Below are positions 1 to 64,000 of a stretch of 64,000 bases of DNA, in pieces (within the stretch, counting starts at the first letter, position 1; each line of letters opens with the position of its first letter). The notes under the pieces were generated by a model. That model was not told where the DNA came from. It saw only the letters and a program-made list of their open reading frames with translations, and did not search any database. Source of the stretch: Streptomyces griseus. Its GTDB lineage: Bacteria > Actinomycetota > Actinomycetes > Streptomycetales > Streptomycetaceae. The DNA is taken from contig NZ_MDKB01000002.1 in NCBI RefSeq assembly GCF_001715295.1, positions 1,448,313 through 1,512,312 of the forward strand, given 5' to 3'. The position numbers were made by a program, and so were the translations under genes.

Positions 1-26
1 CCGGGCGCTTCCCTTCGTTCTTGCGT

Positions 27-156
27 TTCCGACTCTATCAGACTCTTTCGTGTCCGATTCCCGGTCGAAGCGGGCTGCTTTCCAGTTCTTCGCTTTCGCG
101 TTTCCCTTTCCGGCGATTCCGACTCTATCAGATCCTTTCGGGCCTGATTCCCAGTC
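27..156 (-). promoter_or_regulatory. rRNA-operon promoters P3 and P4 within a direct repeat
   Basis: Two 40-bp direct copies (27-66 and 117-156, offset 90 bp, about 34 of 40 identical) each carry the minus-strand -10 box TAGAGT (32-37 and 122-127) in the context CTGATAGAGTCGGAA. Duplicated promoter modules of this kind are typical of Streptomyces rRNA operons. The -35 regions are poor matches to consensus. No protein gene is credible in 1-418. Confidence 0.6.
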
Positions 157-200
157 AGCGGGTTTCGTCTTCCCGGCCGTTGGGCCGTTCCGACGCTCAA

Positions 201-230
201 ACTCTAGCGGATTCTCCCGGCGGCTCATAA
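201..230 (-). promoter_or_regulatory. rRNA-operon promoter P2 (candidate)
   Basis: The minus strand has the -10 hexamer TAGAGT at 201-206 and a weak -35, TTATGA, at 225-230, with an 18-bp spacer. The same TAGAGT box recurs at 122-127 and 32-37, giving a tandem array like the p1-p4 arrangement known for Streptomyces rrn operons. Confidence 0.6.
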
Positions 231-245
231 TCGGGCCTTCGAAAT

Positions 246-267
246 GAATTTCGGCATGCCGAAATTC
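246..267. repeat. 22-bp perfect palindrome between rrn promoters
   Basis: Positions 246-267 form an uninterrupted palindrome with arms reading GAATTTCGGCA and TGCCGAAATTC. It lies between P1 and the -35 region of the next promoter, in a locally AT-richer stretch. It could be an operator for an rRNA regulator, or an RNA hairpin in the P1 transcript that acts in processing. Sequence alone does not decide. Confidence 0.7.
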
Positions 268-360
268 TCTCCGGTGGGAGGTCGTGCAGAGTTTTGGTTG
301 CCGCATGCGCGGCGGGATCGTTCGTCGCGGATGCGTACCGACTCCGTGACAACTCGAAGA

Positions 361-389
361 ACCTTACGGATCCGGGGAAGCGGTGTCAA
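361..389 (-). promoter_or_regulatory. Strong rRNA-operon promoter P1
   Basis: On the minus strand TTGACA (384-389) is followed after exactly 17 bp by TAAGGT (361-366), close to the ideal vegetative HrdB promoter. It is the most upstream of a tandem set reading leftwards out of the window. The leader at 1-66 resembles the Streptomyces 16S rRNA leader as I remember it, so the rRNA genes should begin shortly left of position 1. Seen: the hexamers and spacing. Inferred: that it drives an rrn operon. Confidence 0.75.
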
Positions 390-418
390 CTCAGCCTCTC
401 GCCCCCATCTTCGGCCGG

Positions 419-976
419 TCAGTCCAGGTCGGTGAGCCGGCCGCCGGCGTCCGGCTGTGCGTGCTCGACGCGGCGCAGGAGCCGGATCAGGATCTCGCCC
501 AGAGCGCCGCGCTCGTCGCCCGTCAGGTCCTGGAGGAGGTCCCCCTCGAAGGCCGTGGCCATCCGCATGGCCTCGAGCCACTTCGTACGGCCGTCGTCGG
601 TGAGTTCGACGATGACACGCACCCGGTTGTTCTCGTCCCGGTCCCGGGTGACCAGGCCCTCGCCCGCCATCCGGTCGATGCGGTGGGTCATCGCTGCCGG
701 GGTGAGCCCAAGACGCTTCGCGAGCTCGCCGGGGCCCATGCGGTACGGAGCGCCGGCCAGCACCAGGGTCTTGAGGACCTCCCATTCGGTGTTGCTGATA
801 CCGAGGGCGGCGAGCTGCCTGCCGTACGCCACGTTCATCCGGCGGTTCAGCCGGCCCAGGGCCGAGACCACCTGCTCGACCTGGGGGTCGAGGTCCTGGA
901 ACTCGCGCTGGTAGGCCGCGATCTGCTCGTCCAGGCCCGGTTCCGGAAGCTCGGACTGCTCGGAGGTGTCAGACAT
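419..976 (-). CDS. MarR-family transcriptional regulator
   Basis: A 185-aa protein with a winged helix-turn-helix of MarR type. A helical N-terminal dimerisation arm leads into GELAKRLGLTPAAMTHRIDR (recognition helix, around residues 86-105) and the wing GLVTRDRDENNRVR with its conserved DxRD-like basic hairpin. The ATG at 976 was chosen over an in-frame upstream ATG (1021) because homologs usually start just before the acidic N-terminus; neither start has a strong ribosome-binding site. It is divergent from an MFS efflux gene, and a palindrome lies between them, so repression of the transporter and of itself is likely. The ligand is unknown. Confidence 0.85.
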   Translation of the reverse strand: MSDTSEQSELPEPGLDEQIAAYQREFQDLDPQVEQVVSALGRLNRRMNVAYGRQLAALGISNTEWEVLKTLVLAGAPYRMGPGELAKRLGLTPAAMTHRIDRMAGEGLVTRDRDENNRVRVIVELTDDGRTKWLEAMRMATAFEGDLLQDLTGDERGALGEILIRLLRRVEHAQPDAGGRLTDLD

Positions 977-1043
977 GGCGGGCAGTATCGCACGCCACCC
1001 ACGGGCATCGAAGTCCTTCAAGCTGTAGTTTTCACCTTCTAAT

Positions 1044-1055
1044 TTTAGTGCTAAA
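1044..1055. promoter_or_regulatory. Candidate MarR operator
   Basis: TTTAG-TG-CTAAA is an inverted repeat with 5-bp perfect arms, in the AT-rich 124-bp gap between the divergent MarR and MFS genes. The position and AT-rich half-sites fit a MarR-family binding site. This is inference from symmetry and location only. Confidence 0.5.
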
Positions 1056-1100
1056 GTCTACGAGTTCGTGTTCTTCAACGTTCTTCGAGTCTTGAGGTAG

Positions 1101-2417
1101 GTGAGTGTGACCAGGGAGATGGGCGCAGCGCTGCGGCGGATCCAGACGGGCAGCGCGTTGAGCGCGTTCGGGCTCGGGTTCACCGTTCCGTATCTGTACG
1201 TCTACGTGGCGCAGGTGCGGGATCTTGGTGCCGGTACGGCGGGTGTCGTACTGGCAGTCTTCGCCATGGCAGCTCTGGCCGTCCTGCCGTTCACCGGCCG
1301 GGCCATCGACCGGCGCGGGCCGCTGCCCGTGCTGATCGCGGCGTCGGCCGCGGCCGCCGCGGGTGCTGCCGCGCTGGGAGTGGCGAGCAGTGTGACGACC
1401 GCCGTCCTGTCGGCCGCGGTGCTCGGCGCGGGTACCGCGGTGATGCAGCCGGCCCTGGCGACGATGCTGGTGTGGTGTTCGAGCCCCACGACCCGGACGC
1501 GCGCCTTCGCCATGCAGTTCTTCCTGCAGAACCTGGGCCTCGGTATCGGTGGTCTGGTCGGCGGGCAGCTGGTCGATGTGGACCGTCCGTCGAGCTTCAC
1601 GCTGCTGTTCCTGATCGAAGCGGCGATGTTCGTGGTGCTCGGCGTCGTCGCGGCGACCGTGCGCATGCCGCACTCCCCGTCCGTCACGGACGCCAGGCCC
1701 ACGGGCGAGGCGGCACCGAAGGCGGGGCTGCAGACGCTGCTGTCCCACAAGGCCATGGTCCAGCTGTGTGTGCTGGGCTTCGTGATCTTCTTCGCCTGCT
1801 ACGGGCAGTTCGAGTCGGGCCTCGCGGCCTACGGCACCGAGGCCGCCGGAATCGCCCCGTCGACCCTGGGTGTCGCGCTGGCCGCCAACACGGCGGTCAT
1901 CGTCGCCGCGCAGTTCGTCGTGCTCCGTCTCGTGGAGCGGCGGCGGCGCAGCCGGGTCATCGCGTGGGTCGGTCTGATCTGGGCCGTCGCCTGGATCGTG
2001 GCCGGGTACGCGGGCCTCGGACACGGCAGCCGGACCATGGCCACCGCCGCGATGATCTCGACGTACGCGCTGTTCGGGCTGGGTGAGGCGATGTTGTCGC
2101 CGACGGTGGCGCCGCTCGTCGCCGATCTTGCACCGGATTCCATGGTCGGGCAGTACAACTCGGCCTTCGCGCTGGTGAAGCAGCTGGCGCTGGCGGTCGG
2201 GCCGGCCGTGGGCGGGCCCATGGGGGCCTCGCTCCACGGTCCGTACATCGTGACGTTCGTGCTCTTCTCGCTCGGCATCACCGCGCTGGCCCTCAAGCTG
2301 GGACGGCAGCTCACTCCCGTGCAGGACAAACCGTCGCTCGCGGCCGCACCCTCACGTGTGGTGGCCGTGTCCCTGCCGGAGAGCGAGCCGGTCACGGCGC
2401 CCGCCGCCGCTCACTGA
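1101..2417 (+). CDS. MFS transporter (drug-efflux type)
   Basis: A 438-aa polytopic membrane protein with about 12 hydrophobic helices and the MFS signatures: a GRAIDRRG-type loop after TM2 (motif A region) and a long central loop near residues 195-215. It probably exports small amphipathic compounds by proton antiport. The start may be GTG 1101 or, better spaced from GAGG at 1094-1097, GTG 1107. It is divergent from the MarR gene, the classic arrangement of a substrate-induced efflux pump. The C-terminus is a disordered Ala/Pro-rich tail. It converges on the next gene with a gap of only 19 bp. Confidence 0.85.
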   Translation: MSVTREMGAALRRIQTGSALSAFGLGFTVPYLYVYVAQVRDLGAGTAGVVLAVFAMAALAVLPFTGRAIDRRGPLPVLIAASAAAAAGAAALGVASSVTTAVLSAAVLGAGTAVMQPALATMLVWCSSPTTRTRAFAMQFFLQNLGLGIGGLVGGQLVDVDRPSSFTLLFLIEAAMFVVLGVVAATVRMPHSPSVTDARPTGEAAPKAGLQTLLSHKAMVQLCVLGFVIFFACYGQFESGLAAYGTEAAGIAPSTLGVALAANTAVIVAAQFVVLRLVERRRRSRVIAWVGLIWAVAWIVAGYAGLGHGSRTMATAAMISTYALFGLGEAMLSPTVAPLVADLAPDSMVGQYNSAFALVKQLALAVGPAVGGPMGASLHGPYIVTFVLFSLGITALALKLGRQLTPVQDKPSLAAAPSRVVAVSLPESEPVTAPAAAH

Positions 2418-2436
2418 GCCGGCACTGCCGCGCGGC

Positions 2437-4089
2437 TCAGTCCGGGAGGGCGAATTCGCACCAGACCGCCTTCCCGCCTCCCGGGGTGCGGCGGGAGCCC
2501 CAGGACGAGGCGATCGTCGCGACGATGGAGATACCGCGGCCCGCCTCGTCCACCGGTTCCGCGCGGCGGCGGCGCGGCAGGTGGTCGTCCCCGTCGGTCA
2601 CCTCGATGATCAGCCGGCGGTCCGTGCGGCGCAGCCCCAGGCGCATCGGCGGGGTGCCGTGCTGCAGCGAGTTCGCCACGAGCTCGCTCGCGGCGAGTAC
2701 ACCCAGGTCGCAGAGCTCCATGGGGAAACGCCAGGAGGTCAGGACGCCGGTGGCGAAGGCGCGGGCGCGGGGGGCGGCCTCGATGCCGCCGAGCAGTTCG
2801 AGGGAGGCGTTGTGGAAGAGCTCCGCGCTCGTCCCGGTACGCGCCGGGTGCTGCACGACGAGCACGGCGACGTCGTCGTCGTGCTCCGCCGTCACTCCCA
2901 GGGAGCGGATGAGCCGGTCGCAGACCACCTGGGGCGACCCCTTGGCGCCCGACAGGGCGCGCTCCAAGGAGGCGACGCCCTCGTCGATGTCCTCGCTCCG
3001 CCGTTCGACCAGGCCGTCGGTGTAGAGGACGGCGGTGGAGCCGGGTGGCAGACCGATCGTCCCGGAGGTGTGGACCCAGCCGCCCGTGCCGAGCGGCGGC
3101 CCCGTCGGGTCCTCGGCCCGGTGGACCGTCCCGTCCTCGTGGCACACGAGGATCGGCAGGTGCCCCGCGGAGGCGTAGACGAGATGCCCCTCGTTGGGGT
3201 CGTGGACCGCGTAGACGCAGGTGGCGATCTGACTGGCGTCGATCTCGGCGGCGAGGACGTCCAGGAGCTGGAGGACCTCGTGGGGCGGCAGGTCGAGGCG
3301 GGCGTAGGCGCGGACCGCGGTGCGGAGTTGGCCCATGACCGCCGCCGCGCGCACACCGCGCCCCATCACGTCACCGATGACGAGCGCGGTGCGTCCGGCG
3401 CCCAGGGTGATGACGTCGTACCAGTCGCCGCCGACCGCCGCGTCCGTGCCGCCGGGCTGGTACGTCGCCGCGATCCGCAGGTCGTCGGGCTGTTCGAGGT
3501 CCTGCGGAAGGAGGGAACGCTGGAGGGTGACGGCCGTCTGCCTGTGGCGTCGTTCGCTGGTACGGAGCCGCTCCGCCGCTTCTGCGTGGTCGGTGACATC
3601 GGTGGCGTAGAGAAGCACGCCCGCCTCGCCGTCGCCGGTGGTCAGGGGGGTGCAGGTCACGGTGTACGAGTGACCGGCAGAGACCTTGCGGGACTTGACC
3701 GTACGAGGTCTGCCGCTGCGCAGGACCTGGTCCAGGAGGGGCAGCAGGCTCAGCTCGACGAGCTCGGGCATGGCCTCGGACGCGGGGACACCGCAGGGGC
3801 GGGGGCCGAAAGCCGTCTCGTAGGCGTCGTTGACGTAGGTGATGCGGTGCTCGGGGCCGTGGAGCAGCGCGATCGGGGCGGGAAGCCGGCCGAGGATCTC
3901 GCCGGCCGGAAGGGCGTCGAGGGAGGGGCCTGCCGCCGGGGCGGAGGTGCGCGTCCCGGCCGGTGGCGTGGACGCGGTCTTCGGCCGTACGGACTCCGCG
4001 CGGGCTGCGGGTACGGAACCCTGGTCGTCCCGCGCGGCGGCTCGACGCTGTGTTCCGGGAAGGCGGGCGCTCCAGCGCGTGAAGTTCAC
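2437..4089 (-). CDS. PAS-SpoIIE phosphatase-HATPase regulator
   Basis: About 550 aa in three parts. A PAS domain (roughly residues 58-175) includes RITYVNDAYETAFG. A PP2C/SpoIIE phosphatase follows (about 190-420), with the metal-binding motifs GGDWYDV and GDVMGRG. A C-terminal GHKL ATPase of RsbW type (about 430-550) has the N-box ELVANSLQHG. Such proteins act in partner-switching circuits, dephosphorylating or phosphorylating anti-anti-sigma factors in response to a PAS-sensed signal. The start is uncertain; GTG 4089 has GAGG 11 nt upstream. No partner anti-sigma factor gene lies nearby. It is the downstream neighbour of ndh on the same strand. Confidence 0.85.
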   Translation of the reverse strand: MNFTRWSARLPGTQRRAAARDDQGSVPAARAESVRPKTASTPPAGTRTSAPAAGPSLDALPAGEILGRLPAPIALLHGPEHRITYVNDAYETAFGPRPCGVPASEAMPELVELSLLPLLDQVLRSGRPRTVKSRKVSAGHSYTVTCTPLTTGDGEAGVLLYATDVTDHAEAAERLRTSERRHRQTAVTLQRSLLPQDLEQPDDLRIAATYQPGGTDAAVGGDWYDVITLGAGRTALVIGDVMGRGVRAAAVMGQLRTAVRAYARLDLPPHEVLQLLDVLAAEIDASQIATCVYAVHDPNEGHLVYASAGHLPILVCHEDGTVHRAEDPTGPPLGTGGWVHTSGTIGLPPGSTAVLYTDGLVERRSEDIDEGVASLERALSGAKGSPQVVCDRLIRSLGVTAEHDDDVAVLVVQHPARTGTSAELFHNASLELLGGIEAAPRARAFATGVLTSWRFPMELCDLGVLAASELVANSLQHGTPPMRLGLRRTDRRLIIEVTDGDDHLPRRRRAEPVDEAGRGISIVATIASSWGSRRTPGGGKAVWCEFALPD

Positions 4090-4421
4090 GGAATTTCTGG
4101 CCTCGTGTGTCGGTATGGTCCGCTCGGGCGAGCTGCTTCGTCCTGCTGGCGTCGTGCCGGTCCCCCGCCGGTACTCCTGCCGGGCCGGGGCACCAGGGCT
4201 GGGTCCCGGGGAGGCGCTGTGGTCGTCGCTGCCGGTCACTGTAGGTGACCGGCGGCCGGGTGACTCTGTGCAGGTGTGGCCACACCAATGGTCACACGCC
4301 CAGTGTCGCCGACCGTACTGACAGGTGCCGTACGGGATCCGTACGGCCGTCGGCATCCAGCCGTCGTTCCGGAGGACGTGTGCGGGGGCGGGCGGCGGAC
4401 GCAGACGCGCCTGGCGGCGGA
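4090..4421. other. Non-coding gap with 14-bp palindrome
   Basis: This 332-bp interval separates ndh from the SpoIIE-type gene. It holds a perfect palindrome, GGTGTGGCCACACC, at 4273-4286, followed by GGTCACAC at 4289-4296, about 190 bp upstream of the phosphatase gene and so a possible operator for it. No convincing coding sequence was seen. Confidence 0.5.
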
Positions 4422-5912
4422 TCAGCCCGAGGATCTCGGCGGGCCCTCCCCCGGTGGGTTGTCCTCCGGGTGCGCCCGGTGCTCCTCGCCCCCGGTACGC
4501 CCCGGAGGCTGCTCGCTCCTGGGGCGCCCCACGGGGGCGTGGCCGCCGGCGGCGAGGGCGAACTCGGCGCGCGGGTGTTCGAGCGAGCCGAGGGAGACGA
4601 TCTCCCGTTTGAACAGCCCGGCCAGGGTCCACTCGGCAAGGACTCGCGCCTTCCGGTTGAACGTCGGTACCCGGCTGAGGTGGTAGACGCGGTGCATGAG
4701 CCAGGCCGGGTATCCCTTGAGCTTGCGGCCGTAGACGTGGGCGACTCCCTTGTGCAGTCCCAGCGAGGCGACCGACCCGGCGTGGGAGTACCGGTAGTCC
4801 TCGGTCGGCCGTCCGGCGAGCGCGCGGACGATGTTCTCCGCGAGGACCTTGGCCTGACGCACCGCGTGCTGGGCGTTCGGGGCGGTTTCCGTGCCCGGCT
4901 CGGAGGAGCTGAGGTCGGGTACGGACGCGGCGTCCCCCGCGGCCCAGGCGTGCTCGGCGCCGTCCACGGAGAGCGCGGCCGTGCAGCGGATCCGGCCGCG
5001 CTCGGTGAGGGGCAGGTCGGTGGCGGCGAGGAGCGGCGCGGGTCTGACGCCCGCGGTCCACACCAGGGTCCGGGTCGGGAAGCGGGAGCCGTCGCTGAGT
5101 ACGGCGATCCGGCCCTCGCAGCTCTCCAGCCGGGTGTCGAGCCGTACGTCGATGTTGCGGCCCCGCAGTTCCCTGACGGCGTACTTCCCCATGGTCTCCC
5201 CGACTTCGGGCAGGATGCGGCCCGTCGCCTCGACCAGGATCCATCGCAGGTCCGCGGGCTTGATGTTGTGGTAGTACCGCGACGTGTAGCGCGCCATGTC
5301 CTCGAGTTCGGCGAGGGCCTCGACCCCCGCGTAGCCCCCGCCGACGAAGACGAAGGTGAGGGCGGCGTCGCGGATGGCGGGGTCGCGGGTGGCGGACGCG
5401 ATGTCCATCTGCTCGATGACGTGGTTGCGCAGGCCGATGGCCTCCTCGACGGTCTTGAAGCCGATGCCGAAGTCGGCGAGGCCGGGGACCGGAAGGGTGC
5501 GCGAGACGGACCCGGGCGCGACGACGATCTCGTCGTACGGGATCTCGAGGGCGCCCGTGCCGTCCTCGCCGGTGGCCAGCGTCGTGACCGTGGCGGTGCG
5601 CTTGGCGTGGTCGACGCGTTCCGCCTCGCCGATGACGATCGTGCAGTGCTTGAGGACCCGGCGCAGCGGTACGACCACGTGCCGCGGGGAGAGGGAGCCG
5701 GCGGCCGCTTCGGGGAGGAACGGCTGGTACGTCATGTACGGCTCCGGCGTGACGACCACGACCTCGGCCTCGCCGCTCCTGAGTCTGTGCCCCAGTCTCC
5801 GCTGGAGTCGCAGCGCGGTGTACATCCCGACGTAGCCGCCGCCGACGACGAGAATGCGCACCTTCGGCCGGGTGCCGGGGGCCGTCCCCCGGGAATCTGG
5901 AGCCATCACCAT
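4422..5912 (-). CDS. ndh: Type II NADH dehydrogenase
   Basis: A 496-aa membrane-associated flavoprotein that oxidises NADH and reduces menaquinone without pumping protons. Two Rossmann folds are visible: the FAD site GGGYVGMYTA near the N-terminus and the NAD(P)H site GGGYAGVEALAE near residue 200. AWAAGDAASVPD, which contacts FAD, follows later. The C-terminal portion with KGYPAWLMHRVYHL is the amphipathic membrane anchor usual for NDH-2. ATG 5912 is chosen among clustered Met codons. It is divergently arranged with the TetR-type gene, an order recalled for S. coelicolor SCO4119/SCO4118. Confidence 0.88.
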   Translation of the reverse strand: MVMAPDSRGTAPGTRPKVRILVVGGGYVGMYTALRLQRRLGHRLRSGEAEVVVVTPEPYMTYQPFLPEAAAGSLSPRHVVVPLRRVLKHCTIVIGEAERVDHAKRTATVTTLATGEDGTGALEIPYDEIVVAPGSVSRTLPVPGLADFGIGFKTVEEAIGLRNHVIEQMDIASATRDPAIRDAALTFVFVGGGYAGVEALAELEDMARYTSRYYHNIKPADLRWILVEATGRILPEVGETMGKYAVRELRGRNIDVRLDTRLESCEGRIAVLSDGSRFPTRTLVWTAGVRPAPLLAATDLPLTERGRIRCTAALSVDGAEHAWAAGDAASVPDLSSSEPGTETAPNAQHAVRQAKVLAENIVRALAGRPTEDYRYSHAGSVASLGLHKGVAHVYGRKLKGYPAWLMHRVYHLSRVPTFNRKARVLAEWTLAGLFKREIVSLGSLEHPRAEFALAAGGHAPVGRPRSEQPPGRTGGEEHRAHPEDNPPGEGPPRSSG

Positions 5913-6126
5913 CCCATGACGCAACGGAGTCCGGTGTTTGTCCACAGGCCCGGCAAATTGTGTGACCGGAGCTCGTCGACGGGGCGCGGCGGCCGGATCG
6001 CCGCGGAGCGCGACAGCGGCGCAGGTCAGGTGCGGCGGGAGAGGGTGGCGCCGGGGGGCGAATCGGGGTCCAACCGGTCCTTGCTCCGATCGGGGGGCGC
6101 TCCGTGCGGAACTACCCTCTTCTGAA

Positions 6127-6141
6127 TTGAGCCGGGCTCAA
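6127..6141. promoter_or_regulatory. Palindromic operator in the ndh-atrA divergent region
   Basis: TTGAGCC-G-GGCTCAA is a 15-bp inverted repeat with perfect 7-bp arms. It sits between a possible -35 (TTCTGA, 6120-6125) and -10 (TATGTT, 6144-6149) reading toward the TetR-type gene, a place where a repressor would block initiation. It may serve autoregulation or joint control of both divergent genes. It does not match any AtrA consensus that I can quote. Confidence 0.5.
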
Positions 6142-6245
6142 CTATGTTCGTACCCCGTCGGGGTGTCGGATTCGGACGAAGATCCGCACACCGACTGACA
6201 CGGCGGGGAAGTCTCCGGGGGGAGACGCCATAACCGGGGGAAGTT

Positions 6246-7046
6246 ATGCACATTCAGGATTTGCATGGGCAGAACGCTGTGACCTCTGTTCCGGAGGGAC
6301 ACGGGCGGTTGGGTCCCGTGGGACTGGCCGGGGCGGTCGCCCCGGGGGGCAGCGGGGTGCGCTCGGCGCCGCTCCGTGTGGACGCGCAGCGCAATCTGGA
6401 ACACGTCCTGCGCGCCGCGCGTGAGGTGTTCGGCGAGCTGGGGTACGGCGCGCCGATGGAGGACGTGGCCCGCCGCGCCCGGGTCGGGGTCGGCACCGTC
6501 TACCGCCGGTTCCCGAGCAAGGACGTACTGGTGCGTCGGATAGCCGATGAGGAGACCTCCCGGCTCACGGATCAGGCGCGTGCGGCCCTGGGACAGGAGG
6601 ACGAGCCCTGGTCGGCTCTCTCCCGCTTCCTGCGGACCTCCGTGGCGTCGGGGGCGGGCCGTCTGCTGCCGCCGCAGGTGCTCCGGGTCGGGGCCGACCC
6701 GGAGGAGCAGGCCGTCGCGGCGGGTTCCTCCGAGGATGACGGCGGGACACGGGTCCCGCATCAGCGGCAGGCCGGGGAGCCGGAGTTGCGGTCGGTCGAG
6801 CAGCGTGCGGGCACCGGTGAGGTGCCTGCCGACGATCCCGGTGCGGCCGAACTGCTGGAGGTCGTGGGGCGGCTGGTCGACCGGGCGCGCGAGTCGGGGG
6901 AGTTGCGGGGCGACGTGACGGTGGCCGATGTGCTGCTGGTCATCGCCACGGCGGCACCGGCGCTGCCGGACCCCGCTCACCATGCCGCCGCTTCGGCACG
7001 CCTGCTGGACATCCTGCTGGAGGGTCTGCGCTCCCGGCCCGTGTAG
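6246..7046 (+). CDS. atrA: TetR-family regulator, AtrA ortholog
   Basis: A 266-aa protein with a TetR N-terminal DNA-binding domain after a roughly 45-residue extension: LRAAREVFGELGYGAPMEDV, then RRARVGVGTVYRRFPSKDVL (recognition helix). In S. coelicolor the TetR protein beside ndh is AtrA (SCO4118), an activator of actII-ORF4 that also affects N-acetylglucosamine uptake. The assignment rests on that synteny and on the general sequence. The C-terminal ligand domain has a low-complexity Glu/Gly insert around residues 150-195. The start is supported by GGGGG about 5 nt before ATG 6246. Confidence 0.72.
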   Translation: MHIQDLHGQNAVTSVPEGHGRLGPVGLAGAVAPGGSGVRSAPLRVDAQRNLEHVLRAAREVFGELGYGAPMEDVARRARVGVGTVYRRFPSKDVLVRRIADEETSRLTDQARAALGQEDEPWSALSRFLRTSVASGAGRLLPPQVLRVGADPEEQAVAAGSSEDDGGTRVPHQRQAGEPELRSVEQRAGTGEVPADDPGAAELLEVVGRLVDRARESGELRGDVTVADVLLVIATAAPALPDPAHHAAASARLLDILLEGLRSRPV

Positions 7047-7528
7047 GCGGGCGCCGGCCGGCCGGGGCGGGATCCACCCGGCGGCCCGGCCCGGCCCCGC
7101 CCCGGTCACGGTCAAACGTCGCAGGCCGTCGTTCACCGTCGGAGCGACGGGAACCGCCCGGGACGGCGGCTGCATCGCGTCGGTACCGCGCCGCGGTTGC
7201 CGTACCGTCCCGGCGCCGCCGCTCTCGCCCTGGCTCGGCGTGCACGGGCCGGTGCCGGCCTGTGCCGGCCTACGGGTGGGACCGTGGCCGGCCGCGTGCC
7301 GGCGGGCCGGTGGGGCCGTGGCCGAGCGCGTCATCGGCTCCCGGCCGCGACGCGGGTTCGCTCCCGGCCGCGACACGGGTTGATTCCCCGATGGAGTGAC
7401 GACAAGCACCGCTGGTACAGGAAAACCCCCGGACGAGTGGTTGCCCGGCCGGAAGGTCCGCTGTCGGGAGGCTCTGTGGCACTCTTGGCCGGTATTCGGG
7501 TCCGAGGGTGCACACGGGGGCTTCCGCG
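7047..7528. other. Intergenic region with 22-bp tandem duplication
   Basis: No gene is supported between the TetR-type and sigma-factor genes. A 22-bp unit at 7337-7358 (GCTCCCGGCCGCG core) is repeated at 7360-7381 with one mismatch. The sigma-gene promoter probably lies at about 7430-7505, but no consensus hexamers stand out. Confidence 0.4.
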
Positions 7529-9538
7529 ATGAGCGGTGACGCGCAGCAGGGAGAACCGGCCGACGGTACCGCTGCCGCGGGCGGAGCCACGGAGACAGGC
7601 GTGCCGGCCCCGGGCCGGCGGCCCACGTCGGCGGACGGCGGACGGCCGGAGGTCCCCGCCGAGGGCGGCACCGTGCTTCCGGGCCCCTGGCCGGCGCCGG
7701 TGGAGGACCGCGCCCGCGAGGCCGACGACGGAACCGTGGAGACCGGCATCGCGTACGCCGTGCCTCTCCAGCGGGAAGGGCGCCGGGGATCCGCCGATAC
7801 CGCCCCGTCCGACGCCCAGTTGATCCAGAGGATGCGTGCCGGCGACGACCGGGCGTACGAGGAGTTGTTCCGGCGCCACTCGGACGCGGTGCGCCGCTAT
7901 GCCCGTACCTGTTGCCGCGACGCGCACACGGCCGACGACCTGACGGCCGAGGTCTTCGCACGGACGTTGCAGGCCGTGCGGGGCGGGAAGGGGCCCGAGG
8001 AAGCCGTCCGGGCGTACCTCATGACCGCTCTGCGGCATGTCGCCGCCGCGTGGACAAGGAGTGCCAGGCGCGAGCATCTCGTCGACGACTTCGCCGTGTT
8101 CGCCACACAGGCCACGCGTACAGCCGAGCTCTCGGAGGCCGACACCGTCGATCTCGGCGCAGATGTCCGGGCGATGCGGGAGGCGGACCGGTCGATGGCC
8201 ATGCAGGCGTTCCGCAGCCTCCCGGAGCGCTGGCAGGCCGTGTTGTGGCACACCACCGTCGAGGAGGAGTCGCCGAGCGAGGTCGCGCCGCTCTTCGGCC
8301 TGACGCCCAACGCGACGGCCGTCCTGGCCGTCCGGGCCCGGGAAGGCCTCAAGCAGGCCTATCTCCAGGCCCATGTGAGCCGGGCGCTGACCTCCGGCGG
8401 TGAATGCGCCCGGTATGCCGACCGGCTCGGCGCCCACGCCAGGGGCGGTCTCCGGAGCCGGGCCGAGCGCGGACTGCGCAAACATCTCGACGCGTGCGCG
8501 AAGTGCCGTATCGCCGCCGGAGAGCTGGCCGGAGTGAACGCCGGGATCCCGGCCCTGCTCCCGGTCGCCGTCATCGGCTGGTTCGCCGCGGGCCACGCCG
8601 TCAAGGCGGCCGGCATCGCAGCCGGGGGCGCGGCCGGTGCGGCAGGTGCCGGAGCGGCCTCGGCGGCCACGGGCAGTGCCTCCTCCGGGAGCACGGCCGG
8701 TGGGGCCGCCGCCGAAGGACTCGGCGCCCCCGTGAAGGCGGGGATCGCCGCCGCGGTGGCCGTCGCGGTCGCGGCCGGGCTGGCGTGGGCCCTGGTGGGC
8801 GACGACCGCCCCGCCCCGGAGGCGAAGCCGTCGACCGTGCCATCGGTGGTGGCACCCGCCGTACCGTCGCCGGCCGCCCCGCCTGAGGAGAAGCCGCGAC
8901 GCCCCGCACCGCCCGCCGCCCCGACGCCGGAACCCCCGTCCGAACCGGCCGCCGCCCCGACCCCCCGCCCCACATCACCGGCGCCGGAGCCGACCCCCGC
9001 GCCGACACGGTCCGAACCGCCCGCACCGGCCCCTCCGCCGGAACCGCGGCCCACGCCGGCTCAGCCCGCGCCTCCCGCGCCTCCCGCGCCTCCCGCGCCG
9101 GACATTTTCCAGGTGAGCGAGCTGGCGTACTCGGTCGCCGGGGACCACACCGGGCCCGAAGTGGTGCTCGGCGAGAGCACGGGCGTGTTCTGGCAGCGCT
9201 CCGGGTTGTCGATCGGCTCCACGACGTACGCGCACGGCGTGAGCACCCACGCCCGCTCGTCGGTCACCATCCGGCTCAACCGTCCGTGCACCCGGTACCG
9301 CGCGATGGTCGGAGTCGACGACATGACGAAAGGGCTCGGTGCGGTGCGCTTCTCCGTGGTCGACGGGGACGGTGCGCGGCTCTGGGGGTCCCCCGTGGTG
9401 CGGGGCGGCGACCCCGCGGTGCCGGTGGACATCTCCATCGACGGCCGCTCCTCCGTCCGGCTCGTCGTGGAGCCGGCGGAACCGTTCGGCGGGGTCGCCC
9501 TCGCCGACTGGGCCGACTCGGTGATCAGCTGTCGCTGA
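7529..9538 (+). CDS. ECF sigma factor fused to zinc-finger, membrane and NPCBM domains
   Basis: A 669-aa multidomain protein. Sigma-70 region 2 lies at about residues 95-165 (MRAGDDRAYEELFRRH) and region 4 at about 225-280. A zf-HC2-like motif HLDACAKC (around 320) is typical of anti-sigma factors. Hydrophobic segments follow near 340-360 and 400-422 (GIAAAVAVAVAAGLAWALV). A long Pro/Glu/Ala linker (about 424-525) leads to a C-terminal NPCBM-like carbohydrate-binding domain with GSTTYAHGVSTHA. The inferred topology is a membrane-tethered sigma factor with its own anti-sigma-like finger and an extracytoplasmic glycan sensor. ATG 7529 is preceded by GGGGG. Sigma factors with C-terminal extensions are known in actinobacteria; no target is evident here. 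Confidence 0.85.
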   Translation: MSGDAQQGEPADGTAAAGGATETGVPAPGRRPTSADGGRPEVPAEGGTVLPGPWPAPVEDRAREADDGTVETGIAYAVPLQREGRRGSADTAPSDAQLIQRMRAGDDRAYEELFRRHSDAVRRYARTCCRDAHTADDLTAEVFARTLQAVRGGKGPEEAVRAYLMTALRHVAAAWTRSARREHLVDDFAVFATQATRTAELSEADTVDLGADVRAMREADRSMAMQAFRSLPERWQAVLWHTTVEEESPSEVAPLFGLTPNATAVLAVRAREGLKQAYLQAHVSRALTSGGECARYADRLGAHARGGLRSRAERGLRKHLDACAKCRIAAGELAGVNAGIPALLPVAVIGWFAAGHAVKAAGIAAGGAAGAAGAGAASAATGSASSGSTAGGAAAEGLGAPVKAGIAAAVAVAVAAGLAWALVGDDRPAPEAKPSTVPSVVAPAVPSPAAPPEEKPRRPAPPAAPTPEPPSEPAAAPTPRPTSPAPEPTPAPTRSEPPAPAPPPEPRPTPAQPAPPAPPAPPAPDIFQVSELAYSVAGDHTGPEVVLGESTGVFWQRSGLSIGSTTYAHGVSTHARSSVTIRLNRPCTRYRAMVGVDDMTKGLGAVRFSVVDGDGARLWGSPVVRGGDPAVPVDISIDGRSSVRLVVEPAEPFGGVALADWADSVISCR

Positions 9539-9557
9539 GCCGCGCGGTGAGGCGGGC

Positions 9558-9580
9558 CGGAGGCTCGCGACCGGCCTCCG
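9558..9580. terminator. Hairpin between convergent genes
   Basis: CGGAGGC (9558-9564) pairs with GCCTCCG (9574-9580) across a 9-nt loop, 20 bp after the sigma-factor stop. There is no U-tract, as is common in Streptomyces. The rest of the 284-bp convergent gap shows nothing. Confidence 0.5.
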
Positions 9581-9822
9581 TCTCGGGGCCCTGTCCCCAG
9601 GGTCGGCCCCCTGCCACCCCCGTGGTCGGCGCGGGCATCGGTCGGGCAGGCCCCGGCAGCCTCACTCGGCACCCCGCGGGCGGCCAGGCCCCGACAGCCC
9701 CCTCGGCACCACGTGCGGGTGGGACGGGGCATGCCCGGCCTGAGGGGAACGGCAAGGATTGCGTCTCGAGGATGCCCCCGAGTACCCGTGAGCGGCGCTG
9801 TGAGCGGGGCGGTGACCGGTCG

Positions 9823-11934
9823 TCAGGGCTGCAGCGTCCGGCGGGCCGGGACCACTCCGCCGGCTACCGCCCGTTGGCGCGGCGCCGCGGTGCCCGTCCA
9901 GCAGGTGCCCCGGCGGGTGACCAGGCGGCGGAGCCACAGCTCGGTGGAGGCCAGTTCGGCCAGTCCGTCCAAGGGGAGGGGTTCACCCTCGGAGGCCGCG
10001 CGCAGGGCCTTGCGTACGACGCGCGCCTCGATCAGGCCCGCGTCGGCCAGCAGCGGGGCGTCGAAGAGCGCCATCAGCTCCGGGAGCGCGGCCCGCAGCC
10101 CGATGCGGCCCGCCGCGGTCGAGGTGGCCTGGGAGGGGGTCCCCCAGCCGGACGGCAGGTCGTGGATCCCCGCCCCCGCGAGCACCCGGCGCAGGATCGC
10201 CGCCCTGGCCCCCGGCTGGACCCGCAGGGATTCGGGAAGGGCCCGGGCGGCCCGCACGACCTGGTTGTCGAGGAACGGGGCGTGCAGCCGCTGACTGCGG
10301 ATCTCCGCCGCCTGCTCGAGGATCCGCTGGCCGGCCGCGTGCCGGGCCAGGGCCGCGCGGGCGCGGGCCTCCCCCGGCCGCTGTACGGAGGCGGGCCGGA
10401 ACGCCGCCTCCTGAAGGCGGGCCGATACTTCCGCGAGTGCCTCCCCGGTGAGCCAGCGCGCGGCCGGCCCGGGGCGTGACCAGGCCAGGGAGGCGAGCGA
10501 GGCGTCCGCGGGGGTGGCCAGGTCGGGTGCGTAGCGGTTGGCGTCGGGCAGCAGACCCGCCGCCGTCTCGAGTCCGGAGCGGTAGGACGTACGGGCCAGC
10601 CTGCGGGCGGCGCGGTACACGGCGAGCGGGACGAACAGGGAGTGTGCGGAGGGCCCTTCGGCGCGGGCCAGCGCGGCGACGGGCCGCAGGAGGTGGCGTC
10701 TGCGCCGGTCCATGAGGAGGTCGGCCAGACGTGCGGGGTGCGCGTCGAGCACCTGGCGCGCGCCGTGGCCGACGAAGTGGTCGGCGCTCCCGGCGGCCAA
10801 CCGGCGGCGGTGGCGTTCGGCGACGACCAGGGAGGGAGCGGGTTCGTCGGTGAGCGGGCCGTTCTCCAGTGACGCGTACGGCAGCGCCTCCTCGCCCGCC
10901 GCCACGACCACGTGGTGGAGGCGGGGATTGGACGCGATGACGCGGGCGCGCTCCATCTCGTCCTCGAGGCCCTGCGCGGTCAGGTCGTTGAAGGTGACGG
11001 CGAGCAGCCGCTCGCCGGCCCCGGTGCCGTGGCCCAGGACGGTGCCGGGCAGTCCAGGGAGCCCGGCGGCCAGCAGCGCGAGCGTGGCGGACGCGCTGCC
11101 GCCGGAGAGGTCGGCCCCGATGCCGGGTACGGGCGCTCCACGGGCCGCGCGGCGGTCGGCGGGGCCCATGCCGGGGACGGGCCCGGGGTCGGGCGGCAGG
11201 GTCTCCGGGGCGTGGCGCGGGGCGGTGAGCCGGGCCCGTACGGCTTCGACCAAGGCGTCGCGCACACCCTCCACGGCGCTCACCGGGTCGGTCTGGGGGG
11301 CCGCGACGGCGAGCGAGGCCACCGCCTCGTATCCGGTGACCTCGCGCGAGCCCTCCCGGAGGATCAGCGCGTGGCCCGGCGGGACCCGCTTCACCCCCTC
11401 GTACGGGGTGCCGTCGCCGAGGGCCTCCGGGGTCTCGGGGCAGGCGAGGAGCGCGGCGAGGTGCCCGATGTCCAGCTGGGCCTCGATGAGGTCGGCGAGC
11501 GGGAGGGCTGCGGTGGCGTACGCGGTGCCGTTGGCCCACGGGGTGTGGAAGACGGGGCGGGCTCCGGCGAGGTCCCCGGTGACGGTGATGCGGCGTCCGA
11601 TCTGGACGACGGCCGTGTAACTGCCCGCCCAGGCCGTGAGATGCCGCAGCGCTCCGCCCCGCGCGGCCAGCAGGCCTACGCGGAGCTGTTCGTCGGTGGC
11701 ACCGCAGCAGCCGAGGACGGCGAGCCGGGCGGTGGGCGCGCCTTCCGGCGTGGCGGCCGAGATGATGCGGATCTCGTCCGGCCGCCAGTCACCCACGGCC
11801 CAGAGCGGATCCGGGTCGCCCCACAGGAGTTGGGAGCCCACGGGGTGGACGGTGCGCTCCTCCCCGTGCCGCCCGACCGAGCCGACGGTGCCGAAGCGCG
11901 CGGCGATACTGCTCCACCCCACCAACCAACGCAT
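9823..11934 (-). CDS. Asparagine-synthase-like protein (lasso-cyclase / macrolactam-cyclase type)
   Basis: A 703-aa protein with a glutamine-amidotransferase-like N-terminal fold and a C-terminal asparagine synthase domain. The N-terminus reads MRWLVGWSS, so the catalytic Cys2 of true class II amidotransferases is absent. The ATP-pyrophosphate loop reads LSGGSASA at about residue 278, where asparagine synthases have SGGxDS. Both features recall the AMP-forming cyclases of lasso-peptide pathways, but no precursor, RRE or leader-peptidase gene was found beside it. ATG 11934 is fixed by GGAGG five bases upstream; the open frame continuing to 12585 is not protein-like. The substrate is unknown. 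Confidence 0.75.
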   Translation of the reverse strand: MRWLVGWSSIAARFGTVGSVGRHGEERTVHPVGSQLLWGDPDPLWAVGDWRPDEIRIISAATPEGAPTARLAVLGCCGATDEQLRVGLLAARGGALRHLTAWAGSYTAVVQIGRRITVTGDLAGARPVFHTPWANGTAYATAALPLADLIEAQLDIGHLAALLACPETPEALGDGTPYEGVKRVPPGHALILREGSREVTGYEAVASLAVAAPQTDPVSAVEGVRDALVEAVRARLTAPRHAPETLPPDPGPVPGMGPADRRAARGAPVPGIGADLSGGSASATLALLAAGLPGLPGTVLGHGTGAGERLLAVTFNDLTAQGLEDEMERARVIASNPRLHHVVVAAGEEALPYASLENGPLTDEPAPSLVVAERHRRRLAAGSADHFVGHGARQVLDAHPARLADLLMDRRRRHLLRPVAALARAEGPSAHSLFVPLAVYRAARRLARTSYRSGLETAAGLLPDANRYAPDLATPADASLASLAWSRPGPAARWLTGEALAEVSARLQEAAFRPASVQRPGEARARAALARHAAGQRILEQAAEIRSQRLHAPFLDNQVVRAARALPESLRVQPGARAAILRRVLAGAGIHDLPSGWGTPSQATSTAAGRIGLRAALPELMALFDAPLLADAGLIEARVVRKALRAASEGEPLPLDGLAELASTELWLRRLVTRRGTCWTGTAAPRQRAVAGGVVPARRTLQP

Positions 11935-11941
11935 CGCCGCC

Positions 11942-11956
11942 TCCACAGGCTGTGGA
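11942..11956. promoter_or_regulatory. Palindrome overlapping the ribosome-binding site of the asparagine-synthase-like gene
   Basis: TCCACAG-G-CTGTGGA, read on the plus strand, is a perfect 15-bp inverted repeat. On the minus strand its right arm contributes to the GGAGG Shine-Dalgarno sequence just before ATG 11934. As RNA it could fold and mask the site; as DNA it could be an operator. Confidence 0.5.
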
Positions 11957-13031
11957 CGAACCGGCGTGCCAGGACACGGGAACGCCGCTGCGGGACATGC
12001 TGCCACGACAGCGGCGCCCAGGAGGGGGTACGGGCGGCGCACACCGGATGTGCATGCGCCCCTGGCACAGACCCGGGTGCCGCACTCCGGATCTCCCGGC
12101 AAGAGGGCCGCCGGGTCGAGGAGTTGCTCCACAGTGGCCGTTCGCCGGGCCCGTCGTCGCCCGTGCTGGGGAACCGACGTAATCCGGCCATAGTCGGCCA
12201 CGTTCCCGGAGCCCCGGCCGACCGACGCGATTCGGCCATTCTTCGCCCGGCCGATGACCGCGCGTTTCGCCCCGGACGGTCCGTGCGACCCCGGAAAGAT
12301 CCGGCGGTCCCGCAGCTGACCACGAGGCCGGCAGGACCTCCGAGGACCCCGGCACGTCCGCCGGAGCAGGGAGCCGGGACCCTCGCGCCCCGCCCCGTGG
12401 CGGGCCGGACACGGTGGTGGCCGGCGCGTCCCCCCGGTGCGCCGGCCACCACGTCCGCCCCCTGAGCTGCCCTTCCGCGCACGGTCCGGGAGGTGTTCGT
12501 CACCTCCCGGACCGGTTCGCCGCCCGCGGGGATGGGGCGGCGATCTCCCCCAGCCCGCTGAGTCCAGTGCAGCGGGCCGACCCACGCGTCATCCATGGAA
12601 GCCGCCGCCCACCGGCCGGGGCAGAGCGCACGGCCGGGCGCACGGCCACACACCAGGTGCACGACGCCGCAGGTCGGCACGGTGGGCCTCCGGCTCCGTG
12701 CCGCGGGCGCCCGCGCCGTGCTCCCGCGCGCGACTTCGCGACCGCTGCCGCGGACGCCGCCGTGGGCCTTCCGTCGCGGCGGCCGGCGCCGAGGGCGCAC
12801 TCCGCCCAGGTTGACGACTTTCCCGCCATACGGACGTCTGCCCCTTAACGGTAAGGATGCGGCGAACTACGCTGTGTTGACTGATGTTCTCAGCGGTGCG
12901 GCATATTCCACGGGGCTCGGCCAAATGCGTGTGCGGCCGGAGTGCCGGGGACCGTACCGGGGGAGAACACGGTACGAATGCCGCGCGCCTCACGGTGACG
13001 CGGCGGCCGTCTGTGTGTCGAGGGGTGACGC
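11957..13031. other. Large 1.07-kb divergent intergenic region
   Basis: No gene is convincing here, although the region lies between two divergent genes. On the minus strand, related 20-bp boxes with cores TGGCCGAAT (near 12227-12246) and TGGCCGGAT (near 12168-12187) recur about 59 bp apart, 16 of 20 identical. A lower-GC stretch at 12840-12910 precedes the sporulation gene, with TTGACT and CATATT separated by 19 bp. The long gap suggests elaborate regulation or lost genes. Confidence 0.4.
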
Positions 13032-14537
13032 ATGTCCAGGGAGCAACGCGGGCCGAACGAGAAGCTCGGCACGGTTCTCGCCCTCGCGGGAATCAGCAAC
13101 GCCGGCCTCGCCCGGCGGGTCAACGACCTCGGAGCGCAGCGCGGCCTGACTCTTCGGTACGACAAGACGTCGGTGGCCCGCTGGGTCGCCAAGGGGATGG
13201 TGCCGCAAGGCGCGGCGCCCCACCTCATCGCCGCCGCGATAGGGGCGAAACTCGGCCGTCCGGTGCCGCTGCACGAGATCGGGCTCGCCGACGCCGATCC
13301 CGCGCCCGAGGTGGGCCTCGCCTTCCCCCGCGATGTGGGCGAGGCCGTACGGTCGGCGACCGATCTCTACCGGCTGGACCTGGCCGGACGCCGGGGAGGT
13401 GGCGGGATCTGGCAGTCGCTGGCGGGCTCCTTCTCGGTGAGCGCGTACGCCACCCCGGCCTCCCGGTGGCTCATCACGTCCGCCGACGCGTCCGTCGCAC
13501 GGGACTCGACGGCCGCGCGGGCCGCGCTCCTGGGCGGCCAGGGCGCATCCGGGGCGCACGGGGGGATGCCTGGCGTACCCCTCCAGCCGGGCCCGGAGAC
13601 GGTGTCCGACGCCTCGCTCCTGCGGGTCGGCCACAGCGACGTGGCCAAACTGCGCGAGGCCGCCCAGGACGCGCGCCGCTGGGACTCGAAGTACGGCGGC
13701 GGGGACTGGCGCTCCTCCATGGTCCCGGAGTGCTTACGCGTCGACGCCGCACCGCTGCTGCTGGGCTCGTACAGCGACGAGGTGGGCCGGGCCCTGTTCG
13801 GGGCCTCGGCCGAACTGACCCGGCTCGCCGGCTGGATGGCGTTCGACACCGGCCAGCAGGAAGCCGCCCAGCGCTACTACATCCAGGCGCTGCGCCTGGC
13901 CCGTGCCGCCGCCGACGTCCCGCTCGGCGGCTACGTCCTGGCGTCGATGTCCCTGCAGGCCACCTACCGGGGCTTCGCCGACGAGGGCGTGGACCTCGCC
14001 CAGGCGGCCGTCGAGCGCAACCGGGGCCTGGCCACCGCACGGACCATGAGCTTCTTCCGGCTCGTGGAGGCGCGCGCCCACGCGAAGGCGTCCGACGCAG
14101 CGGCCGCCGGTGCCGCGCTCCGGGCGGCCGAGAGCTGGCTGGAGCGCTCCCGGGCCGGGGACAGCGACCCGTCCTGGCTCGGCTTCTACTCGTACGACCG
14201 GTTCGCCGCCGACGCCGCCGAGTGCTACCGCGACCTGAAGGCCCCCCGCCAGGTGCGGCGCTTCACCGAGCAGGCGCTGTCCAGGCCCACCGAGGAGTTC
14301 GTCCGCTCGCACGGACTGCGGCTCGTCGTGTCGGCGGTCGCGGAGCTCGAGTCGGGCAACCTCGACGCGGCCTGCGCGGCGGGGACGCGCGCGGTCGAGG
14401 TGGCGGGACGCATCTCCTCGGCGCGCACCACCGAGTACGTACGCGACCTGCTCCACCGTCTCGAACCGTACGGGGACGAGCCCCGCGTGGCGGAGCTGAG
14501 GGAACGGGCGCGTCCGCTCCTGGTCTCCCCCGCGTAG
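13032..14537 (+). CDS. Sporulation-associated protein (ORF1590/SCO4114 type), TTA-containing
   Basis: A 501-aa cytoplasmic protein. The N-terminus (about 1-75) resembles a helix-turn-helix: [16 protein letters not shown], then [12 protein letters not shown]. The remainder is helical and TPR-like, with an Ala-rich superhelix ([15 protein letters not shown], for example). It resembles the S. griseus sporulation gene ORF1590, which is reported to make two proteins from alternate starts. ATG 13032 has GAGGGG upstream, and Met56 (13197) is directly preceded by AAGGGG and could be the internal start. A rare TTA leucine codon at 13734-13736 (residue 235) implies dependence on the bldA tRNA. Family assignment is from memory. 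Confidence 0.72.
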
Positions 14538-14658
14538 CAGGAGCCGCTACGCCCCGATATGCCCGAACGGGGCGGTGGACAGGCCGCCACGCCCCGCTCC
14601 TCCGGGTTTGAGCCCGCTGTCAGTGGGTCAGTGCACTATCGGGGTGGGAGGTGGCGTG

Positions 14659-15915
14659 ATGATGACGCACGCGGCGTACGACTGCGACGTTCTGGTGATC
14701 GGTGGCGGGATCGTCGGTCTGTCGACCGCGTACGCCGTCACGCGCTCCGCGCCGGGCACCCGGGTCACGGTCCTGGAGAAGGAGTGGGGCCCCGCCCGCC
14801 ACCAGACCGGACGCAACAGCGGAGTGGTGCACAGCGGCATCTACTACCCCCCGGGTTCGCTCAAGGCGCGGTATGCCACGCGCGGCGGTGCCGAGCTGGC
14901 CGGCTTCTGTGCGGAGCACGGCATCCCGTACGCCGTGACGGGCAAGCTGATCGTGGCCACGGAGAGCGGCGAGCTGCACCGGCTGCACGCCCTGGCGCAG
15001 CGCGGCCGGGCGCACGGCCTGCCGGTCCGGGAGCTCGGTCCCGTCCAGATCGCGGGGTACGAACCGCGGGTGCGCGGCCGTGCGGCGATCCGGGTCGCTA
15101 CGACCGGGGTGTGCGACTTCCCGGCGGTGGCCGCCCGGCTGGCCGCCGAGGTGGGTGAGGCCGGCGGCGAGGTGCGGTACGGCGCGGAGGTCGTCGCCGT
15201 GGACCGGCGCGCCTGGGGCGTGGCGGTGCGGACGGCCGACGGCCGGGTGGTCCGTGCCCGGGTCCTGGTGAACTGCGCGGGGCTGCACTGCGACCGGGTG
15301 GCACGACTCGCGGGTGACGACCCGGGCGTGCGGATCGTGCCGTTCCGCGGCGAGTACTACGAGCTGGCCCGCCCCGAGCTGGTGCGGGGGCTGGTCTATC
15401 CGGTGCCGGATCCGGCCTTCCCCTTCCTCGGGGTGCACCTGACCCGGGGTGTCGACGGCACGGTCCACGTCGGGCCGAACGCGGTGCCGGCGCTGGCCCG
15501 CGAGGGGTACAGCTGGCCGGTCGTCCACCCACGGGAGCTGGCCGCGACGGTGAGCTGGCCCGGTTCCTGGCGGATCGCCCGGCGCCACTGGCGGTACGCG
15601 GCGGACGAGATGCGCAGATCTCTCTCGAAGCGGGCGTTCACCCGGGCCGTCCAGCGGCTGCTTCCCGAGGTCACGGAGGACGATCTGCGGCCGTCCCCGG
15701 CGGGTGTCAGGGCGCAGGCGGTGCTGAGCGACGGCACGCTCGTGGACGACTTCCTGATCCGGGAGGCCACGCACACCGTGCACGTGCTGAACGCCCCGTC
15801 GCCCGCTGCCACCGCTTCGCTGCCCATCGGGAGGGAGGTGGCGCGACGGGCCCTGCAGCGGGCGCGCGCGACGGGATGGACGCCGCCCGCCGTAGAATCG
15901 GGGCATTGTGTCTGA
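14659..15915 (+). CDS. lhgO: L-2-hydroxyglutarate oxidase family FAD enzyme
   Basis: A 418-aa flavoprotein of the DAO/LhgO type, oxidising L-2-hydroxyglutarate to 2-oxoglutarate. The FAD-binding GGGIVGLSTAYAV is at residues 14-26, followed by ARHQTGRNSGVVHSGIYY, the signature stretch of LhgO near the flavin. A GGGAGG ribosome-binding site at 14646-14651 lies seven bases before ATG 14659; GTG 14656 is an alternative. Its end overlaps the trmB start by 8 bp, so the two are probably cotranscribed and translationally coupled. Confidence 0.85.
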   Translation: MMTHAAYDCDVLVIGGGIVGLSTAYAVTRSAPGTRVTVLEKEWGPARHQTGRNSGVVHSGIYYPPGSLKARYATRGGAELAGFCAEHGIPYAVTGKLIVATESGELHRLHALAQRGRAHGLPVRELGPVQIAGYEPRVRGRAAIRVATTGVCDFPAVAARLAAEVGEAGGEVRYGAEVVAVDRRAWGVAVRTADGRVVRARVLVNCAGLHCDRVARLAGDDPGVRIVPFRGEYYELARPELVRGLVYPVPDPAFPFLGVHLTRGVDGTVHVGPNAVPALAREGYSWPVVHPRELAATVSWPGSWRIARRHWRYAADEMRRSLSKRAFTRAVQRLLPEVTEDDLRPSPAGVRAQAVLSDGTLVDDFLIREATHTVHVLNAPSPAATASLPIGREVARRALQRARATGWTPPAVESGHCV

Positions 15916-16741
15916 TCCCTTGAACCCCACGCCCGAGACGCCCGAGACGCCCGGCCCCGCAGGCACCGACGCCGACGCCCTGCGCGAAGCCTCGTTCGAG
16001 CGTCAGCGCAGGCTGCGCCAGGAGCCGCGCTTCCCGGGCGGGCCCGCCGCCGACCCGGCGGGCTCCCACCACGAGCGCCGGATCCGCAGCTTCCAGCCGC
16101 GCCGCAGCCGGGTGACCGCCGGCCAGGAGGACGCCCTGCAGCGGCTGTGGCCTCTCTGGGGCCTGGACATCGACGGCCGCGGTGTCCTGGACCTGCCCGC
16201 CCTGTTCGACGGCCTTCCGGTGATCCTGGAGATCGGCTTCGGCATGGGCGAGGCCACCGCGCTGATGGCGGCCGACGATCCCGCAACCGGCATTCTGGCC
16301 GTCGACGTGCACACCCCCGGTCAGGGCAATCTCCTCGGCCTCGCGGAGCGTGCGGGGCTGTCCAACATCCGTGTCGCCAACGGTGACGCGATCATCCTGC
16401 TCCGCGAGATGCTGGAGCCGGCGTCGCTGGACGGGCTGCGGGTGTACTTCCCCGACCCCTGGCCCAAGAAGCGGCACCACAAGCGACGGCTGATCCAGCC
16501 GGAGTTCCTCGACCTGGTGGCGCGGCGGCTGAAGCCGGGGGCGGTCATCCACTGCGCGACGGACTGGGAGCCGTACGCGGAGCAGATGCTCGAGGTCCTG
16601 ACCGCGCACCCGCTGTTCGAGAACACCCATGCGGACGGCGGCTACGCGCCCCGGCCCGCCTTCCGGCCCCTGACCCGTTTCGAGGGCCAGGGTCTGGACA
16701 AGGGCCACGTCGTGCGCGACGTCCTGTTCCGCCGCCTCTGA
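15908..16741 (+). CDS. trmB: tRNA (guanine-N7-)-methyltransferase
   Basis: A 277-aa SAM-dependent enzyme that methylates G46 of tRNA. A disordered Pro/Thr-rich N-terminus of about 60 residues precedes the catalytic domain, with the SAM motif ILEIGFGMGEATALMA and the family signature YFPDPWPKKRHHKRR. ENTHADGGYAPRPAFRPLTRF closes the substrate pocket region. It starts at GTG 15908 inside the end of lhgO. The N-terminal extension is longer than in E. coli TrmB but common in actinomycetes. Confidence 0.92.
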   Translation: MSDPLNPTPETPETPGPAGTDADALREASFERQRRLRQEPRFPGGPAADPAGSHHERRIRSFQPRRSRVTAGQEDALQRLWPLWGLDIDGRGVLDLPALFDGLPVILEIGFGMGEATALMAADDPATGILAVDVHTPGQGNLLGLAERAGLSNIRVANGDAIILLREMLEPASLDGLRVYFPDPWPKKRHHKRRLIQPEFLDLVARRLKPGAVIHCATDWEPYAEQMLEVLTAHPLFENTHADGGYAPRPAFRPLTRFEGQGLDKGHVVRDVLFRRL

Positions 16742-16890
16742 CTCCCGCCCGGCATCCGCCCGGATCTCGCCCGGCACCCGGTCGCAGGACCTTCGCCCGG
16801 CTCGTTCCGGGCATCCCCGACCAGCCACCGACCGGCGCCCGGCCGGCACACGCATGGCCGGGTGTCAGTCCCTCTCGCTAGGGTCATCAG

Positions 16891-18348
16891 GTGTCCGAAC
16901 AGCACCAGCAGCCGGACGTCCCTGTGCTCGAGGAGCAGCGGCTCGACGAGTTCCTGGGCGCCGTACCCGAGCGAGGCCAATGGCGTTACCGGCCCCGGCG
17001 CGTCGGCATGGTCTGGCGCAGCAGGACGTTCCGCGCCGGCGCGGTGATCACCGTGCTCGCACTGTGCGGGCTGATGATCCTGGCGTTGGTCCGCGAACAG
17101 ACCGGCACCCAGGGCTTCGTGGTGGGGCTCGGCCTGGCCGTGCTGCCCGTCCCCGTGCTCATGTCGGCTTTCCGCTGGCTGGACCGGGTGGAGCCGGGGC
17201 CCTGGCGGAACCTGCTGTTCGCCTTCGCCTGGGGCGCGTGCGCGGCCGCCCTCGTCGCGATCACCGCGAACACGTTCGCGACCCGCTGGATAGCGACGGC
17301 CACCGCCGACCCGGCGAGCGCGGACACCCTGGGCGCCACCGTCATCGCCCCGGTCGTCGAGGAGAGCGCCAAGGCCGCCGCAGTCCTGCTGATCTTCCTC
17401 TTCCGGAGACGGGAATTCGGCGGCGTCGTCGACGGGATCGTGGTCGCCGGGTTCGCCGCTACCGGGTTCGCGTTCACCGAGAACATCCTCTACCTGGGCA
17501 ACGCCTTCGGCGAGGACCAGCAGCTGGGGACCACGGGGTTCCCCTCGGTGACGGCCGGGACCTTCTTCGTACGGGCGGTCATGTCACCGTTCGCGCACCC
17601 CCTGTTCACGGTGCTGACCGGCATCGGCTTCGGGATCGCCGCCGTCGGCGGCAGGCGGCACCCGGTGCGCCGGATCGTGCTGCCGGTGCTCGGGCTCCTC
17701 CTCGCCATGGGCCTGCACGCCCTGTGGAACGGCTCGTCGGCCCTCGGCGCGTACGGCTTCTACGTGGTGTACGGCGCGGTCATGGTCCCGGCCTTCGGCC
17801 TGGTGACCTGGCTGGCGATCTGGTCACGCCAGCGGGAGCTCCGTACGCTCGCCGGCGAGTTGCCCGTCTACGCGGCGGCGGGCTGGCTCACCCCCGCCGA
17901 GCCGGTCGCCCTGGCGTCGATGCGGGCGCGGGGCATGGCCCGTGACATGGCCAGGCACTGGAACAGCCACCCGGACCGTGCCCGGGGCAGGGCCGCGGCC
18001 CGCGCGGTCGCCGAGTACGAGCTGTTCGCGACCTCGCTGGCGATGCTGCGCCGCAGGGCCCGCCACGACGGGGCGGGCCATGAGTTCGCCGCACGGGAGC
18101 AGGAGTTGCTGCACCATCTGTGGCAGCGCCGGGAGGTCGCGGGCCCGGCCCTGACGTACGCGGCCCATGCGACGGGCCGGATACGCGCCCACCGGATGCC
18201 TCCGCCCGGCCCGTTTCCCCACCAACGGCCCTCCGCCGGGACGTATCCGCAGCAGCTCCCGCCGCCGCACCGGCACTACGGCGGCCACAACCCCTATCTG
18301 CAGACCGGCGGTCAGCGGCCGGAGGGTGAGCACCCGCCGCCCCGGTAG
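16891..18348 (+). CDS. PrsW-family intramembrane metalloprotease
   Basis: A 485-aa polytopic membrane protein with about 7-8 helices in its first 310 residues. The PrsW/CPBP-like catalytic motifs are visible: EESAK (about 156), ENILYLG (about 196), a conserved His in PFAHPLF (about 235) and LHALWNG (about 275). PrsW in Bacillus cleaves the anti-sigma factor RsiW within the membrane, so this one may process a membrane-bound regulator. The cytoplasmic C-terminal half is helical, then Pro/His/Gly-rich. It starts at GTG 16891. It is independent of trmB (150-bp gap). Confidence 0.85.
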   Translation: MSEQHQQPDVPVLEEQRLDEFLGAVPERGQWRYRPRRVGMVWRSRTFRAGAVITVLALCGLMILALVREQTGTQGFVVGLGLAVLPVPVLMSAFRWLDRVEPGPWRNLLFAFAWGACAAALVAITANTFATRWIATATADPASADTLGATVIAPVVEESAKAAAVLLIFLFRRREFGGVVDGIVVAGFAATGFAFTENILYLGNAFGEDQQLGTTGFPSVTAGTFFVRAVMSPFAHPLFTVLTGIGFGIAAVGGRRHPVRRIVLPVLGLLLAMGLHALWNGSSALGAYGFYVVYGAVMVPAFGLVTWLAIWSRQRELRTLAGELPVYAAAGWLTPAEPVALASMRARGMARDMARHWNSHPDRARGRAAARAVAEYELFATSLAMLRRRARHDGAGHEFAAREQELLHHLWQRREVAGPALTYAAHATGRIRAHRMPPPGPFPHQRPSAGTYPQQLPPPHRHYGGHNPYLQTGGQRPEGEHPPPR

Positions 18349-18382
18349 GCCTGGCGGAGTCCCCGGCCCGCACAAGGCTGAC

Positions 18383-18620
18383 GCGGCCGCACACCCGGCA
18401 GACGCCGGGCCGGCACCCGCGGCCCCGAACCGGCGGACGGGCACCCCCACGGGCGGATCGACGGTGGCGCGGACCGGCGGAAGCCGAGCCGGCACCCGCG
18501 GCTCCGGACCGGTCGGCACCCGCGCGGCCGCACACCCGGCAGACGCCGGGCCGGCACCCGCGGCCCCGAACCGGCGGGCGGGCACCCCCACGGGCGGGTC
18601 GACGCAGGCGCGGACCGGCG
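18383..18620. repeat. Two-copy direct repeat after the PrsW gene
   Basis: A block of about 97 bp at 18383-18480 (starting GCGGCCGCACACCCGGCAGA) recurs at 18524-18620 with few mismatches, offset 141 bp. A third, shorter echo (GCGCGGACCGGCG) follows at about 18607-18640. The 141-bp offset is a multiple of three, so it might be a decayed coding extension, but no frame carries a plausible protein. The whole 18349-18783 gap lacks a supportable gene. Confidence 0.7.
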
Positions 18621-18783
18621 CAGGCGCGGACCGGCGGACGCCGAGCCGGCACCTGCGGCCCCCGGACCGACCGACCTGCCGGCAGCCGCGCGGCCGCGCC
18701 GTACGCAGACCGGCGGCCCTGACGTCGGGGGGTGTGCGTCAGGGCCGCCGGGGTTCGGGTGCGCCGTACGCCGGCGCGTGCGG

Positions 18784-19824
18784 TCAGATCGACAGGCCCT
18801 TGCTGCGCAGCCAGCTCATGGGGTCGATGCCCGAGCCGTCCGCGGTGTGGACCTCGAGGTGGAGGTGCGGGCCCGTCACGTTGCCGGTGGCGCCGACGCG
18901 TCCGATGGTGTCGCCGGTGTTGACCGTCTGACCGGCCGTGACGTCCATCGAGGACTGGTGGCAGTACCAGACCTCCGTACCGTCCTCGAGCTCGAGGACC
19001 GTGCGGTAGCCGTACGAGCCGGACCAGCCGGCCGACTTCACCGTTCCGCCGTGGACCGCCTTGACCGGCGTACCGGTCGGTGCGGCGAAGTCCAGCCCGG
19101 TGTGGTAGCCGGAGGACCACATCGAACCGGCCTGACCGTAGGTCGACGTGATCGTGTACGAGGAGGTGGGGATGGCGTAACTGGCGGCGAGCTTGGCGAG
19201 GCGCTCGGCCTCGGCCTTCTTCCTCGCAGCCTCCTCCGCGGCCTTCTTCTCGGCCGCGGCCTCGGCCTCGGCCTTGCTCTGCTGCTTCGCGGCCTGGGCT
19301 GCGGCCTCCTCGGCTGCGGCCTTCTCCTCCGCGGCCCGTGCCTCGGCATCGGCTCCGGCCTGCTGCTGCTCGGCCTGCTGGAGGATGCGCGCCCGCAGGG
19401 CTTCACCCGCGTCGGTGGTTCCCCCCTCGGCCTCGGCTGCGGTGATGCCGGCCGTGGTCAGCGGGGCCGACGCGGCCACGGTCTCGTGGTCCGCCTCGGC
19501 CTCGTCGGACATGAAAGCGCCCATGCCGGGAAGGGACTTGGCATCGGGAAGCTTGTCCGCGAGGGAATCGGGAAGAGAGATGGAGACGGGCGGCTTGCTC
19601 TGCGCGGTGGCCATGCCACCCGCGCCGACGGCCGCGATGACACCGACGCCGAGGACGGTGGAGCTACGGGCGAGACCTCGCTGCTTGGCTACGCGGTGCC
19701 TGCCGCGCACGGGGCGGACGGACTCCTCGGTGGGATTCCACTCGCCCCACGTCCTCTCCTCGCCACCGGACGAGGCGGTCATGAAGGGTGACGGGGCCTC
19801 GGGGGCAGGGTGATTCGACGCCAC
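18784..19824 (-). CDS. Secreted M23 peptidase (cell-wall endopeptidase)
   Basis: A 346-aa protein. A basic N-terminal region is followed by a hydrophobic segment (about 55-75, STVLGVGVIAAVGAGGMATA) for export. An Ala/Glu/Lys coiled coil (about 130-215) precedes an M23 domain with GYHTGLDFAAPTGTPV (zinc ligands H and D) and HLHLEVH. The family hydrolyses peptidoglycan cross-links outside the membrane. GTG 19824 is preceded by AGGAG. The leader contains a ydaO riboswitch, so expression should fall when c-di-AMP is high. Confidence 0.9.
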   Translation of the reverse strand: MASNHPAPEAPSPFMTASSGGEERTWGEWNPTEESVRPVRGRHRVAKQRGLARSSTVLGVGVIAAVGAGGMATAQSKPPVSISLPDSLADKLPDAKSLPGMGAFMSDEAEADHETVAASAPLTTAGITAAEAEGGTTDAGEALRARILQQAEQQQAGADAEARAAEEKAAAEEAAAQAAKQQSKAEAEAAAEKKAAEEAARKKAEAERLAKLAASYAIPTSSYTITSTYGQAGSMWSSGYHTGLDFAAPTGTPVKAVHGGTVKSAGWSGSYGYRTVLELEDGTEVWYCHQSSMDVTAGQTVNTGDTIGRVGATGNVTGPHLHLEVHTADGSGIDPMSWLRSKGLSI

Positions 19825-19850
19825 GTGGGCGCACTCCTTTCCTTCCTTCT

Positions 19851-20005
19851 CGCCTACCGGGTTAGCTGACGGGTTCGGAGCAGGAAGGTCTCCTACGGGT
19901 CCCTTCGTCTCTCACGAGACGCAGGTGCCCGATTCACCCCATGTAGGTGGTTCCCCGGTTCCCTTGCGGAATTCGGCGCTCGCGCACGGTGCCGCCTCTG
20001 GCGAC
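19851..20005 (-). promoter_or_regulatory. c-di-AMP riboswitch (ydaO-yuaA)
   Basis: Minus-strand leader RNA of the M23 gene. Hallmarks of the family are present in order: AGGGAACCGGGGAACC, then GGGGTGAATCGGGCA, a hairpin, then CTCCGAACCCGTCAGCTAAC and the closing GTAGGCG that pairs with the 5' GTCGCC. In Streptomyces this riboswitch sits upstream of resuscitation-promoting factors and cell-wall hydrolases and switches them off on binding c-di-AMP. The boundaries are approximate. Confidence 0.9.
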
Positions 20006-20033
20006 GACTGGGACAACCGCGCTGCGTTATCGA

Positions 20034-20063
20034 ACGTTAATAGAGACCAGGGCCCGATTCCAA
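20034..20063 (-). promoter_or_regulatory. Candidate promoter for the riboswitch-M23 unit
   Basis: On the minus strand TTGGAA (20058-20063) and TAACGT (20034-20039) are 18 bp apart, about 30 bp before the riboswitch. The region is AT-rich by local standards. The remaining sequence up to 20222 shows no gene. Confidence 0.5.
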
Positions 20064-20222
20064 GCCGTTCCAAGTGATCATTCACGCCTCCGGCCTGCAC
20101 GTTCATGGGTGAAACGGTCGCAAACGGGCGAGTTGAGCACCCTCTCACGGGTAGGCAATTTCTGACGGTGTGTCAAATGTTATGCGGAGCGGCGTCCTTC
20201 GGTCACGGACAGTCGCAGGCGG

Positions 20223-21380
20223 TCATCCCTCGCCCCTGCCCACGATCTTCACCGTGGTCCGCCGCTCCGGCTGCCCCCGGGCGGGACGCCCGACCGCCAG
20301 GAGCGCCATGTCGTCCGTCGACCGGCCCCCGGTGTGCAGCCGTACGTCATCGGTGAGCGCGGAGAGCAACTCGTCGGGTCCGGGGAAGATCCGGCCGCGC
20401 AGCCGTTCCGCGGGGTCGTAGAAGGCACCGTCCGCGTTCCGGGCCTCGGAGAGCCCGTCCGTGAACACCAGGAGCGTCGCCCCGGGGGGCATGGCCCACT
20501 CGTCCGACCGGTCCGGCCACACGCCCAGCCCCATCCCGATCGGCAGCGCGGGAGCACTGGGCGACAGCACGTCGAGCGCCCCGTCGCCGTGGAGCAGGAT
20601 CGGCTCGGGGTGACCGCGGTTGACGATGCGCACCGTGTCCGCACCTGCCGGGATCTCGGCGAGTACGGCGGTGACGAACCCCTCCATCGAGTCCAGCCCG
20701 CCACGCCGCGTGCCCTCCCGCGCCAGCGCACGCTCCAGCCTCTGGGCCACGCCCTCCAGCGACAGCTCCTGCTCGGCCGCCTCCCGGAACGCCCCGATCA
20801 CCACGGCCACCGCCCCCACGGCCTCCAGCCCCTTGCCACGCACATCCCCCACGACCAGCCGGACCCCGTGCGGCGTGTCCGCGACGGCGAACAGGTCGCC
20901 GCCGACGAACTCGTCCGCCTGGGCCGCCTCGTACCGCGCCGCGACCAGCAGCCCGCCGATGCGGTCGTCCGGCGCCGGGAGCACCGCACGCATCGCGGTG
21001 GCCGCGATGACGCGGGCCGAGGCCAGCTGTTCGTTGCTGCGCCGCACGACGGCGTTGATGACGAGGGCGAGCCCGGAGACGGTGATCAGGGTGAGCAGGT
21101 CGGTGAGCGGCACGACCCTGGCGAGCGTGCCGTCGGAGAGCCGGATGGCGAGGACGACGAGGACCGCGGCGACCCCGGTGCGGACCGTGCTGGCCATCGA
21201 GAAGAAGGGGGCGGCGAGAAGCGGGGCGGCGGCGAAGAACGGGACGGCCGTGACCGCGGCCGGCGTCACGGTGTCGAAGACGACCCCGACCACGATCATC
21301 AGGGTCGGCAGCCAGCGCACGAGCCGTCGCGCCCGGGGTGTACCGAACGCCGCCCCGGCCCGCTTTTCCCGCTTCCCCAC
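20223..21380 (-). CDS. Membrane-bound SpoIIE-type PP2C phosphatase
   Basis: A 385-aa protein. Four hydrophobic segments in residues 20-130 form an N-terminal membrane region. A SpoIIE/RsbU-like serine phosphatase domain follows (about 155-385) with VGGDLFAV, VVGDVRGKG and RSTDDMALLAVG, the metal-coordinating acidic motifs. It probably dephosphorylates an anti-anti-sigma protein in response to a membrane signal. GTG 21380 is supported by CAGGAG upstream. It lies in the same orientation as the MerR gene behind it (134-bp gap), so cotranscription is possible but not certain. Confidence 0.85.
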   Translation of the reverse strand: MGKREKRAGAAFGTPRARRLVRWLPTLMIVVGVVFDTVTPAAVTAVPFFAAAPLLAAPFFSMASTVRTGVAAVLVVLAIRLSDGTLARVVPLTDLLTLITVSGLALVINAVVRRSNEQLASARVIAATAMRAVLPAPDDRIGGLLVAARYEAAQADEFVGGDLFAVADTPHGVRLVVGDVRGKGLEAVGAVAVVIGAFREAAEQELSLEGVAQRLERALAREGTRRGGLDSMEGFVTAVLAEIPAGADTVRIVNRGHPEPILLHGDGALDVLSPSAPALPIGMGLGVWPDRSDEWAMPPGATLLVFTDGLSEARNADGAFYDPAERLRGRIFPGPDELLSALTDDVRLHTGGRSTDDMALLAVGRPARGQPERRTTVKIVGRGEG

Positions 21381-21514
21381 CTGTGTACTCCTGCCCGGTC
21401 CGCCCACGGCTGCGGACGGTACCGCGCCCCACCCGGGCCGGCCGGAGCCGCGCCGTGCGGCACGCAGCCGTCGGCCGAAGGGAGGAGCACGCCGGAGCCC
21501 CGGCCCTCCGGAGG

Positions 21515-22261
21515 TCAGTCGGAGAGCCGGTGCCACGCGTACATCGTCAGTGCATCCCGTACGAGGACGGCGGTACCGTCCCCGTAGCGATCGTAGTTCT
21601 TTCCGAAGCGCGCGTCGGCGACATACATCTCCCCGATGCCGATGACGTACGACCGGGTGACCGCCGTCGACAGCGAGAGCCACTCGACGTGCCGCCGGGC
21701 GATGTCCTGCACCACCTCGCTGCCCGCGTCCGCCCCGGCCGCGCGGGCTTGTCCGTAGTCCCGGGCGATGGTGTCGTGCGCGTCCTGGAATCCGGTCCGG
21801 TCGGCGGGGCTGAGCCCGCGCCACCACCGGGCGCTCCGCTCGTACGCCTCCCGGCCCCAGCGCCGGGTGACCTCCGCCTCGTGCACCGTGTGGTCGAAGC
21901 CGTCGAACACTTCCTCGGCCATGAGTTCCTTCCCCTCCTCGGTCCTGCGGAGAGTGGTCCGCACCGAGGCGATCTGCCGCCCGATGCGCTCCCGTTCCTC
22001 CTCCAGCAGGCGCAGATGGGCCCTGAGCGCCACCGCGGTGTCCCGCTGCCCCTCCAGTACGTCCCTGATGGCGGGCAGCGACAGCCCGAGCTCCCGCAGC
22101 AGCAAGATGCGCTGCAGCCGGACGAGGGCGTCCTGGTCGTAGTACCGGTAGCCGTTGGACCCGATCCGGCTGGGCGTGAGGAGACCGAGATCTCCGTAGT
22201 GCCGGAGGGTGCGGCTCGTGGTGCCGGCTCTTCCGGCGATTTCCTGGATGGACCACTCCAT
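21515..22261 (-). CDS. MerR-family regulator with TipAS-like domain
   Basis: A 248-aa protein. The MerR winged helix is at 1-70 (EIAGRAGTTSRTLRHYGDLG, then GYRYYDQDALVRLQRI), followed by a dimerisation helix and a C-terminal TipAS-like antibiotic-recognition domain (about 115-248; FDHTVHEAEVTRRWG, FGKNYDRYGDG). TipAL of Streptomyces binds thiopeptides covalently through this domain and activates its own promoter. This protein looks like that family, but its ligand is not known. The operator at 22275-22297 directly precedes the start codon, indicating autoregulation. Confidence 0.87.
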   Translation of the reverse strand: MEWSIQEIAGRAGTTSRTLRHYGDLGLLTPSRIGSNGYRYYDQDALVRLQRILLLRELGLSLPAIRDVLEGQRDTAVALRAHLRLLEEERERIGRQIASVRTTLRRTEEGKELMAEEVFDGFDHTVHEAEVTRRWGREAYERSARWWRGLSPADRTGFQDAHDTIARDYGQARAAGADAGSEVVQDIARRHVEWLSLSTAVTRSYVIGIGEMYVADARFGKNYDRYGDGTAVLVRDALTMYAWHRLSD

Positions 22262-22274
22262 GCCGGAAACGCTA

Positions 22275-22297
22275 GATCTTCACGTAGCGTCAAGGTC
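22275..22297 (-). promoter_or_regulatory. MerR-type operator and promoter
   Basis: GATCTTCACG-TAG-CGTCAAGGTC, read on the plus strand, is a near-perfect dyad (8 of 10 paired) containing TTGACG as a minus-strand -35, only 14 bp before the MerR start codon. Such dyads between the -35 and -10 are the standard MerR target. Confidence 0.65.
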
Positions 22298-22349
22298 CAG
22301 CGCGCCGGGCAGAATCTCTTGCCGCCGAGCAGGTGCTTACAGGCAGACG

Positions 22350-22387
22350 ACGGAGGCCCGGATCCTTGGAAGGATCCGGGCCTCCGT
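22350..22387 (-). terminator. Terminator of tRNA-fMet
   Basis: Perfect 16-bp stem: ACGGAGGCCCGGATCC (22350-22365) with its complement at 22372-22387, 6-nt loop. It lies 6 bp after the tRNA 3' end on the minus strand. Confidence 0.85.
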
Positions 22388-22393
22388 CTTCAG

Positions 22394-22467
22394 TAGCGGG
22401 GACAGGATTTGAACCTGCGACCTCTGGGTTATGAGCCCAGCGAGCTACCGAGCTGCTCCACCCCGCG
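22394..22467 (-). tRNA. tRNA-fMet (CAT), initiator
   Basis: A 74-nt cloverleaf on the minus strand. The anticodon loop CTCATAA is closed by three consecutive G-C pairs (GGG/CCC), the initiator hallmark. The first acceptor pair is mismatched (C1/T72), as formylation requires. The T-loop TTCGAAT is canonical. The 3' CCA is not encoded. Confidence 0.95.
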
Positions 22468-23112
22468 TCGTTGTGATGACAACTCTACGGCATCCGCGAG
22501 GCTCTGCCGACCACGTACGGCCGCCACTCCGTCGAACGACCTGCCGTCCGGACCTCCGCCCGCCAGGCGTTTCGCCCCAACACCGCATATATAAAAGGCC
22601 GTTGATGTGCGCGGGAGGTATTCAAGGGCGGGTGCAGCTTCTCCCACGATCGTGCACGAGGCCTGTCGTGGGAGCCCTCGGGACGAACCCACCGCTCGGA
22701 CCCGCCCCCTCCCCCGCGTCCCCCTTCGCCTCTGCGGATCGCTCTCGCGGGCGGAGCGTTCGGCGCGGTGAGGGACGGGCCGCCCACCTGGTCAGCGCCG
22801 CGCCGACGCGGCCTCGGGAGACCGAGCAGACGTACGATCCGCACGACCTCTTCCACGCGATCCCGCGCGTCGAACCCGCCCCACCGCACCGACCTTCGGG
22901 CCGGGCGGCGTAATACCGGGGGAAAGCCGTGCTGGGAGGGTTACAGTCTGCATGCACCGCATGATGATCCGGCCGCCCGCGAGGCGGCGCGGCACCGGTT
23001 GCGGCACATCGTCGCCGTACCGGTCGGGACCCTTCCGGTCATTCCACCGGCGGCCCGGTCGCGGGGCTCTTCACCACACCTACCTACGTCACACCTACGT
23101 ACAGGACACTCG
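22468..23112. other. Intergenic region upstream of tRNA-fMet
   Basis: In this 645-bp gap I see no gene. An isolated AT-rich motif (CATATATAAAAGG, 22586-22598) may be part of the minus-strand tRNA promoter, but no matching -35 is apparent. Otherwise it looks like unstructured high-GC sequence. Confidence 0.4.
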
Positions 23113-23262
23113 ATGACCGACATGCCCGCATCCACGACGCAGCGGCACACCGACGGCTCGGCCGCGGCCACGGAGACGGGCGCGGCCCCGCTTCCCACGC
23201 CCCAGTACGCGGGGCTGTTCGTCGAGCCCGACCTGCCGCCGTTCACCGACGAGACGGAGTGA
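23113..23262 (+). CDS. Small hypothetical acidic peptide (49 aa)
   Basis: It opens with ATG 23113 after AGGA and ends at TGA 23260-23262. The N-terminal half is rich in Thr/Ala/Ser, and the C-terminal half is a compact, non-random string: PTPQYAGLFVEPDLPPFTDE. There is no signal peptide or Cys. It could be a leader-like peptide or a short conserved protein; nothing nearby points to a modification system. Function unknown. Confidence 0.4.
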   Translation: MTDMPASTTQRHTDGSAAATETGAAPLPTPQYAGLFVEPDLPPFTDETE

Positions 23263-23426
23263 CCGGGGACGTGCGACCGGCGGTCGGCGCGCGGCCTGCG
23301 GGCGCGTCACCCGGAGACCTGTGACGGGGGACGTGTGACCGGCCCGGGGGCGACGGGCGCGTCGCCGGCCCCGGACCAGCCGGCCCCCACGGGTGACCGG
23401 GCGGCCCGCACGGTCGTTGGAAGGCC

Positions 23427-23648
23427 ATGCGCATCCGTATCGGCGTGGTCGTCCTCGCAGTGGCCCTGCTCGTCGCCGCCTTCCTGTCCAGCATCCCGAG
23501 CGAGGCCGAGACGGAAGAGGCCTGCCGGCGGGCACTCGACAACACCTCGACGGTCACCGACCGGCCCGACGCCTGCCAGGACGTGTCGGCACGGACGTAC
23601 CGCACGTTCCTCCTCATGTACGAGCTGAGGGAGGAGGGCCTGGACTGA
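23427..23648 (+). CDS. Small exported or membrane-anchored hypothetical protein (73 aa)
   Basis: ATG 23427 begins a single strongly hydrophobic segment (residues 3-22, RIGVVVLAVALLVAAFLSSI) after one or two basic residues, then a charged 50-residue domain with two Cys (EEACRRALD and DACQD) that could form a disulphide outside the cell. No family was recognised. It lies between a small ORF and a transposon relic in an accessory-looking patch. Confidence 0.55.
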   Translation: MRIRIGVVVLAVALLVAAFLSSIPSEAETEEACRRALDNTSTVTDRPDACQDVSARTYRTFLLMYELREEGLD

Positions 23649-23657
23649 GGGTCGGCC

Positions 23658-23689
23658 GCATTTCCCGCTGGATCAGCGCGCGGCGTCAG
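23658..23689. mobile_element. Relic of the MITE at 49292 (left end only)
   Basis: These 32 bases (GCATTTCCCGCTGGATCAGC and the following 12) match the inner left end of the 162-bp MITE at 49304-49335 with only three mismatches. The terminal repeat itself is eroded and no right end was found before the next gene. It appears to be a fossil of the same or a related element. Confidence 0.55.
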
Positions 23690-23856
23690 CCACGGGTACG
23701 GGACACGCGGGAGGCCGGTGGCCACGCCCGGCGCACTCGCCGTGCCCTGTACGGCACCCGGCAGGACGACCTGCTCCTGCGGTGGGGTGCGGTCACCGCG
23801 TTCCCACCGTCCTGGACTGCCCACCGTCAGGACTGCGCGGTGGGTAACCTGACCTG

Positions 23857-24267
23857 ATGGACAAGGCGTTGGACGACGGGCCGTTCTTCCACGGCACCAA
23901 GGCCGAGCTGCGGGCCGGAGATCACCTCACTGCGGGTTTCCGGTCCAACTACCGGCCCGACATCGTGATGAACCACATCTACTTCACCGCGTTGCGCGAC
24001 GGCGCGGGCCTGGCCGCCGAACTCGCCGCCGGCGACGGCACCCCCCGCGTGTATCTCGTCGAACCGACCGGAAGCTTCGAGAACGACCCCAACGTCACCG
24101 ACAAGAAGTTCCCCGGCAATCCCACCCGCTCCTACCGCAGCAGGGAACCGCTCCGGATCGTCGGCGAGGTCACCGACTGGACGCGGCAGACACCCGAAGC
24201 ACTCCAGGCGTGGCGCGACCGGCTGGCCGCCATGCGTCTCGACGGCCGGGCCGAGATCATCAACTGA
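23857..24267 (+). CDS. arr: NAD(+)-rifampin ADP-ribosyltransferase
   Basis: A 136-aa protein, full length for the Arr family. It contains FFHGTKAELRAGDHLTAGF near the N-terminus, then NHIYFTALRDGAGLAAELA, VYLVEPTG and the family block KKFPGNPTRSYRSREPLRI. Arr transfers ADP-ribose from NAD+ to the 23-hydroxyl of rifamycins, abolishing RNA polymerase binding. It appears as a single gene without a rifamycin cluster. ATG 23857 is preceded by only a weak ribosome-binding site. The flanking MITE relic and small ORFs suggest a locus prone to insertion, but base composition is normal. Confidence 0.93.
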   Translation: MDKALDDGPFFHGTKAELRAGDHLTAGFRSNYRPDIVMNHIYFTALRDGAGLAAELAAGDGTPRVYLVEPTGSFENDPNVTDKKFPGNPTRSYRSREPLRIVGEVTDWTRQTPEALQAWRDRLAAMRLDGRAEIIN

Positions 24268-24291
24268 GGCTGCCGCCCCTCCCGAACGACG

Positions 24292-24327
24292 GAGCGCCCC
24301 TTCCGGCCGAAACAGGAAAGGGCGCTC
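24292..24327 (-). terminator. Terminator of tRNA-Lys
   Basis: GAGCGCCC (24292-24299) pairs with GGGCGCTC (24320-24327), extended inward by TTCC/GGAA after one mismatch. It lies downstream of tRNA-Lys on the minus strand and could also end arr transcription on the plus strand. Confidence 0.7.
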
Positions 24328-24365
24328 AGTACCAGGTCGGCGGGGGTGCGTCCCGCCGTGATCGG

Positions 24366-24439
24366 TAGGCCGTGTGGGACTCGAACCCACAACCAACGGA
24401 TTAAAAGTCCGCTGCTCTGACCAATTGAGCTAACGGCCC
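24366..24439 (-). tRNA. tRNA-Lys (TTT)
   Basis: A 74-nt cloverleaf on the minus strand: acceptor GGGCCGT with ACGGCCT (G1-T72 wobble), anticodon loop CTTTTAA giving TTT, T-loop TTCGAGT. The CCA end is not encoded. Confidence 0.95.
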
Positions 24440-24533
24440 CTGATGGATCACCCCCCGAGCATAGCTGCCCCGAGCCCGGCAGCCGATCGGGTATCGGGTG
24501 CCGGGCCGTGGCGCGCCGGGGCCGGGGCGGGTC

Positions 24534-26072
24534 TCAGGAGGTGGACGGGCGGTCCGGGGTGTCCGGTTTCAGGAACCAGTGGCGGGCCGACGCCAGCCAC
24601 CAGGTGGCGGCGAAGCCGAGGACGACCAGGACGGCCAGCGGGGCGTAGTTGAACGTCTCCCAGGTGACGGGGGCCACCTGAGGCAGCATGAACAGGACCG
24701 TGATCACCGCGACCCAGGTCACCGCGACGATGCCGATGGGCCGGGACCAGCGGCCCAGGTGCCAGGGGCCCGGGGTGAAGTCGTCGCCCCGCAGCAGCCG
24801 GAGCAGGGTGGGGATGACGTAGGCGATGTAGAGGCCGATGACGGCGATGGACGTGACGGCGGCGTACGCGGTGACGTTGATCAGGTACGGCAGGCCCAGC
24901 GCCAGTGCGCCGAGTGCGGCCAGCCAGACCGCCGCGACGGGGGTGCGGGTACGGGGGCTGACCGTGTGCCAGATACGGGAGAACGGCAGGGCGCCGTCGC
25001 GGGAGAAGGCGTAGATCATGCGGCTGTTGGCCGTCACCGACGCCATACCGCAGAACAGCTGGGCGCCGATGACGACGAGCAGCAGCAGTGTGCCCGTCGT
25101 GGCGCCGAGCGCGTCCAGCAGGATCTGGGCGGGCGGGGCCCCGGTCGGGGAGGCGAGGGCGCCCTCGTAGGACTGGATGGCGAAGGTGAAACCGAGGAGC
25201 AGGACGAAGCCGGCGATCCAGGAGGTCCAGATGGACCGCACGATCCCGCGCGGGCCCGCCACGGCCGCGTCGTGGGTCTCCTCCGTCATGTGGGCGGAGG
25301 CGTCGTACCCGGTGAAGGTGTACTGCGCCATCAGCAGGCCGATCATCACCACGTAGAAGCCGCTGCCCCAGCCCGTGTTGTTGACGAACTCGGTGAAGAC
25401 GAACGACGCCGACCGGTGCGAGTCGGGCACGAAGGTCAGCGCGCCGACGATGACCGCGACACCGACGACGTGCCACCACACGCTGACGTTGTTGAGCACG
25501 GCGACGATGCCGACGCCGAAGGTGTTCAGCAGGCCGTGCAGCACCAGGATCGCCGCGAAGAGCAGGATCGTACGGCCCGGAGTGACCTCGAAGCCGAACT
25601 GGAGGTTCAGGTACGCCCCGAGGAAGGACGCCGCCCCGAAGTCGATCCCCGCGGTGACGGCCACCTGACCGAGCACGTTGAACCAGCCGGCGAACCAGGC
25701 CCACGCCGCCGCCGAGCGCGGTGGGGCGAGGCGGTGGGCCCAGAAGTACAGTCCGGCGGACGTCGGGTACGCCGAACAGATCTCCGCCATCGCCAGGCCG
25801 ACGAACAGCGTCATCAGGCCCACGCCGACCCATCCCCAGGTGATGAGGACCGGACCGCCGGTGTTCATGCCGAACAGATACAGCGTCAGGCAGCCCGAGA
25901 GCACCGAGATGATCGTGAACGAGACCGCGTAGTTGGAGAACGCGGACATCCGGCGTGCGAGGACCTGGGTGTAACCGAGCTGCGCCAGCCGCTCCTCGTC
26001 GGAGGTGGGTACGGGTGAGCCCCGGAGGGCATCGGGCGGAGGGTCCGCCGCCACGGCTTCGTCGTTTGTCAT
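24534..26072 (-). CDS. APC-family amino acid permease
   Basis: A 512-aa polytopic protein with about 12-13 hydrophobic helices, starting after a hydrophilic N-terminus with DEERLAQLGYTQVLARRMSA, typical of the amino acid/GABA permease subgroup. The unwound-helix glycine motif SGCLTLYLFG and the TM6-region YTFTGYDASAHMTEET match APC carriers for amino acids or polyamines. The substrate cannot be named from sequence. ATG 26072 is chosen; an earlier in-frame Met is less likely. It lies in tandem with the helicase gene, separated by a terminator. Confidence 0.87.
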   Translation of the reverse strand: MTNDEAVAADPPPDALRGSPVPTSDEERLAQLGYTQVLARRMSAFSNYAVSFTIISVLSGCLTLYLFGMNTGGPVLITWGWVGVGLMTLFVGLAMAEICSAYPTSAGLYFWAHRLAPPRSAAAWAWFAGWFNVLGQVAVTAGIDFGAASFLGAYLNLQFGFEVTPGRTILLFAAILVLHGLLNTFGVGIVAVLNNVSVWWHVVGVAVIVGALTFVPDSHRSASFVFTEFVNNTGWGSGFYVVMIGLLMAQYTFTGYDASAHMTEETHDAAVAGPRGIVRSIWTSWIAGFVLLLGFTFAIQSYEGALASPTGAPPAQILLDALGATTGTLLLLVVIGAQLFCGMASVTANSRMIYAFSRDGALPFSRIWHTVSPRTRTPVAAVWLAALGALALGLPYLINVTAYAAVTSIAVIGLYIAYVIPTLLRLLRGDDFTPGPWHLGRWSRPIGIVAVTWVAVITVLFMLPQVAPVTWETFNYAPLAVLVVLGFAATWWLASARHWFLKPDTPDRPSTS

Positions 26073-26108
26073 GCCCCCAGCGATGCCCGGGCAGGGACGC
26101 CGGAAACG

Positions 26109-26152
26109 CCGCGGGGCCCGCACGCCACCGAAGTGTCGTACGGGCCCCGCGG
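26109..26152 (-). terminator. Terminator of the DEAD-box helicase gene
   Basis: CCGCGGGGCCCG (26109-26120) pairs perfectly with CGGGCCCCGCGG (26141-26152) across a 20-nt loop, just downstream of the helicase stop at 26175. Confidence 0.7.
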
Positions 26153-26174
26153 GCCGACCGGCGGTCAGCCGGTC

Positions 26175-28400
<2,226 letters not shown>

Positions 28401-28610
28401 GCGAAATGCGAAACCTTCCGGAGTCTCGGCACGCGCCCATAACTCCGTGTTTTCGCAATGTCGACCGCCTCAATGCGGTCCAGCCACGGCAAGGGAGAGT
28501 ACGCGCCACACGGCGCTCTTCTGTGTCGGCGCCGGGCAATGGGATCAAACGATCTACTACCATACGCACTCTCCCCCCGTTCGTGCAAACCGGGTCCGCC
28601 GGGACGCGCC

Positions 28611-29174
28611 TCACACCGGCGCGACCTGCGGCGATGCCGCGGGAGTCGCCCACGCCTCGACCCGCTCCGAGGACCCCGCCGCATCACCGCGGAACTGCGC
28701 GGCCGGCGAGGCCGAGGGCGGCTCGGGAGGCGGCTGCGAGGGCTCCGGGGAGACCGGCGGCGGGGACGGGGGCGGCTCGGGGGACGACGGCGGGGGCGGC
28801 GGCTCGCCGGGACCCGGGACGCTCGGTTCCGGGAGGGGCGGCTGTCCGCCCCGGGTCTCCTCCGGCTGCCCCGGGGCGGGCGGAGGGAGGCTGCCCGCCG
28901 GAGTGGCCGGGGGGCCGTCGTGGGACGCGGTCGGCTCCGGTCGGCGCGGGGCGTCACGCTCCGACTGCGCCTCCGCGCGGCCGCCGCCGGACCCGGCCCG
29001 CCCGGGACCGCGCACGGTCGCGCCGTCCGGGTGGGCGGACTCACCCCGGGGCCCGGAGGGACGGGGCGGGGCCGGCTGCCCGGCGTCGTGCCCGACACTC
29101 ATGCAGCCGGTGGACACGGCGATCGTCAGCGCGGTGACGGCTGCCCGGCGGACGCGGGCGGACAAGTGGCGCAC
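28611..29174 (-). CDS. Proline-rich lipoprotein
   Basis: A 187-aa predicted lipoprotein: basic start, hydrophobic VTALTIAVSTG and a lipobox-like Cys at about residue 24. The mature part is almost entirely Pro/Ser/Gly/Glu with long runs such as PPPPPSSPEPPPSPPP, suggesting an extended spacer through the cell wall. GTG 29174 with GGAGG nine bases upstream was preferred over a longer frame. No catalytic domain is visible; function unknown. It lies directly upstream of the helicase gene on the same strand. Confidence 0.6.
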   Translation of the reverse strand: MRHLSARVRRAAVTALTIAVSTGCMSVGHDAGQPAPPRPSGPRGESAHPDGATVRGPGRAGSGGGRAEAQSERDAPRRPEPTASHDGPPATPAGSLPPPAPGQPEETRGGQPPLPEPSVPGPGEPPPPPSSPEPPPSPPPVSPEPSQPPPEPPSASPAAQFRGDAAGSSERVEAWATPAASPQVAPV

Positions 29175-29330
29175 GGAACGGCACCTCCGGGGGCGGGGAG
29201 ACTGCGGAACGAGGGAGAGAGCGATGTGTCCAACTCCCGCGCACCCGCGGGGGACACGCCCCGGCACAACTCCCGCACATGCCTGCGGTCCGTCAGGCCC
29301 TCGGTCGCGCGACCCGCCGTCCCGGTCGCC

Positions 29331-29684
29331 TCAGCCGTACCCCAGCGCGTGCAGACGCTCGTCGTCGATGCCGAAGTGGTGGGCGATCTCGTGCACGACG
29401 GTGATCTCGGTCTCGGCGACCACGTCCTCCCGCGTCTCACACATACGCAGGGTCGGCCCCCGGTAGATCGTGATCCGGTCCGGCAGCACCCCGGCGTACC
29501 ACTCGCCGCGCTCGGTGAGCGGCGTCCCTTCGTAGAGTCCCAGCAGTTCCCGGTCCTCCGCGTCCTCCGGTTCCTCCTCGACGAACACCGCGACGTTGTC
29601 CATCAGCCGCATCAGCTCCGGCGGGACCCGGTCGAGGGCCAGGCTCACCAGCTCTTCGAACTCCTCGCGCGTCATCTCCAGCAC
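29331..29684 (-). CDS. Minimal zincin-type metallopeptidase
   Basis: A 117-aa protein of the small actinobacterial metallopeptidase family. The zinc motif HEIAHHFGIDD (HExxH plus downstream Asp) is near the C-terminus, preceded by MTREEFEELVSLALDRVPPE and ITIYRGP. It has no signal peptide and so is probably cytoplasmic. The substrate is unknown. It is convergent with nothing and divergent from the metallophosphoesterase gene 111 bp away. Confidence 0.87.
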   Translation of the reverse strand: MLEMTREEFEELVSLALDRVPPELMRLMDNVAVFVEEEPEDAEDRELLGLYEGTPLTERGEWYAGVLPDRITIYRGPTLRMCETREDVVAETEITVVHEIAHHFGIDDERLHALGYG

Positions 29685-29795
29685 TCCGCCATTGTCCCGT
29701 ACGCGACGCCTGAGCGAGTGGCCGTACGTGCCACCCCCGGCTCACGCCTTCCCGAACGTCCGCATGGCCCCCGCCCGGGTGGGCATACGCGCCCA

Positions 29796-31337
29796 ATGGC
29801 CCGCGATCCGATCCGCGCCGCACGCGTCCGCGTCCGGCACCTCCACCGCTCCGGCCCCCGCTCCGGCGCGCCGGGCGGCTCCCTCGCCGCCGCCCCCGCG
29901 CACCCGTACGCACGCGCGCTCGGCCTGCTCGCGGTCGTCGTGCTGGGGGCGTGGCTGGGCCTGCTGGCCGTCGGCAGCGTGCGTACGCCGGTGGGGCCCA
30001 TGGACACCACGATGACCCTGCGGCCCTCGCTGACCGGCGGCACCAAGATCAACGTGGCCCCTCTCGGCGCGCTCCAACTGGACTCCCACACCGCCCCCGT
30101 CCGGCTCGACGTGGACGTCGACCAGCTGGATCCCGAGCGCTCGCAGGCCCTGGTCAAGCACCCCGAACGGCTCTCCGGGCTCCAGGGCGAGGTGACGGGC
30201 GACGTCGCCTCCGGCACCCGCGAACTCGCCGTGCGCTCCTGTGTGGCCGTCGTCTCCGGCGCCACCGCCCTGGGACTCGCCGTCTACCGCCGCCCGCGCC
30301 GCGCCCTGGCGGCCGGCGGGCTCGCACTGGCCCTCCTGGCCGCCTCGGGCGTCAGCGCGTACGCCACCTGGAACCCGAAGTCCGTCCTGGAGCCGAAGTT
30401 CTCCGGGCTGCTCTCCAGCGCCCCCTCGGTCGTCGGCGACGCGCGCTCGATCGTCACCGACTTCGACGTCTACCAGCAGGAGCTGGCGCGGCTCGTCACC
30501 AACGTCACCAAGCTGTACGACGCCACGTCCACGCTCCCCGTGTACCGGCCCGACCCGGCGACCATCCGGGTCCTGCACGTCTCCGACATCCATCTCAACC
30601 CGGCTTCCTGGCACATCATCAGCTCGCTCGTGAAGCAGTACGAGATCGACGTGATCATCGACTCCGGCGACACGATGGACCACGGCACGGCCGCCGAGAA
30701 CGGCTTCCTGGACCCCGTGCAGGACCTCGGCGCCCCCTACGTGTGGGTGCGGGGCAACCACGACTCCGAGGTCACCCAGGCCTATCTGGACGAGCTCGGC
30801 AACGTGCACGTCCTCGACCGGGGAAGCGCGGTGGACGTCGCCGGGCTGCGCATCGCCGGCACCGGTGACCCGCAGTTCACCCCGGACCGTTCGCGCACCC
30901 CGGGAGGGAAGGCCTCCGAGCAACTGGCGGGCATGCGCCTCGCGTCCGCGCTGCGTGACCAGAAGCGGGCCGGCACCCCGGTCGACATAGCGGTGGCCCA
31001 CGACCCGGACGCCGCCCGCGAGACGGACGGAACGGTTCCCCTCGTCCTGTCCGGCCACGTGCACCACCGGGTGAACGAGCTGCTGAAGTTCGGTACGCGG
31101 CTGAAGGTCGAGGGCTCCACCGGCGGTGGAGGCCTGCGTGCCGTGCAGAACGAGAAGCCGGAGAAGGTGCGGGCCTCGGTCCTCTACCTGGACCGCTCCA
31201 CCCGGCGCCTGCAGGCCTGGGACGAGATCACCCTGGGCGGTCTCGGACTGACGACCGCCGAGGTCGGCCGCCATCTGCCGGAGGAGAAGCCGACGGGCCG
31301 CTCCCCCTCGCCGACCGGCTCCCCGACCTCCCCGTAA
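29796..31337 (+). CDS. Membrane-anchored metallophosphoesterase
   Basis: A 513-aa protein. A transmembrane helix near residues 45-65 (LGLLAVVVLGAWLGLLAVG) and another pair near 155-195 flank an extracytoplasmic segment. The calcineurin-like phosphoesterase domain follows (about 260-480), with DIHLN, DSGDTMDHG, GNHDSE, AHDPD and SGHVHH as metal ligands in order. The likely active site faces outward. The natural substrate (nucleotide, phospholipid or teichoic-type polymer) cannot be told. ATG 29796 was chosen; the upstream open frame is non-coding in character. Confidence 0.85.
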   Translation: MARDPIRAARVRVRHLHRSGPRSGAPGGSLAAAPAHPYARALGLLAVVVLGAWLGLLAVGSVRTPVGPMDTTMTLRPSLTGGTKINVAPLGALQLDSHTAPVRLDVDVDQLDPERSQALVKHPERLSGLQGEVTGDVASGTRELAVRSCVAVVSGATALGLAVYRRPRRALAAGGLALALLAASGVSAYATWNPKSVLEPKFSGLLSSAPSVVGDARSIVTDFDVYQQELARLVTNVTKLYDATSTLPVYRPDPATIRVLHVSDIHLNPASWHIISSLVKQYEIDVIIDSGDTMDHGTAAENGFLDPVQDLGAPYVWVRGNHDSEVTQAYLDELGNVHVLDRGSAVDVAGLRIAGTGDPQFTPDRSRTPGGKASEQLAGMRLASALRDQKRAGTPVDIAVAHDPDAARETDGTVPLVLSGHVHHRVNELLKFGTRLKVEGSTGGGGLRAVQNEKPEKVRASVLYLDRSTRRLQAWDEITLGGLGLTTAEVGRHLPEEKPTGRSPSPTGSPTSP

Positions 31338-31343
31338 ACCGTT

Positions 31344-31373
31344 TTGGCGATACCTCCTGCCATCACATATGCT
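31344..31373 (+). promoter_or_regulatory. Promoter of the Glu-Asp-Phe tRNA cluster
   Basis: TTGGCG (31344-31349) and TATGCT (31368-31373) are spaced by 18 bp, about 45 bp upstream of tRNA-Glu, which fits a vegetative promoter for the three-tRNA transcript. Confidence 0.6.
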
Positions 31374-31417
31374 TCTCACGTCCCCGACGCGCTGGAAAGC
31401 GCGCAGGTGGGCCCTTA

Positions 31418-31490
31418 GCCCTCATCGTCTAGTGGCCCAGGACGCCGCCCTTTCAAGGCGGTAGCACGGGTTCGAATCCCGTTGGGGGCA
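31418..31490 (+). tRNA. tRNA-Glu (TTC)
   Basis: A 73-nt cloverleaf: acceptor GCCCTCA/TGGGGGC, anticodon loop CTTTCAA giving TTC, T-loop TTCGAAT, discriminator A. Confidence 0.95.
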
Positions 31491-31529
31491 CGCTTTACCG
31501 TGTGCGAGACTTGTCTCGCACATTAGCTT

Positions 31530-31604
31530 GGTCCTGTGGAGCAGTTTGGAGTGCTCGCCACCCTGTCAAGGTGGAGGCCGCGGGTTCAAATCCCGTCAGG
31601 ACCG
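31530..31604 (+). tRNA. tRNA-Asp (GTC), copy 1
   Basis: A 75-nt cloverleaf: acceptor GGTCCTG/CAGGACC, anticodon loop CTGTCAA giving GTC, discriminator G as required for Asp identity. It is identical to the copy at 38430. Confidence 0.95.
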
Positions 31605-31626
31605 CTGCAGCCCTTGTGAGCTGCGT

Positions 31627-31700
31627 GGCTGGGTAGCTCAGTTGGTACGAGCGATCGCCTGAAAAGCGATAGGTCGCCGGTTCGATCCCGGCCCCAGCCA
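31627..31700 (+). tRNA. tRNA-Phe (GAA)
   Basis: A 74-nt cloverleaf: acceptor GGCTGGG/CCCAGCC, anticodon loop CTGAAAA giving GAA, T-loop TTCGATC, discriminator A. It is last of the three-gene tRNA cluster. Confidence 0.95.
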
Positions 31701-31707
31701 CCACCCG

Positions 31708-31733
31708 AAGGCCCCGTCCACGGACGGGGCCTT
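31708..31733 (+). terminator. Terminator of the tRNA cluster
   Basis: AAGGCCCCGTC pairs with GACGGGGCCTT across a 4-nt loop. It lies 8 bp after tRNA-Phe and just before the stop of the convergent CcdA gene, so it can act in both directions. Confidence 0.85.
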
Positions 31734-31740
31734 CGCCGTG

Positions 31741-32637
31741 TCAGGCCACTTCCTCCTCCCGCTCCTCCTGTGCGCGAGCCGTCGTCCCCGCCCCGTCCTC
31801 CCGAGCGCGGAGCCCGCCGGACCTACGCCGCCATTCCTGCGCCCCGAGGCCCAGGAGCACCACGGCCACCACAGCCGTGAGCGCGACCGCGTCCGGTACC
31901 CGCGCGCCGATCCGCTGGGCCCACTGCTCGACGGCGAACGACGCGTCGACGTCCAGCAGTCCGGGCAGCGCCGTGGTCCCGTCGTACGCGAGGAAGAGCG
32001 CCCCGAGCCCGACGAAGAGAAGGCCGGAGAGCAGCGACGTGGTGTGGAGCTCGAAGCGGCCGGCCCGCAGGGTCCGGCCGCGCAGCCAGGCCCGGCGGCC
32101 GAGGTCGAAGCGCTCCCAGAGCAGGGCGAGCACGAACAGCGGCAGGGCCATGCCCAGGGCGTAGACGGCGAGCAGCAGGCCGCCGTAGACCGGACTGCCG
32201 CTGACGGCCGCCACCGTGAGGACGCTGCCGAGGATGGGGCCCGCGCAGAAGCCGGCCAGTCCGTAGACGGCGCCCAGAGCGTAGACGGAGAGAGCGGTCG
32301 TGGGGCGGATCCGGCCGCTGAGGGCCGCCATCCGGCGGGAGGCGAAACCCCTTCCCGCGATCTGGGCGAGACCGAGCCCGATGATCAGCCAGCCGGCGCC
32401 GAGGACGAGGGCGTCGCGGTGCCCGTAGAAGATCCGTCCGGCGTACGAGCCCGCCGCACCCAGCGGGACGAGGGTGGTGGCGAGGCCGGCGTAGAAGACG
32501 CCGGTGCGGGCCAGCAGCCGGGAGGCGGAGTCGACGGAGTACGCGAAGAAGGCCGGGAGCAGGAGGGCGCTGCACGGGCTGACCAGGGCGAGCAGGCCGC
32601 CGAGCAGGGCCGCGACGTAGCCGATGTCGGGCGTCAC
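31741..32637 (-). CDS. CcdA/DsbD-like membrane thiol-redox carrier
   Basis: A 298-aa protein with six to eight hydrophobic helices. Conserved cysteines in SPCSALLLPAF (TM1) and GFCAGPILG (TM4) are the paired redox residues that carry electrons across the membrane in the CcdA/DsbD family. It would supply reductant to an exported thioredoxin-like protein. GTG 32637 overlaps the stop codon of the upstream DsbA-like gene (GTGA), so the two are translationally coupled. The C-terminus is charged and cytoplasmic. Confidence 0.85.
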   Translation of the reverse strand: MTPDIGYVAALLGGLLALVSPCSALLLPAFFAYSVDSASRLLARTGVFYAGLATTLVPLGAAGSYAGRIFYGHRDALVLGAGWLIIGLGLAQIAGRGFASRRMAALSGRIRPTTALSVYALGAVYGLAGFCAGPILGSVLTVAAVSGSPVYGGLLLAVYALGMALPLFVLALLWERFDLGRRAWLRGRTLRAGRFELHTTSLLSGLLFVGLGALFLAYDGTTALPGLLDVDASFAVEQWAQRIGARVPDAVALTAVVAVVLLGLGAQEWRRRSGGLRAREDGAGTTARAQEEREEEVA

Positions 32638-33404
32638 CGCGCCTCCTCGCCCGCGCTGCCCACGTTGGCCGCCTCGGCCGCGGCCGCCTCGATGGCCTGG
32701 GTGAAGACGGCCGTGGGCTGGGCCCCGGCCAGGGGGCGTCCGTTGACGAGGAACGACGGGGTGGAGGTGGCGCCGATCCCGTACGCCTGCTCCTGGTCGC
32801 GGCCGATCGCTTCCGCGGCCTGAGGGCTTTCCGTGTCGCGTGCGAAGCGGTCGAGGTCCTTGACCCCGGCCTCCTTCGCGAGGGCCCTGAGCCGGGCCTC
32901 GCCGAAGCCCTTCTCCTTGGCGCCGTCGGCGTAGGCGGCCCGGTGGAAGGCCCAGAAGCGGTCCTGCTGTCCGGCGGCCCAGGAGGCACGGGCGGCGGCC
33001 TCCGACTCCTCGCCGAAGAGGGGGAAGTTACGCCACTCGATGCGCAGGGTGCCGTTCCGGACGTACTTCTCGACGAGCGCGGGTTCGGTGTCCCGGGCGA
33101 ACTTCCCGCAGTAACCGCACTGGAAGTCGGCGTACTCGATGAGGACGACGGGGGCGTCCGTGCGGCCCTGGGCCAGCTTGTCCCCGGCCTCGCGCCTGGC
33201 GAGCTTCGCCAGTTCCGGGTAGACGTCGTCGTCCGGCGCGGCGGACCCGGCGACGGCGGCGGGTGTGTCGGACGCCGGGACGTCGGGGGCGGTGGCGCGG
33301 TACGAGACGAAGCCGAGGAGGCCGGCGGCGAGGACGACGACGGCGCCGAGGGCGAGCGGCTTCTTCGAGGAGGACCGGGACGAGGGACGGGTGGGCATGG
33401 GCAT
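32634..33404 (-). CDS. Secreted DsbA-like thioredoxin-fold oxidoreductase
   Basis: A 256-aa protein with an N-terminal membrane anchor (about 15-37, PLALGAVVVLAAGLLGFVSY) and a thioredoxin fold with the active site FQCGYCGKF (CxxC, around residue 96), followed by cis-Pro STPSFLVNG. It resembles DSBA-like proteins that act on exported thiols. ATG 33404 has GGAG six bases upstream. Coupling to the CcdA-like gene suggests one redox system, with electrons passed by the membrane partner. Confidence 0.88.
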   Translation of the reverse strand: MPMPTRPSSRSSSKKPLALGAVVVLAAGLLGFVSYRATAPDVPASDTPAAVAGSAAPDDDVYPELAKLARREAGDKLAQGRTDAPVVLIEYADFQCGYCGKFARDTEPALVEKYVRNGTLRIEWRNFPLFGEESEAAARASWAAGQQDRFWAFHRAAYADGAKEKGFGEARLRALAKEAGVKDLDRFARDTESPQAAEAIGRDQEQAYGIGATSTPSFLVNGRPLAGAQPTAVFTQAIEAAAAEAANVGSAGEEAR

Positions 33405-33460
33405 GTGGTGCTCCGTGCTGAGGAGGGTGGATGCTGCGGTGGCGGGGGAGGCGTGGCGGC

Positions 33461-33805
33461 CTACACCCTCAGCACGGACAGTTCTACGGGCGTGGGTGCG
33501 GCGGGCCGGGGACCGTGCACGGGGAGACACGCCGGCAGCGGAGCCGGCCCCCGGCCGGCGGCGGCGGGCAGGCCCCACGGGGCGGGCCCCGGCGCCTGGT
33601 CCTGAGCGGTACGCGTCCGGGCCGGCAGGGCGGGACCGGTGCCGTCGTGGTCTCCGGTGCGGTCGCAGCCGGGTATGCCGGCGTCCCCTGCGGTGGCCAC
33701 CACCCCCGTGGCCGGGGTGCCGCCCGCGGCGGCCGCCGGTGCGCAGAGCAGCCCCAGCACGACCGCGAGCACGGCCAGCAGGCTGCACCACTGCGTACGG
33801 GACAC
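33461..33805 (-). CDS. Small secreted or membrane hypothetical protein
   Basis: A 114-aa protein from GTG 33805, beginning with an obvious signal sequence (CSLLAVLAVVLGLLCAPAAA) followed by a low-complexity Gly/Pro/Ala region with no recognised domain. It lies 56 bp upstream of the DsbA-like gene on the same strand and may be the first gene of that operon. It could also be a metal-related accessory protein; this is not demonstrable. Confidence 0.55.
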   Translation of the reverse strand: MSRTQWCSLLAVLAVVLGLLCAPAAAAGGTPATGVVATAGDAGIPGCDRTGDHDGTGPALPARTRTAQDQAPGPAPWGLPAAAGRGPAPLPACLPVHGPRPAAPTPVELSVLRV

Positions 33806-34276
33806 GGGACCGCCTTGCGCGCGGGGAACGTTGATCAGTTGCCCGGAATGGTACGTGCTGTGATCCCGTGCGCCCGCTCGGTGACTGCCGTCACGGCCGA
33901 GCCGCAGGCCCCGGGGCCGGGCTGCGGCACCTCGCCGCGCCGGGCCCCCGGGAACACCCGGACCCGGACGAGCCTCCCCGCGCCGGACCGCAGACCCCGG
34001 TCCGACGCCGGCCGTCTCCACGCCGGGACCGCACCACCTCCCGCCCCAGCCCTCACCGCACCAGGGTCACACCACGGCCACCCGGCCCCCGCCCCCACCG
34101 CGCCGGGACCGCACCACCACTCGGCCGGACCGTGCAGACCACCGCGGCCCCGCCGCGGCCCCCGCCCGGCGCGCACGCAGGACAGGTCCGACCGCGTGAG
34201 CCCGCCGGCACCGTGACGCACCCCGCGTGAAATACGTTCGCCACTCCTCGCGCCCGGGTGAGATCCTGGGGTCCGT
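33806..34276. other. Intergenic region upstream of hrpA
   Basis: A 471-bp divergent gap. An 18-bp direct repeat, CGCCGGGACCGCACCACC, occurs at 34021-34038 and 34101-34118. No hexamers or genes were convincing. Part of the sequence is extremely C-rich. Confidence 0.4.
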
Positions 34277-37200
34277 ATGTCTACTTCCTTCGCCGATCTC
34301 CAGACCACGCTCGGGCAGCTCTCGCTCCGCGACGCGCAGCGGCTCGGCCGCCGTCTCGAGGGCACCCGCCGCATCCGCAAGCCCGAGGCCAGGCAGTCCG
34401 TGCTGGACGAGATCGCCGCGGAGGCCGGCAAGGCGGCCGAACGCCTCGCCGGGCGCGCCGGGCGGATGCCGGCTCTGTCGTACCCGGAACAGCTTCCGGT
34501 CAGCCAGAAGAAGGACGAGATCCTGGAGGCGATACGCGACCACCAGGTCGTGATCGTCGCGGGCGAGACCGGCTCCGGCAAGACCACGCAGATCCCCAAG
34601 ATCTGCATGGAGCTGGGGCGCGGGGTCCGGGGCATGATCGGGCACACCCAGCCCCGCCGGATCGCCGCCCGTACGGTCGCCGAGCGGATCGCCGAGGAGC
34701 TGGACACCCCGCTGGGCGAGGCCGTCGGCTGGAAGGTCCGCTTCACCGACCAGGTGAACCCGGACGCGACCTTCGTGAAGCTGATGACGGACGGCATCCT
34801 GCTGGCCGAGATCCAGACGGACCGCGAGCTCCTCGCCTACGACACGATCATCATCGACGAGGCCCACGAGCGGTCGCTGAACATCGACTTCCTGCTGGGC
34901 TACCTCGCCCGGCTGCTGCCCAGGCGCCCCGACCTCAAGGTCGTCATCACGTCGGCGACCATCGACCCGGGGCGCTTCGCCAGACACTTCGGCGAGGCGC
35001 CCGTCGTGGAGGTCAGCGGGCGTACGTATCCGGTGGAGGTGCGCTACCGGCCGCTCCTGGAGGAGGACAGCGAGGACTCCGACCGCGACCAGATCACCGC
35101 GATCTGCGAGGCGGTGGACGAGCTCGGCTCCGAAGGCCCCGGAGACGTGCTGGTCTTCCTCTCCGGGGAGCGCGAGATCCGCGACACGGCGGACGCGCTG
35201 AACAAGCGCGGTCTCAGGAACACCGAGGTCCTCCCCCTCTACGCGCGCCTCTCGCACGCCGAGCAGCACCGCGTGTTCCAGCGCCACACCGGACGCAGGA
35301 TCGTGCTGGCGACGAACGTCGCGGAGACCTCGCTGACCGTCCCCGGCATCAAGTACGTGATCGACCCGGGCACCGCCCGCATCTCCCGCTACAGCCACCG
35401 CACCAAGGTCCAGCGGCTGCCGATCGAGCGCATCTCCCAGGCCAGCGCCAACCAGCGCAAGGGCCGCTGCGGCCGCACCTCGGACGGTATCTGCATCCGG
35501 CTGTACTCCGAGGACGACTTCCTGACCCGTCCGGAGTTCACCGACCCCGAGATCCTGCGGACGAACCTGGCCTCCGTCATCCTCCAGATGACCGCGGCCG
35601 GCCTGGGCGACATCGAGAAGTTCCCCTTCATCGATCCGCCGGACCACCGCAACATCCGGGACGGCATCCAGCTGCTCCAGGAGCTCGGCGCGCTCGAGAC
35701 GGCCGAGAAGACCCCGCAGGAGGGGAAGCGGGCCCAGCGCCTCACCCCGCTGGGCCGCAAGCTCTCCCAGCTGCCGGTGGACCCGCGCCTGGCCCGCATG
35801 GTCGTGGAGGCGGACCGCAACGGCTGCGTCCGCGAGGTCATGGTCATCGCCGCCGCGCTCTCCATCCAGGACCCGCGCGAGCGGCCCGCGGAGAAGCAGA
35901 CCCAGGCCGACCAGCACCACGCCCGCTTCAAGGACGAGACGTCCGACTTCCTGGCGTTCCTGAACCTGTGGCGCTACGTCCGGGAGCAGCAGAAGGAGCG
36001 GGGCTCCTCCAGCTTCCGCCGTATGTGCAAGCAGGAGTACCTCAACTTCCTGCGCATCCGCGAGTGGCAGGACATCTACGCGCAGCTGCGCACGGTCGCC
36101 AAGCAGATGGGCATGCATCTCGAGGACTCCTCGGCGGACCTGGCCGCGCCCGAGCAGTCGGTGCACACCTCCCTGCTGGCGGGACTGCTGTCGCACATCG
36201 GGCTGAAGGACACCGAGAAGAACGAGTACCTGGGCGCCCGCAGTGCGAAGTTCGCGATCTTCCCCGGGTCCGCGCTCTTCAAGAAGCAGCCGCGTTTCGT
36301 GATGTCGGCCGAGCTCGTGGAGACCTCCCGTCTCTGGGCGCGGGTGAACGCCAAGGTCGAGCCGGAGTGGATCGAACCGCTGGCGCAGCACCTGCTGAAG
36401 CGGACCTACAGCGAGCCGCACTGGGAGAAGGACCAGGCGGCGGTCATGGCGTACGAGCGGGTCACTCTCTACGGAGTACCGATCGTCGCCCAGCGCAAGA
36501 TCAATTTCGGCCGGATCGACCCGGAGGCGTCGCGGGATCTCTTCATCCGGAACGCCCTGGTCGAGGGTGACTGGCGCACCCCTCACCAGTTCTTCCATGA
36601 CAATCGCAAACTCCTCGGCGAGGTCGAGGAGTTGGAGCACCGTGCCCGGCGCCGCGACATCCTGGTGGACGACGAGACGCTCTTCGATTTCTACGATCAG
36701 CGGATTCCGGAGCACATCGTCTCCGGGGCGCACTTCGACTCCTGGTGGAAGCACAAGCGCCGCGACGAGCCCGACGCGCTCGACTTCGAGCGCTCGATGC
36801 TCATCAACGAGAAGGCCGGGGCCGTCACCAAGGACGACTACCCGGACTCCTGGCGCCAGGGAAGGCTCAAGTTCCGGGTGACGTACCAGTTCGAGCCGGG
36901 CGCGGACGCCGACGGCGTGACCGTCCACATCCCGCTCCAGGTGCTCAACCAGGTCACCACGGAGGGTTTCGACTGGCAGATCCCGGGGTTGCGCGAAGAG
37001 GTGGTCACCGAGCTCATCCGCTCGCTGCCCAAGCCGATCCGCCGGCACTACGTCCCCGCCCCGAACTACGCGGCGAAGTTCCTCGACCGGGCCGTCCCGC
37101 TGCAGGAGCCGCTGCCGTTCACCCTCGCCCGGGAACTCCAGCGGATGGTCGGTGTTCCGGTCACGGCGGAGGACTTCGACCTGTCCCGCGTGCCGGACCA

Positions 37201-38224
37201 TCTGAAGATCACCTTCCGGATCGTCGACGAACGGCGTCGCAAGGTCGCCGAGGACAAGGACCTGGAGGCGCTGAAGGTCCGGCTGCGCCCCAAGGCCCGC
37301 AAGGCGCTTTCCGAGGCCGCGGCGGCCACCGCCGGGCCCTCGGGCGGGTCCGTCGAGCGTTCGGGCCTCACGGACTGGACGATCGGCACCCTGAACCGGG
37401 TCTTCGAGACCCGGCGGGCCGGCCAGCCCGTGAAGGCCTACCCGGCCCTCGTGGACCAGGGTGAGAGCGTTGCCGTACGGCTCTTCGACACGGAGGCCGA
37501 GCAGCAGCAGGCGATGTGGCGGGGTACCCGGAAGCTGATCCTGCTCAACATCCCGGTCAATCCGGCGAAGTTCGCCTCGGACACGCTCACCAACCAGCAG
37601 AAGCTGGCACTGTCGCGCAATCCGCACGGCTCCGTCCAGGCGCTCTTCGACGACTGCGCGACGGCGGCGGCGGACCGGCTGATCGCCGCGCACGGCGGTC
37701 CGGCGTGGGACGAGGCGTCGTTCCGCGCGCTGTACGAGAAGGTCCGCGCGGACCTGGTGGACCTGACCGTCCGCACGATCGGGCAGGTGCAGCAGATCCT
37801 GGCGGCCTGGCAGGCGTGCGAGCGCCGGCTGAAGGCCACGAACAGCCTGGTCCTGATCAACAACGTCACGGACGTCCGCGATCACCTCGCCCGTCTCGTA
37901 CCGCCCGGATTCGTCACCGCGACCGGACTGCGCAGGCTGCCCGACCTGATGCGCTATCTGGTCGCGGAGGACCGCCGTCTCCAGCAGATGCCGACGAACG
38001 TCCAGCGCGACACCACGCGCATGGAGAAGGTCCACGAGATGCAGGACGAGTACGCCTGGCTGCTGGAGCAGCTGCCGCAGGGGCGGCCCGTCCCGCAGGA
38101 GGTGCTGGACATCCGGTGGATGATCGAGGAGCTCCGGGTGAGCTACTTCGCCCACGCCCTGGGGACGGCACAGCCGGTCTCGGACAAGCGGATCGTGAAG
38201 GCGATCGACGCGGCCGCACCGTGA
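34277..38224 (+). CDS. hrpA: ATP-dependent RNA helicase HrpA
   Basis: A 1315-aa DEAH-box helicase, the length of E. coli HrpA. Motif I GETGSGKTTQIPK (about 95), motif II IIIDEAHERS (about 193), SATID, and motif VI QRKGRCGR are all present. The helicase-associated and OB-fold regions follow, then a long C-terminal domain specific to bacterial HrpA. It is implicated in rescue of stalled ribosomes and RNA remodelling. ATG 34277 follows a weak ribosome-binding site. It is monocistronic, with tRNA-Asp downstream. Confidence 0.95.
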   Translation: MSTSFADLQTTLGQLSLRDAQRLGRRLEGTRRIRKPEARQSVLDEIAAEAGKAAERLAGRAGRMPALSYPEQLPVSQKKDEILEAIRDHQVVIVAGETGSGKTTQIPKICMELGRGVRGMIGHTQPRRIAARTVAERIAEELDTPLGEAVGWKVRFTDQVNPDATFVKLMTDGILLAEIQTDRELLAYDTIIIDEAHERSLNIDFLLGYLARLLPRRPDLKVVITSATIDPGRFARHFGEAPVVEVSGRTYPVEVRYRPLLEEDSEDSDRDQITAICEAVDELGSEGPGDVLVFLSGEREIRDTADALNKRGLRNTEVLPLYARLSHAEQHRVFQRHTGRRIVLATNVAETSLTVPGIKYVIDPGTARISRYSHRTKVQRLPIERISQASANQRKGRCGRTSDGICIRLYSEDDFLTRPEFTDPEILRTNLASVILQMTAAGLGDIEKFPFIDPPDHRNIRDGIQLLQELGALETAEKTPQEGKRAQRLTPLGRKLSQLPVDPRLARMVVEADRNGCVREVMVIAAALSIQDPRERPAEKQTQADQHHARFKDETSDFLAFLNLWRYVREQQKERGSSSFRRMCKQEYLNFLRIREWQDIYAQLRTVAKQMGMHLEDSSADLAAPEQSVHTSLLAGLLSHIGLKDTEKNEYLGARSAKFAIFPGSALFKKQPRFVMSAELVETSRLWARVNAKVEPEWIEPLAQHLLKRTYSEPHWEKDQAAVMAYERVTLYGVPIVAQRKINFGRIDPEASRDLFIRNALVEGDWRTPHQFFHDNRKLLGEVEELEHRARRRDILVDDETLFDFYDQRIPEHIVSGAHFDSWWKHKRRDEPDALDFERSMLINEKAGAVTKDDYPDSWRQGRLKFRVTYQFEPGADADGVTVHIPLQVLNQVTTEGFDWQIPGLREEVVTELIRSLPKPIRRHYVPAPNYAAKFLDRAVPLQEPLPFTLARELQRMVGVPVTAEDFDLSRVPDHLKITFRIVDERRRKVAEDKDLEALKVRLRPKARKALSEAAAATAGPSGGSVERSGLTDWTIGTLNRVFETRRAGQPVKAYPALVDQGESVAVRLFDTEAEQQQAMWRGTRKLILLNIPVNPAKFASDTLTNQQKLALSRNPHGSVQALFDDCATAAADRLIAAHGGPAWDEASFRALYEKVRADLVDLTVRTIGQVQQILAAWQACERRLKATNSLVLINNVTDVRDHLARLVPPGFVTATGLRRLPDLMRYLVAEDRRLQQMPTNVQRDTTRMEKVHEMQDEYAWLLEQLPQGRPVPQEVLDIRWMIEELRVSYFAHALGTAQPVSDKRIVKAIDAAAP

Positions 38225-38359
38225 TCCGGCCCGGCGGCACCCCTCCTCGGAGCCGGCGTGCGACGGTTCTCCGTACGGCCGCCGTACGGGGAACCGGGCC
38301 ACCGCAGGGCTGTTGCCGGACCTCCGCGGGGCTGTAGCGCTCCCGCCACCCAGAGTGAG

Positions 38360-38390
38360 TTCGACCTGGCCCTCGCACCTCCTGTACAGT
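38360..38390 (+). promoter_or_regulatory. Candidate promoter for tRNA-Asp copy 2
   Basis: TTCGAC (38360-38365) and TACAGT (38385-38390), spacer 19 bp, end 39 bp before the tRNA. Confidence 0.5.
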
Positions 38391-38429
38391 CTGTCTTCGC
38401 AGCCAGCCGCAAGGCAGCAGCGAAAACCT

Positions 38430-38504
38430 GGTCCTGTGGAGCAGTTTGGAGTGCTCGCCACCCTGTCAAGGTGGAGGCCGCGGGTTCAAATCCCGTCAGG
38501 ACCG
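38430..38504 (+). tRNA. tRNA-Asp (GTC), copy 2
   Basis: The 75-nt sequence is identical to the tRNA-Asp at 31530-31604, with different flanks and its own terminator. Monocistronic. Confidence 0.95.
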
Positions 38505-38510
38505 CAGTAG

Positions 38511-38545
38511 ACGAAAGCCCGGATCCCCTGGATCCGGGCTTTCGT
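38511..38545 (+). terminator. Terminator of tRNA-Asp copy 2
   Basis: A perfect 16-bp stem, ACGAAAGCCCGGATCC (38511-38526) with its complement at 38530-38545, loop of 3 nt, starting six bases after the tRNA. Confidence 0.88.
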
Positions 38546-38641
38546 GCGTCTTGACGGCCGGATCCGACACGGGTAACCCGTAGGACAGAGGCCGCCCTGG
38601 TTCCGGTGCGGGACGGCCGGGTCCTCCGGGAGGTCGCCCGC

Positions 38642-39013
38642 ATGCCTGCACCCACGGCACGGCACAAGACCCGCGCGCTGCTGCGCGCCCACCTGGCGGC
38701 CGCGTCCGGCTACCGCCACCTCACCCGCAACTGCCCGGTCTGCCATCGCCTCCAGGCGCTCGCCATGGAGCCCCTGACGCCCCCTCAGCCGCCGTACGTG
38801 CACTCCGGGCCGCGCAACGCGCCGGACCCGCCTTCGGCCCCCTGGACGCCCGTCGGTGCGGCGGAAGGACCGGCCGAGGCGACCGCCCGCCCACCCCGCG
38901 CCACCGCCGAGGGCGGGGACGAGCCCCCACGGGGGCACGAGGACCGGAAAGGGGACCGGAACGACCACCCCGCCCCCCGCCCGCCCGGCGGCCGAAGCCC
39001 CTCCACGACATGA
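38642..39013 (+). CDS. DUF6274-like small protein
   Basis: A 123-aa protein from ATG 38642. The N-terminal 50 residues are the conserved part: RHKTRALLRAHLAAASGYRH, then NCPVCHRLQALAME, a short helical segment with a CxxC-like pair that might bind zinc. The remainder is disordered, Pro/Gly/Arg-rich. It looks like the DUF6274 family that I recall beside bldC in Streptomyces. Function unknown. It converges on bldC. Confidence 0.65.
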   Translation: MPAPTARHKTRALLRAHLAAASGYRHLTRNCPVCHRLQALAMEPLTPPQPPYVHSGPRNAPDPPSAPWTPVGAAEGPAEATARPPRATAEGGDEPPRGHEDRKGDRNDHPAPRPPGGRSPSTT

Positions 39014-39430
39014 CGGACAGCCGCAGTCGTACGCCTCCGAGGGGTGGAAGGCTCAGGGAGGAGGGGTCCCGCCGGTGTGACGGGAGTCACCGAATTGGTT
39101 TTGCCAGGGGGGCACTTTACGCACTTCCTACAACGGGCGAATTTAATATGTGCAATTGCACTCCTTCGGGAGCACATCCCGGACCGTTCCCACCGAGCCC
39201 TCCCACGCCGCCGGGCCCCGGACGAACAGCCCCGAACAGGCACGCCCACACCCGCACACGGGCCGCCGGGAAACCGACCCGTCGGCCTGTTGTCGGCCCG
39301 TCGGAGCACCGGGGGCCGGCTACGGAACGGCAACGCGGCGGGCACCGGCCCACGCGGCGGCAGACAGCCTCCGGAAGGGGAGCCGGACCCGAGCGGGCGC
39401 CGGACATCCACGAGGGGAGGCCCTGGGGCA
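39014..39430. other. Intergenic region with an AT-rich island
   Basis: Between the DUF6274-like gene and the bldC terminator. Bases 39090-39165 are markedly AT-rich for this genome and include GAATTTAATATG and the perfect palindrome GTGCAATTGCAC (39150-39161). This looks like a promoter or operator without an assigned gene; an unannotated small RNA is possible. Confidence 0.45.
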
Positions 39431-39471
39431 CAAAAAAGATCGCGCTGGACCCGGCGGAGTCCAGCGCGATC
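39431..39471 (-). terminator. Intrinsic terminator of bldC
   Basis: On the minus strand a 13-bp perfect stem (GATCGCGCTGGAC, plus-strand 39438-39450, paired with 39459-39471; 8-nt loop) is followed by six consecutive T residues (39432-39437 complement). A classical U-tract terminator is unusual in Streptomyces. Confidence 0.92.
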
Positions 39472-39601
39472 GAACGACGCACCCGTGAGTCACAGGTATG
39501 ACGCCCGTTGGGGCGGGCGTCCGTCATGTGGAGCTATGAGTGGGTACCGGGGGCTGGGGGGCCCTTCGGCAGCCCTGTGATGCTGCGGCGACAGGGGTGT
39601 G

Positions 39602-39808
39602 TCAGGCCTCGCTGCGCTGCTGCGGAATACCCGCAAGCAGTGCGCGGACCTCTGCCTCGCGGTACCGGCGATGCCCACCGAGCGTGCGGATGGACGTGAG
39701 CTTGCCAGCCTTGGCCCAACGGGTGACCGTCTTCGGGTCCACGCGGAACATCGTGGCAACCTCAGCCGGGGTCAGCAGCGGCTCGGCATCAGGGGTGCGA
39801 GCGGTCAT
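39602..39808 (-). CDS. bldC: Developmental regulator BldC
   Basis: 68 aa, the exact length of BldC. It is a free-standing MerR-like winged helix: LLTPAEVATMFRVDPKTVTR, then WAKAGKLTSIRTLGGHRRYR (wing with HRRY). BldC binds direct repeats cooperatively and holds back entry into sporulation. ATG 39808 follows a GAGG-type site in GAGGAGGCC. It is monocistronic, with a strong terminator behind and a hairpin in its leader. Confidence 0.97.
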   Translation of the reverse strand: MTARTPDAEPLLTPAEVATMFRVDPKTVTRWAKAGKLTSIRTLGGHRRYREAEVRALLAGIPQQRSEA

Positions 39809-39824
39809 GAGCGGCCTCCTCGGG

Positions 39825-39846
39825 AGAACCGAACCTTCTCGGTTCT
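39825..39846 (-). promoter_or_regulatory. Leader hairpin just before the bldC ribosome-binding site
   Basis: AGAACCGA and TCGGTTCT (plus strand 39825-39832 and 39839-39846) form an 8-bp stem with a 6-nt loop ending about 6 bp before the ribosome-binding site of bldC. It could modulate translation or be a DNA operator. Confidence 0.5.
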
Positions 39847-40683
39847 TTCCTCTAAATTCTGCACCTTGACCCGCGTTGCCCGAAATGACGGACGCGGGCC
39901 GAGTCGGTTATAGGACGAACGGCTTGTCCTCGGCACTACAACTACACCATCCGTCCAGCCACGTCGGCCAAACCGATGGAATTGCCCTCCCAGGTGTTCA
40001 TCAGCGACGGAAGCCGATGGACCATGCCATAGCGGACAGTCACGCTCCAGTGACGATCAGTCACAGAGCGATCAGGAGTCGTCAGAAGTCGTCAGACCCC
40101 CCATAGCGTGCAATGCTGAGCATTCCACCCATAGTTGGGCGGACAGAGTCTCCCCAGGACCCCTTGTCCTATTTTGGCATGAGGAGTAGGGAAGGACGCA
40201 AGGGCCCCGTTAGTGCTATCCATCACGCTTGAGGCAAAGGCCCGGTTCGGGACGTAGGTCCCGAACTCCGCCGGTCCACCTCCGGCCCCACCTGTTACAC
40301 GCGTCACACAGGGCGTTCGGTTCACTGACCGTCAGTTCCCCTCAGGACATCTCCGTTCACCTCCACCCGAGCCTTCCGCCGCCCCGCGGGTTCTCCCGGG
40401 GCCCTCCCCCCGGGGGACCGAAACCCGCCGGGAGCTCTCGGCGCCCTGGATGCCGGACACCGTGCAGGATGTCTCTTCCCTCCCGATCGCCTGTCTATGC
40501 GACGGTTACGGGCACTTCACACTGCTTTCCCGCCGGAACCCGTCCCCGATGTCCCCGGGGACCGGCACGCGGCTCGGACACGGTGCACCTCAGACGCAGG
40601 AACCTCCGTGTCCCGACTCCCGGGGACGCCCAGCCACCGCGGCGAGGGGCGTGGCCGTCGCCGCGCGCCCGCCGGGGACGCCC
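39847..40683. other. Long upstream region of bldC
   Basis: No gene is accepted in these 837 bp. Visible elements are a minus-strand -10 candidate TATAAC (39907-39912); two adjacent copies of AGTCGTCAGA (40077-40096), preceded by several GTCAC/GTGAC half-sites (40037-40066); and a 9-bp perfect hairpin GTTCGGGAC-GTAG-GTCCCGAAC (40245-40266). Composition is less GC-rich than the flanks, as expected for a regulatory region. Confidence 0.5.
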
Positions 40684-41529
40684 TCAGTTGGCCGACTGCC
40701 GGTCCCGTACGGCCCGCCACCGCTCGGCGAGACGCCCGTACGCCACCCCCGCCGCGTCGGTGTCCCCGGACCGAAGTGCCGTGATGCCCTCGGCGACGTC
40801 CGCCGCCGAGCGGTCCCCCGCCAGCTGGTCGCCGGACAGCGCGTACACCAGGCCGCCGTAGTCCAGCTCGACCATGGCGTGCGGATGGAACTCCTCCAGC
40901 CAGCGCCCCACGTCCACCAGCCCCTCCGCGAGGGGCCCCTCGTCGACCGTCTCCCGCAGCGTCTTGAGCGCCCGCGCCAGCCGGCGCCGCGCCTGCACCA
41001 TCGGCGTGCGGTAGCGCAGCAGGGGGCGGACCCCCTCCCCGTCCCGCGCCACGTACTCGCGCTCCTCGTCGTCGAACAGGACGAACCAGCGGACCGGGAC
41101 GTGCCACACCGTGGTCCGGATCCAGGGACGGGCGTCCGGGTTCCGCTCCGCCCAGCGCTCGTAGTCCGCGGCCGCCTGACCCCGCACCACCGGCGGGAGC
41201 ACCGCGTCCAGCACAGTGGCCGGAAACAGACCCCCCAGTTCGTCCAGCGCCATCCAGCCCCGCATCCGCGTCCGCCAGGGGCAGACGCACACGACCCCGT
41301 CCACGTCCGCGACGAAGGCGTCCCCGCTCTCGTGCACGGGCACGCCCACGGGCGGAGTGGGCACCAAGTCGGCCAGTGACCGCCGCAGTTCGTCCTGGGC
41401 GGTAGGCAGGTCGGTCCGCCGGGCGTAGCGCGCCCAGTGGGCGCGCTCGGGCTCGGGGAAGGCCGCGAGCGGCTCGTACACCCGCAGGTAGGACGCGTAA
41501 GGGACAACCACAGAGGACACCACCGGCAT
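40684..41529 (-). CDS. Conserved hypothetical protein, Streptomyces type
   Basis: A 281-aa soluble protein without signal or membrane segments. It is Trp/Arg-rich with ordered-looking motifs: VVPYASYLRVYEPLAAFPE at the N-terminus, DGVVCVCPWRTRMRGWMALD, and WHVPVRWFVLFDDEEREY. It resembles a genus-conserved family (possibly DUF8083) with no known function. ATG 41529. It is divergent from vdh; a shared promoter region lies between them. Confidence 0.7.
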   Translation of the reverse strand: MPVVSSVVVPYASYLRVYEPLAAFPEPERAHWARYARRTDLPTAQDELRRSLADLVPTPPVGVPVHESGDAFVADVDGVVCVCPWRTRMRGWMALDELGGLFPATVLDAVLPPVVRGQAAADYERWAERNPDARPWIRTTVWHVPVRWFVLFDDEEREYVARDGEGVRPLLRYRTPMVQARRRLARALKTLRETVDEGPLAEGLVDVGRWLEEFHPHAMVELDYGGLVYALSGDQLAGDRSAADVAEGITALRSGDTDAAGVAYGRLAERWRAVRDRQSAN

Positions 41530-41589
41530 GCGGCAGATCGTGCCACGCCTGTACTCCGCAGGGGGGTGATCCCGGGCACTCCGAGGGAT

Positions 41590-41603
41590 CTACGGGCCCG
41601 TAG
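41590..41603. promoter_or_regulatory. Palindromic operator in the vdh promoter
   Basis: CTACGGGCCCGTAG is a perfect 14-bp palindrome five bases before a -10-like TACAGT (41608-41613), so it falls in the spacer of a probable vdh promoter. Confidence 0.5.
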
Positions 41604-41623
41604 GACTTACAGTCTTGCCCAGT

Positions 41624-41648
41624 CGGACCGGCCGTGCCGGCCGGTCCG
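41624..41648 (+). promoter_or_regulatory. Leader hairpin of vdh
   Basis: CGGACCGGCC (41624-41633) pairs perfectly with GGCCGGTCCG (41639-41648) across a 5-nt loop. It would form at the very 5' end of the vdh transcript, suggesting attenuation or mRNA stabilisation. Confidence 0.5.
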
Positions 41649-41705
41649 AGGCCCTCCCCACCTTCAGGAGGGTCTTCCGCCGCTTCGTACTTGGGAGTCA
41701 CCACA

Positions 41706-42797
41706 GTGACCGATGTGACCGGCGTGCCTGGCGATGTACTGCGAACCCTGTTCCACTCGGATCAGGGGGGTCACGAGCAGGTCGTGATCTGCCAGGACCG
41801 TGCCACCGGCCTCAAGGCCGTCATCGCCCTCCACTCCACCGCCCTGGGCCCCGCCCTCGGCGGCACCCGCTTCTACCCCTACGCCACCGAGGCCGAGGCC
41901 GTCGAGGACGCGCTGAACCTGTCGCGCGGCATGTCCTACAAGAACGCCCTGGCCGGCCTCGACCACGGCGGTGGCAAGGCCGTGATCATCGGCGACCCCG
42001 CGCTCATCAAGACGGACGAACTGCTGCTCGCCTACGGCCGGTTCGTGGCCTCGCTCGGCGGACGCTACGTGACCGCCTGTGACGTCGGCACCTATGTCGC
42101 CGACATGGACGTCGTCGCCCGGGAGTGCCGCTGGACCACCGGCCGCTCGCCCGAGAACGGCGGTGCCGGCGACTCCTCCGTGCTGACCGCCTTCGGTGTC
42201 TTCCAGGGGATGCGCGCCTCCGCCCAGCACCTGTGGGGCGACCCGACCCTGCGAGGCCGCAAGGTCGGTGTCGCCGGCGTCGGCAAGGTGGGCCGCCACC
42301 TGGTCGAGCACCTGCTCAGCGACGGCGCCCACGTCGTGGTGACGGACGTCAGCGAGGAGTCCGTACGCCGGATCACCGAACTGCACCCGGAGGTCGCCGT
42401 CGCCGCGGACACGGACGCGCTGATCCGCACGGAGGGCCTCGACATCTACGCCCCGTGCGCGCTCGGCGGTGCGCTGAACGACACGACGGTCCCCGTACTG
42501 ACCGCGAAGGTGGTGTGCGGCGCGGCCAACAACCAGCTCGCCCACCCCGGTGTGGAGAAGGACCTTGCCGACCGCTCGGTCCTGTACGCACCGGACTACG
42601 TGGTGAACGCCGGTGGCGTGATCCAGGTCGCGGACGAGCTCCACGGTTTCGACTTCGACCGGTGCCGCGCCAAGGCCGCGAGGATCTTCGACACCACGCT
42701 GGCCATATTCGCACGTGCGAAGGCCGACGGTATCCCGCCGGCCGCCGCCGCGGACCGGATCGCCGAACAGCGGATGGCCGAGGCCCGCGGCCGCTGA
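41706..42797 (+). CDS. vdh: Valine (leucine) dehydrogenase
   Basis: A 363-aa NAD-dependent oxidative deaminase of branched-chain amino acids, producing 2-oxoacids that feed acyl-CoA precursors for polyketides and fatty acids. Motifs seen: [12 protein letters not shown], the catalytic Lys in [25 protein letters not shown], and the NAD-binding [17 protein letters not shown]. It agrees closely with the Streptomyces Vdh sequence as remembered. GTG 41706 gives [12 protein letters not shown]. In S. coelicolor vdh is repressed by ammonium and induced by valine; the palindrome and hairpin upstream are candidate control sites. Confidence 0.95.
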
Positions 42798-42842
42798 GGC
42801 GTCACCGCCGACGGATCCCCCGCGGGACACCACCGGTCCGGG

Positions 42843-42949
42843 CGCCGGTCACCGGGCCGTCGCCCGGGCCGGGCCCGGACCGGTGACCGGCACGCCCCCG
42901 GCTCCCCACGCCCGCCCGGCCCCACCCCGCCGGACGGGCGTGGGGAGCC
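42843..42949 (+). terminator. Two consecutive terminator hairpins after vdh
   Basis: The first is GCCGGTCACCGG (42843-42854) with CCGGTGACCGGC (42879-42890). The second is GGCTCCCCACGCCCG (42900-42914) with its complement at 42935-42949. Both are perfect. Between 42950 and 43243 no gene is seen. Confidence 0.82.
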
Positions 42950-43243
42950 GGGACGGAGGCCTGGGAGGGTCCGTCGAGGGCCGGGAGCGCGAGGGGAGAC
43001 AAGACTCACTCCGGTCGGCGGGTCGGCCGCCGGCAAGAGGTTAAACTCGCTGTTGACCAGCGAGGACGGGCTCCTCCACGGTCCTGCGGCAAGGCACGTG
43101 ATGCGGGCGGCGTACCGTATGGCCGAGGAAGCAGGTACCGTTAAAGCCACGGGCGCGGTCTCTCAGCCGAGAGTCCGTCCCGAAACATGAACGCGTGTCA
43201 AGACTCTGGGGCCGTCGAGCCCCGTCACCGAGGGGGTCGAGCC

Positions 43244-43501
43244 ATGGGGCGCGGCCGGGCAAAGGCCAAGCAGACCAAGGTCGCCCGCCAGCTGAAGTAC
43301 AGCAGCGGCGGGACTGACCTGTCGCGTCTGGCCAATGAGCTGGGCGCATCGCCTTCGAGTCAGCCACCGAACGCTGAGCCGTTCGAGGACGACGACGAGG
43401 AAGATGACCCGTACGCACAGTACGCGGATCTGTACAACGACGACGAGGACGCGGACGAGGACGGCCGGTCCGGTCCGTCGTCACAGCGCCGCGGCGCTTG
43501 A
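43244..43501 (+). CDS. DUF3073 protein
   Basis: An 85-aa protein starting MGRGRAKAKQTKVARQLKYS, the invariant N-terminus of the actinobacterial DUF3073 family, with a basic N-terminal half and an extremely acidic Asp/Glu tail (FEDDDEEDDPYAQYADLYND). Such charge separation suggests nucleic acid or ribosome association, but the role is unknown. AGGGGG lies eight bases before ATG 43244. Confidence 0.9.
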   Translation: MGRGRAKAKQTKVARQLKYSSGGTDLSRLANELGASPSSQPPNAEPFEDDDEEDDPYAQYADLYNDDEDADEDGRSGPSSQRRGA

Positions 43502-43518
43502 CCTCGCGCTGACACATC

Positions 43519-43548
43519 AACCCGGTCCGGGCCTGCCCGGACCGGGTT
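43519..43548 (+). terminator. Terminator of the DUF3073 gene
   Basis: AACCCGGTCCGGGC (43519-43532) pairs with GCCCGGACCGGGTT (43535-43548), 17 bp after the stop codon. Confidence 0.85.
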
Positions 43549-43635
43549 CTGTGCTGTCCAGGTCCGGACGGGTGGTGCGGGGCCGCGTCCGCCGGCCCCG
43601 GTAGGTACCGGGCCGACGGACGCGACGTCAGCTCG

Positions 43636-44709
43636 TCACCGGGCGTAGTCGCCGGTCAGGGCGGCGCCCGTGGCGTGGTCACCGCGGTCGGTGATCTCAC
43701 CGGCGACCCAGGAGTCCACCCCCCGGTCGGCCAGCGTCGTCAGCGCCACGTCGACGGAGTCGGCGGGCACGATCGCGATCATGCCGACACCCATGTTGAG
43801 CGTCTTCTCCAGCTCCAGCCGTTCGACCTTCCCGGCCTTGCCGACCAGGTCGAACACGGCACCGGGCGTCCAGGTGGACCGGTCGACGGTGGCGTGCAGC
43901 CCGTCCGGTACGACGCGGGCCAGGTTGTTGGCCAGCCCACCGCCCGTGACGTGACTGAAGCCGTGCACCTCGGTCGTACGCGTCAGGGCCAGGCAGTCGA
44001 GGGAGTAGATCCGCGTGGGCTCGAGAAGCTCCTCCCCGAGCGTCCTGCCGAACTCCTCGACCTGCCGGTCCAGGGACCAGCCGGCCCGGTCGAAGACCAC
44101 ATGGCGCACCAGCGAGTACCCGTTGGAGTGAAGACCGGAGGACGCCATCGCGATCACGGCGTCACCCTTACGGATACGGTCCGGGCCGAGCAGCCGGTCG
44201 GCCTCGACCACGCCCGTACCGGCGCCCGCCACATCGAAGTCGTCCGGGCCGAGCAGGCCCGGGTGCTCCGCCGTCTCGCCGCCGACCAGGGCGCAGCCCG
44301 CCAGGACGCAGCCCTCGGCGATGCCCTTCACGATGGACGCGACGCGCTCGGGGTGCACCTTGCCGACACAGATGTAGTCGGTCATGAAGAGCGGCTCGGC
44401 ACCGCAGACGACCAGGTCGTCGACGACCATGCCCACCAGGTCGTGGCCGATGGTGTCGTACACGCCCATCTGCCGGGCCAGATCGACCTTGGTACCGACA
44501 CCGTCGGTGGCGGAGGCGAGCAGCGGGCGCTCGTAGCGCTTGAGCGCCGAGGCGTCGAAGAGGCCGGCGAAGCCGCCCAGGCCGCCGAGGCCCGCGACCT
44601 CGGGGCGCTGCGTCTTCTTCACCCACTCCTTCATCAGCTCGACGGCGCGGTCACCGGCTTCGATGTCGACGCCCGCCGCCGCGTAGGAAGCACCTGTTGT
44701 CTCAGACAT
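43636..44709 (-). CDS. purM: Phosphoribosylformylglycinamidine cyclo-ligase
   Basis: A 357-aa AIR synthetase, step five of purine synthesis, closing the imidazole ring with ATP. Motifs: SYAAAGVDIEAGDRAVELM at the N-terminus, ATDGVGTKVDLAR, MVVDDLVVCGAEPLFMTDYI and the ATP-site GGGLANNLARV. Length and sequence are ordinary. It lies 60 bp downstream of purF in the same direction, so cotranscription is expected. Confidence 0.96.
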   Translation of the reverse strand: MSETTGASYAAAGVDIEAGDRAVELMKEWVKKTQRPEVAGLGGLGGFAGLFDASALKRYERPLLASATDGVGTKVDLARQMGVYDTIGHDLVGMVVDDLVVCGAEPLFMTDYICVGKVHPERVASIVKGIAEGCVLAGCALVGGETAEHPGLLGPDDFDVAGAGTGVVEADRLLGPDRIRKGDAVIAMASSGLHSNGYSLVRHVVFDRAGWSLDRQVEEFGRTLGEELLEPTRIYSLDCLALTRTTEVHGFSHVTGGGLANNLARVVPDGLHATVDRSTWTPGAVFDLVGKAGKVERLELEKTLNMGVGMIAIVPADSVDVALTTLADRGVDSWVAGEITDRGDHATGAALTGDYAR

Positions 44710-44769
44710 TGCCCGGGATCTTTCGTGTGGGAGTACGGGGCTGGTGGGGACGGAGCCGGCCGGTCCGCG

Positions 44770-46296
44770 TCACGGACGGCGCAGCGCGTCGGCCGCCGCG
44801 GTCCCGGCGGGGCCGGCCGCCAGCTCGGTCTCCAGCAGCTGCTTGCCCAGCAGCTCCGGGTCGGGGAGCTCCATCGGGTATTCGCCGTCGAAGCAGGCGC
44901 GGCAGAGGTTGGGTTTGGCGATCGTCGTCGCCTCGACCATCGCGTCCAGCGAGATGTACGCGAGCGAGTCCGCACCCATGGAGGTGGCGATCTCGTCGAC
45001 CGTCATGCCGTTGGCGATCAGCTCGGCACGCGTCGCGAAGTCGATGCCGAAGAAGCAGGGCCACTTCACGGGCGGGGACGAGATCCGGATGTGGATCTCG
45101 GCGGCGCCGGCCTCGCGGAGCATGCGGACCAGGGCGCGCTGGGTGTTGCCGCGGACGATCGAGTCGTCGACGACCACCAGGCGCTTGCCCTTGATGACTT
45201 CCTTGAGCGGGTTCAGCTTGAGGCGGATGCCGAGCTGGCGGATGGTCTGCGACGGCTGGATGAACGTCCGGCCGACGTAGGCGTTCTTGACCAGTCCGGC
45301 CCCGAACGGGATACCGCTCGCCTCGGCGTACCCGATGGCCGCGGGGGTGCCCGATTCCGGCGTCGCTATGACCAGGTCGGCCTCGACCGGCGCTTCGGCG
45401 GCGAGCTTCCGGCCCATCTCCACGCGGGAGAGGTAGACGTTCCGGCCGGCGATGTCGGTGTCGGGGCGGGCCAGGTAGACGTACTCGAAGACGCAGCCCT
45501 TGGGCTTCGCTTCTGCGAATCGAGAGGTGCGCAGGCCGTTCTCGTCGATGGCGATGAGCTCGCCCGGCTCGATCTCACGCACGTAGCTGGCGCCGCAGAT
45601 GTCGAGGGCGGCGGACTCGGAGGCCACCACCCAGCCGCGCTCCAGCCGGCCGAGGACCAGGGGGCGGATGCCCTGCGGGTCACGGGCCGCGTAGAGCGTG
45701 TGCTCGTCCATGAAGACGAGCGAGAAGGCGCCCTTGACCTCGGGAAGCACCTTCGCGGCGGCTTCCTCGACGGTGAGCGGCTTGTCCTCCTCGTCCCGCT
45801 GGCCGGCGAGCAGAGCGGTCACCAGGTCGGTGTCGTTCGTCGCGGCGACCCGGGTGGTCCGGCCGTCCTTGCGGGGAAGGTCGGCCACCATCTCGGCGAG
45901 CTGGGCCGTGTTCACCAGGTTGCCGTTGTGTCCCAGGGCGATCGAGCCGTGCGCGGTGGCACGGAACGTCGGCTGCGCGTTCTCCCACACCGAGGCACCG
46001 GTGGTGGAGTAACGGGCATGACCGACCGCGATATGGCCCTGGAGCGAACCCAGAGACGTTTCGTCGAAGACCTGCGAGACCAGTCCCATGTCCTTGAAGA
46101 CCAGGATCTGGGACCCGTTGCTCACTGCGATGCCCGCGGACTCCTGTCCACGGTGCTGCAGGGCATACAGTCCGAAATAGGTGAGCTTGGCGACCTCTTC
46201 GCCCGGAGCCCAGACACCGAAGACGCCGCAAGCGTCCTGGGGGCCTTTCTCTCCGGGGAGCAGGTCGTGGTTGAGTCGTCCATCACCACGAGGCAC
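44770..46296 (-). CDS. purF: Amidophosphoribosyltransferase
   Basis: A 508-aa enzyme making phosphoribosylamine from PRPP and glutamine, the committed step of purine synthesis and the usual target of feedback by AMP/GMP. The propeptide of 22 residues precedes the catalytic Cys23 (KGPQDACGVFG), which is exposed by autocleavage. The PRPP loop is VVVDDSIVRGNTQRAL. The start is GTG 46296. It is first in a purF-purM unit. Confidence 0.96.
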   Translation of the reverse strand: MPRGDGRLNHDLLPGEKGPQDACGVFGVWAPGEEVAKLTYFGLYALQHRGQESAGIAVSNGSQILVFKDMGLVSQVFDETSLGSLQGHIAVGHARYSTTGASVWENAQPTFRATAHGSIALGHNGNLVNTAQLAEMVADLPRKDGRTTRVAATNDTDLVTALLAGQRDEEDKPLTVEEAAAKVLPEVKGAFSLVFMDEHTLYAARDPQGIRPLVLGRLERGWVVASESAALDICGASYVREIEPGELIAIDENGLRTSRFAEAKPKGCVFEYVYLARPDTDIAGRNVYLSRVEMGRKLAAEAPVEADLVIATPESGTPAAIGYAEASGIPFGAGLVKNAYVGRTFIQPSQTIRQLGIRLKLNPLKEVIKGKRLVVVDDSIVRGNTQRALVRMLREAGAAEIHIRISSPPVKWPCFFGIDFATRAELIANGMTVDEIATSMGADSLAYISLDAMVEATTIAKPNLCRACFDGEYPMELPDPELLGKQLLETELAAGPAGTAAADALRRP

Positions 46297-47057
46297 GCCA
46301 CCGAGTGTAGGCGAGATCGACCACCGGTCCGAATTGGGTGGCCGCCCGGCGGGCGCCCCGGCCGGCAGGGCGGAGCGCTTCTCCCGGCGGTCCGGCCCGG
46401 CACCGGCACGTCACCCGGAGTGATCGCGGTCGGGTTCCCGAACGCCGTCCTCGGGAGGGTGAGGGCCCCCGGCGCCCGGCGGAAAGGCGTTACCGGCGGG
46501 TCGGGCCCGCCGGTGGCCGCGCTCCCGGAACGGCTCGCTCGTGGCACTCCGTGAGCCGGAACGTCCGGCAGCGGGGACGGCGGCGGCCCACCCGCTCCGT
46601 GGCGAGCCTCACACCGCGCGGCCGCGGGCGGAAGGCCTGCGGGCCACTCCCCGCCCCTGCTCCCGTACCGGCGAAAAGGACGGAACGCGCAGAACGGCTG
46701 TCACGGCGTGACCGGTCGGAACGTAGCGGACGGGTGGAAAGGGCGGAACGGCGACGAGATGCGCGAGCGCCCCGGCTGCGGACCGGGCCGGTTGGCGCAG
46801 GCGCTGCTCAGCCGCTGCACCGGGGTGGACGTGTCGGTGCGGGCGCCGGCCGTCGCCCCGCACGGGGTCGGGCTGGACCGCGGCCGGTGCCGCGCCGTCC
46901 GCGGAAGGCACGCACGCCGTCCCGGCACCGAGTTCGTCTGCGGCGGCGGCCAGGAACGACGCGCTTCCACCCTCCGCGCAGGGGCGGCCACGCACCCGCC
47001 TGTTCGTGTACTGGCGGGCTCCCGGCGTTCACGGCATGCGGGCGATCCGGTCCGCGG
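46297..47057. other. Intergenic region upstream of purF
   Basis: A 761-bp gap without a convincing gene. The perfect palindrome GTCACG-G-CGTGAC lies at 46700-46712, amid several CGGAACG repeats (46680-46760). The purF promoter should lie at about 46300-46420, but no consensus hexamers stand out. Confidence 0.4.
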
Positions 47058-47894
47058 TCAGTCCTCGTCCGCCGGGGCGGACGCGTGGAGCCCCTCGCCG
47101 TTCGCCGCCTCGACCGACAGCGAGCGGTGGTCGATCCCGTACGTCGTCCTCCCCTCCAGGACGCGGAGCAGCGCACGCTCCAGTTCCATCTGCGGCCCCG
47201 GGCACATCTTCCGGGTGGAGGCGAGCGGTCCGAAGGTGATCGTGGAGCCGGAGACCGTCGCCCGGCCGTGGAAGGAGTTGCAGCCGAGGCCTCCCCGTAC
47301 GGTGCCGTCCTCGCCGAAGGTGAGGTGCGCCGCGCCGTCCGTGCCCGGGGGCAGGGAGGTGGCGGTGCTCCCGGAGGTCAGCCCGGTCACCTTCCAGGCG
47401 GTGCCGGTGAGCGGAGCCGGTGGCTGCTCGACGAGGGCGACGGAGTCGCCCCGTGCCGTGGTCAGGGCCAGCGTCCTACGCTCGCCGCTGCCCGCCGTGT
47501 CGGCCTGGAGCTCACCGCGGAAGGCACGGCCCAGGGCCTCCTCGAAGCGCTGGACGTCCCTCTCGCAGCCCATCTCGGTGGTGGTGGCCGGGCCGACGGT
47601 GACCTTGGCGCCGTCGACGCGGGCCTCGGCGGTGAACCGGTTGCAGCCCAGACTTCCGGTGGCCCTCCCCTTCGTGTCGATCACGAGATGGGCGCCGGCC
47701 GGTGCGGGCGTCTTCCTCCCGTCGACGGTCAGGGAGGAGACCGTCCAGTGGACACCGGTCAGGGGCGGCTCCGTCCGTACGGTGCCGCTGCCGCCCCCGG
47801 ATGCGCCGGATCCCGCTCCGGATCCGGACTCCGTACCGCAGGCGGCCAGGGTGAGGAGGGCCAGGACGCTGACGACGATCCGTGGTGTGTGCAT
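47058..47894 (-). CDS. Lipoprotein with two META (HslJ-like) domains
   Basis: A 278-aa exported lipoprotein: signal MHTPRIVVSVLALLTLAAC with lipobox LAAC. Two META domains follow, each with the Leu-Gly-Cys-Asn motif (GSLGCNRF and GGLGCNSF) and a later conserved Cys (TEMGCERD, RKMCPG). META domains occur in HslJ-type envelope stress proteins. A role in envelope stress or metal tolerance is plausible but unproven. It lies 37 bp downstream of the mycothiol-type enzyme gene. Confidence 0.85.
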   Translation of the reverse strand: MHTPRIVVSVLALLTLAACGTESGSGAGSGASGGGSGTVRTEPPLTGVHWTVSSLTVDGRKTPAPAGAHLVIDTKGRATGSLGCNRFTAEARVDGAKVTVGPATTTEMGCERDVQRFEEALGRAFRGELQADTAGSGERRTLALTTARGDSVALVEQPPAPLTGTAWKVTGLTSGSTATSLPPGTDGAAHLTFGEDGTVRGGLGCNSFHGRATVSGSTITFGPLASTRKMCPGPQMELERALLRVLEGRTTYGIDHRSLSVEAANGEGLHASAPADED

Positions 47895-47931
47895 GGCGAT
47901 GGGACGGGCCGGCCGGGCGATCCGGTTCCCC

Positions 47932-48729
47932 TCAGCGCATCAGCGGGAGCAGCGGGCCGAGGTCGGCCCGCTCCCCACCGGCGCTGACCTGCGCCGCTTC
48001 CAGCGCCTGCGCCCACCCCGTACGGCCGGTCGCCAGCCGGGCCCAGGTGAGCGGGTCCGTCTCCACCACGTTGGGCGGTGTGCCCCGGGTGTGCTTGGGA
48101 CCGCCGATGCACTGGACGACGGCGAACGGCGGGACGCGTACCTCGACGGAGCCGCCGGGCGCCCGGTCCGCGAGCGCGTCGGCGAGCAGCCGGGTGCAGG
48201 TGGCGAGGGCCTGACGGTCGTACGGGATGTCGAGGCCGGTCGCCCGGTGCAGATCGTCGGTGTGGACGACGAGTTCGACGGTGCGGGTGACCAGGAAGTC
48301 ACCCAGCCGCATCGTCCCCGCCCGGGTCGTCACCAGCCGGTCACCGGCCGCGGGGACCAGCTCCGCGAACCGGGCGGCGGTCTCCGCGTACAGCGCGCCC
48401 AGGTCGGGCCGGTCCGTGGCCAGGTCCTGGGTGTGGCCGGCGATCTCCGCCGCGTCCCCGGCGGTGGAGAACGGCCACTCCAGCAGGGTGACCTCCGGCT
48501 TGGGACCGCCGGCCGGCTCCGGCAGCTCCATGGCCCGGCTGACCCGCTCCAGGGCCGTCGTGATGTGCGCCGCGAGGTCGCGTACGGTCCACTCCCCCAG
48601 CCCGGGCAGGGTCAGCTGCTCGGGCGTCAGGGCGGCGACGCCGTCCTTCACGTGGGCGAACTGGGCCAGGACCGCGGTCCGGACCTTGGAGACGTCGTAG
48701 GCGCGCGGGCGCTTCTTGGCCGGGGGCAT
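47932..48729 (-). CDS. Maleylpyruvate isomerase-family (mycothiol-dependent type) protein
   Basis: A 265-aa DinB-like protein. The N-terminal MDMPI bundle carries putative metal ligands in WTVRDLAAHITTAL and ELVVHTDDLHRATG. The C-terminal domain (about 180-265) resembles the sterol-carrier-like module of such proteins. Members use mycothiol in detoxification or isomerisation; the substrate is unknown. ATG 48729 has a poor ribosome-binding site. It forms a probable operon with the META-domain lipoprotein. Confidence 0.82.
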   Translation of the reverse strand: MPPAKKRPRAYDVSKVRTAVLAQFAHVKDGVAALTPEQLTLPGLGEWTVRDLAAHITTALERVSRAMELPEPAGGPKPEVTLLEWPFSTAGDAAEIAGHTQDLATDRPDLGALYAETAARFAELVPAAGDRLVTTRAGTMRLGDFLVTRTVELVVHTDDLHRATGLDIPYDRQALATCTRLLADALADRAPGGSVEVRVPPFAVVQCIGGPKHTRGTPPNVVETDPLTWARLATGRTGWAQALEAAQVSAGGERADLGPLLPLMR

Positions 48730-48952
48730 GGGGGCGAGACTAGCTCGATCGTTGCCCCCGGGTCCGGACAGTCGGTCGTGGTCGGTCGCTCGTACGAGTA
48801 ACCGCCCTACGTGCGGGCGGCGTTCGGCCGAGCAGGGGAGCCGGCCGAGGAACACGCGAGCTCGGCACGGAGGCCGTGCGGATGAGCCTGTCGCGTCCTG
48901 CTGTCCGGCAGGCGCCGCCGGACGGAGGGGACGTCCGGGACACGCCCTGGCG

Positions 48953-49941
48953 TCAGCCGGTGCCGGCGGGCTCCCCCGCCGTGAAGGTCTCCCCTCCGGC
49001 CGGCACACCGACCCCCCGCCAGGTGAACGGGATCCCCCGCGCCACGCCGAGGTCAGGGTGGTCCATCAGCTGGAAGTGCAGGTGCGGCTCGGTGGAGTTG
49101 CCGGAGTTGCCGCAGCGCGCGAGCTGCCGGCCGGCCCGGACGGTGTCCCCCGCCTTCACCAGGAGGGAGCTGCGCCGGAGATGGGCGTACGCGGCGTAGA
49201 CACCGTCCCCGAGGTCGAGGACGACGTGGTTGCCGACGACCCTGCGCGCGCCGGCCAGGTCCCGGACGGTTGCCTCGGCCAGCAGGAGGTAAGGCCTGTC
49301 CCGCACTTCCCGGTGGATCAGCGTGCGGCGTCAGATGCGGGGCATCGCAAGGCGGAGGGACGTCCGCATACTGGATGTATGGGGACGTTCCGACAACGCG
49401 GCGAGGTGCCGTAGCTGTCGTCGCACGCCCGCCGGGAACTGCGGGACAGGCCTTAGGCCAGCGCAGGGCCGGAATCACGGCTGGGGTGGTCGCGCTGCCC
49501 GTCGCTCGCGTGCACCACCGTGGCGTCCGCCACGGCGACGACGGGAGCGCCGAAGGCCGGGAAGTCGCGGTTCGGGCGGGCGACCGGCCACAGCCACCGG
49601 AACGCCGGGCGGCTCCCCTCCTCCGGATCGGCGACGAGGTCGATCGCGTACGTCTGCCCGTAGCCCTGGGTGCCGTGGCTGAGCATCCTGTCGGCGGGAC
49701 TGTTGCGCGCGGTCCAGCGGCCGGTCACGGGCGGTCCGGTCTCCACGGCGGGCCGGGCCTTCGCCAGGCCGGCCCGGCTGCGGCGGTTCACCAGGACCCC
49801 GATGGCCACGGCGGCCGCCGCGGGGACGAAGGCCGCCCCGTACGGAAACGGCGGATCGCCGAGGAGGCTCACCGGCACCAGGGCCAGGAAGGCGAGCCAG
49901 CAGCAGCGGTACAGCAGCATCGCGGCCTTACGTACGGGCAT
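48953..49941 (-). pseudogene. M23-family peptidase gene split by a MITE
   Basis: The 5' part (49453-49941, from ATG 49941) encodes two N-terminal membrane helices and the first half of an M23 domain (MLSHGTQGYGQTYAIDLV, ATVVHASDG), then stops at a TAA formed by the MITE border. The 3' part (48953-49290) continues it with LLLAEATVRDLAGARRVVGN, AAYAHLRRSSL and the metal motif EPHLHFQLMDHP. Removing 164 bp (element plus one TA) restores the frame exactly at ALA-YLLLAE. It forms an operon with the ArsR gene (40-bp gap). The product is presumably inactive unless the element is excised. Confidence 0.9.
49292..49453. mobile_element. MITE, 162 bp, IS630/Tc1-mariner-like
   Basis: The ends are inverted repeats: AGGCCTGTCCCGCA is perfect for 14 bp and extends to 22 bp with one mismatch (CACTTCCCGG versus CAGTTCCCGG). 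The element is flanked by TA on both sides (49290-49291 and 49454-49455), a target duplication typical of the IS630/Tc1-mariner group. It carries no transposase and so depends on an enzyme encoded elsewhere. The host gene is otherwise intact, so the insertion is recent. Confidence 0.88.
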
Positions 49942-49981
49942 GGTGTCCCTCCTTGCTCTCGGCGTCCACGGCGTACGGGTC

Positions 49982-50506
49982 TCAGGGCCGGGCGGCCGTG
50001 AGCACCACCAGCAGCGGCACGACCCGCGCACCCGGCACCTCGTACCGCCCCCGGCCCGCCGTCTGCAGCCAGCCCGCGGCCGTGAGCAGACGCAGATGGT
50101 GGTAGATCTGGCCGGTGGTGCCCGTCTCGTCCAGCCCGGCCAGCTCCGCGGCGGTGCGGCGGCCGCCGAGGATCTCGCGGAGTAACCGCAGCCGCACCGG
50201 GTGGCCGAGGGCGGCCAGGGGCTCGGCGGCCTCCGACCAGTCCGGGCGGTCCTCGTCCGCACCCAGCAGCCCCGCGGTGAGAGCGCCGTACTGCCACTCG
50301 TACCGCTCGCCGGCCGGAAGCCGGACGGCGCCGGTGAACAGCACCCCGCCGTCGGCGGCGGCGTCCCCGACCCTGTCGAGCTGGTCCTTCAGCCCGTCCA
50401 GCGCCCAGAAGTCGCCGTCCCCCAGCTCGGGGGCTCCTCGGTCCCCGGCCGATTCCAGTGCCGCGATCCGGCGCTCCAGCTCGGCCACACGTTCCTCGAG
50501 CTCCAT
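49982..50506 (-). CDS. ArsR-like winged-helix regulator
   Basis: A 174-aa protein. An N-terminal coiled coil (MELEERVAELERRIAALESA) and an unusual central segment with aromatic residues (YEWQYGALTAGLL) precede the winged helix: LGHPVRLRLLREILGGRRTA, then TTGQIYHHLRLLTAAGWL. There are no Cys metal-binding motifs, so it is not a classic arsenic sensor. ATG 50506 was chosen; GTG 50515 is an alternative. It is followed by the M23 pseudogene in one operon, which it probably controls through the operator just upstream. Confidence 0.82.
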   Translation of the reverse strand: MELEERVAELERRIAALESAGDRGAPELGDGDFWALDGLKDQLDRVGDAAADGGVLFTGAVRLPAGERYEWQYGALTAGLLGADEDRPDWSEAAEPLAALGHPVRLRLLREILGGRRTAAELAGLDETGTTGQIYHHLRLLTAAGWLQTAGRGRYEVPGARVVPLLVVLTAARP

Positions 50507-50516
50507 GACCACCACC

Positions 50517-50532
50517 TTACGTAGTTACGTAA
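50517..50532. promoter_or_regulatory. Operator of the ArsR-like regulator
   Basis: TTACGTA-GT-TACGTAA: perfect 7-bp arms, ten bases before the ArsR-like start. It is strikingly AT-rich for the region and well placed for autorepression. Confidence 0.65.
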
Positions 50533-50562
50533 TGTTCATCAACAGGTAGCGCGCCGCACGTC

Positions 50563-50597
50563 GAAGCCCCCGCCAGGTCGACCCGGGCGGGGGCTTC
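50563..50597 (-). terminator. Terminator of purL
   Basis: GAAGCCCCCGCC (50563-50574) pairs perfectly with GGCGGGGGCTTC (50586-50597), just downstream of purL (stop 50611) on the minus strand. Confidence 0.88.
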
Positions 50598-50610
50598 GGA
50601 GCAGGCGGAA

Positions 50611-52860
50611 CTAGGCGAACAGACCCTTCAGGGTCCCCTCGTGCGCCGTGCGCAGCTCACCCAGCGCGATGCTGAACTCGCCCTGGACCTCGATCTCCTC
50701 GCCGTCCACGACACCGATGCGGGTGACGGGCAGGGCCCGCGCCCCGCACATGTCGGTGAAGCGGAGCTCCTCGCTGCGGGGAACCGAGACGACCGCGCGC
50801 CCCGCCGACTCCGAGAAGAGGAAGGTGAAGGCGTCGAGACCGTCCGGCACGACCAGCCGGGCACCCTTCCCGCCCCGCAGGCAGGACTCGGTGACCGCCT
50901 GGATCAGACCGCCGTCGGAGAGGTCGTGCGCCGCGTCGATCATGCCGTCGCGCGAGGCCGAGATCAGGATCTCGCCGAGCAGCTTCTCGCGGCTCAGGTC
51001 GACCTTGGGGGGCATGCCGCCGAGGTGCCGGTGGATCACCTCGGACCACGCCGAGCCGCCGAACTCCTCGTGCGTGTCACCGAGCAGGTAGAGGAGCTGG
51101 CCCTCCTTCGCGAAGGCGACCGGCGTACGGCGGGTGACGTCGTCGATCACACCGAGCACGGCGACGACCGGCGTCGGGTGGATCGCCGTCTCACCGGTCT
51201 GGTTGTACAGCGAGACGTTGCCGCCGGTGACCGGGGTGCCCAGCTCCAGGCAGCCGTCCGCGAGGCCGCGGGTGGCCTCGGCGAACTGCCACATGACGTC
51301 CGGGTCCTCGGGCGAACCGAAGTTGAGGCAGTCCGAGATGGCGAGCGGCCTGGCACCGGACGCGGCGACGTTGCGGTACGACTCCGCCAGCGCGAGCTGC
51401 GCGCCCGTGTACGGGTCGAGCTTCGCGTAGCGGCCGTTGCCGTCGGTCGCCATGGCCACGCCCAGGTTCGACTCCTCGTCGATCCGGACCATGCCGGCGT
51501 CCTCGGGCATCGCGAGCACGGTGTTGCCCTGCACGAAGCGGTCGTACTGGTCGGTGATCCAGGACTTGGAGGCCTGGTTCGGGGAGGCCACCAGTTTGAG
51601 GACCTGCTCGCGCAGCTCGGCGCCGTCCGCCGGGCGGGCCAGCTTGCCGGCGTCGTCGGCCTGCAGCGCGTCCTGACAGGAGGGCCGCGCGAACGGGCGG
51701 TGGTACGTGGGGCCCTCGTGGGCGACCGACCGCGGGGGAACGTCGACGATCTGCTCGCCGTGCCAGAAGATCTCCAGCTGCGAGCCCTCGGTCACCTCAC
51801 CGATGACGGTGGCGATGACGTCCCACTTCTCGCAGATCTCCAGGAAGCGGTCCACGTGCTGCGGCTCGACGATCGCGCACATGCGCTCCTGCGACTCGCT
51901 CATGAGGATCTCCTCGGGCGAGAGCGAGGAGTCGCGCAGCGGCACGGTGTCCAGCTCGACGCGCATGCCGCCGGACCCCGCGGAGGCCAGCTCGCTCGTG
52001 GCGCAGGAGAGCCCGGCGCCGCCGAGGTCCTGGATGCCCGCGACGAGCTTCTCCTTGAAGATCTCCAGGGTGCACTCGATGAGGAGCTTCTCCTGGAACG
52101 GGTCGCCGACCTGGACGGCCGGGCGCTTCGCCGGGCCGGTCGACTCGAAGGTCTCGGAGGCCAGGACGGAGACGCCGCCGATGCCGTCGCCGCCGGTACG
52201 GGCGCCGTACAGGATGACCTTGTTGCCGGGGCCCGAGGCCTTGGCGAGGTGGATGTCCTCGTGCTTCATGACACCGATGCAGCCGGCGTTGACGAGGGGG
52301 TTGCCCTGGTAGCACTCGTCGAAGACCACCTCACCGCCGATGTTCGGCAGGCCCAGGCAGTTGCCGTAGCCGCCGATGCCCGCGACGACGCCGGGCAGGA
52401 CGCGGCGGGTGTCGGGGTGGTCGGCCGCACCGAAGCGCAGCGGGTCGACGACCGCGACCGGACGGGCGCCCATGGCGAGGATGTCGCGGACGATGCCGCC
52501 GACGCCGGTGGCGGCGCCCTGGTAGGGCTCGATGTACGAGGGGTGGTTGTGCGACTCGACCTTGAAGGTGACCGCGTACCCCTGGCCGACGTCGACCACA
52601 CCGGCGTTCTCGCCGATGCCGACGAGCATCGCGTCGTTGGCGGGGACCTTCTCACCGAACTGCTTGAGGTGGACCTTGCTGCTCTTGTACGAGCAGTGTT
52701 CGGACCACATCACGGAGTACATGGCGAGCTCGGCGCCGGTGGGGCGGCGGCCCAGGATCTCGCGGATCCGGGCGTACTCGTCCTCCTTGAGGCCGAGTTC
52801 CTTCCAGGGCTGCCCGGTGTCCGGGGTTTCGGCCGCGTGCTTGACCGTGTCCAGGCTCAT
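50611..52860 (-). CDS. purL: Phosphoribosylformylglycinamidine synthase subunit PurL
   Basis: A 749-aa small-type PurL, the synthetase subunit that converts FGAR to FGAM with ATP, working with PurS and PurQ. Motifs: [19 protein letters not shown] near the N-terminus, [40 protein letters not shown] and [19 protein letters not shown] 52860 overlaps the purQ stop by the tetranucleotide ATGA, giving translational coupling. Confidence 0.97.
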
Positions 52861-53537
52861 GCGTTGACCAGCTTCTTGATGATCGAGGTGAAGAAACCGA
52901 GGCCGTCGGTGCGGCCGGTACCGACCAGCGGCTCGACGGCGTGCTCGGGGTGCGGCATCAGGCCGACGACGTTGCCCGCCGCGTTGGTGATGCCGGCGAT
53001 GTCCCGCAGCGAACCGTTCGGGTTCCCGTCGAGGTAGCGGAAGGCGACGCGGCCCTCGGCCTCGAGCTCGTCGAGCGTGTGCTCGTCGGCGGTGTAGCGG
53101 CCGTCCATGTTCTTCAGCGGTACGGAGATCTCCTGGCCCGCGGAGTAGTCGGAGGTCCAGGACGTCTCCGCGTTCTCCACCCGCAGCTTCTGGTCGCGGC
53201 AGATGAAGTGGAGGTGGTTGTTGCGCAGCATGGCGCCGGGCAGCAGGTGCGCCTCGGTCAGGATCTGGAAGCCGTTGCAGATTCCGAGGACCGGCATCCC
53301 GGCCTTCGCCTCGGTGATGACCGTCTCCATCACCGGGGAGAAACGGGAGATGGCTCCGGCGCGCAGATAGTCGCCGTAGGAGAAGCCCCCTGCGAGGACC
53401 ACCGCGTCGACCTGGTGCAGGCCCTTGTCGCGGTGCCAGAGGGATACGGGTTCGGCCCCGGCGAGCCGGACGGCACGCAGGGCGTCCCGGTCGTCGAGCG
53501 TGCCGGGAAAGGTGACGACTCCGATACGAGCGGTCAC
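52857..53537 (-). CDS. purQ: Phosphoribosylformylglycinamidine synthase, glutaminase subunit
   Basis: A 226-aa class I glutamine amidotransferase that supplies ammonia to PurL. The triad is visible: Cys in [11 protein letters not shown] and His/Glu in [10 protein letters not shown]-terminal [13 protein letters not shown] and [13 protein letters not shown] are family hallmarks. GTG 53537 overlaps the purS stop codon (GTGA). Confidence 0.96.
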
Positions 53538-53803
53538 TTCGGCTCCTCGGACTTCTCGTCCGTCTCGATCCTGACGGTGAAGTCCTCGATGACGGTGTTG
53601 GCGAGGAAGGTCTCCGCCAGCTCGTCGATGCGGGCGAGGGCTGCGGCATCCACCGGCCCCTCGACCTCGAGCTCGAAACGCTTTCCCTGACGTACGTCCG
53701 CGATTCCGTCGAAGCCGAGACGGGGCAGTGCGCGCTGCACAGCCTGTCCCTGCGGGTCGAGGATCTCCGGCTTGAGCATGACGTCGACTACGACGCGTGC
53801 CAC
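53534..53803 (-). CDS. purS: Phosphoribosylformylglycinamidine synthase subunit PurS
   Basis: An 89-aa small structural subunit that bridges PurL and PurQ and helps channel ammonia. [20 protein letters not shown] opens the protein, and [15 protein letters not shown] is the conserved core. GTG 53803 was chosen over GTG 53809 because GGGAG lies five bases upstream and homologs begin with MARVVV. First gene of purSQL. Confidence 0.94.
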
Positions 53804-54169
53804 TGGCACTCCCGGTGGTGTGGTGCGGCTGTGTCTCCGAGGGGTTCCCCAGATCCCCGCGGGTCCACTCAGCGTACCTGGCCAGAAATTCTACGCGGGT
53901 AGATATCCGAGTACCACGATCACGCCGAGATATCGACAGCCACACCACGAAGGAAAAGACCTGGAAAAAAATCTTCACCCCGATTGCACCCGGACACGCG
54001 GATGCAATTGGCCGGGCTTCACAATGCGGCTCCCGCCGCTGTACAAATGATTAGCGGGGAAAGCAGGATTGCCCCGAAAACAGACGACACCAGTCGATCC
54101 GCATCCTCAGCGGCCGGAAGGCCGGTCGCATCCCGGACGCGACGGTGCCGTAGGAAAGGACCGATATCC
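53804..54169. other. Divergent promoter region of purSQL and the Lsr2-like gene
   Basis: About 366 bp, AT-rich in 53880-54130 for this genome, which suits promoters on both strands and Lsr2-type binding. A minus-strand -10 candidate TAGAAT is at 53888-53893, with no clear -35. An A-run (AAAAAAA, 53965-53971) stands out. No gene. Confidence 0.45.
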
Positions 54170-54505
54170 GTGGCTCAGCGCGTAGTGGTTTCGCTCTCCG
54201 ACGACATCGACGGGGGAGAAGCGGCGGAAACGGTCACCTTCGCCCTGGACGGGAAGTGGTACGAGATCGACCTCAATCCCGCCAATGCAAAGAAACTGCG
54301 CAAGGCCCTCGCGCCCTACATGGCGGCCGGCCGGAAGCAGACCGCCGCCGGCAGACACGGCAGGGCCCCCGTGGCGTACCACCACACCTCGGTCGCACCC
54401 GACCCCGCGGCCGTGCGCGCCTGGGCCCGCTCGCACCGCATGGAGGTGCCGGCCCGCGGCCGGATCCCCAAGAAGGTCTACGAGGCGTTCCACGCCGCCA
54501 GTTGA
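54170..54505 (+). CDS. lsrL: Lsr2-like nucleoid-associated protein (LsrL type)
   Basis: A 111-aa protein. The N-terminal dimerisation domain has VVVSLSDDIDGGEAAETVTF and WYEIDLNPANAKKLRKAL. The C-terminal DNA-binding domain has VRAWARSHRMEVPARGRIP, with the RGR minor-groove clamp and the KKVYEAF end. Lsr2 proteins bridge AT-rich DNA and silence foreign or secondary-metabolite genes. Streptomyces carry Lsr2 and this second paralog beside purSQL (SCO4076 from memory). GTG 54170 after AGGAAAGGA. Confidence 0.9.
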   Translation: MAQRVVVSLSDDIDGGEAAETVTFALDGKWYEIDLNPANAKKLRKALAPYMAAGRKQTAAGRHGRAPVAYHHTSVAPDPAAVRAWARSHRMEVPARGRIPKKVYEAFHAAS

Positions 54506-54577
54506 GGGCTACGCCCGGTATGCGCCGTTCCGGTACGACCTCGGACGGTGCCGGAACGCCGCCGCCGGAGAGCCGAC

Positions 54578-54608
54578 TTGCACAACACCCCTGCAGGTCG
54601 GCTAGAGT
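54578..54608 (+). promoter_or_regulatory. Promoter of the unusual tRNA-Gly
   Basis: TTGCAC (54578-54583) and TAGAGT (54603-54608), spacer 19 bp, end 49 bp before the tRNA. The next tRNA-Gly has an analogous TTACCG-N19-TAGAGT at 54740-54770. Confidence 0.55.
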
Positions 54609-54657
54609 CTGGAGCACGCCGAAGGGCAAGGCCGAAAAGCCGGGCCCCACGCAGCGT

Positions 54658-54729
54658 GCGGGTGTAGTTCAGTAGTAGAACATCCCCCTTCCAGGGGGAA
54701 GGCGCAGTGTGCAATTCCTGTCACCCGCT
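54658..54729 (+). tRNA. tRNA-Gly (TCC) with non-canonical D- and T-loops
   Basis: 72 nt; acceptor GCGGGTG/CACCCGC, discriminator T, anticodon loop CTTCCAG giving TCC. The D-loop is AGTAGTA where tRNA-Gly normally has AATGGTA, so G18 is A. The T-arm reads GCAGT-GTGCAATT-CCTGT: the stem has G49-T65 and A51-T63, a T53/C61 mismatch, and no TTC motif in the loop. GTGC in place of GTTC and loss of G18G19 are the features reported for staphylococcal tRNA-Gly that feed peptidoglycan bridges and avoid EF-Tu. Streptomyces peptidoglycan has a single Gly bridge, so a cell-wall role is a reasonable but unproven inference. Confidence 0.85.
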
Positions 54730-54808
54730 CTGCACTGCCTTACCGGATCACTTCGTGGATCAGGTAGAGTGGTGAACGCGCCACCGGTGAAAGCCGAGTG
54801 GTAGCAAT

Positions 54809-54881
54809 GCGGACGTAGCTCAGTTGGTAGAGCGCAACCTTGCCAAGGTTGAGGTCGCCAGTTCGAACCTGGTCGTCCGCT
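54809..54881 (+). tRNA. tRNA-Gly (GCC), copy 1
   Basis: A 73-nt canonical cloverleaf: acceptor GCGGACG/CGTCCGC, D-loop with GG, anticodon GCC, T-loop TTCGAAC, discriminator T. It is a useful contrast to the preceding TCC gene. Confidence 0.95.
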
Positions 54882-54889
54882 CTTGTTCC

Positions 54890-54923
54890 AAAGGCCCCGG
54901 TCGGATATCCGACCGGGGCCTTT
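54890..54923 (+). terminator. Terminator of tRNA-Gly copy 1
   Basis: AAAGGCCCCGGTCGGA (54890-54905) pairs perfectly with its complement at 54908-54923. Confidence 0.85.
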
Positions 54924-55049
54924 GACGTGCTTCCCCACCAGCGGCCCGGACGTGGTGCGGCATGAGCCGCACCACGACGTCGGGGCTGCCCCGCCCCTCG
55001 AGTGTGGCGACCTTCACAGCGCGGCTCTGCGCCTGAGGCGCCGGCGGCG

Positions 55050-55358
55050 CCCGGGCGTTCGTATCGAAGACAGCCGGCGGCCGGCCGGAACCGCCAGGGC
55101 GTCGTACGCGGAAACCGCGGTGCGGGGCCGGAGTTGGACGCCGAAGCGATCCGCCCCGAAGCCCCTCCCCTCCCCTCGCCGCGGCAGGCCGGGGAACGGG
55201 CGTGGGCGGGGGAGGACGTGCCCGTCGCGGAGATCGCGGAGCGGGCCTCGCTCCCGCCGCGGACGGTACGCACCCACCCGTCGTGAGCCGTCCCCCACCC
55301 GGGTACGGAGAAGCTCCGTGCTGCGGTGCGTCTCACGCGGGAGCGAGGTTGGGTATAG
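55050..55358 (+). pseudogene. Remnant of a LuxR-family (NarL/DesR-type) response regulator
   Basis: One frame ending at TAG 55356-55358 reads VPVAEIAERASLPPRTVRTH, the LuxR-type HTH, then an in-frame TGA (55284-55286), then KLRAAVRLTRERGWV, the usual C-terminus of these regulators. Upstream, linker-like sequence (GAGPELDAEAIRPE) is in frame, while receiver-like fragments (GVRIEDS) lie in another frame, and no start or phosphoacceptor domain survives. In S. coelicolor a two-component pair is recalled at about this place (SCO4072-4073), so this is likely the last trace of it. The 450-bp gap 54924-55380 holds nothing else. Confidence 0.6.
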
Positions 55359-55380
55359 TAGGCACCGCGCCACGGCGCAT

Positions 55381-55453
55381 GCGAACGTAGCTCAGCTGGT
55401 AGAGCGCAACCTTGCCAAGGTTGAGGTCGCGAGTTCGAACCTCGTCGTTCGCT
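55381..55453 (+). tRNA. tRNA-Gly (GCC), copy 2
   Basis: 73 nt; acceptor GCGAACG/CGTTCGC, anticodon GCC, T-loop TTCGAAC, discriminator T. It differs from copy 1 in the acceptor and T-stems. Its -10-like TATAGT (55354-55359) overlaps the stop of the response-regulator remnant. Confidence 0.95.
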
Positions 55454-55459
55454 CCGTAC

Positions 55460-55494
55460 AGGAAGGCCCCGGTCATCACGACCGGGGCCTTCCT
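55460..55494 (+). terminator. Terminator of tRNA-Gly copy 2 and purC
   Basis: AGGAAGGCCCCGGTC (55460-55474) pairs perfectly with its complement at 55480-55494. It is placed between convergent tRNA-Gly and purC and is symmetrical enough to serve both. Confidence 0.85.
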
Positions 55495-55498
55495 GCTG

Positions 55499-56428
55499 TC
55501 ACCTCTGCGGTGCGGCCGACCAGCTGATGCCCGTCAGGTGGGCGTAGGCGTCCAGGTACTTGGCCCGGGTCGCGTCCACGATCTCCTGCGGCAGCGCGGG
55601 CGGCGGCTGCTCGCCGTGCCGGTCCCAGCCGGAGGCCGCCGAGGTCAGCCAGTCCCGCACGAACTGCTTGTCGTACGAGGGCTGCGGCCTGCCCGGCTCC
55701 CAGGTCTCGGCAGGCCAGAAGCGCGACGAGTCCGGGGTCAGCACCTCGTCCGCGATGATCAGCTCCTCACCGCCGTCCGCGGTGGGCGCGAAGCCGAACT
55801 CGAACTTCGTGTCGGCGAGGATGATGCCGCGCTCGCGGGCGATGTCGCGGGCCCGGCCGTAGACGGCGAGTGTGGTCTGCCGCAGCGCCGCAGCGGTCTC
55901 GGGGCCGACCTCGCGGGCGACCTCCTCGTACGAGACGTTCTCGTCGTGGTCGCCGACGGCGGCCTTGGTCGCCGGGGTGAAGATCGGCCCCGGGAGTTCG
56001 GACCCGTCGACCAGGCCCTCCGGAAGGCCGAGACCGCAGACCGTGCGCGTCGCCTCGTACTCGGCGAGGCCCGAACCGGTCAGGTAACCGCGCGCCACGC
56101 ACTCGACGGGGACCATGCGCAGGGAGCGGCAGACGAGGGTCCGCCCGGCCCAGTCGGCGGGGGCCCCGGCGGGGAGCTCCGTGGACAGGACGTGGTTCGG
56201 GACGAGATCGGCGAGCTGGTCGAACCACCACAGCGACAGCTGGGTGAGGACCCTGCCCTTGTCCGGGATCTCGGTGGGCAGGACCCAGTCGTACGCGGAG
56301 ATACGGTCACTGGCGACCATGACCAGGTCACCCGCCTCGTTCCGGTACAGGTCGCGCACCTTGCCGGTGTGCAGGTGGGTGAGCCCCGGCACCTGCACGG
56401 GCTCGGGCTTTTCTACGAAACCGGACAC
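55499..56428 (-). CDS. purC: SAICAR synthetase
   Basis: A 309-aa phosphoribosylaminoimidazole-succinocarboxamide synthase, adding aspartate to CAIR with ATP. Motifs: GKVRDLYRNEAGDLVMVASDR at the start (nucleotide loop), VECVARGYLTGSG, and ADTKFEFGF with ELIIADEVLTPDSSRFW. GTG 56428 with GGAGG a few bases upstream. The dimethylformamidase-like gene lies 107 bp behind it on the same strand. Confidence 0.96.
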   Translation of the reverse strand: MSGFVEKPEPVQVPGLTHLHTGKVRDLYRNEAGDLVMVASDRISAYDWVLPTEIPDKGRVLTQLSLWWFDQLADLVPNHVLSTELPAGAPADWAGRTLVCRSLRMVPVECVARGYLTGSGLAEYEATRTVCGLGLPEGLVDGSELPGPIFTPATKAAVGDHDENVSYEEVAREVGPETAAALRQTTLAVYGRARDIARERGIILADTKFEFGFAPTADGGEELIIADEVLTPDSSRFWPAETWEPGRPQPSYDKQFVRDWLTSAASGWDRHGEQPPPALPQEIVDATRAKYLDAYAHLTGISWSAAPQR

Positions 56429-56535
56429 GCTGCCTCCGCGTAGGTTGATCCAGGAGTCGGTCCGATTGTCCCGCATGGAGCCGGTCCGCGCCGCCAGGGG
56501 TGGCCTGCGGCGGACGCCGCCGGTGTCCGGCTCCC

Positions 56536-57999
56536 TCAGTCCCGCTTGCAGATCCGGTCGAGCAGGTTGGCCGTGGCCCGCTGGATACGGGGGTCGACGT
56601 GGCCGGGCCGGTCCAGGGCCGGGGACCACGCGAAGGTGCCCGAGGCGAAGACGAGGGCTCCCGAAGGGGCTCGGTACAGCGAGGTCTCCTGGTGCCGGGT
56701 GGCTCCGTCGCCGTCCTGGTAGGGGGAGTGGGCGAGCAGGAGGCGGTTGTCGTGCTCGGGCAGCGTCGTACGCGGGAAGTACCGGTCGGCCTCACCGGCG
56801 ACCAGCCCGTCGATCTCGTCGCCCTCGGCCGCCCCGGTCGCCTCCCAGAGCCAGTGACCGGCGTTGCGTACGACCAGGGGATGGGGCTCGGGGACCCGTC
56901 CCGCGTACTGGATGCCGAGGAGCTGCTGTTCGGCGCGGTCGACCTCGCGCCAGAGCGCGGACTTCCCGGGGCCCCGGCGCTTGTGGCAGGTGAGGAGGCG
57001 GTCGGGGACGCCCGGGGCGGACGGGGAGAGGCCGACCTGCCAGTACATGGTGTTCGCGGAGAGGAAGACGAGCGACGTGCCGGTGTCCCGGGCGAGCTCG
57101 GCGGTGCGGCGCATGGGCAGCGACCAGTACTCGTCGTGGCCGGGGAAGACCAGGCCCCGGTAGCGGCTGGGATCGACGCGCCCCGCGTGCAGGTCCCGGG
57201 CGTCGGCGTACGCCAGGTCGTAGCCGTAGCGCTCGGCCCAGCGGATGAAGTCGTACGCGTGGCCGACGTGGAGCGGGAGGCCCGCGCCCGCGTAGGGGCG
57301 GTCGAAGGAGATGGTGGCGGCCGCGTCCTCCTCGCCCAGCAACCGCCCCCGCTCGTCCCAGGCGTGGTAGAGGCTTGCGCCGGTACGGCCGTCCTCCGGA
57401 TAGAGGTTGTAAGCCTGCCAGGTGATGTCGGGGAGCAGGAGCAGCAGGTCCGCCGGGTGGTCGTCGCGAACCGTGAAGGGGATGTGCGAGCGGTATCCGT
57501 CGGCGGTGGTGAGGACGGCGACGTACGCGCCGACCGACCAGTAGCCGGGGATCTGCAGGCGCCAGGAGAGCCACCAGTGGTGGCAGGAGACGGTCCGCTC
57601 GGCGGTGAGCGGTGCCGGCTGGACGATGCCGGACAGACGGGGGCTCGTGGTGATCTTCGCGGCGCCGTCGCCCGCGTAGTGGCCGATGCGGTAGACGTCG
57701 ACGGAGAACTGCTGCGGCGGGTCCACGGTGATGTGGAAGTCGATCGCCTCACCGGGGGCCGCGGCGCCCGGCGACGCGAAGCCTTTGATCTGCTGGTGGA
57801 CGTCGTCCGCAGTACGGGTGCCGCCCCCGGCTCCGCCGCGGCCGAGGTCGGGGTCGGCGTACCAGGGGACGACCTGGCCCGTGTCGTCGAAGTAGTTCTC
57901 GCTGCCCCGTAGCCAGGGCAGCGGGCCCTGCCCGAAGGGGTCGCTCACGGCGTGCGCGAGGGCACCTGATTCCCATCGCCGGATCTGCTCCGCCCCCAT
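56536..57999 (-). CDS. N,N-dimethylformamidase beta-subunit-like protein
   Basis: A 487-aa protein with no signal peptide. It is recognisable by DVYRIGHYAGDGAAKI, LLLLPDITWQAYNLYPEDG and GLVFPGHDEYWSLPMR, blocks shared with the large subunit of N,N-dimethylformamidase. The iron-ligand Tyr/Glu region and the C-terminal glutamine-amidotransferase-like fold appear complete. Whether it hydrolyses formamides here is unknown, since no small alpha subunit lies nearby. Commonly found between purC and purD in Streptomyces. Confidence 0.8.
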   Translation of the reverse strand: MGAEQIRRWESGALAHAVSDPFGQGPLPWLRGSENYFDDTGQVVPWYADPDLGRGGAGGGTRTADDVHQQIKGFASPGAAAPGEAIDFHITVDPPQQFSVDVYRIGHYAGDGAAKITTSPRLSGIVQPAPLTAERTVSCHHWWLSWRLQIPGYWSVGAYVAVLTTADGYRSHIPFTVRDDHPADLLLLLPDITWQAYNLYPEDGRTGASLYHAWDERGRLLGEEDAAATISFDRPYAGAGLPLHVGHAYDFIRWAERYGYDLAYADARDLHAGRVDPSRYRGLVFPGHDEYWSLPMRRTAELARDTGTSLVFLSANTMYWQVGLSPSAPGVPDRLLTCHKRRGPGKSALWREVDRAEQQLLGIQYAGRVPEPHPLVVRNAGHWLWEATGAAEGDEIDGLVAGEADRYFPRTTLPEHDNRLLLAHSPYQDGDGATRHQETSLYRAPSGALVFASGTFAWSPALDRPGHVDPRIQRATANLLDRICKRD

Positions 58000-58184
58000 G
58001 CTGCGCCCCTCCCTCGTCCCCCGGACTTCCTGACGCGCCGGATTCCGGCGTCGGCCACCAGCACATCACATATCGCATGCGGTCCGTCACCGTTCGTCGC
58101 GAATCGGCATGCACAAAACCGTTTCTTCCGCATCATTGGTGCCGAATCGAGCACGCCTCGGCGTCAGAGTGAACGGCCGGTCGT

Positions 58185-60167
58185 TCAGATAAGGCGTACG
58201 GGTTCGTCCGGGCGGACGCCCACCGAGGTGAGCCAGACGCGCAACGGCTCCGCATCGCCGTCCTCGACGAGGCTGAGGACGGGTCCGCCGAGATCCGACC
58301 GGCGCCCCCCGTCCACGAGCAGCGCGGGGCCGTCCAGCCAGTCCAGGCCGGGCACCGCCCCCGCGGTGTCGACGGCGGCGCAGCAGACCATGGCCACGAC
58401 GTGGTCGGCGAGGAGTTCCGTACCCGTGCGGGGCGGCTGGAGCGGGAGGACGGGGAGGGGGGCGGAGCCCCAGGCGTCGAGGGGGTCCACGGCGTCCGCG
58501 CCTGCCTGCTTGCCGCTCACCCGGGTGCTGTCGGCCCGGAGCTGGTCGGTCCCGGGGTGGTCGGCCTGGGGGCCGTCCGGCTGGAGGCGGTCCGCGTGCG
58601 TCCGGTCCGCGTGCGGGTCGTCCGCGTGTGTGTCGTCCGCGCGGCGGGGTTCCGGGCCGGGGGTGCCCGCCCGGACGGGATTCTTCCGGCCGGCGTCCAC
58701 GGGCTTGCCGTCCCCGCGCCCGCCGCTCCTGCGCCTGCCGGCCGTACGCCTGCCCGTCCTGCACCTGCCGGCCCGGCGTTCCTCCGAGGCGTCCGCGGTG
58801 GTCCGCGGGGCGGAGCCGGCCTCGTCGCGCGCCACGGCGGCGCCGAGGGCGGCCGCCAGCTCCTCGCTGCTCGCACCGGGCCCCGCGAGGTGGTCGATGA
58901 CGCGGGCCAGGGTGGGCACGGCGGGGCCGTCCGCCACCGGTGCGCCCGACGCCCCGACGGAGACGCTCGACGCCACCCCCATGGTGTCGAGGACGTGGTT
59001 GAGACGGGCGGCCTCGGTACGCCACTTCAGGCCGACGATCTCTTCCGGGTACTGCTGCCAGTCGACGGGGGCCCAGCCGGGGCCGGCTGCCGCCGGGCCA
59101 CCGTGGAAGAGCCGCGCGGCCAGCAGGGAGGCCGCCTCGTCGGCCGCGCCCGGTTCCTCGATGAGGTGGCAGGCGGGGCGCTCCCCCAGGCGTGAGGCGA
59201 AGCCCTCGGCCAGCCGGTCGCGCCGGGAGAGTTCCGTGAGCGCGGAGACGACGCCGACGTCGAGCGCGGAGGGCCAGCGGCCCATCCGCCAGGCGGGCAG
59301 CGCCACGCGGGTCAGCAGCCGGTCCCAGCCCGCGTAGGCGAGGCCGACCTGCTCCTGGGCGGCGATCCGCAGCCCGTAGTCCACCTCCTGCGCGCGCGCA
59401 GAGGCGGCGGCGGCGACGCAGCGCTCCATCTCGGCGGCGTGGCCGCGGCAGCCGCGCAGCAGAATCCGGGCGATCCGCCCCACGAAGGCTGCCGGGATCC
59501 GGCGCACGAACCGCCCGCCGGATGCGGAGGCGTCGGCGACCGCCGCGTCCAGACCGCGTACGAAACGGCGGGCGGCGGCTATGTCGGGGTGGGCGGACGG
59601 GCCGGTGCCCGCGACGACCGGAGCGAGTACCGCGCGCAGTTCGGCGACCCGCATCCACCACAGGAACGGGGAGCCGATGACCAGCACGGGTGCGGGACGC
59701 GTGCGGTGGCCGCCCCTGCCACCGGCCACCCCCTTCGCCCCCGGCCGGGCGGCCCGGTGCGTACGGTCCTCCAGCCAGCTGTCGCAGTCGGGGGTCAGCG
59801 CCACGGCCGACGGCGCCGGTACGCCGAGCCGGTCCGCCAGGTCCCGCACGAGCCGGTAGAGATCGGGCGCCGCCTCCTCGGTGAGCGGCACCGTGGGGCT
59901 GACCGCGGGTCTCGCCCGCGCCACCGTCAGGGCGACCCCCGCGGCGACCAGCAGCACGACGACGGCGCACGCCGCCACGGCCCAGCGGGCCGCGTCCCAC
60001 CCCGGGCCGCTGATACGGCCCTGGGCACCCGCCACGAGCAGCACGACGGCCACGGCCGCGGGCAGAACAGCCACGGCCACGGCTCTGCTGCGGATGCGCA
60101 GCAGAGCCAGGGCCCGGGCACGCGCCGCGTGCGCACCCTGCTCCTCAACCGAACCGGTACCGGACAC
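58185..60167 (-). CDS. Large membrane protein, M48-like architecture without zinc motif
   Basis: A 660-aa protein starting at GTG 60167. Two N-terminal transmembrane segments (about 27-48 and 62-82) are followed by a globular region resembling actinobacterial peptidase-like membrane proteins (DRLGVPAPSAVALTPDCDSW, PVLVIGSPFLWWMRVAELRA). No HExxH is present, so a protease function cannot be claimed. A charged, low-complexity insert at about 450-560 includes an Asp/His/Ala/Thr-rich repeat (THADDPHADRTHADR). A compact C-terminal domain follows. Function unknown. Confidence 0.7.
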   Translation of the reverse strand: MSGTGSVEEQGAHAARARALALLRIRSRAVAVAVLPAAVAVVLLVAGAQGRISGPGWDAARWAVAACAVVVLLVAAGVALTVARARPAVSPTVPLTEEAAPDLYRLVRDLADRLGVPAPSAVALTPDCDSWLEDRTHRAARPGAKGVAGGRGGHRTRPAPVLVIGSPFLWWMRVAELRAVLAPVVAGTGPSAHPDIAAARRFVRGLDAAVADASASGGRFVRRIPAAFVGRIARILLRGCRGHAAEMERCVAAAASARAQEVDYGLRIAAQEQVGLAYAGWDRLLTRVALPAWRMGRWPSALDVGVVSALTELSRRDRLAEGFASRLGERPACHLIEEPGAADEAASLLAARLFHGGPAAAGPGWAPVDWQQYPEEIVGLKWRTEAARLNHVLDTMGVASSVSVGASGAPVADGPAVPTLARVIDHLAGPGASSEELAAALGAAVARDEAGSAPRTTADASEERRAGRCRTGRRTAGRRRSGGRGDGKPVDAGRKNPVRAGTPGPEPRRADDTHADDPHADRTHADRLQPDGPQADHPGTDQLRADSTRVSGKQAGADAVDPLDAWGSAPLPVLPLQPPRTGTELLADHVVAMVCCAAVDTAGAVPGLDWLDGPALLVDGGRRSDLGGPVLSLVEDGDAEPLRVWLTSVGVRPDEPVRLI

Positions 60168-60605
60168 GGCCGGACGTCACCCCCTCTGCCCCCGCGACGG
60201 TGTTGGTCACTCCCCCACTGTGGCACCGGGCACCGACATCGCAATGCCGGTGGGCCAAGTGCCGGAATGCCTGCGCCGCACCCTAGTTGGGGCCTCGGCG
60301 GACGTCATCCGGATGGCTGAGCCGTCACCCGATGGAATGGCTTTGGGCAAAGCTGCTGACGCGCCGGGGTACGGCCGTCCGGTGATACGGCGGACGGGTC
60401 ACGTCGGGGAGCGAAGGGCTCTCCGTCACCCGGACAGGGGGCGGAGTACCGGGTCACCGAGGTCGGGCACCGCCCGGCCACGGCCGGAGGGTGGTTCGTG
60501 CACAGCCGCCTCCGCCGATCGTGGTCCGGACATGGCGGTGCCCGGCGCCTCCGGAGAGGGCCGGGCACCGAAGCCGCAGGAACCGTCAGGAACCCCTGGG
60601 GGCGC
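60168..60605. other. Intergenic region between purD and the membrane protein gene
   Basis: A 438-bp gap. The only clear element is the purD terminator at 60538-60569. The promoter of the membrane-protein gene should be near 60180-60260, but no consensus is evident. Confidence 0.4.
60538..60569 (-). terminator. Terminator of purD
   Basis: GGTGCCCGGC (60538-60547) pairs with GCCGGGCACC (60560-60569) across a 12-nt loop, 36 bp after the purD stop on the minus strand. Confidence 0.75.
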
Positions 60606-61859
60606 TCAGGCCTCCTCGGCGGCCTTGCGCGCGATGTCGGTCCGGTACTGGGAGCCGTCGAGCCTGATCCGCCCGACCGCCGCGTAGGCCCGCTCACGGG
60701 CCTGTGCGAGGTCCTTGCCGGTCGCGGTGACGGACAGGACACGACCGCCGGCGCTGACGACCTCGTCGCCGTCCTGCCGGGTCCCCGCGTGCAGCACGAA
60801 CGCGTGCGGAGCGTCCTGCGCGACCACGTCCGCGAGGCCCTCGATCGGGTCTCCCGTGCGAGGCGTACCGGGGTAGTTGTGCGAGGCGACGACCACGGTG
60901 ACCGCGGCGTCCTCGCGCCAGTGCAGCGGGGGGAGCACGTCCAGGGTGCCGTTGGCGGAGGCGAGCAGGACACCGGCCAGCGGGGTCTTCAGACGGGCCA
61001 GGACCACCTGGGTCTCCGGATCGCCGAAGCGGGCGTTGAACTCGATGACCCGTACGCCGCGCGACGTGATCGCCAGACCCGCGTACAGGAGACCGGAGAA
61101 CGGCGTGCCCCGGCGGCGGAGTTCGTCGACGGTCGGCTGGAGGACGGTCTCCATGACCTCGTCGACCAGCTTGGGGTCGGCCCACGGGAGGGGCGAGTAC
61201 GCGCCCATACCGCCGGTGTTCGGGCCCTCGTCGCCGTCCAGGGCGCGCTTGAAGTCCTGGGCCGGCTGGAGCGGGACCACCGTGGTGCCGTCGGTGATCG
61301 CGAAGAGGCTCACCTCGGGGCCGTCGAGGAACTCCTCGATGACCACCCGGTCGCAGGCGAGCGCGTGGGCGCGGGCGGTCTCGACGTCGTCCGTGACGAC
61401 GACACCCTTGCCGGCCGCCAGACCGTCGTCCTTGACCACGTAGGGGGCGCCGAAGGCGTCGAGCGCCTCGTCGATCTGGGCGGGCGTGGTGCAGACGTAG
61501 CTACGGGCGGTCGGGACGTTGGCCCCGGCCATGACGTCCTTGGCGAACGCCTTGGATCCCTCCAGCAGGGCCGCCTCGCGCGAGGGGCCGAAGCAGGGGA
61601 TGCCGACCGCGCGCACGGCGTCGGCGACACCGGCGACAAGCGGTGCCTCCGGGCCGACGACCACCAGCTCGGCGCCCAGCTCGCTGGCGAGACGCGCGAC
61701 GGCGTCACCGTCGAGCGCGTCGACCGGGTGCAGTTCGGCCACCTCTGCGATCCCGGCGTTGCCGGGGGCGCAGTACAGAGCGGTGACATCGGGGTCGAGG
61801 GAGAGAGAGCGGCACAGGGCGTGTTCGCGGGCGCCGCCGCCGATGACGAGGACCTTCAC
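60606..61859 (-). CDS. purD: Phosphoribosylamine-glycine ligase
   Basis: A 417-aa GAR synthetase, second step of purine synthesis, joining glycine to phosphoribosylamine with ATP. An ATP-grasp enzyme: N-terminal VLVIGGGAREHALCRSL, VVGPEAPLVAGVAD, LAAGKGVVV, and VIEFNARFGDPETQVVL (metal site). Normal length. It is separated from the other pur genes and has its own terminator; the minisatellite lies directly upstream. Confidence 0.96.
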   Translation of the reverse strand: MKVLVIGGGAREHALCRSLSLDPDVTALYCAPGNAGIAEVAELHPVDALDGDAVARLASELGAELVVVGPEAPLVAGVADAVRAVGIPCFGPSREAALLEGSKAFAKDVMAGANVPTARSYVCTTPAQIDEALDAFGAPYVVKDDGLAAGKGVVVTDDVETARAHALACDRVVIEEFLDGPEVSLFAITDGTTVVPLQPAQDFKRALDGDEGPNTGGMGAYSPLPWADPKLVDEVMETVLQPTVDELRRRGTPFSGLLYAGLAITSRGVRVIEFNARFGDPETQVVLARLKTPLAGVLLASANGTLDVLPPLHWREDAAVTVVVASHNYPGTPRTGDPIEGLADVVAQDAPHAFVLHAGTRQDGDEVVSAGGRVLSVTATGKDLAQARERAYAAVGRIRLDGSQYRTDIARKAAEEA

Positions 61860-61919
61860 GGGGTGCAGCCTAACCGCCGGGGGCCGGAGGCCTCGCCGGC
61901 CACCGCTCCGTGGACAGGA

Positions 61920-62300
61920 ACGGAGGGCCTCACCGGGCGCTGCCGCGTGGACAGGGACCGAGGGGCCGGGGTCTCACCGGGCGAGGTTCCGGGGACGGGG
62001 GCCGGAGGGTTCTTCGGGGCGAGGCCCCGTGGACCCGACCCGGGAGTCCTACCGGGCCAGGATCCACGGACGGGAGGTCGAGGGCCTCACCGGGGGCACT
62101 CCGTGGACGGGGAGCGGGGGCCTGCCGGGCGACGATCCGCGGAGGGGAGGTCCACGGCCTCACCGGGGGCACTCCGTGGACCGGGATCGGGGGCCTACCG
62201 GGCCAGGATCCACAGACGGCGGGTCGAGGGCATCACCGGGGGCACTCCGTGGCGGGGGCGGGGGTCCTTCGGGCGAGGCTCCGTGACGGGAACCTGGCGC
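61920..62300. repeat. Minisatellite upstream of purD
   Basis: About ten degenerate units of 35-44 bp, each carrying a variant of CCTCACCGGG followed by a GTGGACGGGG-type core. In the best-preserved part the units alternate as pairs, giving two 73-bp dimers (62088-62160 and 62161-62233) that both start CACCGGGGGCACTCCGTGGA. Since 73 is not a multiple of three, coding is unlikely. It occupies almost the entire gap between purD and dnaX (61860-62307). Confidence 0.88.
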
Positions 62301-62307
62301 CCCTCCC

Positions 62308-64000
62308 CTACTCGTTCGTGAACTCCTCGACCACCGTGGCCCCCAGCTCGCGGACGATCAGGTCGTGACCGGAGAGGGCGGAGTCCACCAGGTCCGGATC
62401 GTCCGCCTCCGCGGTGTCGTCCTCAGGCGCGACCGCACGCGGAGGCTCGGCGGCGGACCGTTCGTAGCCCTGCCGTTCGTAGCCCTGCCGTTCGTAGCCC
62501 TGCCGTTCCTGGGCCTGCTGCTCGGGCCGTCCCGGCTGCTGGGAAGGCGGCTGCTGCTGGGCCGGTGACTGCTGCTGCGCGGGGGCGGGCCGGGACGGTT
62601 CGTACGGCGCGGCCTGCGGAGCGGGCGCGGGCTGGTACGGAGCGGAGGCCGGGGGCCGGCCCCCTCCACCACCGCCACCGGTCTGCGGGGGCAGGCCGCC
62701 GCCACCCGACGGATCGACGACCGCGTCGACCCGCCACGTGGCGTTGAACTGCTCGGCGAGGGCCTGCTTGAGCACCTCCTCGCTGCCACTGCTGGAGAAG
62801 GTGTCGCGGGCGCCGGCGTTCAGGAACCCGAGCTGCAGTGTGGTGCCGTCGAATCCGGTGACCTGGGCGTTCTGACTGAGAAGGATCCAGGTGAACCGGC
62901 GGCGGTTCTTGACGGCCTCCAGGATGTCCGGCCACATGGCGCGGACCTGTGCCGCGCCCTGCGCCATGTCCTGCCCGCCCGCCGCGGGCGCCTGGGGGGC
63001 GGCCGGGGCCGGAGCGGGGGCGGCCGGCGTGGCCGCCTGCGGGGGTGCGGGCGGCGTACGGCCCGGCGCGGAGGCGGTCGGCCATCCACCGGGCCGGCGG
63101 GCAGCCTCCGGGCCGTTCGTGCCACCGCCCGGCCCCGCCGCCGCGGGCCAGGCCCCGGGTCGCTGGCCTCCGGCCGGGGCACCGGCCGGAGACGGCTGGC
63201 CGTGGGCCTGCGGGGCGGGCGCTGCTTCCGTGCGCGGCTGCTGCACGGGCTGCTGGGCCGGCGCCGCCTCGGGGGCAGGGGGCACGTCACGCGGCAGGCC
63301 GGCCGGGGCGCCGACGGGCGCCTCGCCGCGCACGGCCGCGCGCGCAGCGGCGGGACCGCCGCCGGGCAGCCCTGCGTCGGCCGCATGGGCTTCGGGCCCC
63401 GGTACGTACCCCATGGCGGGCCCTGCCCCCGCGGCGGCGAAGGACGCCCCGCGCTCCAGGCGGTCCAGCCGGGCCTGCAGCGAACGCTCGTCGTCGAAGG
63501 CGGCGGGCAGCAGCACCCGGGCACAGATCAGCTCCACCTGGAGCCGCGGGGAGGTCGCCCCGCGCATCTCCGTGAGTCCCTCGTTGACCAGGTCGGCGGC
63601 CCTGCTCAGCTCCGCGGCACCGAAGACGGCCGCCTGGTCCTGCATCCGCTGGACCACGTCGGCGGGGGCGTCGATGAGTCCCTTGTCCCCGGCGTCGGGC
63701 ACCGCGGCCAGAATCACCAGGTCGCGCAGGCGCTCCAGCAGGTCGGCGACGAAGCGCCGCGGGTCGTTCCCGCCCTCGATCACCCGGTCCACGACCTCGA
63801 AGGCCGCAGCCCCGTCGCCCGCCGCGAAGGCGTCCACGATGGAGTCGAGCAGGGAGCCGTCCGTATATCCGAGGAGCGAGGTCGCCATGGCGTATGTCAC
63901 ACCCTCGTCGCCCGCCCCGGCCAGCAACTGGTCCATGACGGACATGGAGTCACGCACGGACCCGGCCCCGGCGCGCACGACGAGCGGCAGCACCCCGTCC
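62308..64000 (-). CDS. dnaX: DNA polymerase III subunits gamma/tau (3' part of gene)
   Basis: The clamp-loader ATPase gene, entering from beyond the right edge; only the C-terminal 563 or so codons are in view. Recognisable is the end of the AAA+ module (VVRAGAGSVRDSMSVMDQLL) and domain III (RLRDLVILAAVPDA, LVNEGLTEMRGATSPRLQVE). A very long Pro/Ala/Gln-rich linker follows, then a tau-like C-terminal domain (WPDILEAVKNRRRFTWILLS). Near the end a tandem GYERQ motif is encoded by three 15-bp repeats at about 62462-62515. Confidence 0.95.
   Translation of the reverse strand, partial: DGVLPLVVRAGAGSVRDSMSVMDQLLAGAGDEGVTYAMATSLLGYTDGSLLDSIVDAFAAGDGAAAFEVVDRVIEGGNDPRRFVADLLERLRDLVILAAVPDAGDKGLIDAPADVVQRMQDQAAVFGAAELSRAADLVNEGLTEMRGATSPRLQVELICARVLLPAAFDDERSLQARLDRLERGASFAAAGAGPAMGYVPGPEAHAADAGLPGGGPAAARAAVRGEAPVGAPAGLPRDVPPAPEAAPAQQPVQQPRTEAAPAPQAHGQPSPAGAPAGGQRPGAWPAAAGPGGGTNGPEAARRPGGWPTASAPGRTPPAPPQAATPAAPAPAPAAPQAPAAGGQDMAQGAAQVRAMWPDILEAVKNRRRFTWILLSQNAQVTGFDGTTLQLGFLNAGARDTFSSSGSEEVLKQALAEQFNATWRVDAVVDPSGGGGLPPQTGGGGGGGRPPASAPYQPAPAPQAAPYEPSRPAPAQQQSPAQQQPPSQQPGRPEQQAQERQGYERQGYERQGYERSAAEPPRAVAPEDDTAEADDPDLVDSALSGHDLIVRELGATVVEEFTNE

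Follow-up and report, generated by a model that had tools for sequence, protein, structure and literature searches.

A 72-nt gene for a variant tRNA-Gly with the anticodon TCC lies at positions 54658..54729 (+) of the window, that is, of the whole stretch of 64,000 nucleotides of Streptomyces griseus DNA analysed here. The gene was present in every sampled genome of the genus and accompanies a canonical tRNA-Gly(TCC) gene in the same genome. Its T-stem has an extra U, which appears to be bulged out, and its elbow carries A18 and G55. We consider it probable, judging from the sequences, that this tRNA serves as a glycine donor for FemX and is partly shielded from EF-Tu. It is best read as a new, actinobacterial variant of the non-proteogenic tRNA-Gly of staphylococci; in the part of the open literature that was covered, no report of a variant tRNA-Gly in Actinomycetes was found.

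The gene and its neighbourhood

A preliminary description of the locus had proposed a tRNA-Gly-like gene with the anticodon TCC, with A at position 18 and a T-loop region that reads GTGCAATT. All of this was confirmed: Rfam RF00005 matches exactly 54658-54729 (+) with 53.5 bits (E 6.1e-10). ARAGORN made no call at 54658-54729. A covariance model made from 16 sequences (R1) gave the window gene 101.3 bits, whereas the canonical Gly(TCC) of this genome reached 66.2. The D-loop AGTAGTA (54671..54677, +) has A at position 18 (54674) and retains G19, and the anticodon (54690..54692, +) is flanked by an intact U33 (54689) and A37 (54693). The discriminator is T73 and CCA is not encoded.

Directly 5′ of the gene lies an Lsr2-like gene (54170..54505, +; Pfam PF11774 and PF23359) and 3′ of it lie two tRNA-Gly(GCC) genes (54809..54881 and 55381..55453, both +; ARAGORN and Rfam), which are canonical, as had been stated. 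The locus is flanked by the frames 50611-53978 and 55499-56629, which by eye look like genes of purine synthesis (purL, purQ, purC). The hexamer TAGAGT at 54603..54608 (+), 55 nt 5′ of the tRNA, is a possible promoter −10 element; it precedes 67 of 97 first copies of the gene, none of 15 later tandem copies and 0.8% of shuffled upstream stretches.

Of the 66 tRNA matches in the genome, only two, both of 85 nt, fall outside the loci read. Among the genes in these loci are three for Gly(GCC) and a canonical one each for Gly(TCC) and Gly(CCC). A second, canonical TCC tRNA therefore exists, the variant is not the only TCC isoacceptor, and it has to be regarded as an extra one. Since GGA accounts for only 5 of the 152 glycine codons in four genes counted, and since some genomes carry the variant in tandem, the demand of a rare codon is a poor reason for the additional gene. 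Compared with the canonical Gly(CCC) (locus L018), the acceptor stem of the variant is identical, with no pair differing, and the D-stem is similar. Unlike the variant, however, this tRNA and the canonical Gly(TCC) (L006) have G18, T55, G51-C63 and no bulge; 51 (CCC) and 46 (TCC) of 71 aligned positions are equal to those of the variant. Elsewhere in the genome, outside the window, the only Leu(CAA) and Leu(TAG) genes named by ARAGORN in the loci read (L072:56-131 and L073:59-134) are 76 nt long and have short variable regions, unlike the Leu genes with CAG, GAG and TAA, and there is a second, divergent tRNA-Cys(GCA) (L065:549-622), distinct from that of the Gly-Cys-Val cluster.

Reading of the T-arm and the elbow

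It had been supposed that G53-C61 is replaced by a T/C mismatch, but this need not be so. Infernal places one extra U (54708..54708, +) between T-stem positions 52 and 53, which leaves G53-C61 paired and gives a 7-nt loop TGCAATT (54710-54716, +) with G55 at 54711. With this reading, T55 to G is the sole change in the loop. Because relatives that lack the inserted base also show G53-TGCRANN-C61, the bulged U is favoured over the mismatch. Plain energy folding prefers a different T-arm, contrary to the bulged U; our reading is based on the covariance model and the relatives, not on energy folding. The better reading of the T-arm retains G53-C61 and a loop of 7 nt, with a single U bulged out of the stem.

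Two weak pairs had been noted in the T-stem. A51 (54706) and U63 (54719) indeed form a weak pair (54706..54719, +) that encloses the T-loop, but 49-65 is G-U, which a review (PMC4052509) lists among the strong EF-Tu pairs. Among 45 distinct sequences of the family, whose underlying entries count some loci twice, all 45 have A-U at 51-63, whereas at 49-65 there are 38 with G-U and 7 with A-U. The bulged base is T in 111 of the 112 Streptomycetaceae copies; the remaining one has C.

The claim that both elbow signatures are lost was not supported. G19, T54, C56 and A58 are retained in the window gene, and positions 18 and 55 change together: of the 49 family genomes with the gene, 42 have A/G and 7 have G/T, and no mixed case occurs. 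These figures come from a recount with a motif that left 18 and 55 free, to which some genomes contribute two loci; over all 131 copies at 116 loci it gave 124 A18/G55 copies, 7 G18/T55 copies and no mixed ones (40 and 5 distinct sequences). The G18/T55 forms come from 7 genomes of two genera of Streptomycetaceae (g2 and g5), and in these the GTGC found in the T-loop of the window gene is missing. Read from the sequence, the elbow pair has been swapped, not lost. The bulge is present in both forms, at one locus (L335) one base earlier. Since the bulge and A51-U63 persist where 18/55 switches, the T-stem, the face for EF-Tu, would be the constant hallmark of this tRNA, and the elbow apparently still folds. 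Absent from the window gene are the uninterrupted five-pair T-stem and the G18-U55 of an ordinary tRNA; a bulge and A18/G55 stand in their place.

Distribution of the gene

By blastn, the gene was found in 101 of 101 genomes of the genus, with identities from 85 to 100%, and 30 of these genomes retain all 72 bases; the variant is thus not absent from related genomes. This conservation, together with standard pairs throughout the stems, makes it more than a chance resemblance. In 15 distinct aligned sequences, each of the 315 pair cells holds a standard pair, and at four pairs both sides vary. U33, TCC and A37 are present in all 112 Streptomycetaceae copies examined; the motif used for these 112 copies fixed positions 18, 19, 55, 56 and 58, so that invariance at those positions is uninformative. 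Some genomes have two or three copies in tandem.

In the family, 49 of 61 genomes have a copy scoring at least 86 bits with the covariance model, and the next best match reaches 73.2. The other 12 are without the variant, and in two of them the syntenic site holds the Gly(GCC) genes alone. In a sample of the class, all 40 genomes of the genus have the gene and none of the 354 others exceeds 74.5 bits; 43 of these 354 gave an R1 match, and the 20 of the 43 that were read are all canonical. The pattern TTCCA..GTGC..CGCT matched 61 of the 394 genomes, the 40 of the genus and 21 others. The latter were taken as chance from their strings (L153 was inspected); a reversed control also matched many genomes. 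A phage origin was rejected, as the gene has no match among 50,697 phage records (blastn, E 1e-3).

Similar tRNAs outside the Streptomycetaceae

When 84,980 species genomes were scanned with a motif that does not permit a U ahead of GTGC, 51 stretches came up: 32 from Staphylococcaceae, 3 from Ruminococcus, and others from Intrasporangium oryzae, I. chromatireducens, a Propionibacteriaceae MAG, Mangrovactinospora, several Patescibacteria and further genomes. By hand count, 12 of the 19 stretches outside Staphylococcaceae have A18, 3 (Ruminococcus) are without GG, 3 keep GG and 1 is no tRNA. FemAB was found in 10 of 12 tested genomes of this group; the two that lack it (L205 and L210) have their tRNA in a cluster of 10 and 30 tRNA genes. 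In the first of these clusters, from a Planctomycetota MAG, a tRNA-Thr(CGT) (L205:5144-5217) has A18/G55 as well.

The bulge-free tRNA-Gly occurs in 19 of 149 genomes of the family of I. oryzae and in only 2 of 264 Propionibacteriales genomes. Like the variant, it has A18 (D-loop AGTAGCA), G55 and a similar anticodon arm, and a rough tree of 71 columns, with 18 and 55 masked and no support values, places it together with the window type. It differs in the lack of the bulge, in C33 in place of U33 in 6 of the 19 copies of the Intrasporangium family and in U37 in both Propionibacteriales sequences. The two forms may have a common origin or may have converged. The six copies with C33 are hard to square with decoding.

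The Ruminococcus tRNA-Gly(UCC) (L188, L200, L231) has a D-loop without GG, G55 and a pyrimidine at 37 (T37). Its D-loop and stems are unlike those of the variant, and its carriers are Bacillota; FemAB is present in both genomes tested (L188, L231). It is possibly a third lineage of wall tRNA-Gly. A18/G55 was also seen in tRNA-Gly genes of Patescibacteria and similar MAGs (L213, L214, L221, L203, L207). One Patescibacteria genome (L213, L214) has it in both Gly(TCC) and Gly(CCC), and therefore this pair alone does not mean that a tRNA is non-translational; these Patescibacteria tRNAs are probably translational.

Association with Fem transferases

A Fem-type enzyme had been expected in the host, and the genome indeed contains a single FemAB gene with an E-value of 1e-20 or below. 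The protein is related to staphylococcal FemX and matches the lipid II:glycine glycyltransferase 6snr with E 1.5e-32. The glycine bridge itself is taken from the literature on S. coelicolor, where a single glycine is added by FemX (PMC4790382); for I. calvum, a triglycine bridge is reported (PMC3035309).

In the family of I. oryzae, FemAB was found at E 1e-10 in 67 of 149 genomes, namely in all 19 carriers of the tRNA and in 48 of 130 non-carriers. A two-gene FemAB set was assumed where a genome had at least four HMM stretches, a class defined after the table was seen. It occurs in 20 of the 149, and the tRNA in 17 of these 20 but in only 2 of the 129 others (Fisher p 1.9e-17, which ignores kinship). 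All 12 Streptomycetaceae genomes without the variant have FemAB. In the Fem tree, the protein of the window's genome groups with Intrasporangium fem1, with Fem of Propionibacteriaceae and with Fem of the tRNA-less family members (G110, G113, G126 and G147 were placed); the rows of Patescibacteria, Staphylococcus, Ruminococcus and G681 are long branches, whose placement was not used. With FemAB but no variant tRNA in these 12 of 61 genomes, the tRNA would help Fem without being required for it; and as all 112 Streptomycetaceae copies have a flawless anticodon loop, some decoding is possible.

Discussion

The acceptor end, C35, C36 and U73, by which glycyl-tRNA synthetase is expected to recognize its tRNA, are all kept in the variant, and charging with glycine is therefore expected. 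The bulged U and the weak A51-U63 lie on the face of the T-stem that EF-Tu grips and would lead to poor binding, whereas the exchanged 18/55 pair would keep the contact of D-loop and T-loop and with it a stable L-shaped fold. With EF-Tu binding it poorly, most of the tRNA would stay away from the ribosome, and FemX, the enzyme that attaches the one glycine of the cross-bridge in peptidoglycan, would have a supply of Gly-tRNA to draw on. We infer charging, weak EF-Tu binding and use by FemX from these features.

The idea of a non-translational cell-wall tRNA, put forward in the preliminary description, thus survives in part. Conservation, the separate canonical TCC tRNA, the TGC T-loop shared with staphylococcal genes, the FemAB gene related to FemX and, in the Intrasporangium family, the association with the FemAB pair speak for it; the loss of the elbow, on which it had been built, is not supported. 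Against a glycine donor count G49-U65, which is kept in the window gene, the intact anticodon loop in 112 of 112 copies, the 12 of 61 family genomes with FemAB and without the tRNA, the presence in only 2 of 264 Propionibacteriales, and A18/G55 in the probably translational tRNAs of Patescibacteria.

Some of these points would suit an ordinary translational tRNA-Gly(UCC), in which A18/G55 does the work of the usual elbow pair, the bulge does no harm and GGA and GGG are decoded beside the canonical tRNA. U33, TCC and A37 are intact in all 112 Streptomycetaceae copies, G49-U65 is kept, and A18/G55 occurs in two glycine isoacceptors of one Patescibacteria genome. Furthermore, 18 and 55 covary, and the L-shape is therefore under selection. 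However, a canonical TCC tRNA is already present, GGA is rare in the genes counted, the bulge and A51-U63 are kept family-wide and six relatives have C33. We regard this explanation as rather unlikely.

A second alternative is that the tRNA donates glycine to other Gly-tRNA-dependent enzymes, such as the Fem-like ones of natural product pathways. To our knowledge such pathways are strain-specific, whereas the tRNA is found in 101 of 101 genomes of the genus and in the Intrasporangium relatives, which makes this improbable, although DhpK and Orf11 of Streptomyces use Gly-tRNA-Gly as substrate (PMC12945691). As little probability is given to a regulatory or stress-specific tRNA, or one that acts via its precursor or fragments, with glycine donation not its main role. 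The conserved upstream element of its own would fit such a role, but acceptor stem, anticodon and discriminator are of the tRNA-Gly type and conserved, and no regulatory partner was found in the surroundings of the gene. That the gene is decaying, as its omission by ARAGORN and its clean absence from the syntenic site in two genomes could suggest, is refuted by its presence in 101 of 101 genus genomes, 30 of them with all 72 bases, and by compensatory changes in the stems, and is most improbable.

The glycine-donor reading bears on a question of which little is known outside Staphylococcus, that is, how bacteria divide their Gly-tRNA between translation and the building of the wall. Being conserved, mostly present as one copy and found in tractable bacteria, the variant makes this question directly testable, and nature offers the comparisons: A18/G55 with the bulge, G18/T55 with the bulge, A18/G55 without the bulge, and absence of the gene. 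The variant also shows that a gene finder can miss such genes, and in tRNA counts of these genomes it should not be taken as a plain decoding isoacceptor. It is tempting to speculate, though with less than even confidence, that FemABX enzymes are served by glycine donors of their own in several lineages (Staphylococcaceae, Ruminococcus and several Actinomycetes), and that the form in Streptomycetaceae dodges EF-Tu by the conserved bulged U in the T-stem while the exchanged A18/G55 elbow keeps the fold.

The known system closest to this is found in S. aureus, where non-proteogenic tRNA-Gly(UCC) species are the donors for the pentaglycine bridge made by FemXAB; for one of them, charging and weak binding to EF-Tu are reported (PMC8007984). 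Common to both systems are an extra UCC isoacceptor alongside the canonical one, tandem copies at times and FemAB in the genome. G55 (GTGC in the T-loop) is found in the staphylococcal loci and in the window gene, and the GUGC substitution, said to be common to both, is borne out by the TGC T-loop of the staphylococcal genes from the motif scan. A51-U63 is likewise common to both (PMC4052509). In the same review, G18G19 of the S. aureus tRNAs is given as replaced by UU or CU. The variant, in contrast, changes position 18 alone and keeps G19, and 7 of the 49 family carriers have G18G19. Of the weak staphylococcal pairs A49-U65 and A51-U63, the variant has the latter in 45 of 45 and the former in only 7 of 45 distinct sequences; the window gene has G49-U65. 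The variant also retains A37, unlike the staphylococcal tRNA-Gly, and has the T-stem bulge, which is missing from all 32 staphylococcal stretches that were read. The staphylococcal carriers belong to another phylum. Most likely, the variant would work like the non-proteogenic tRNA-Gly of staphylococci, yet with G19 kept it misses a defining feature of that group.
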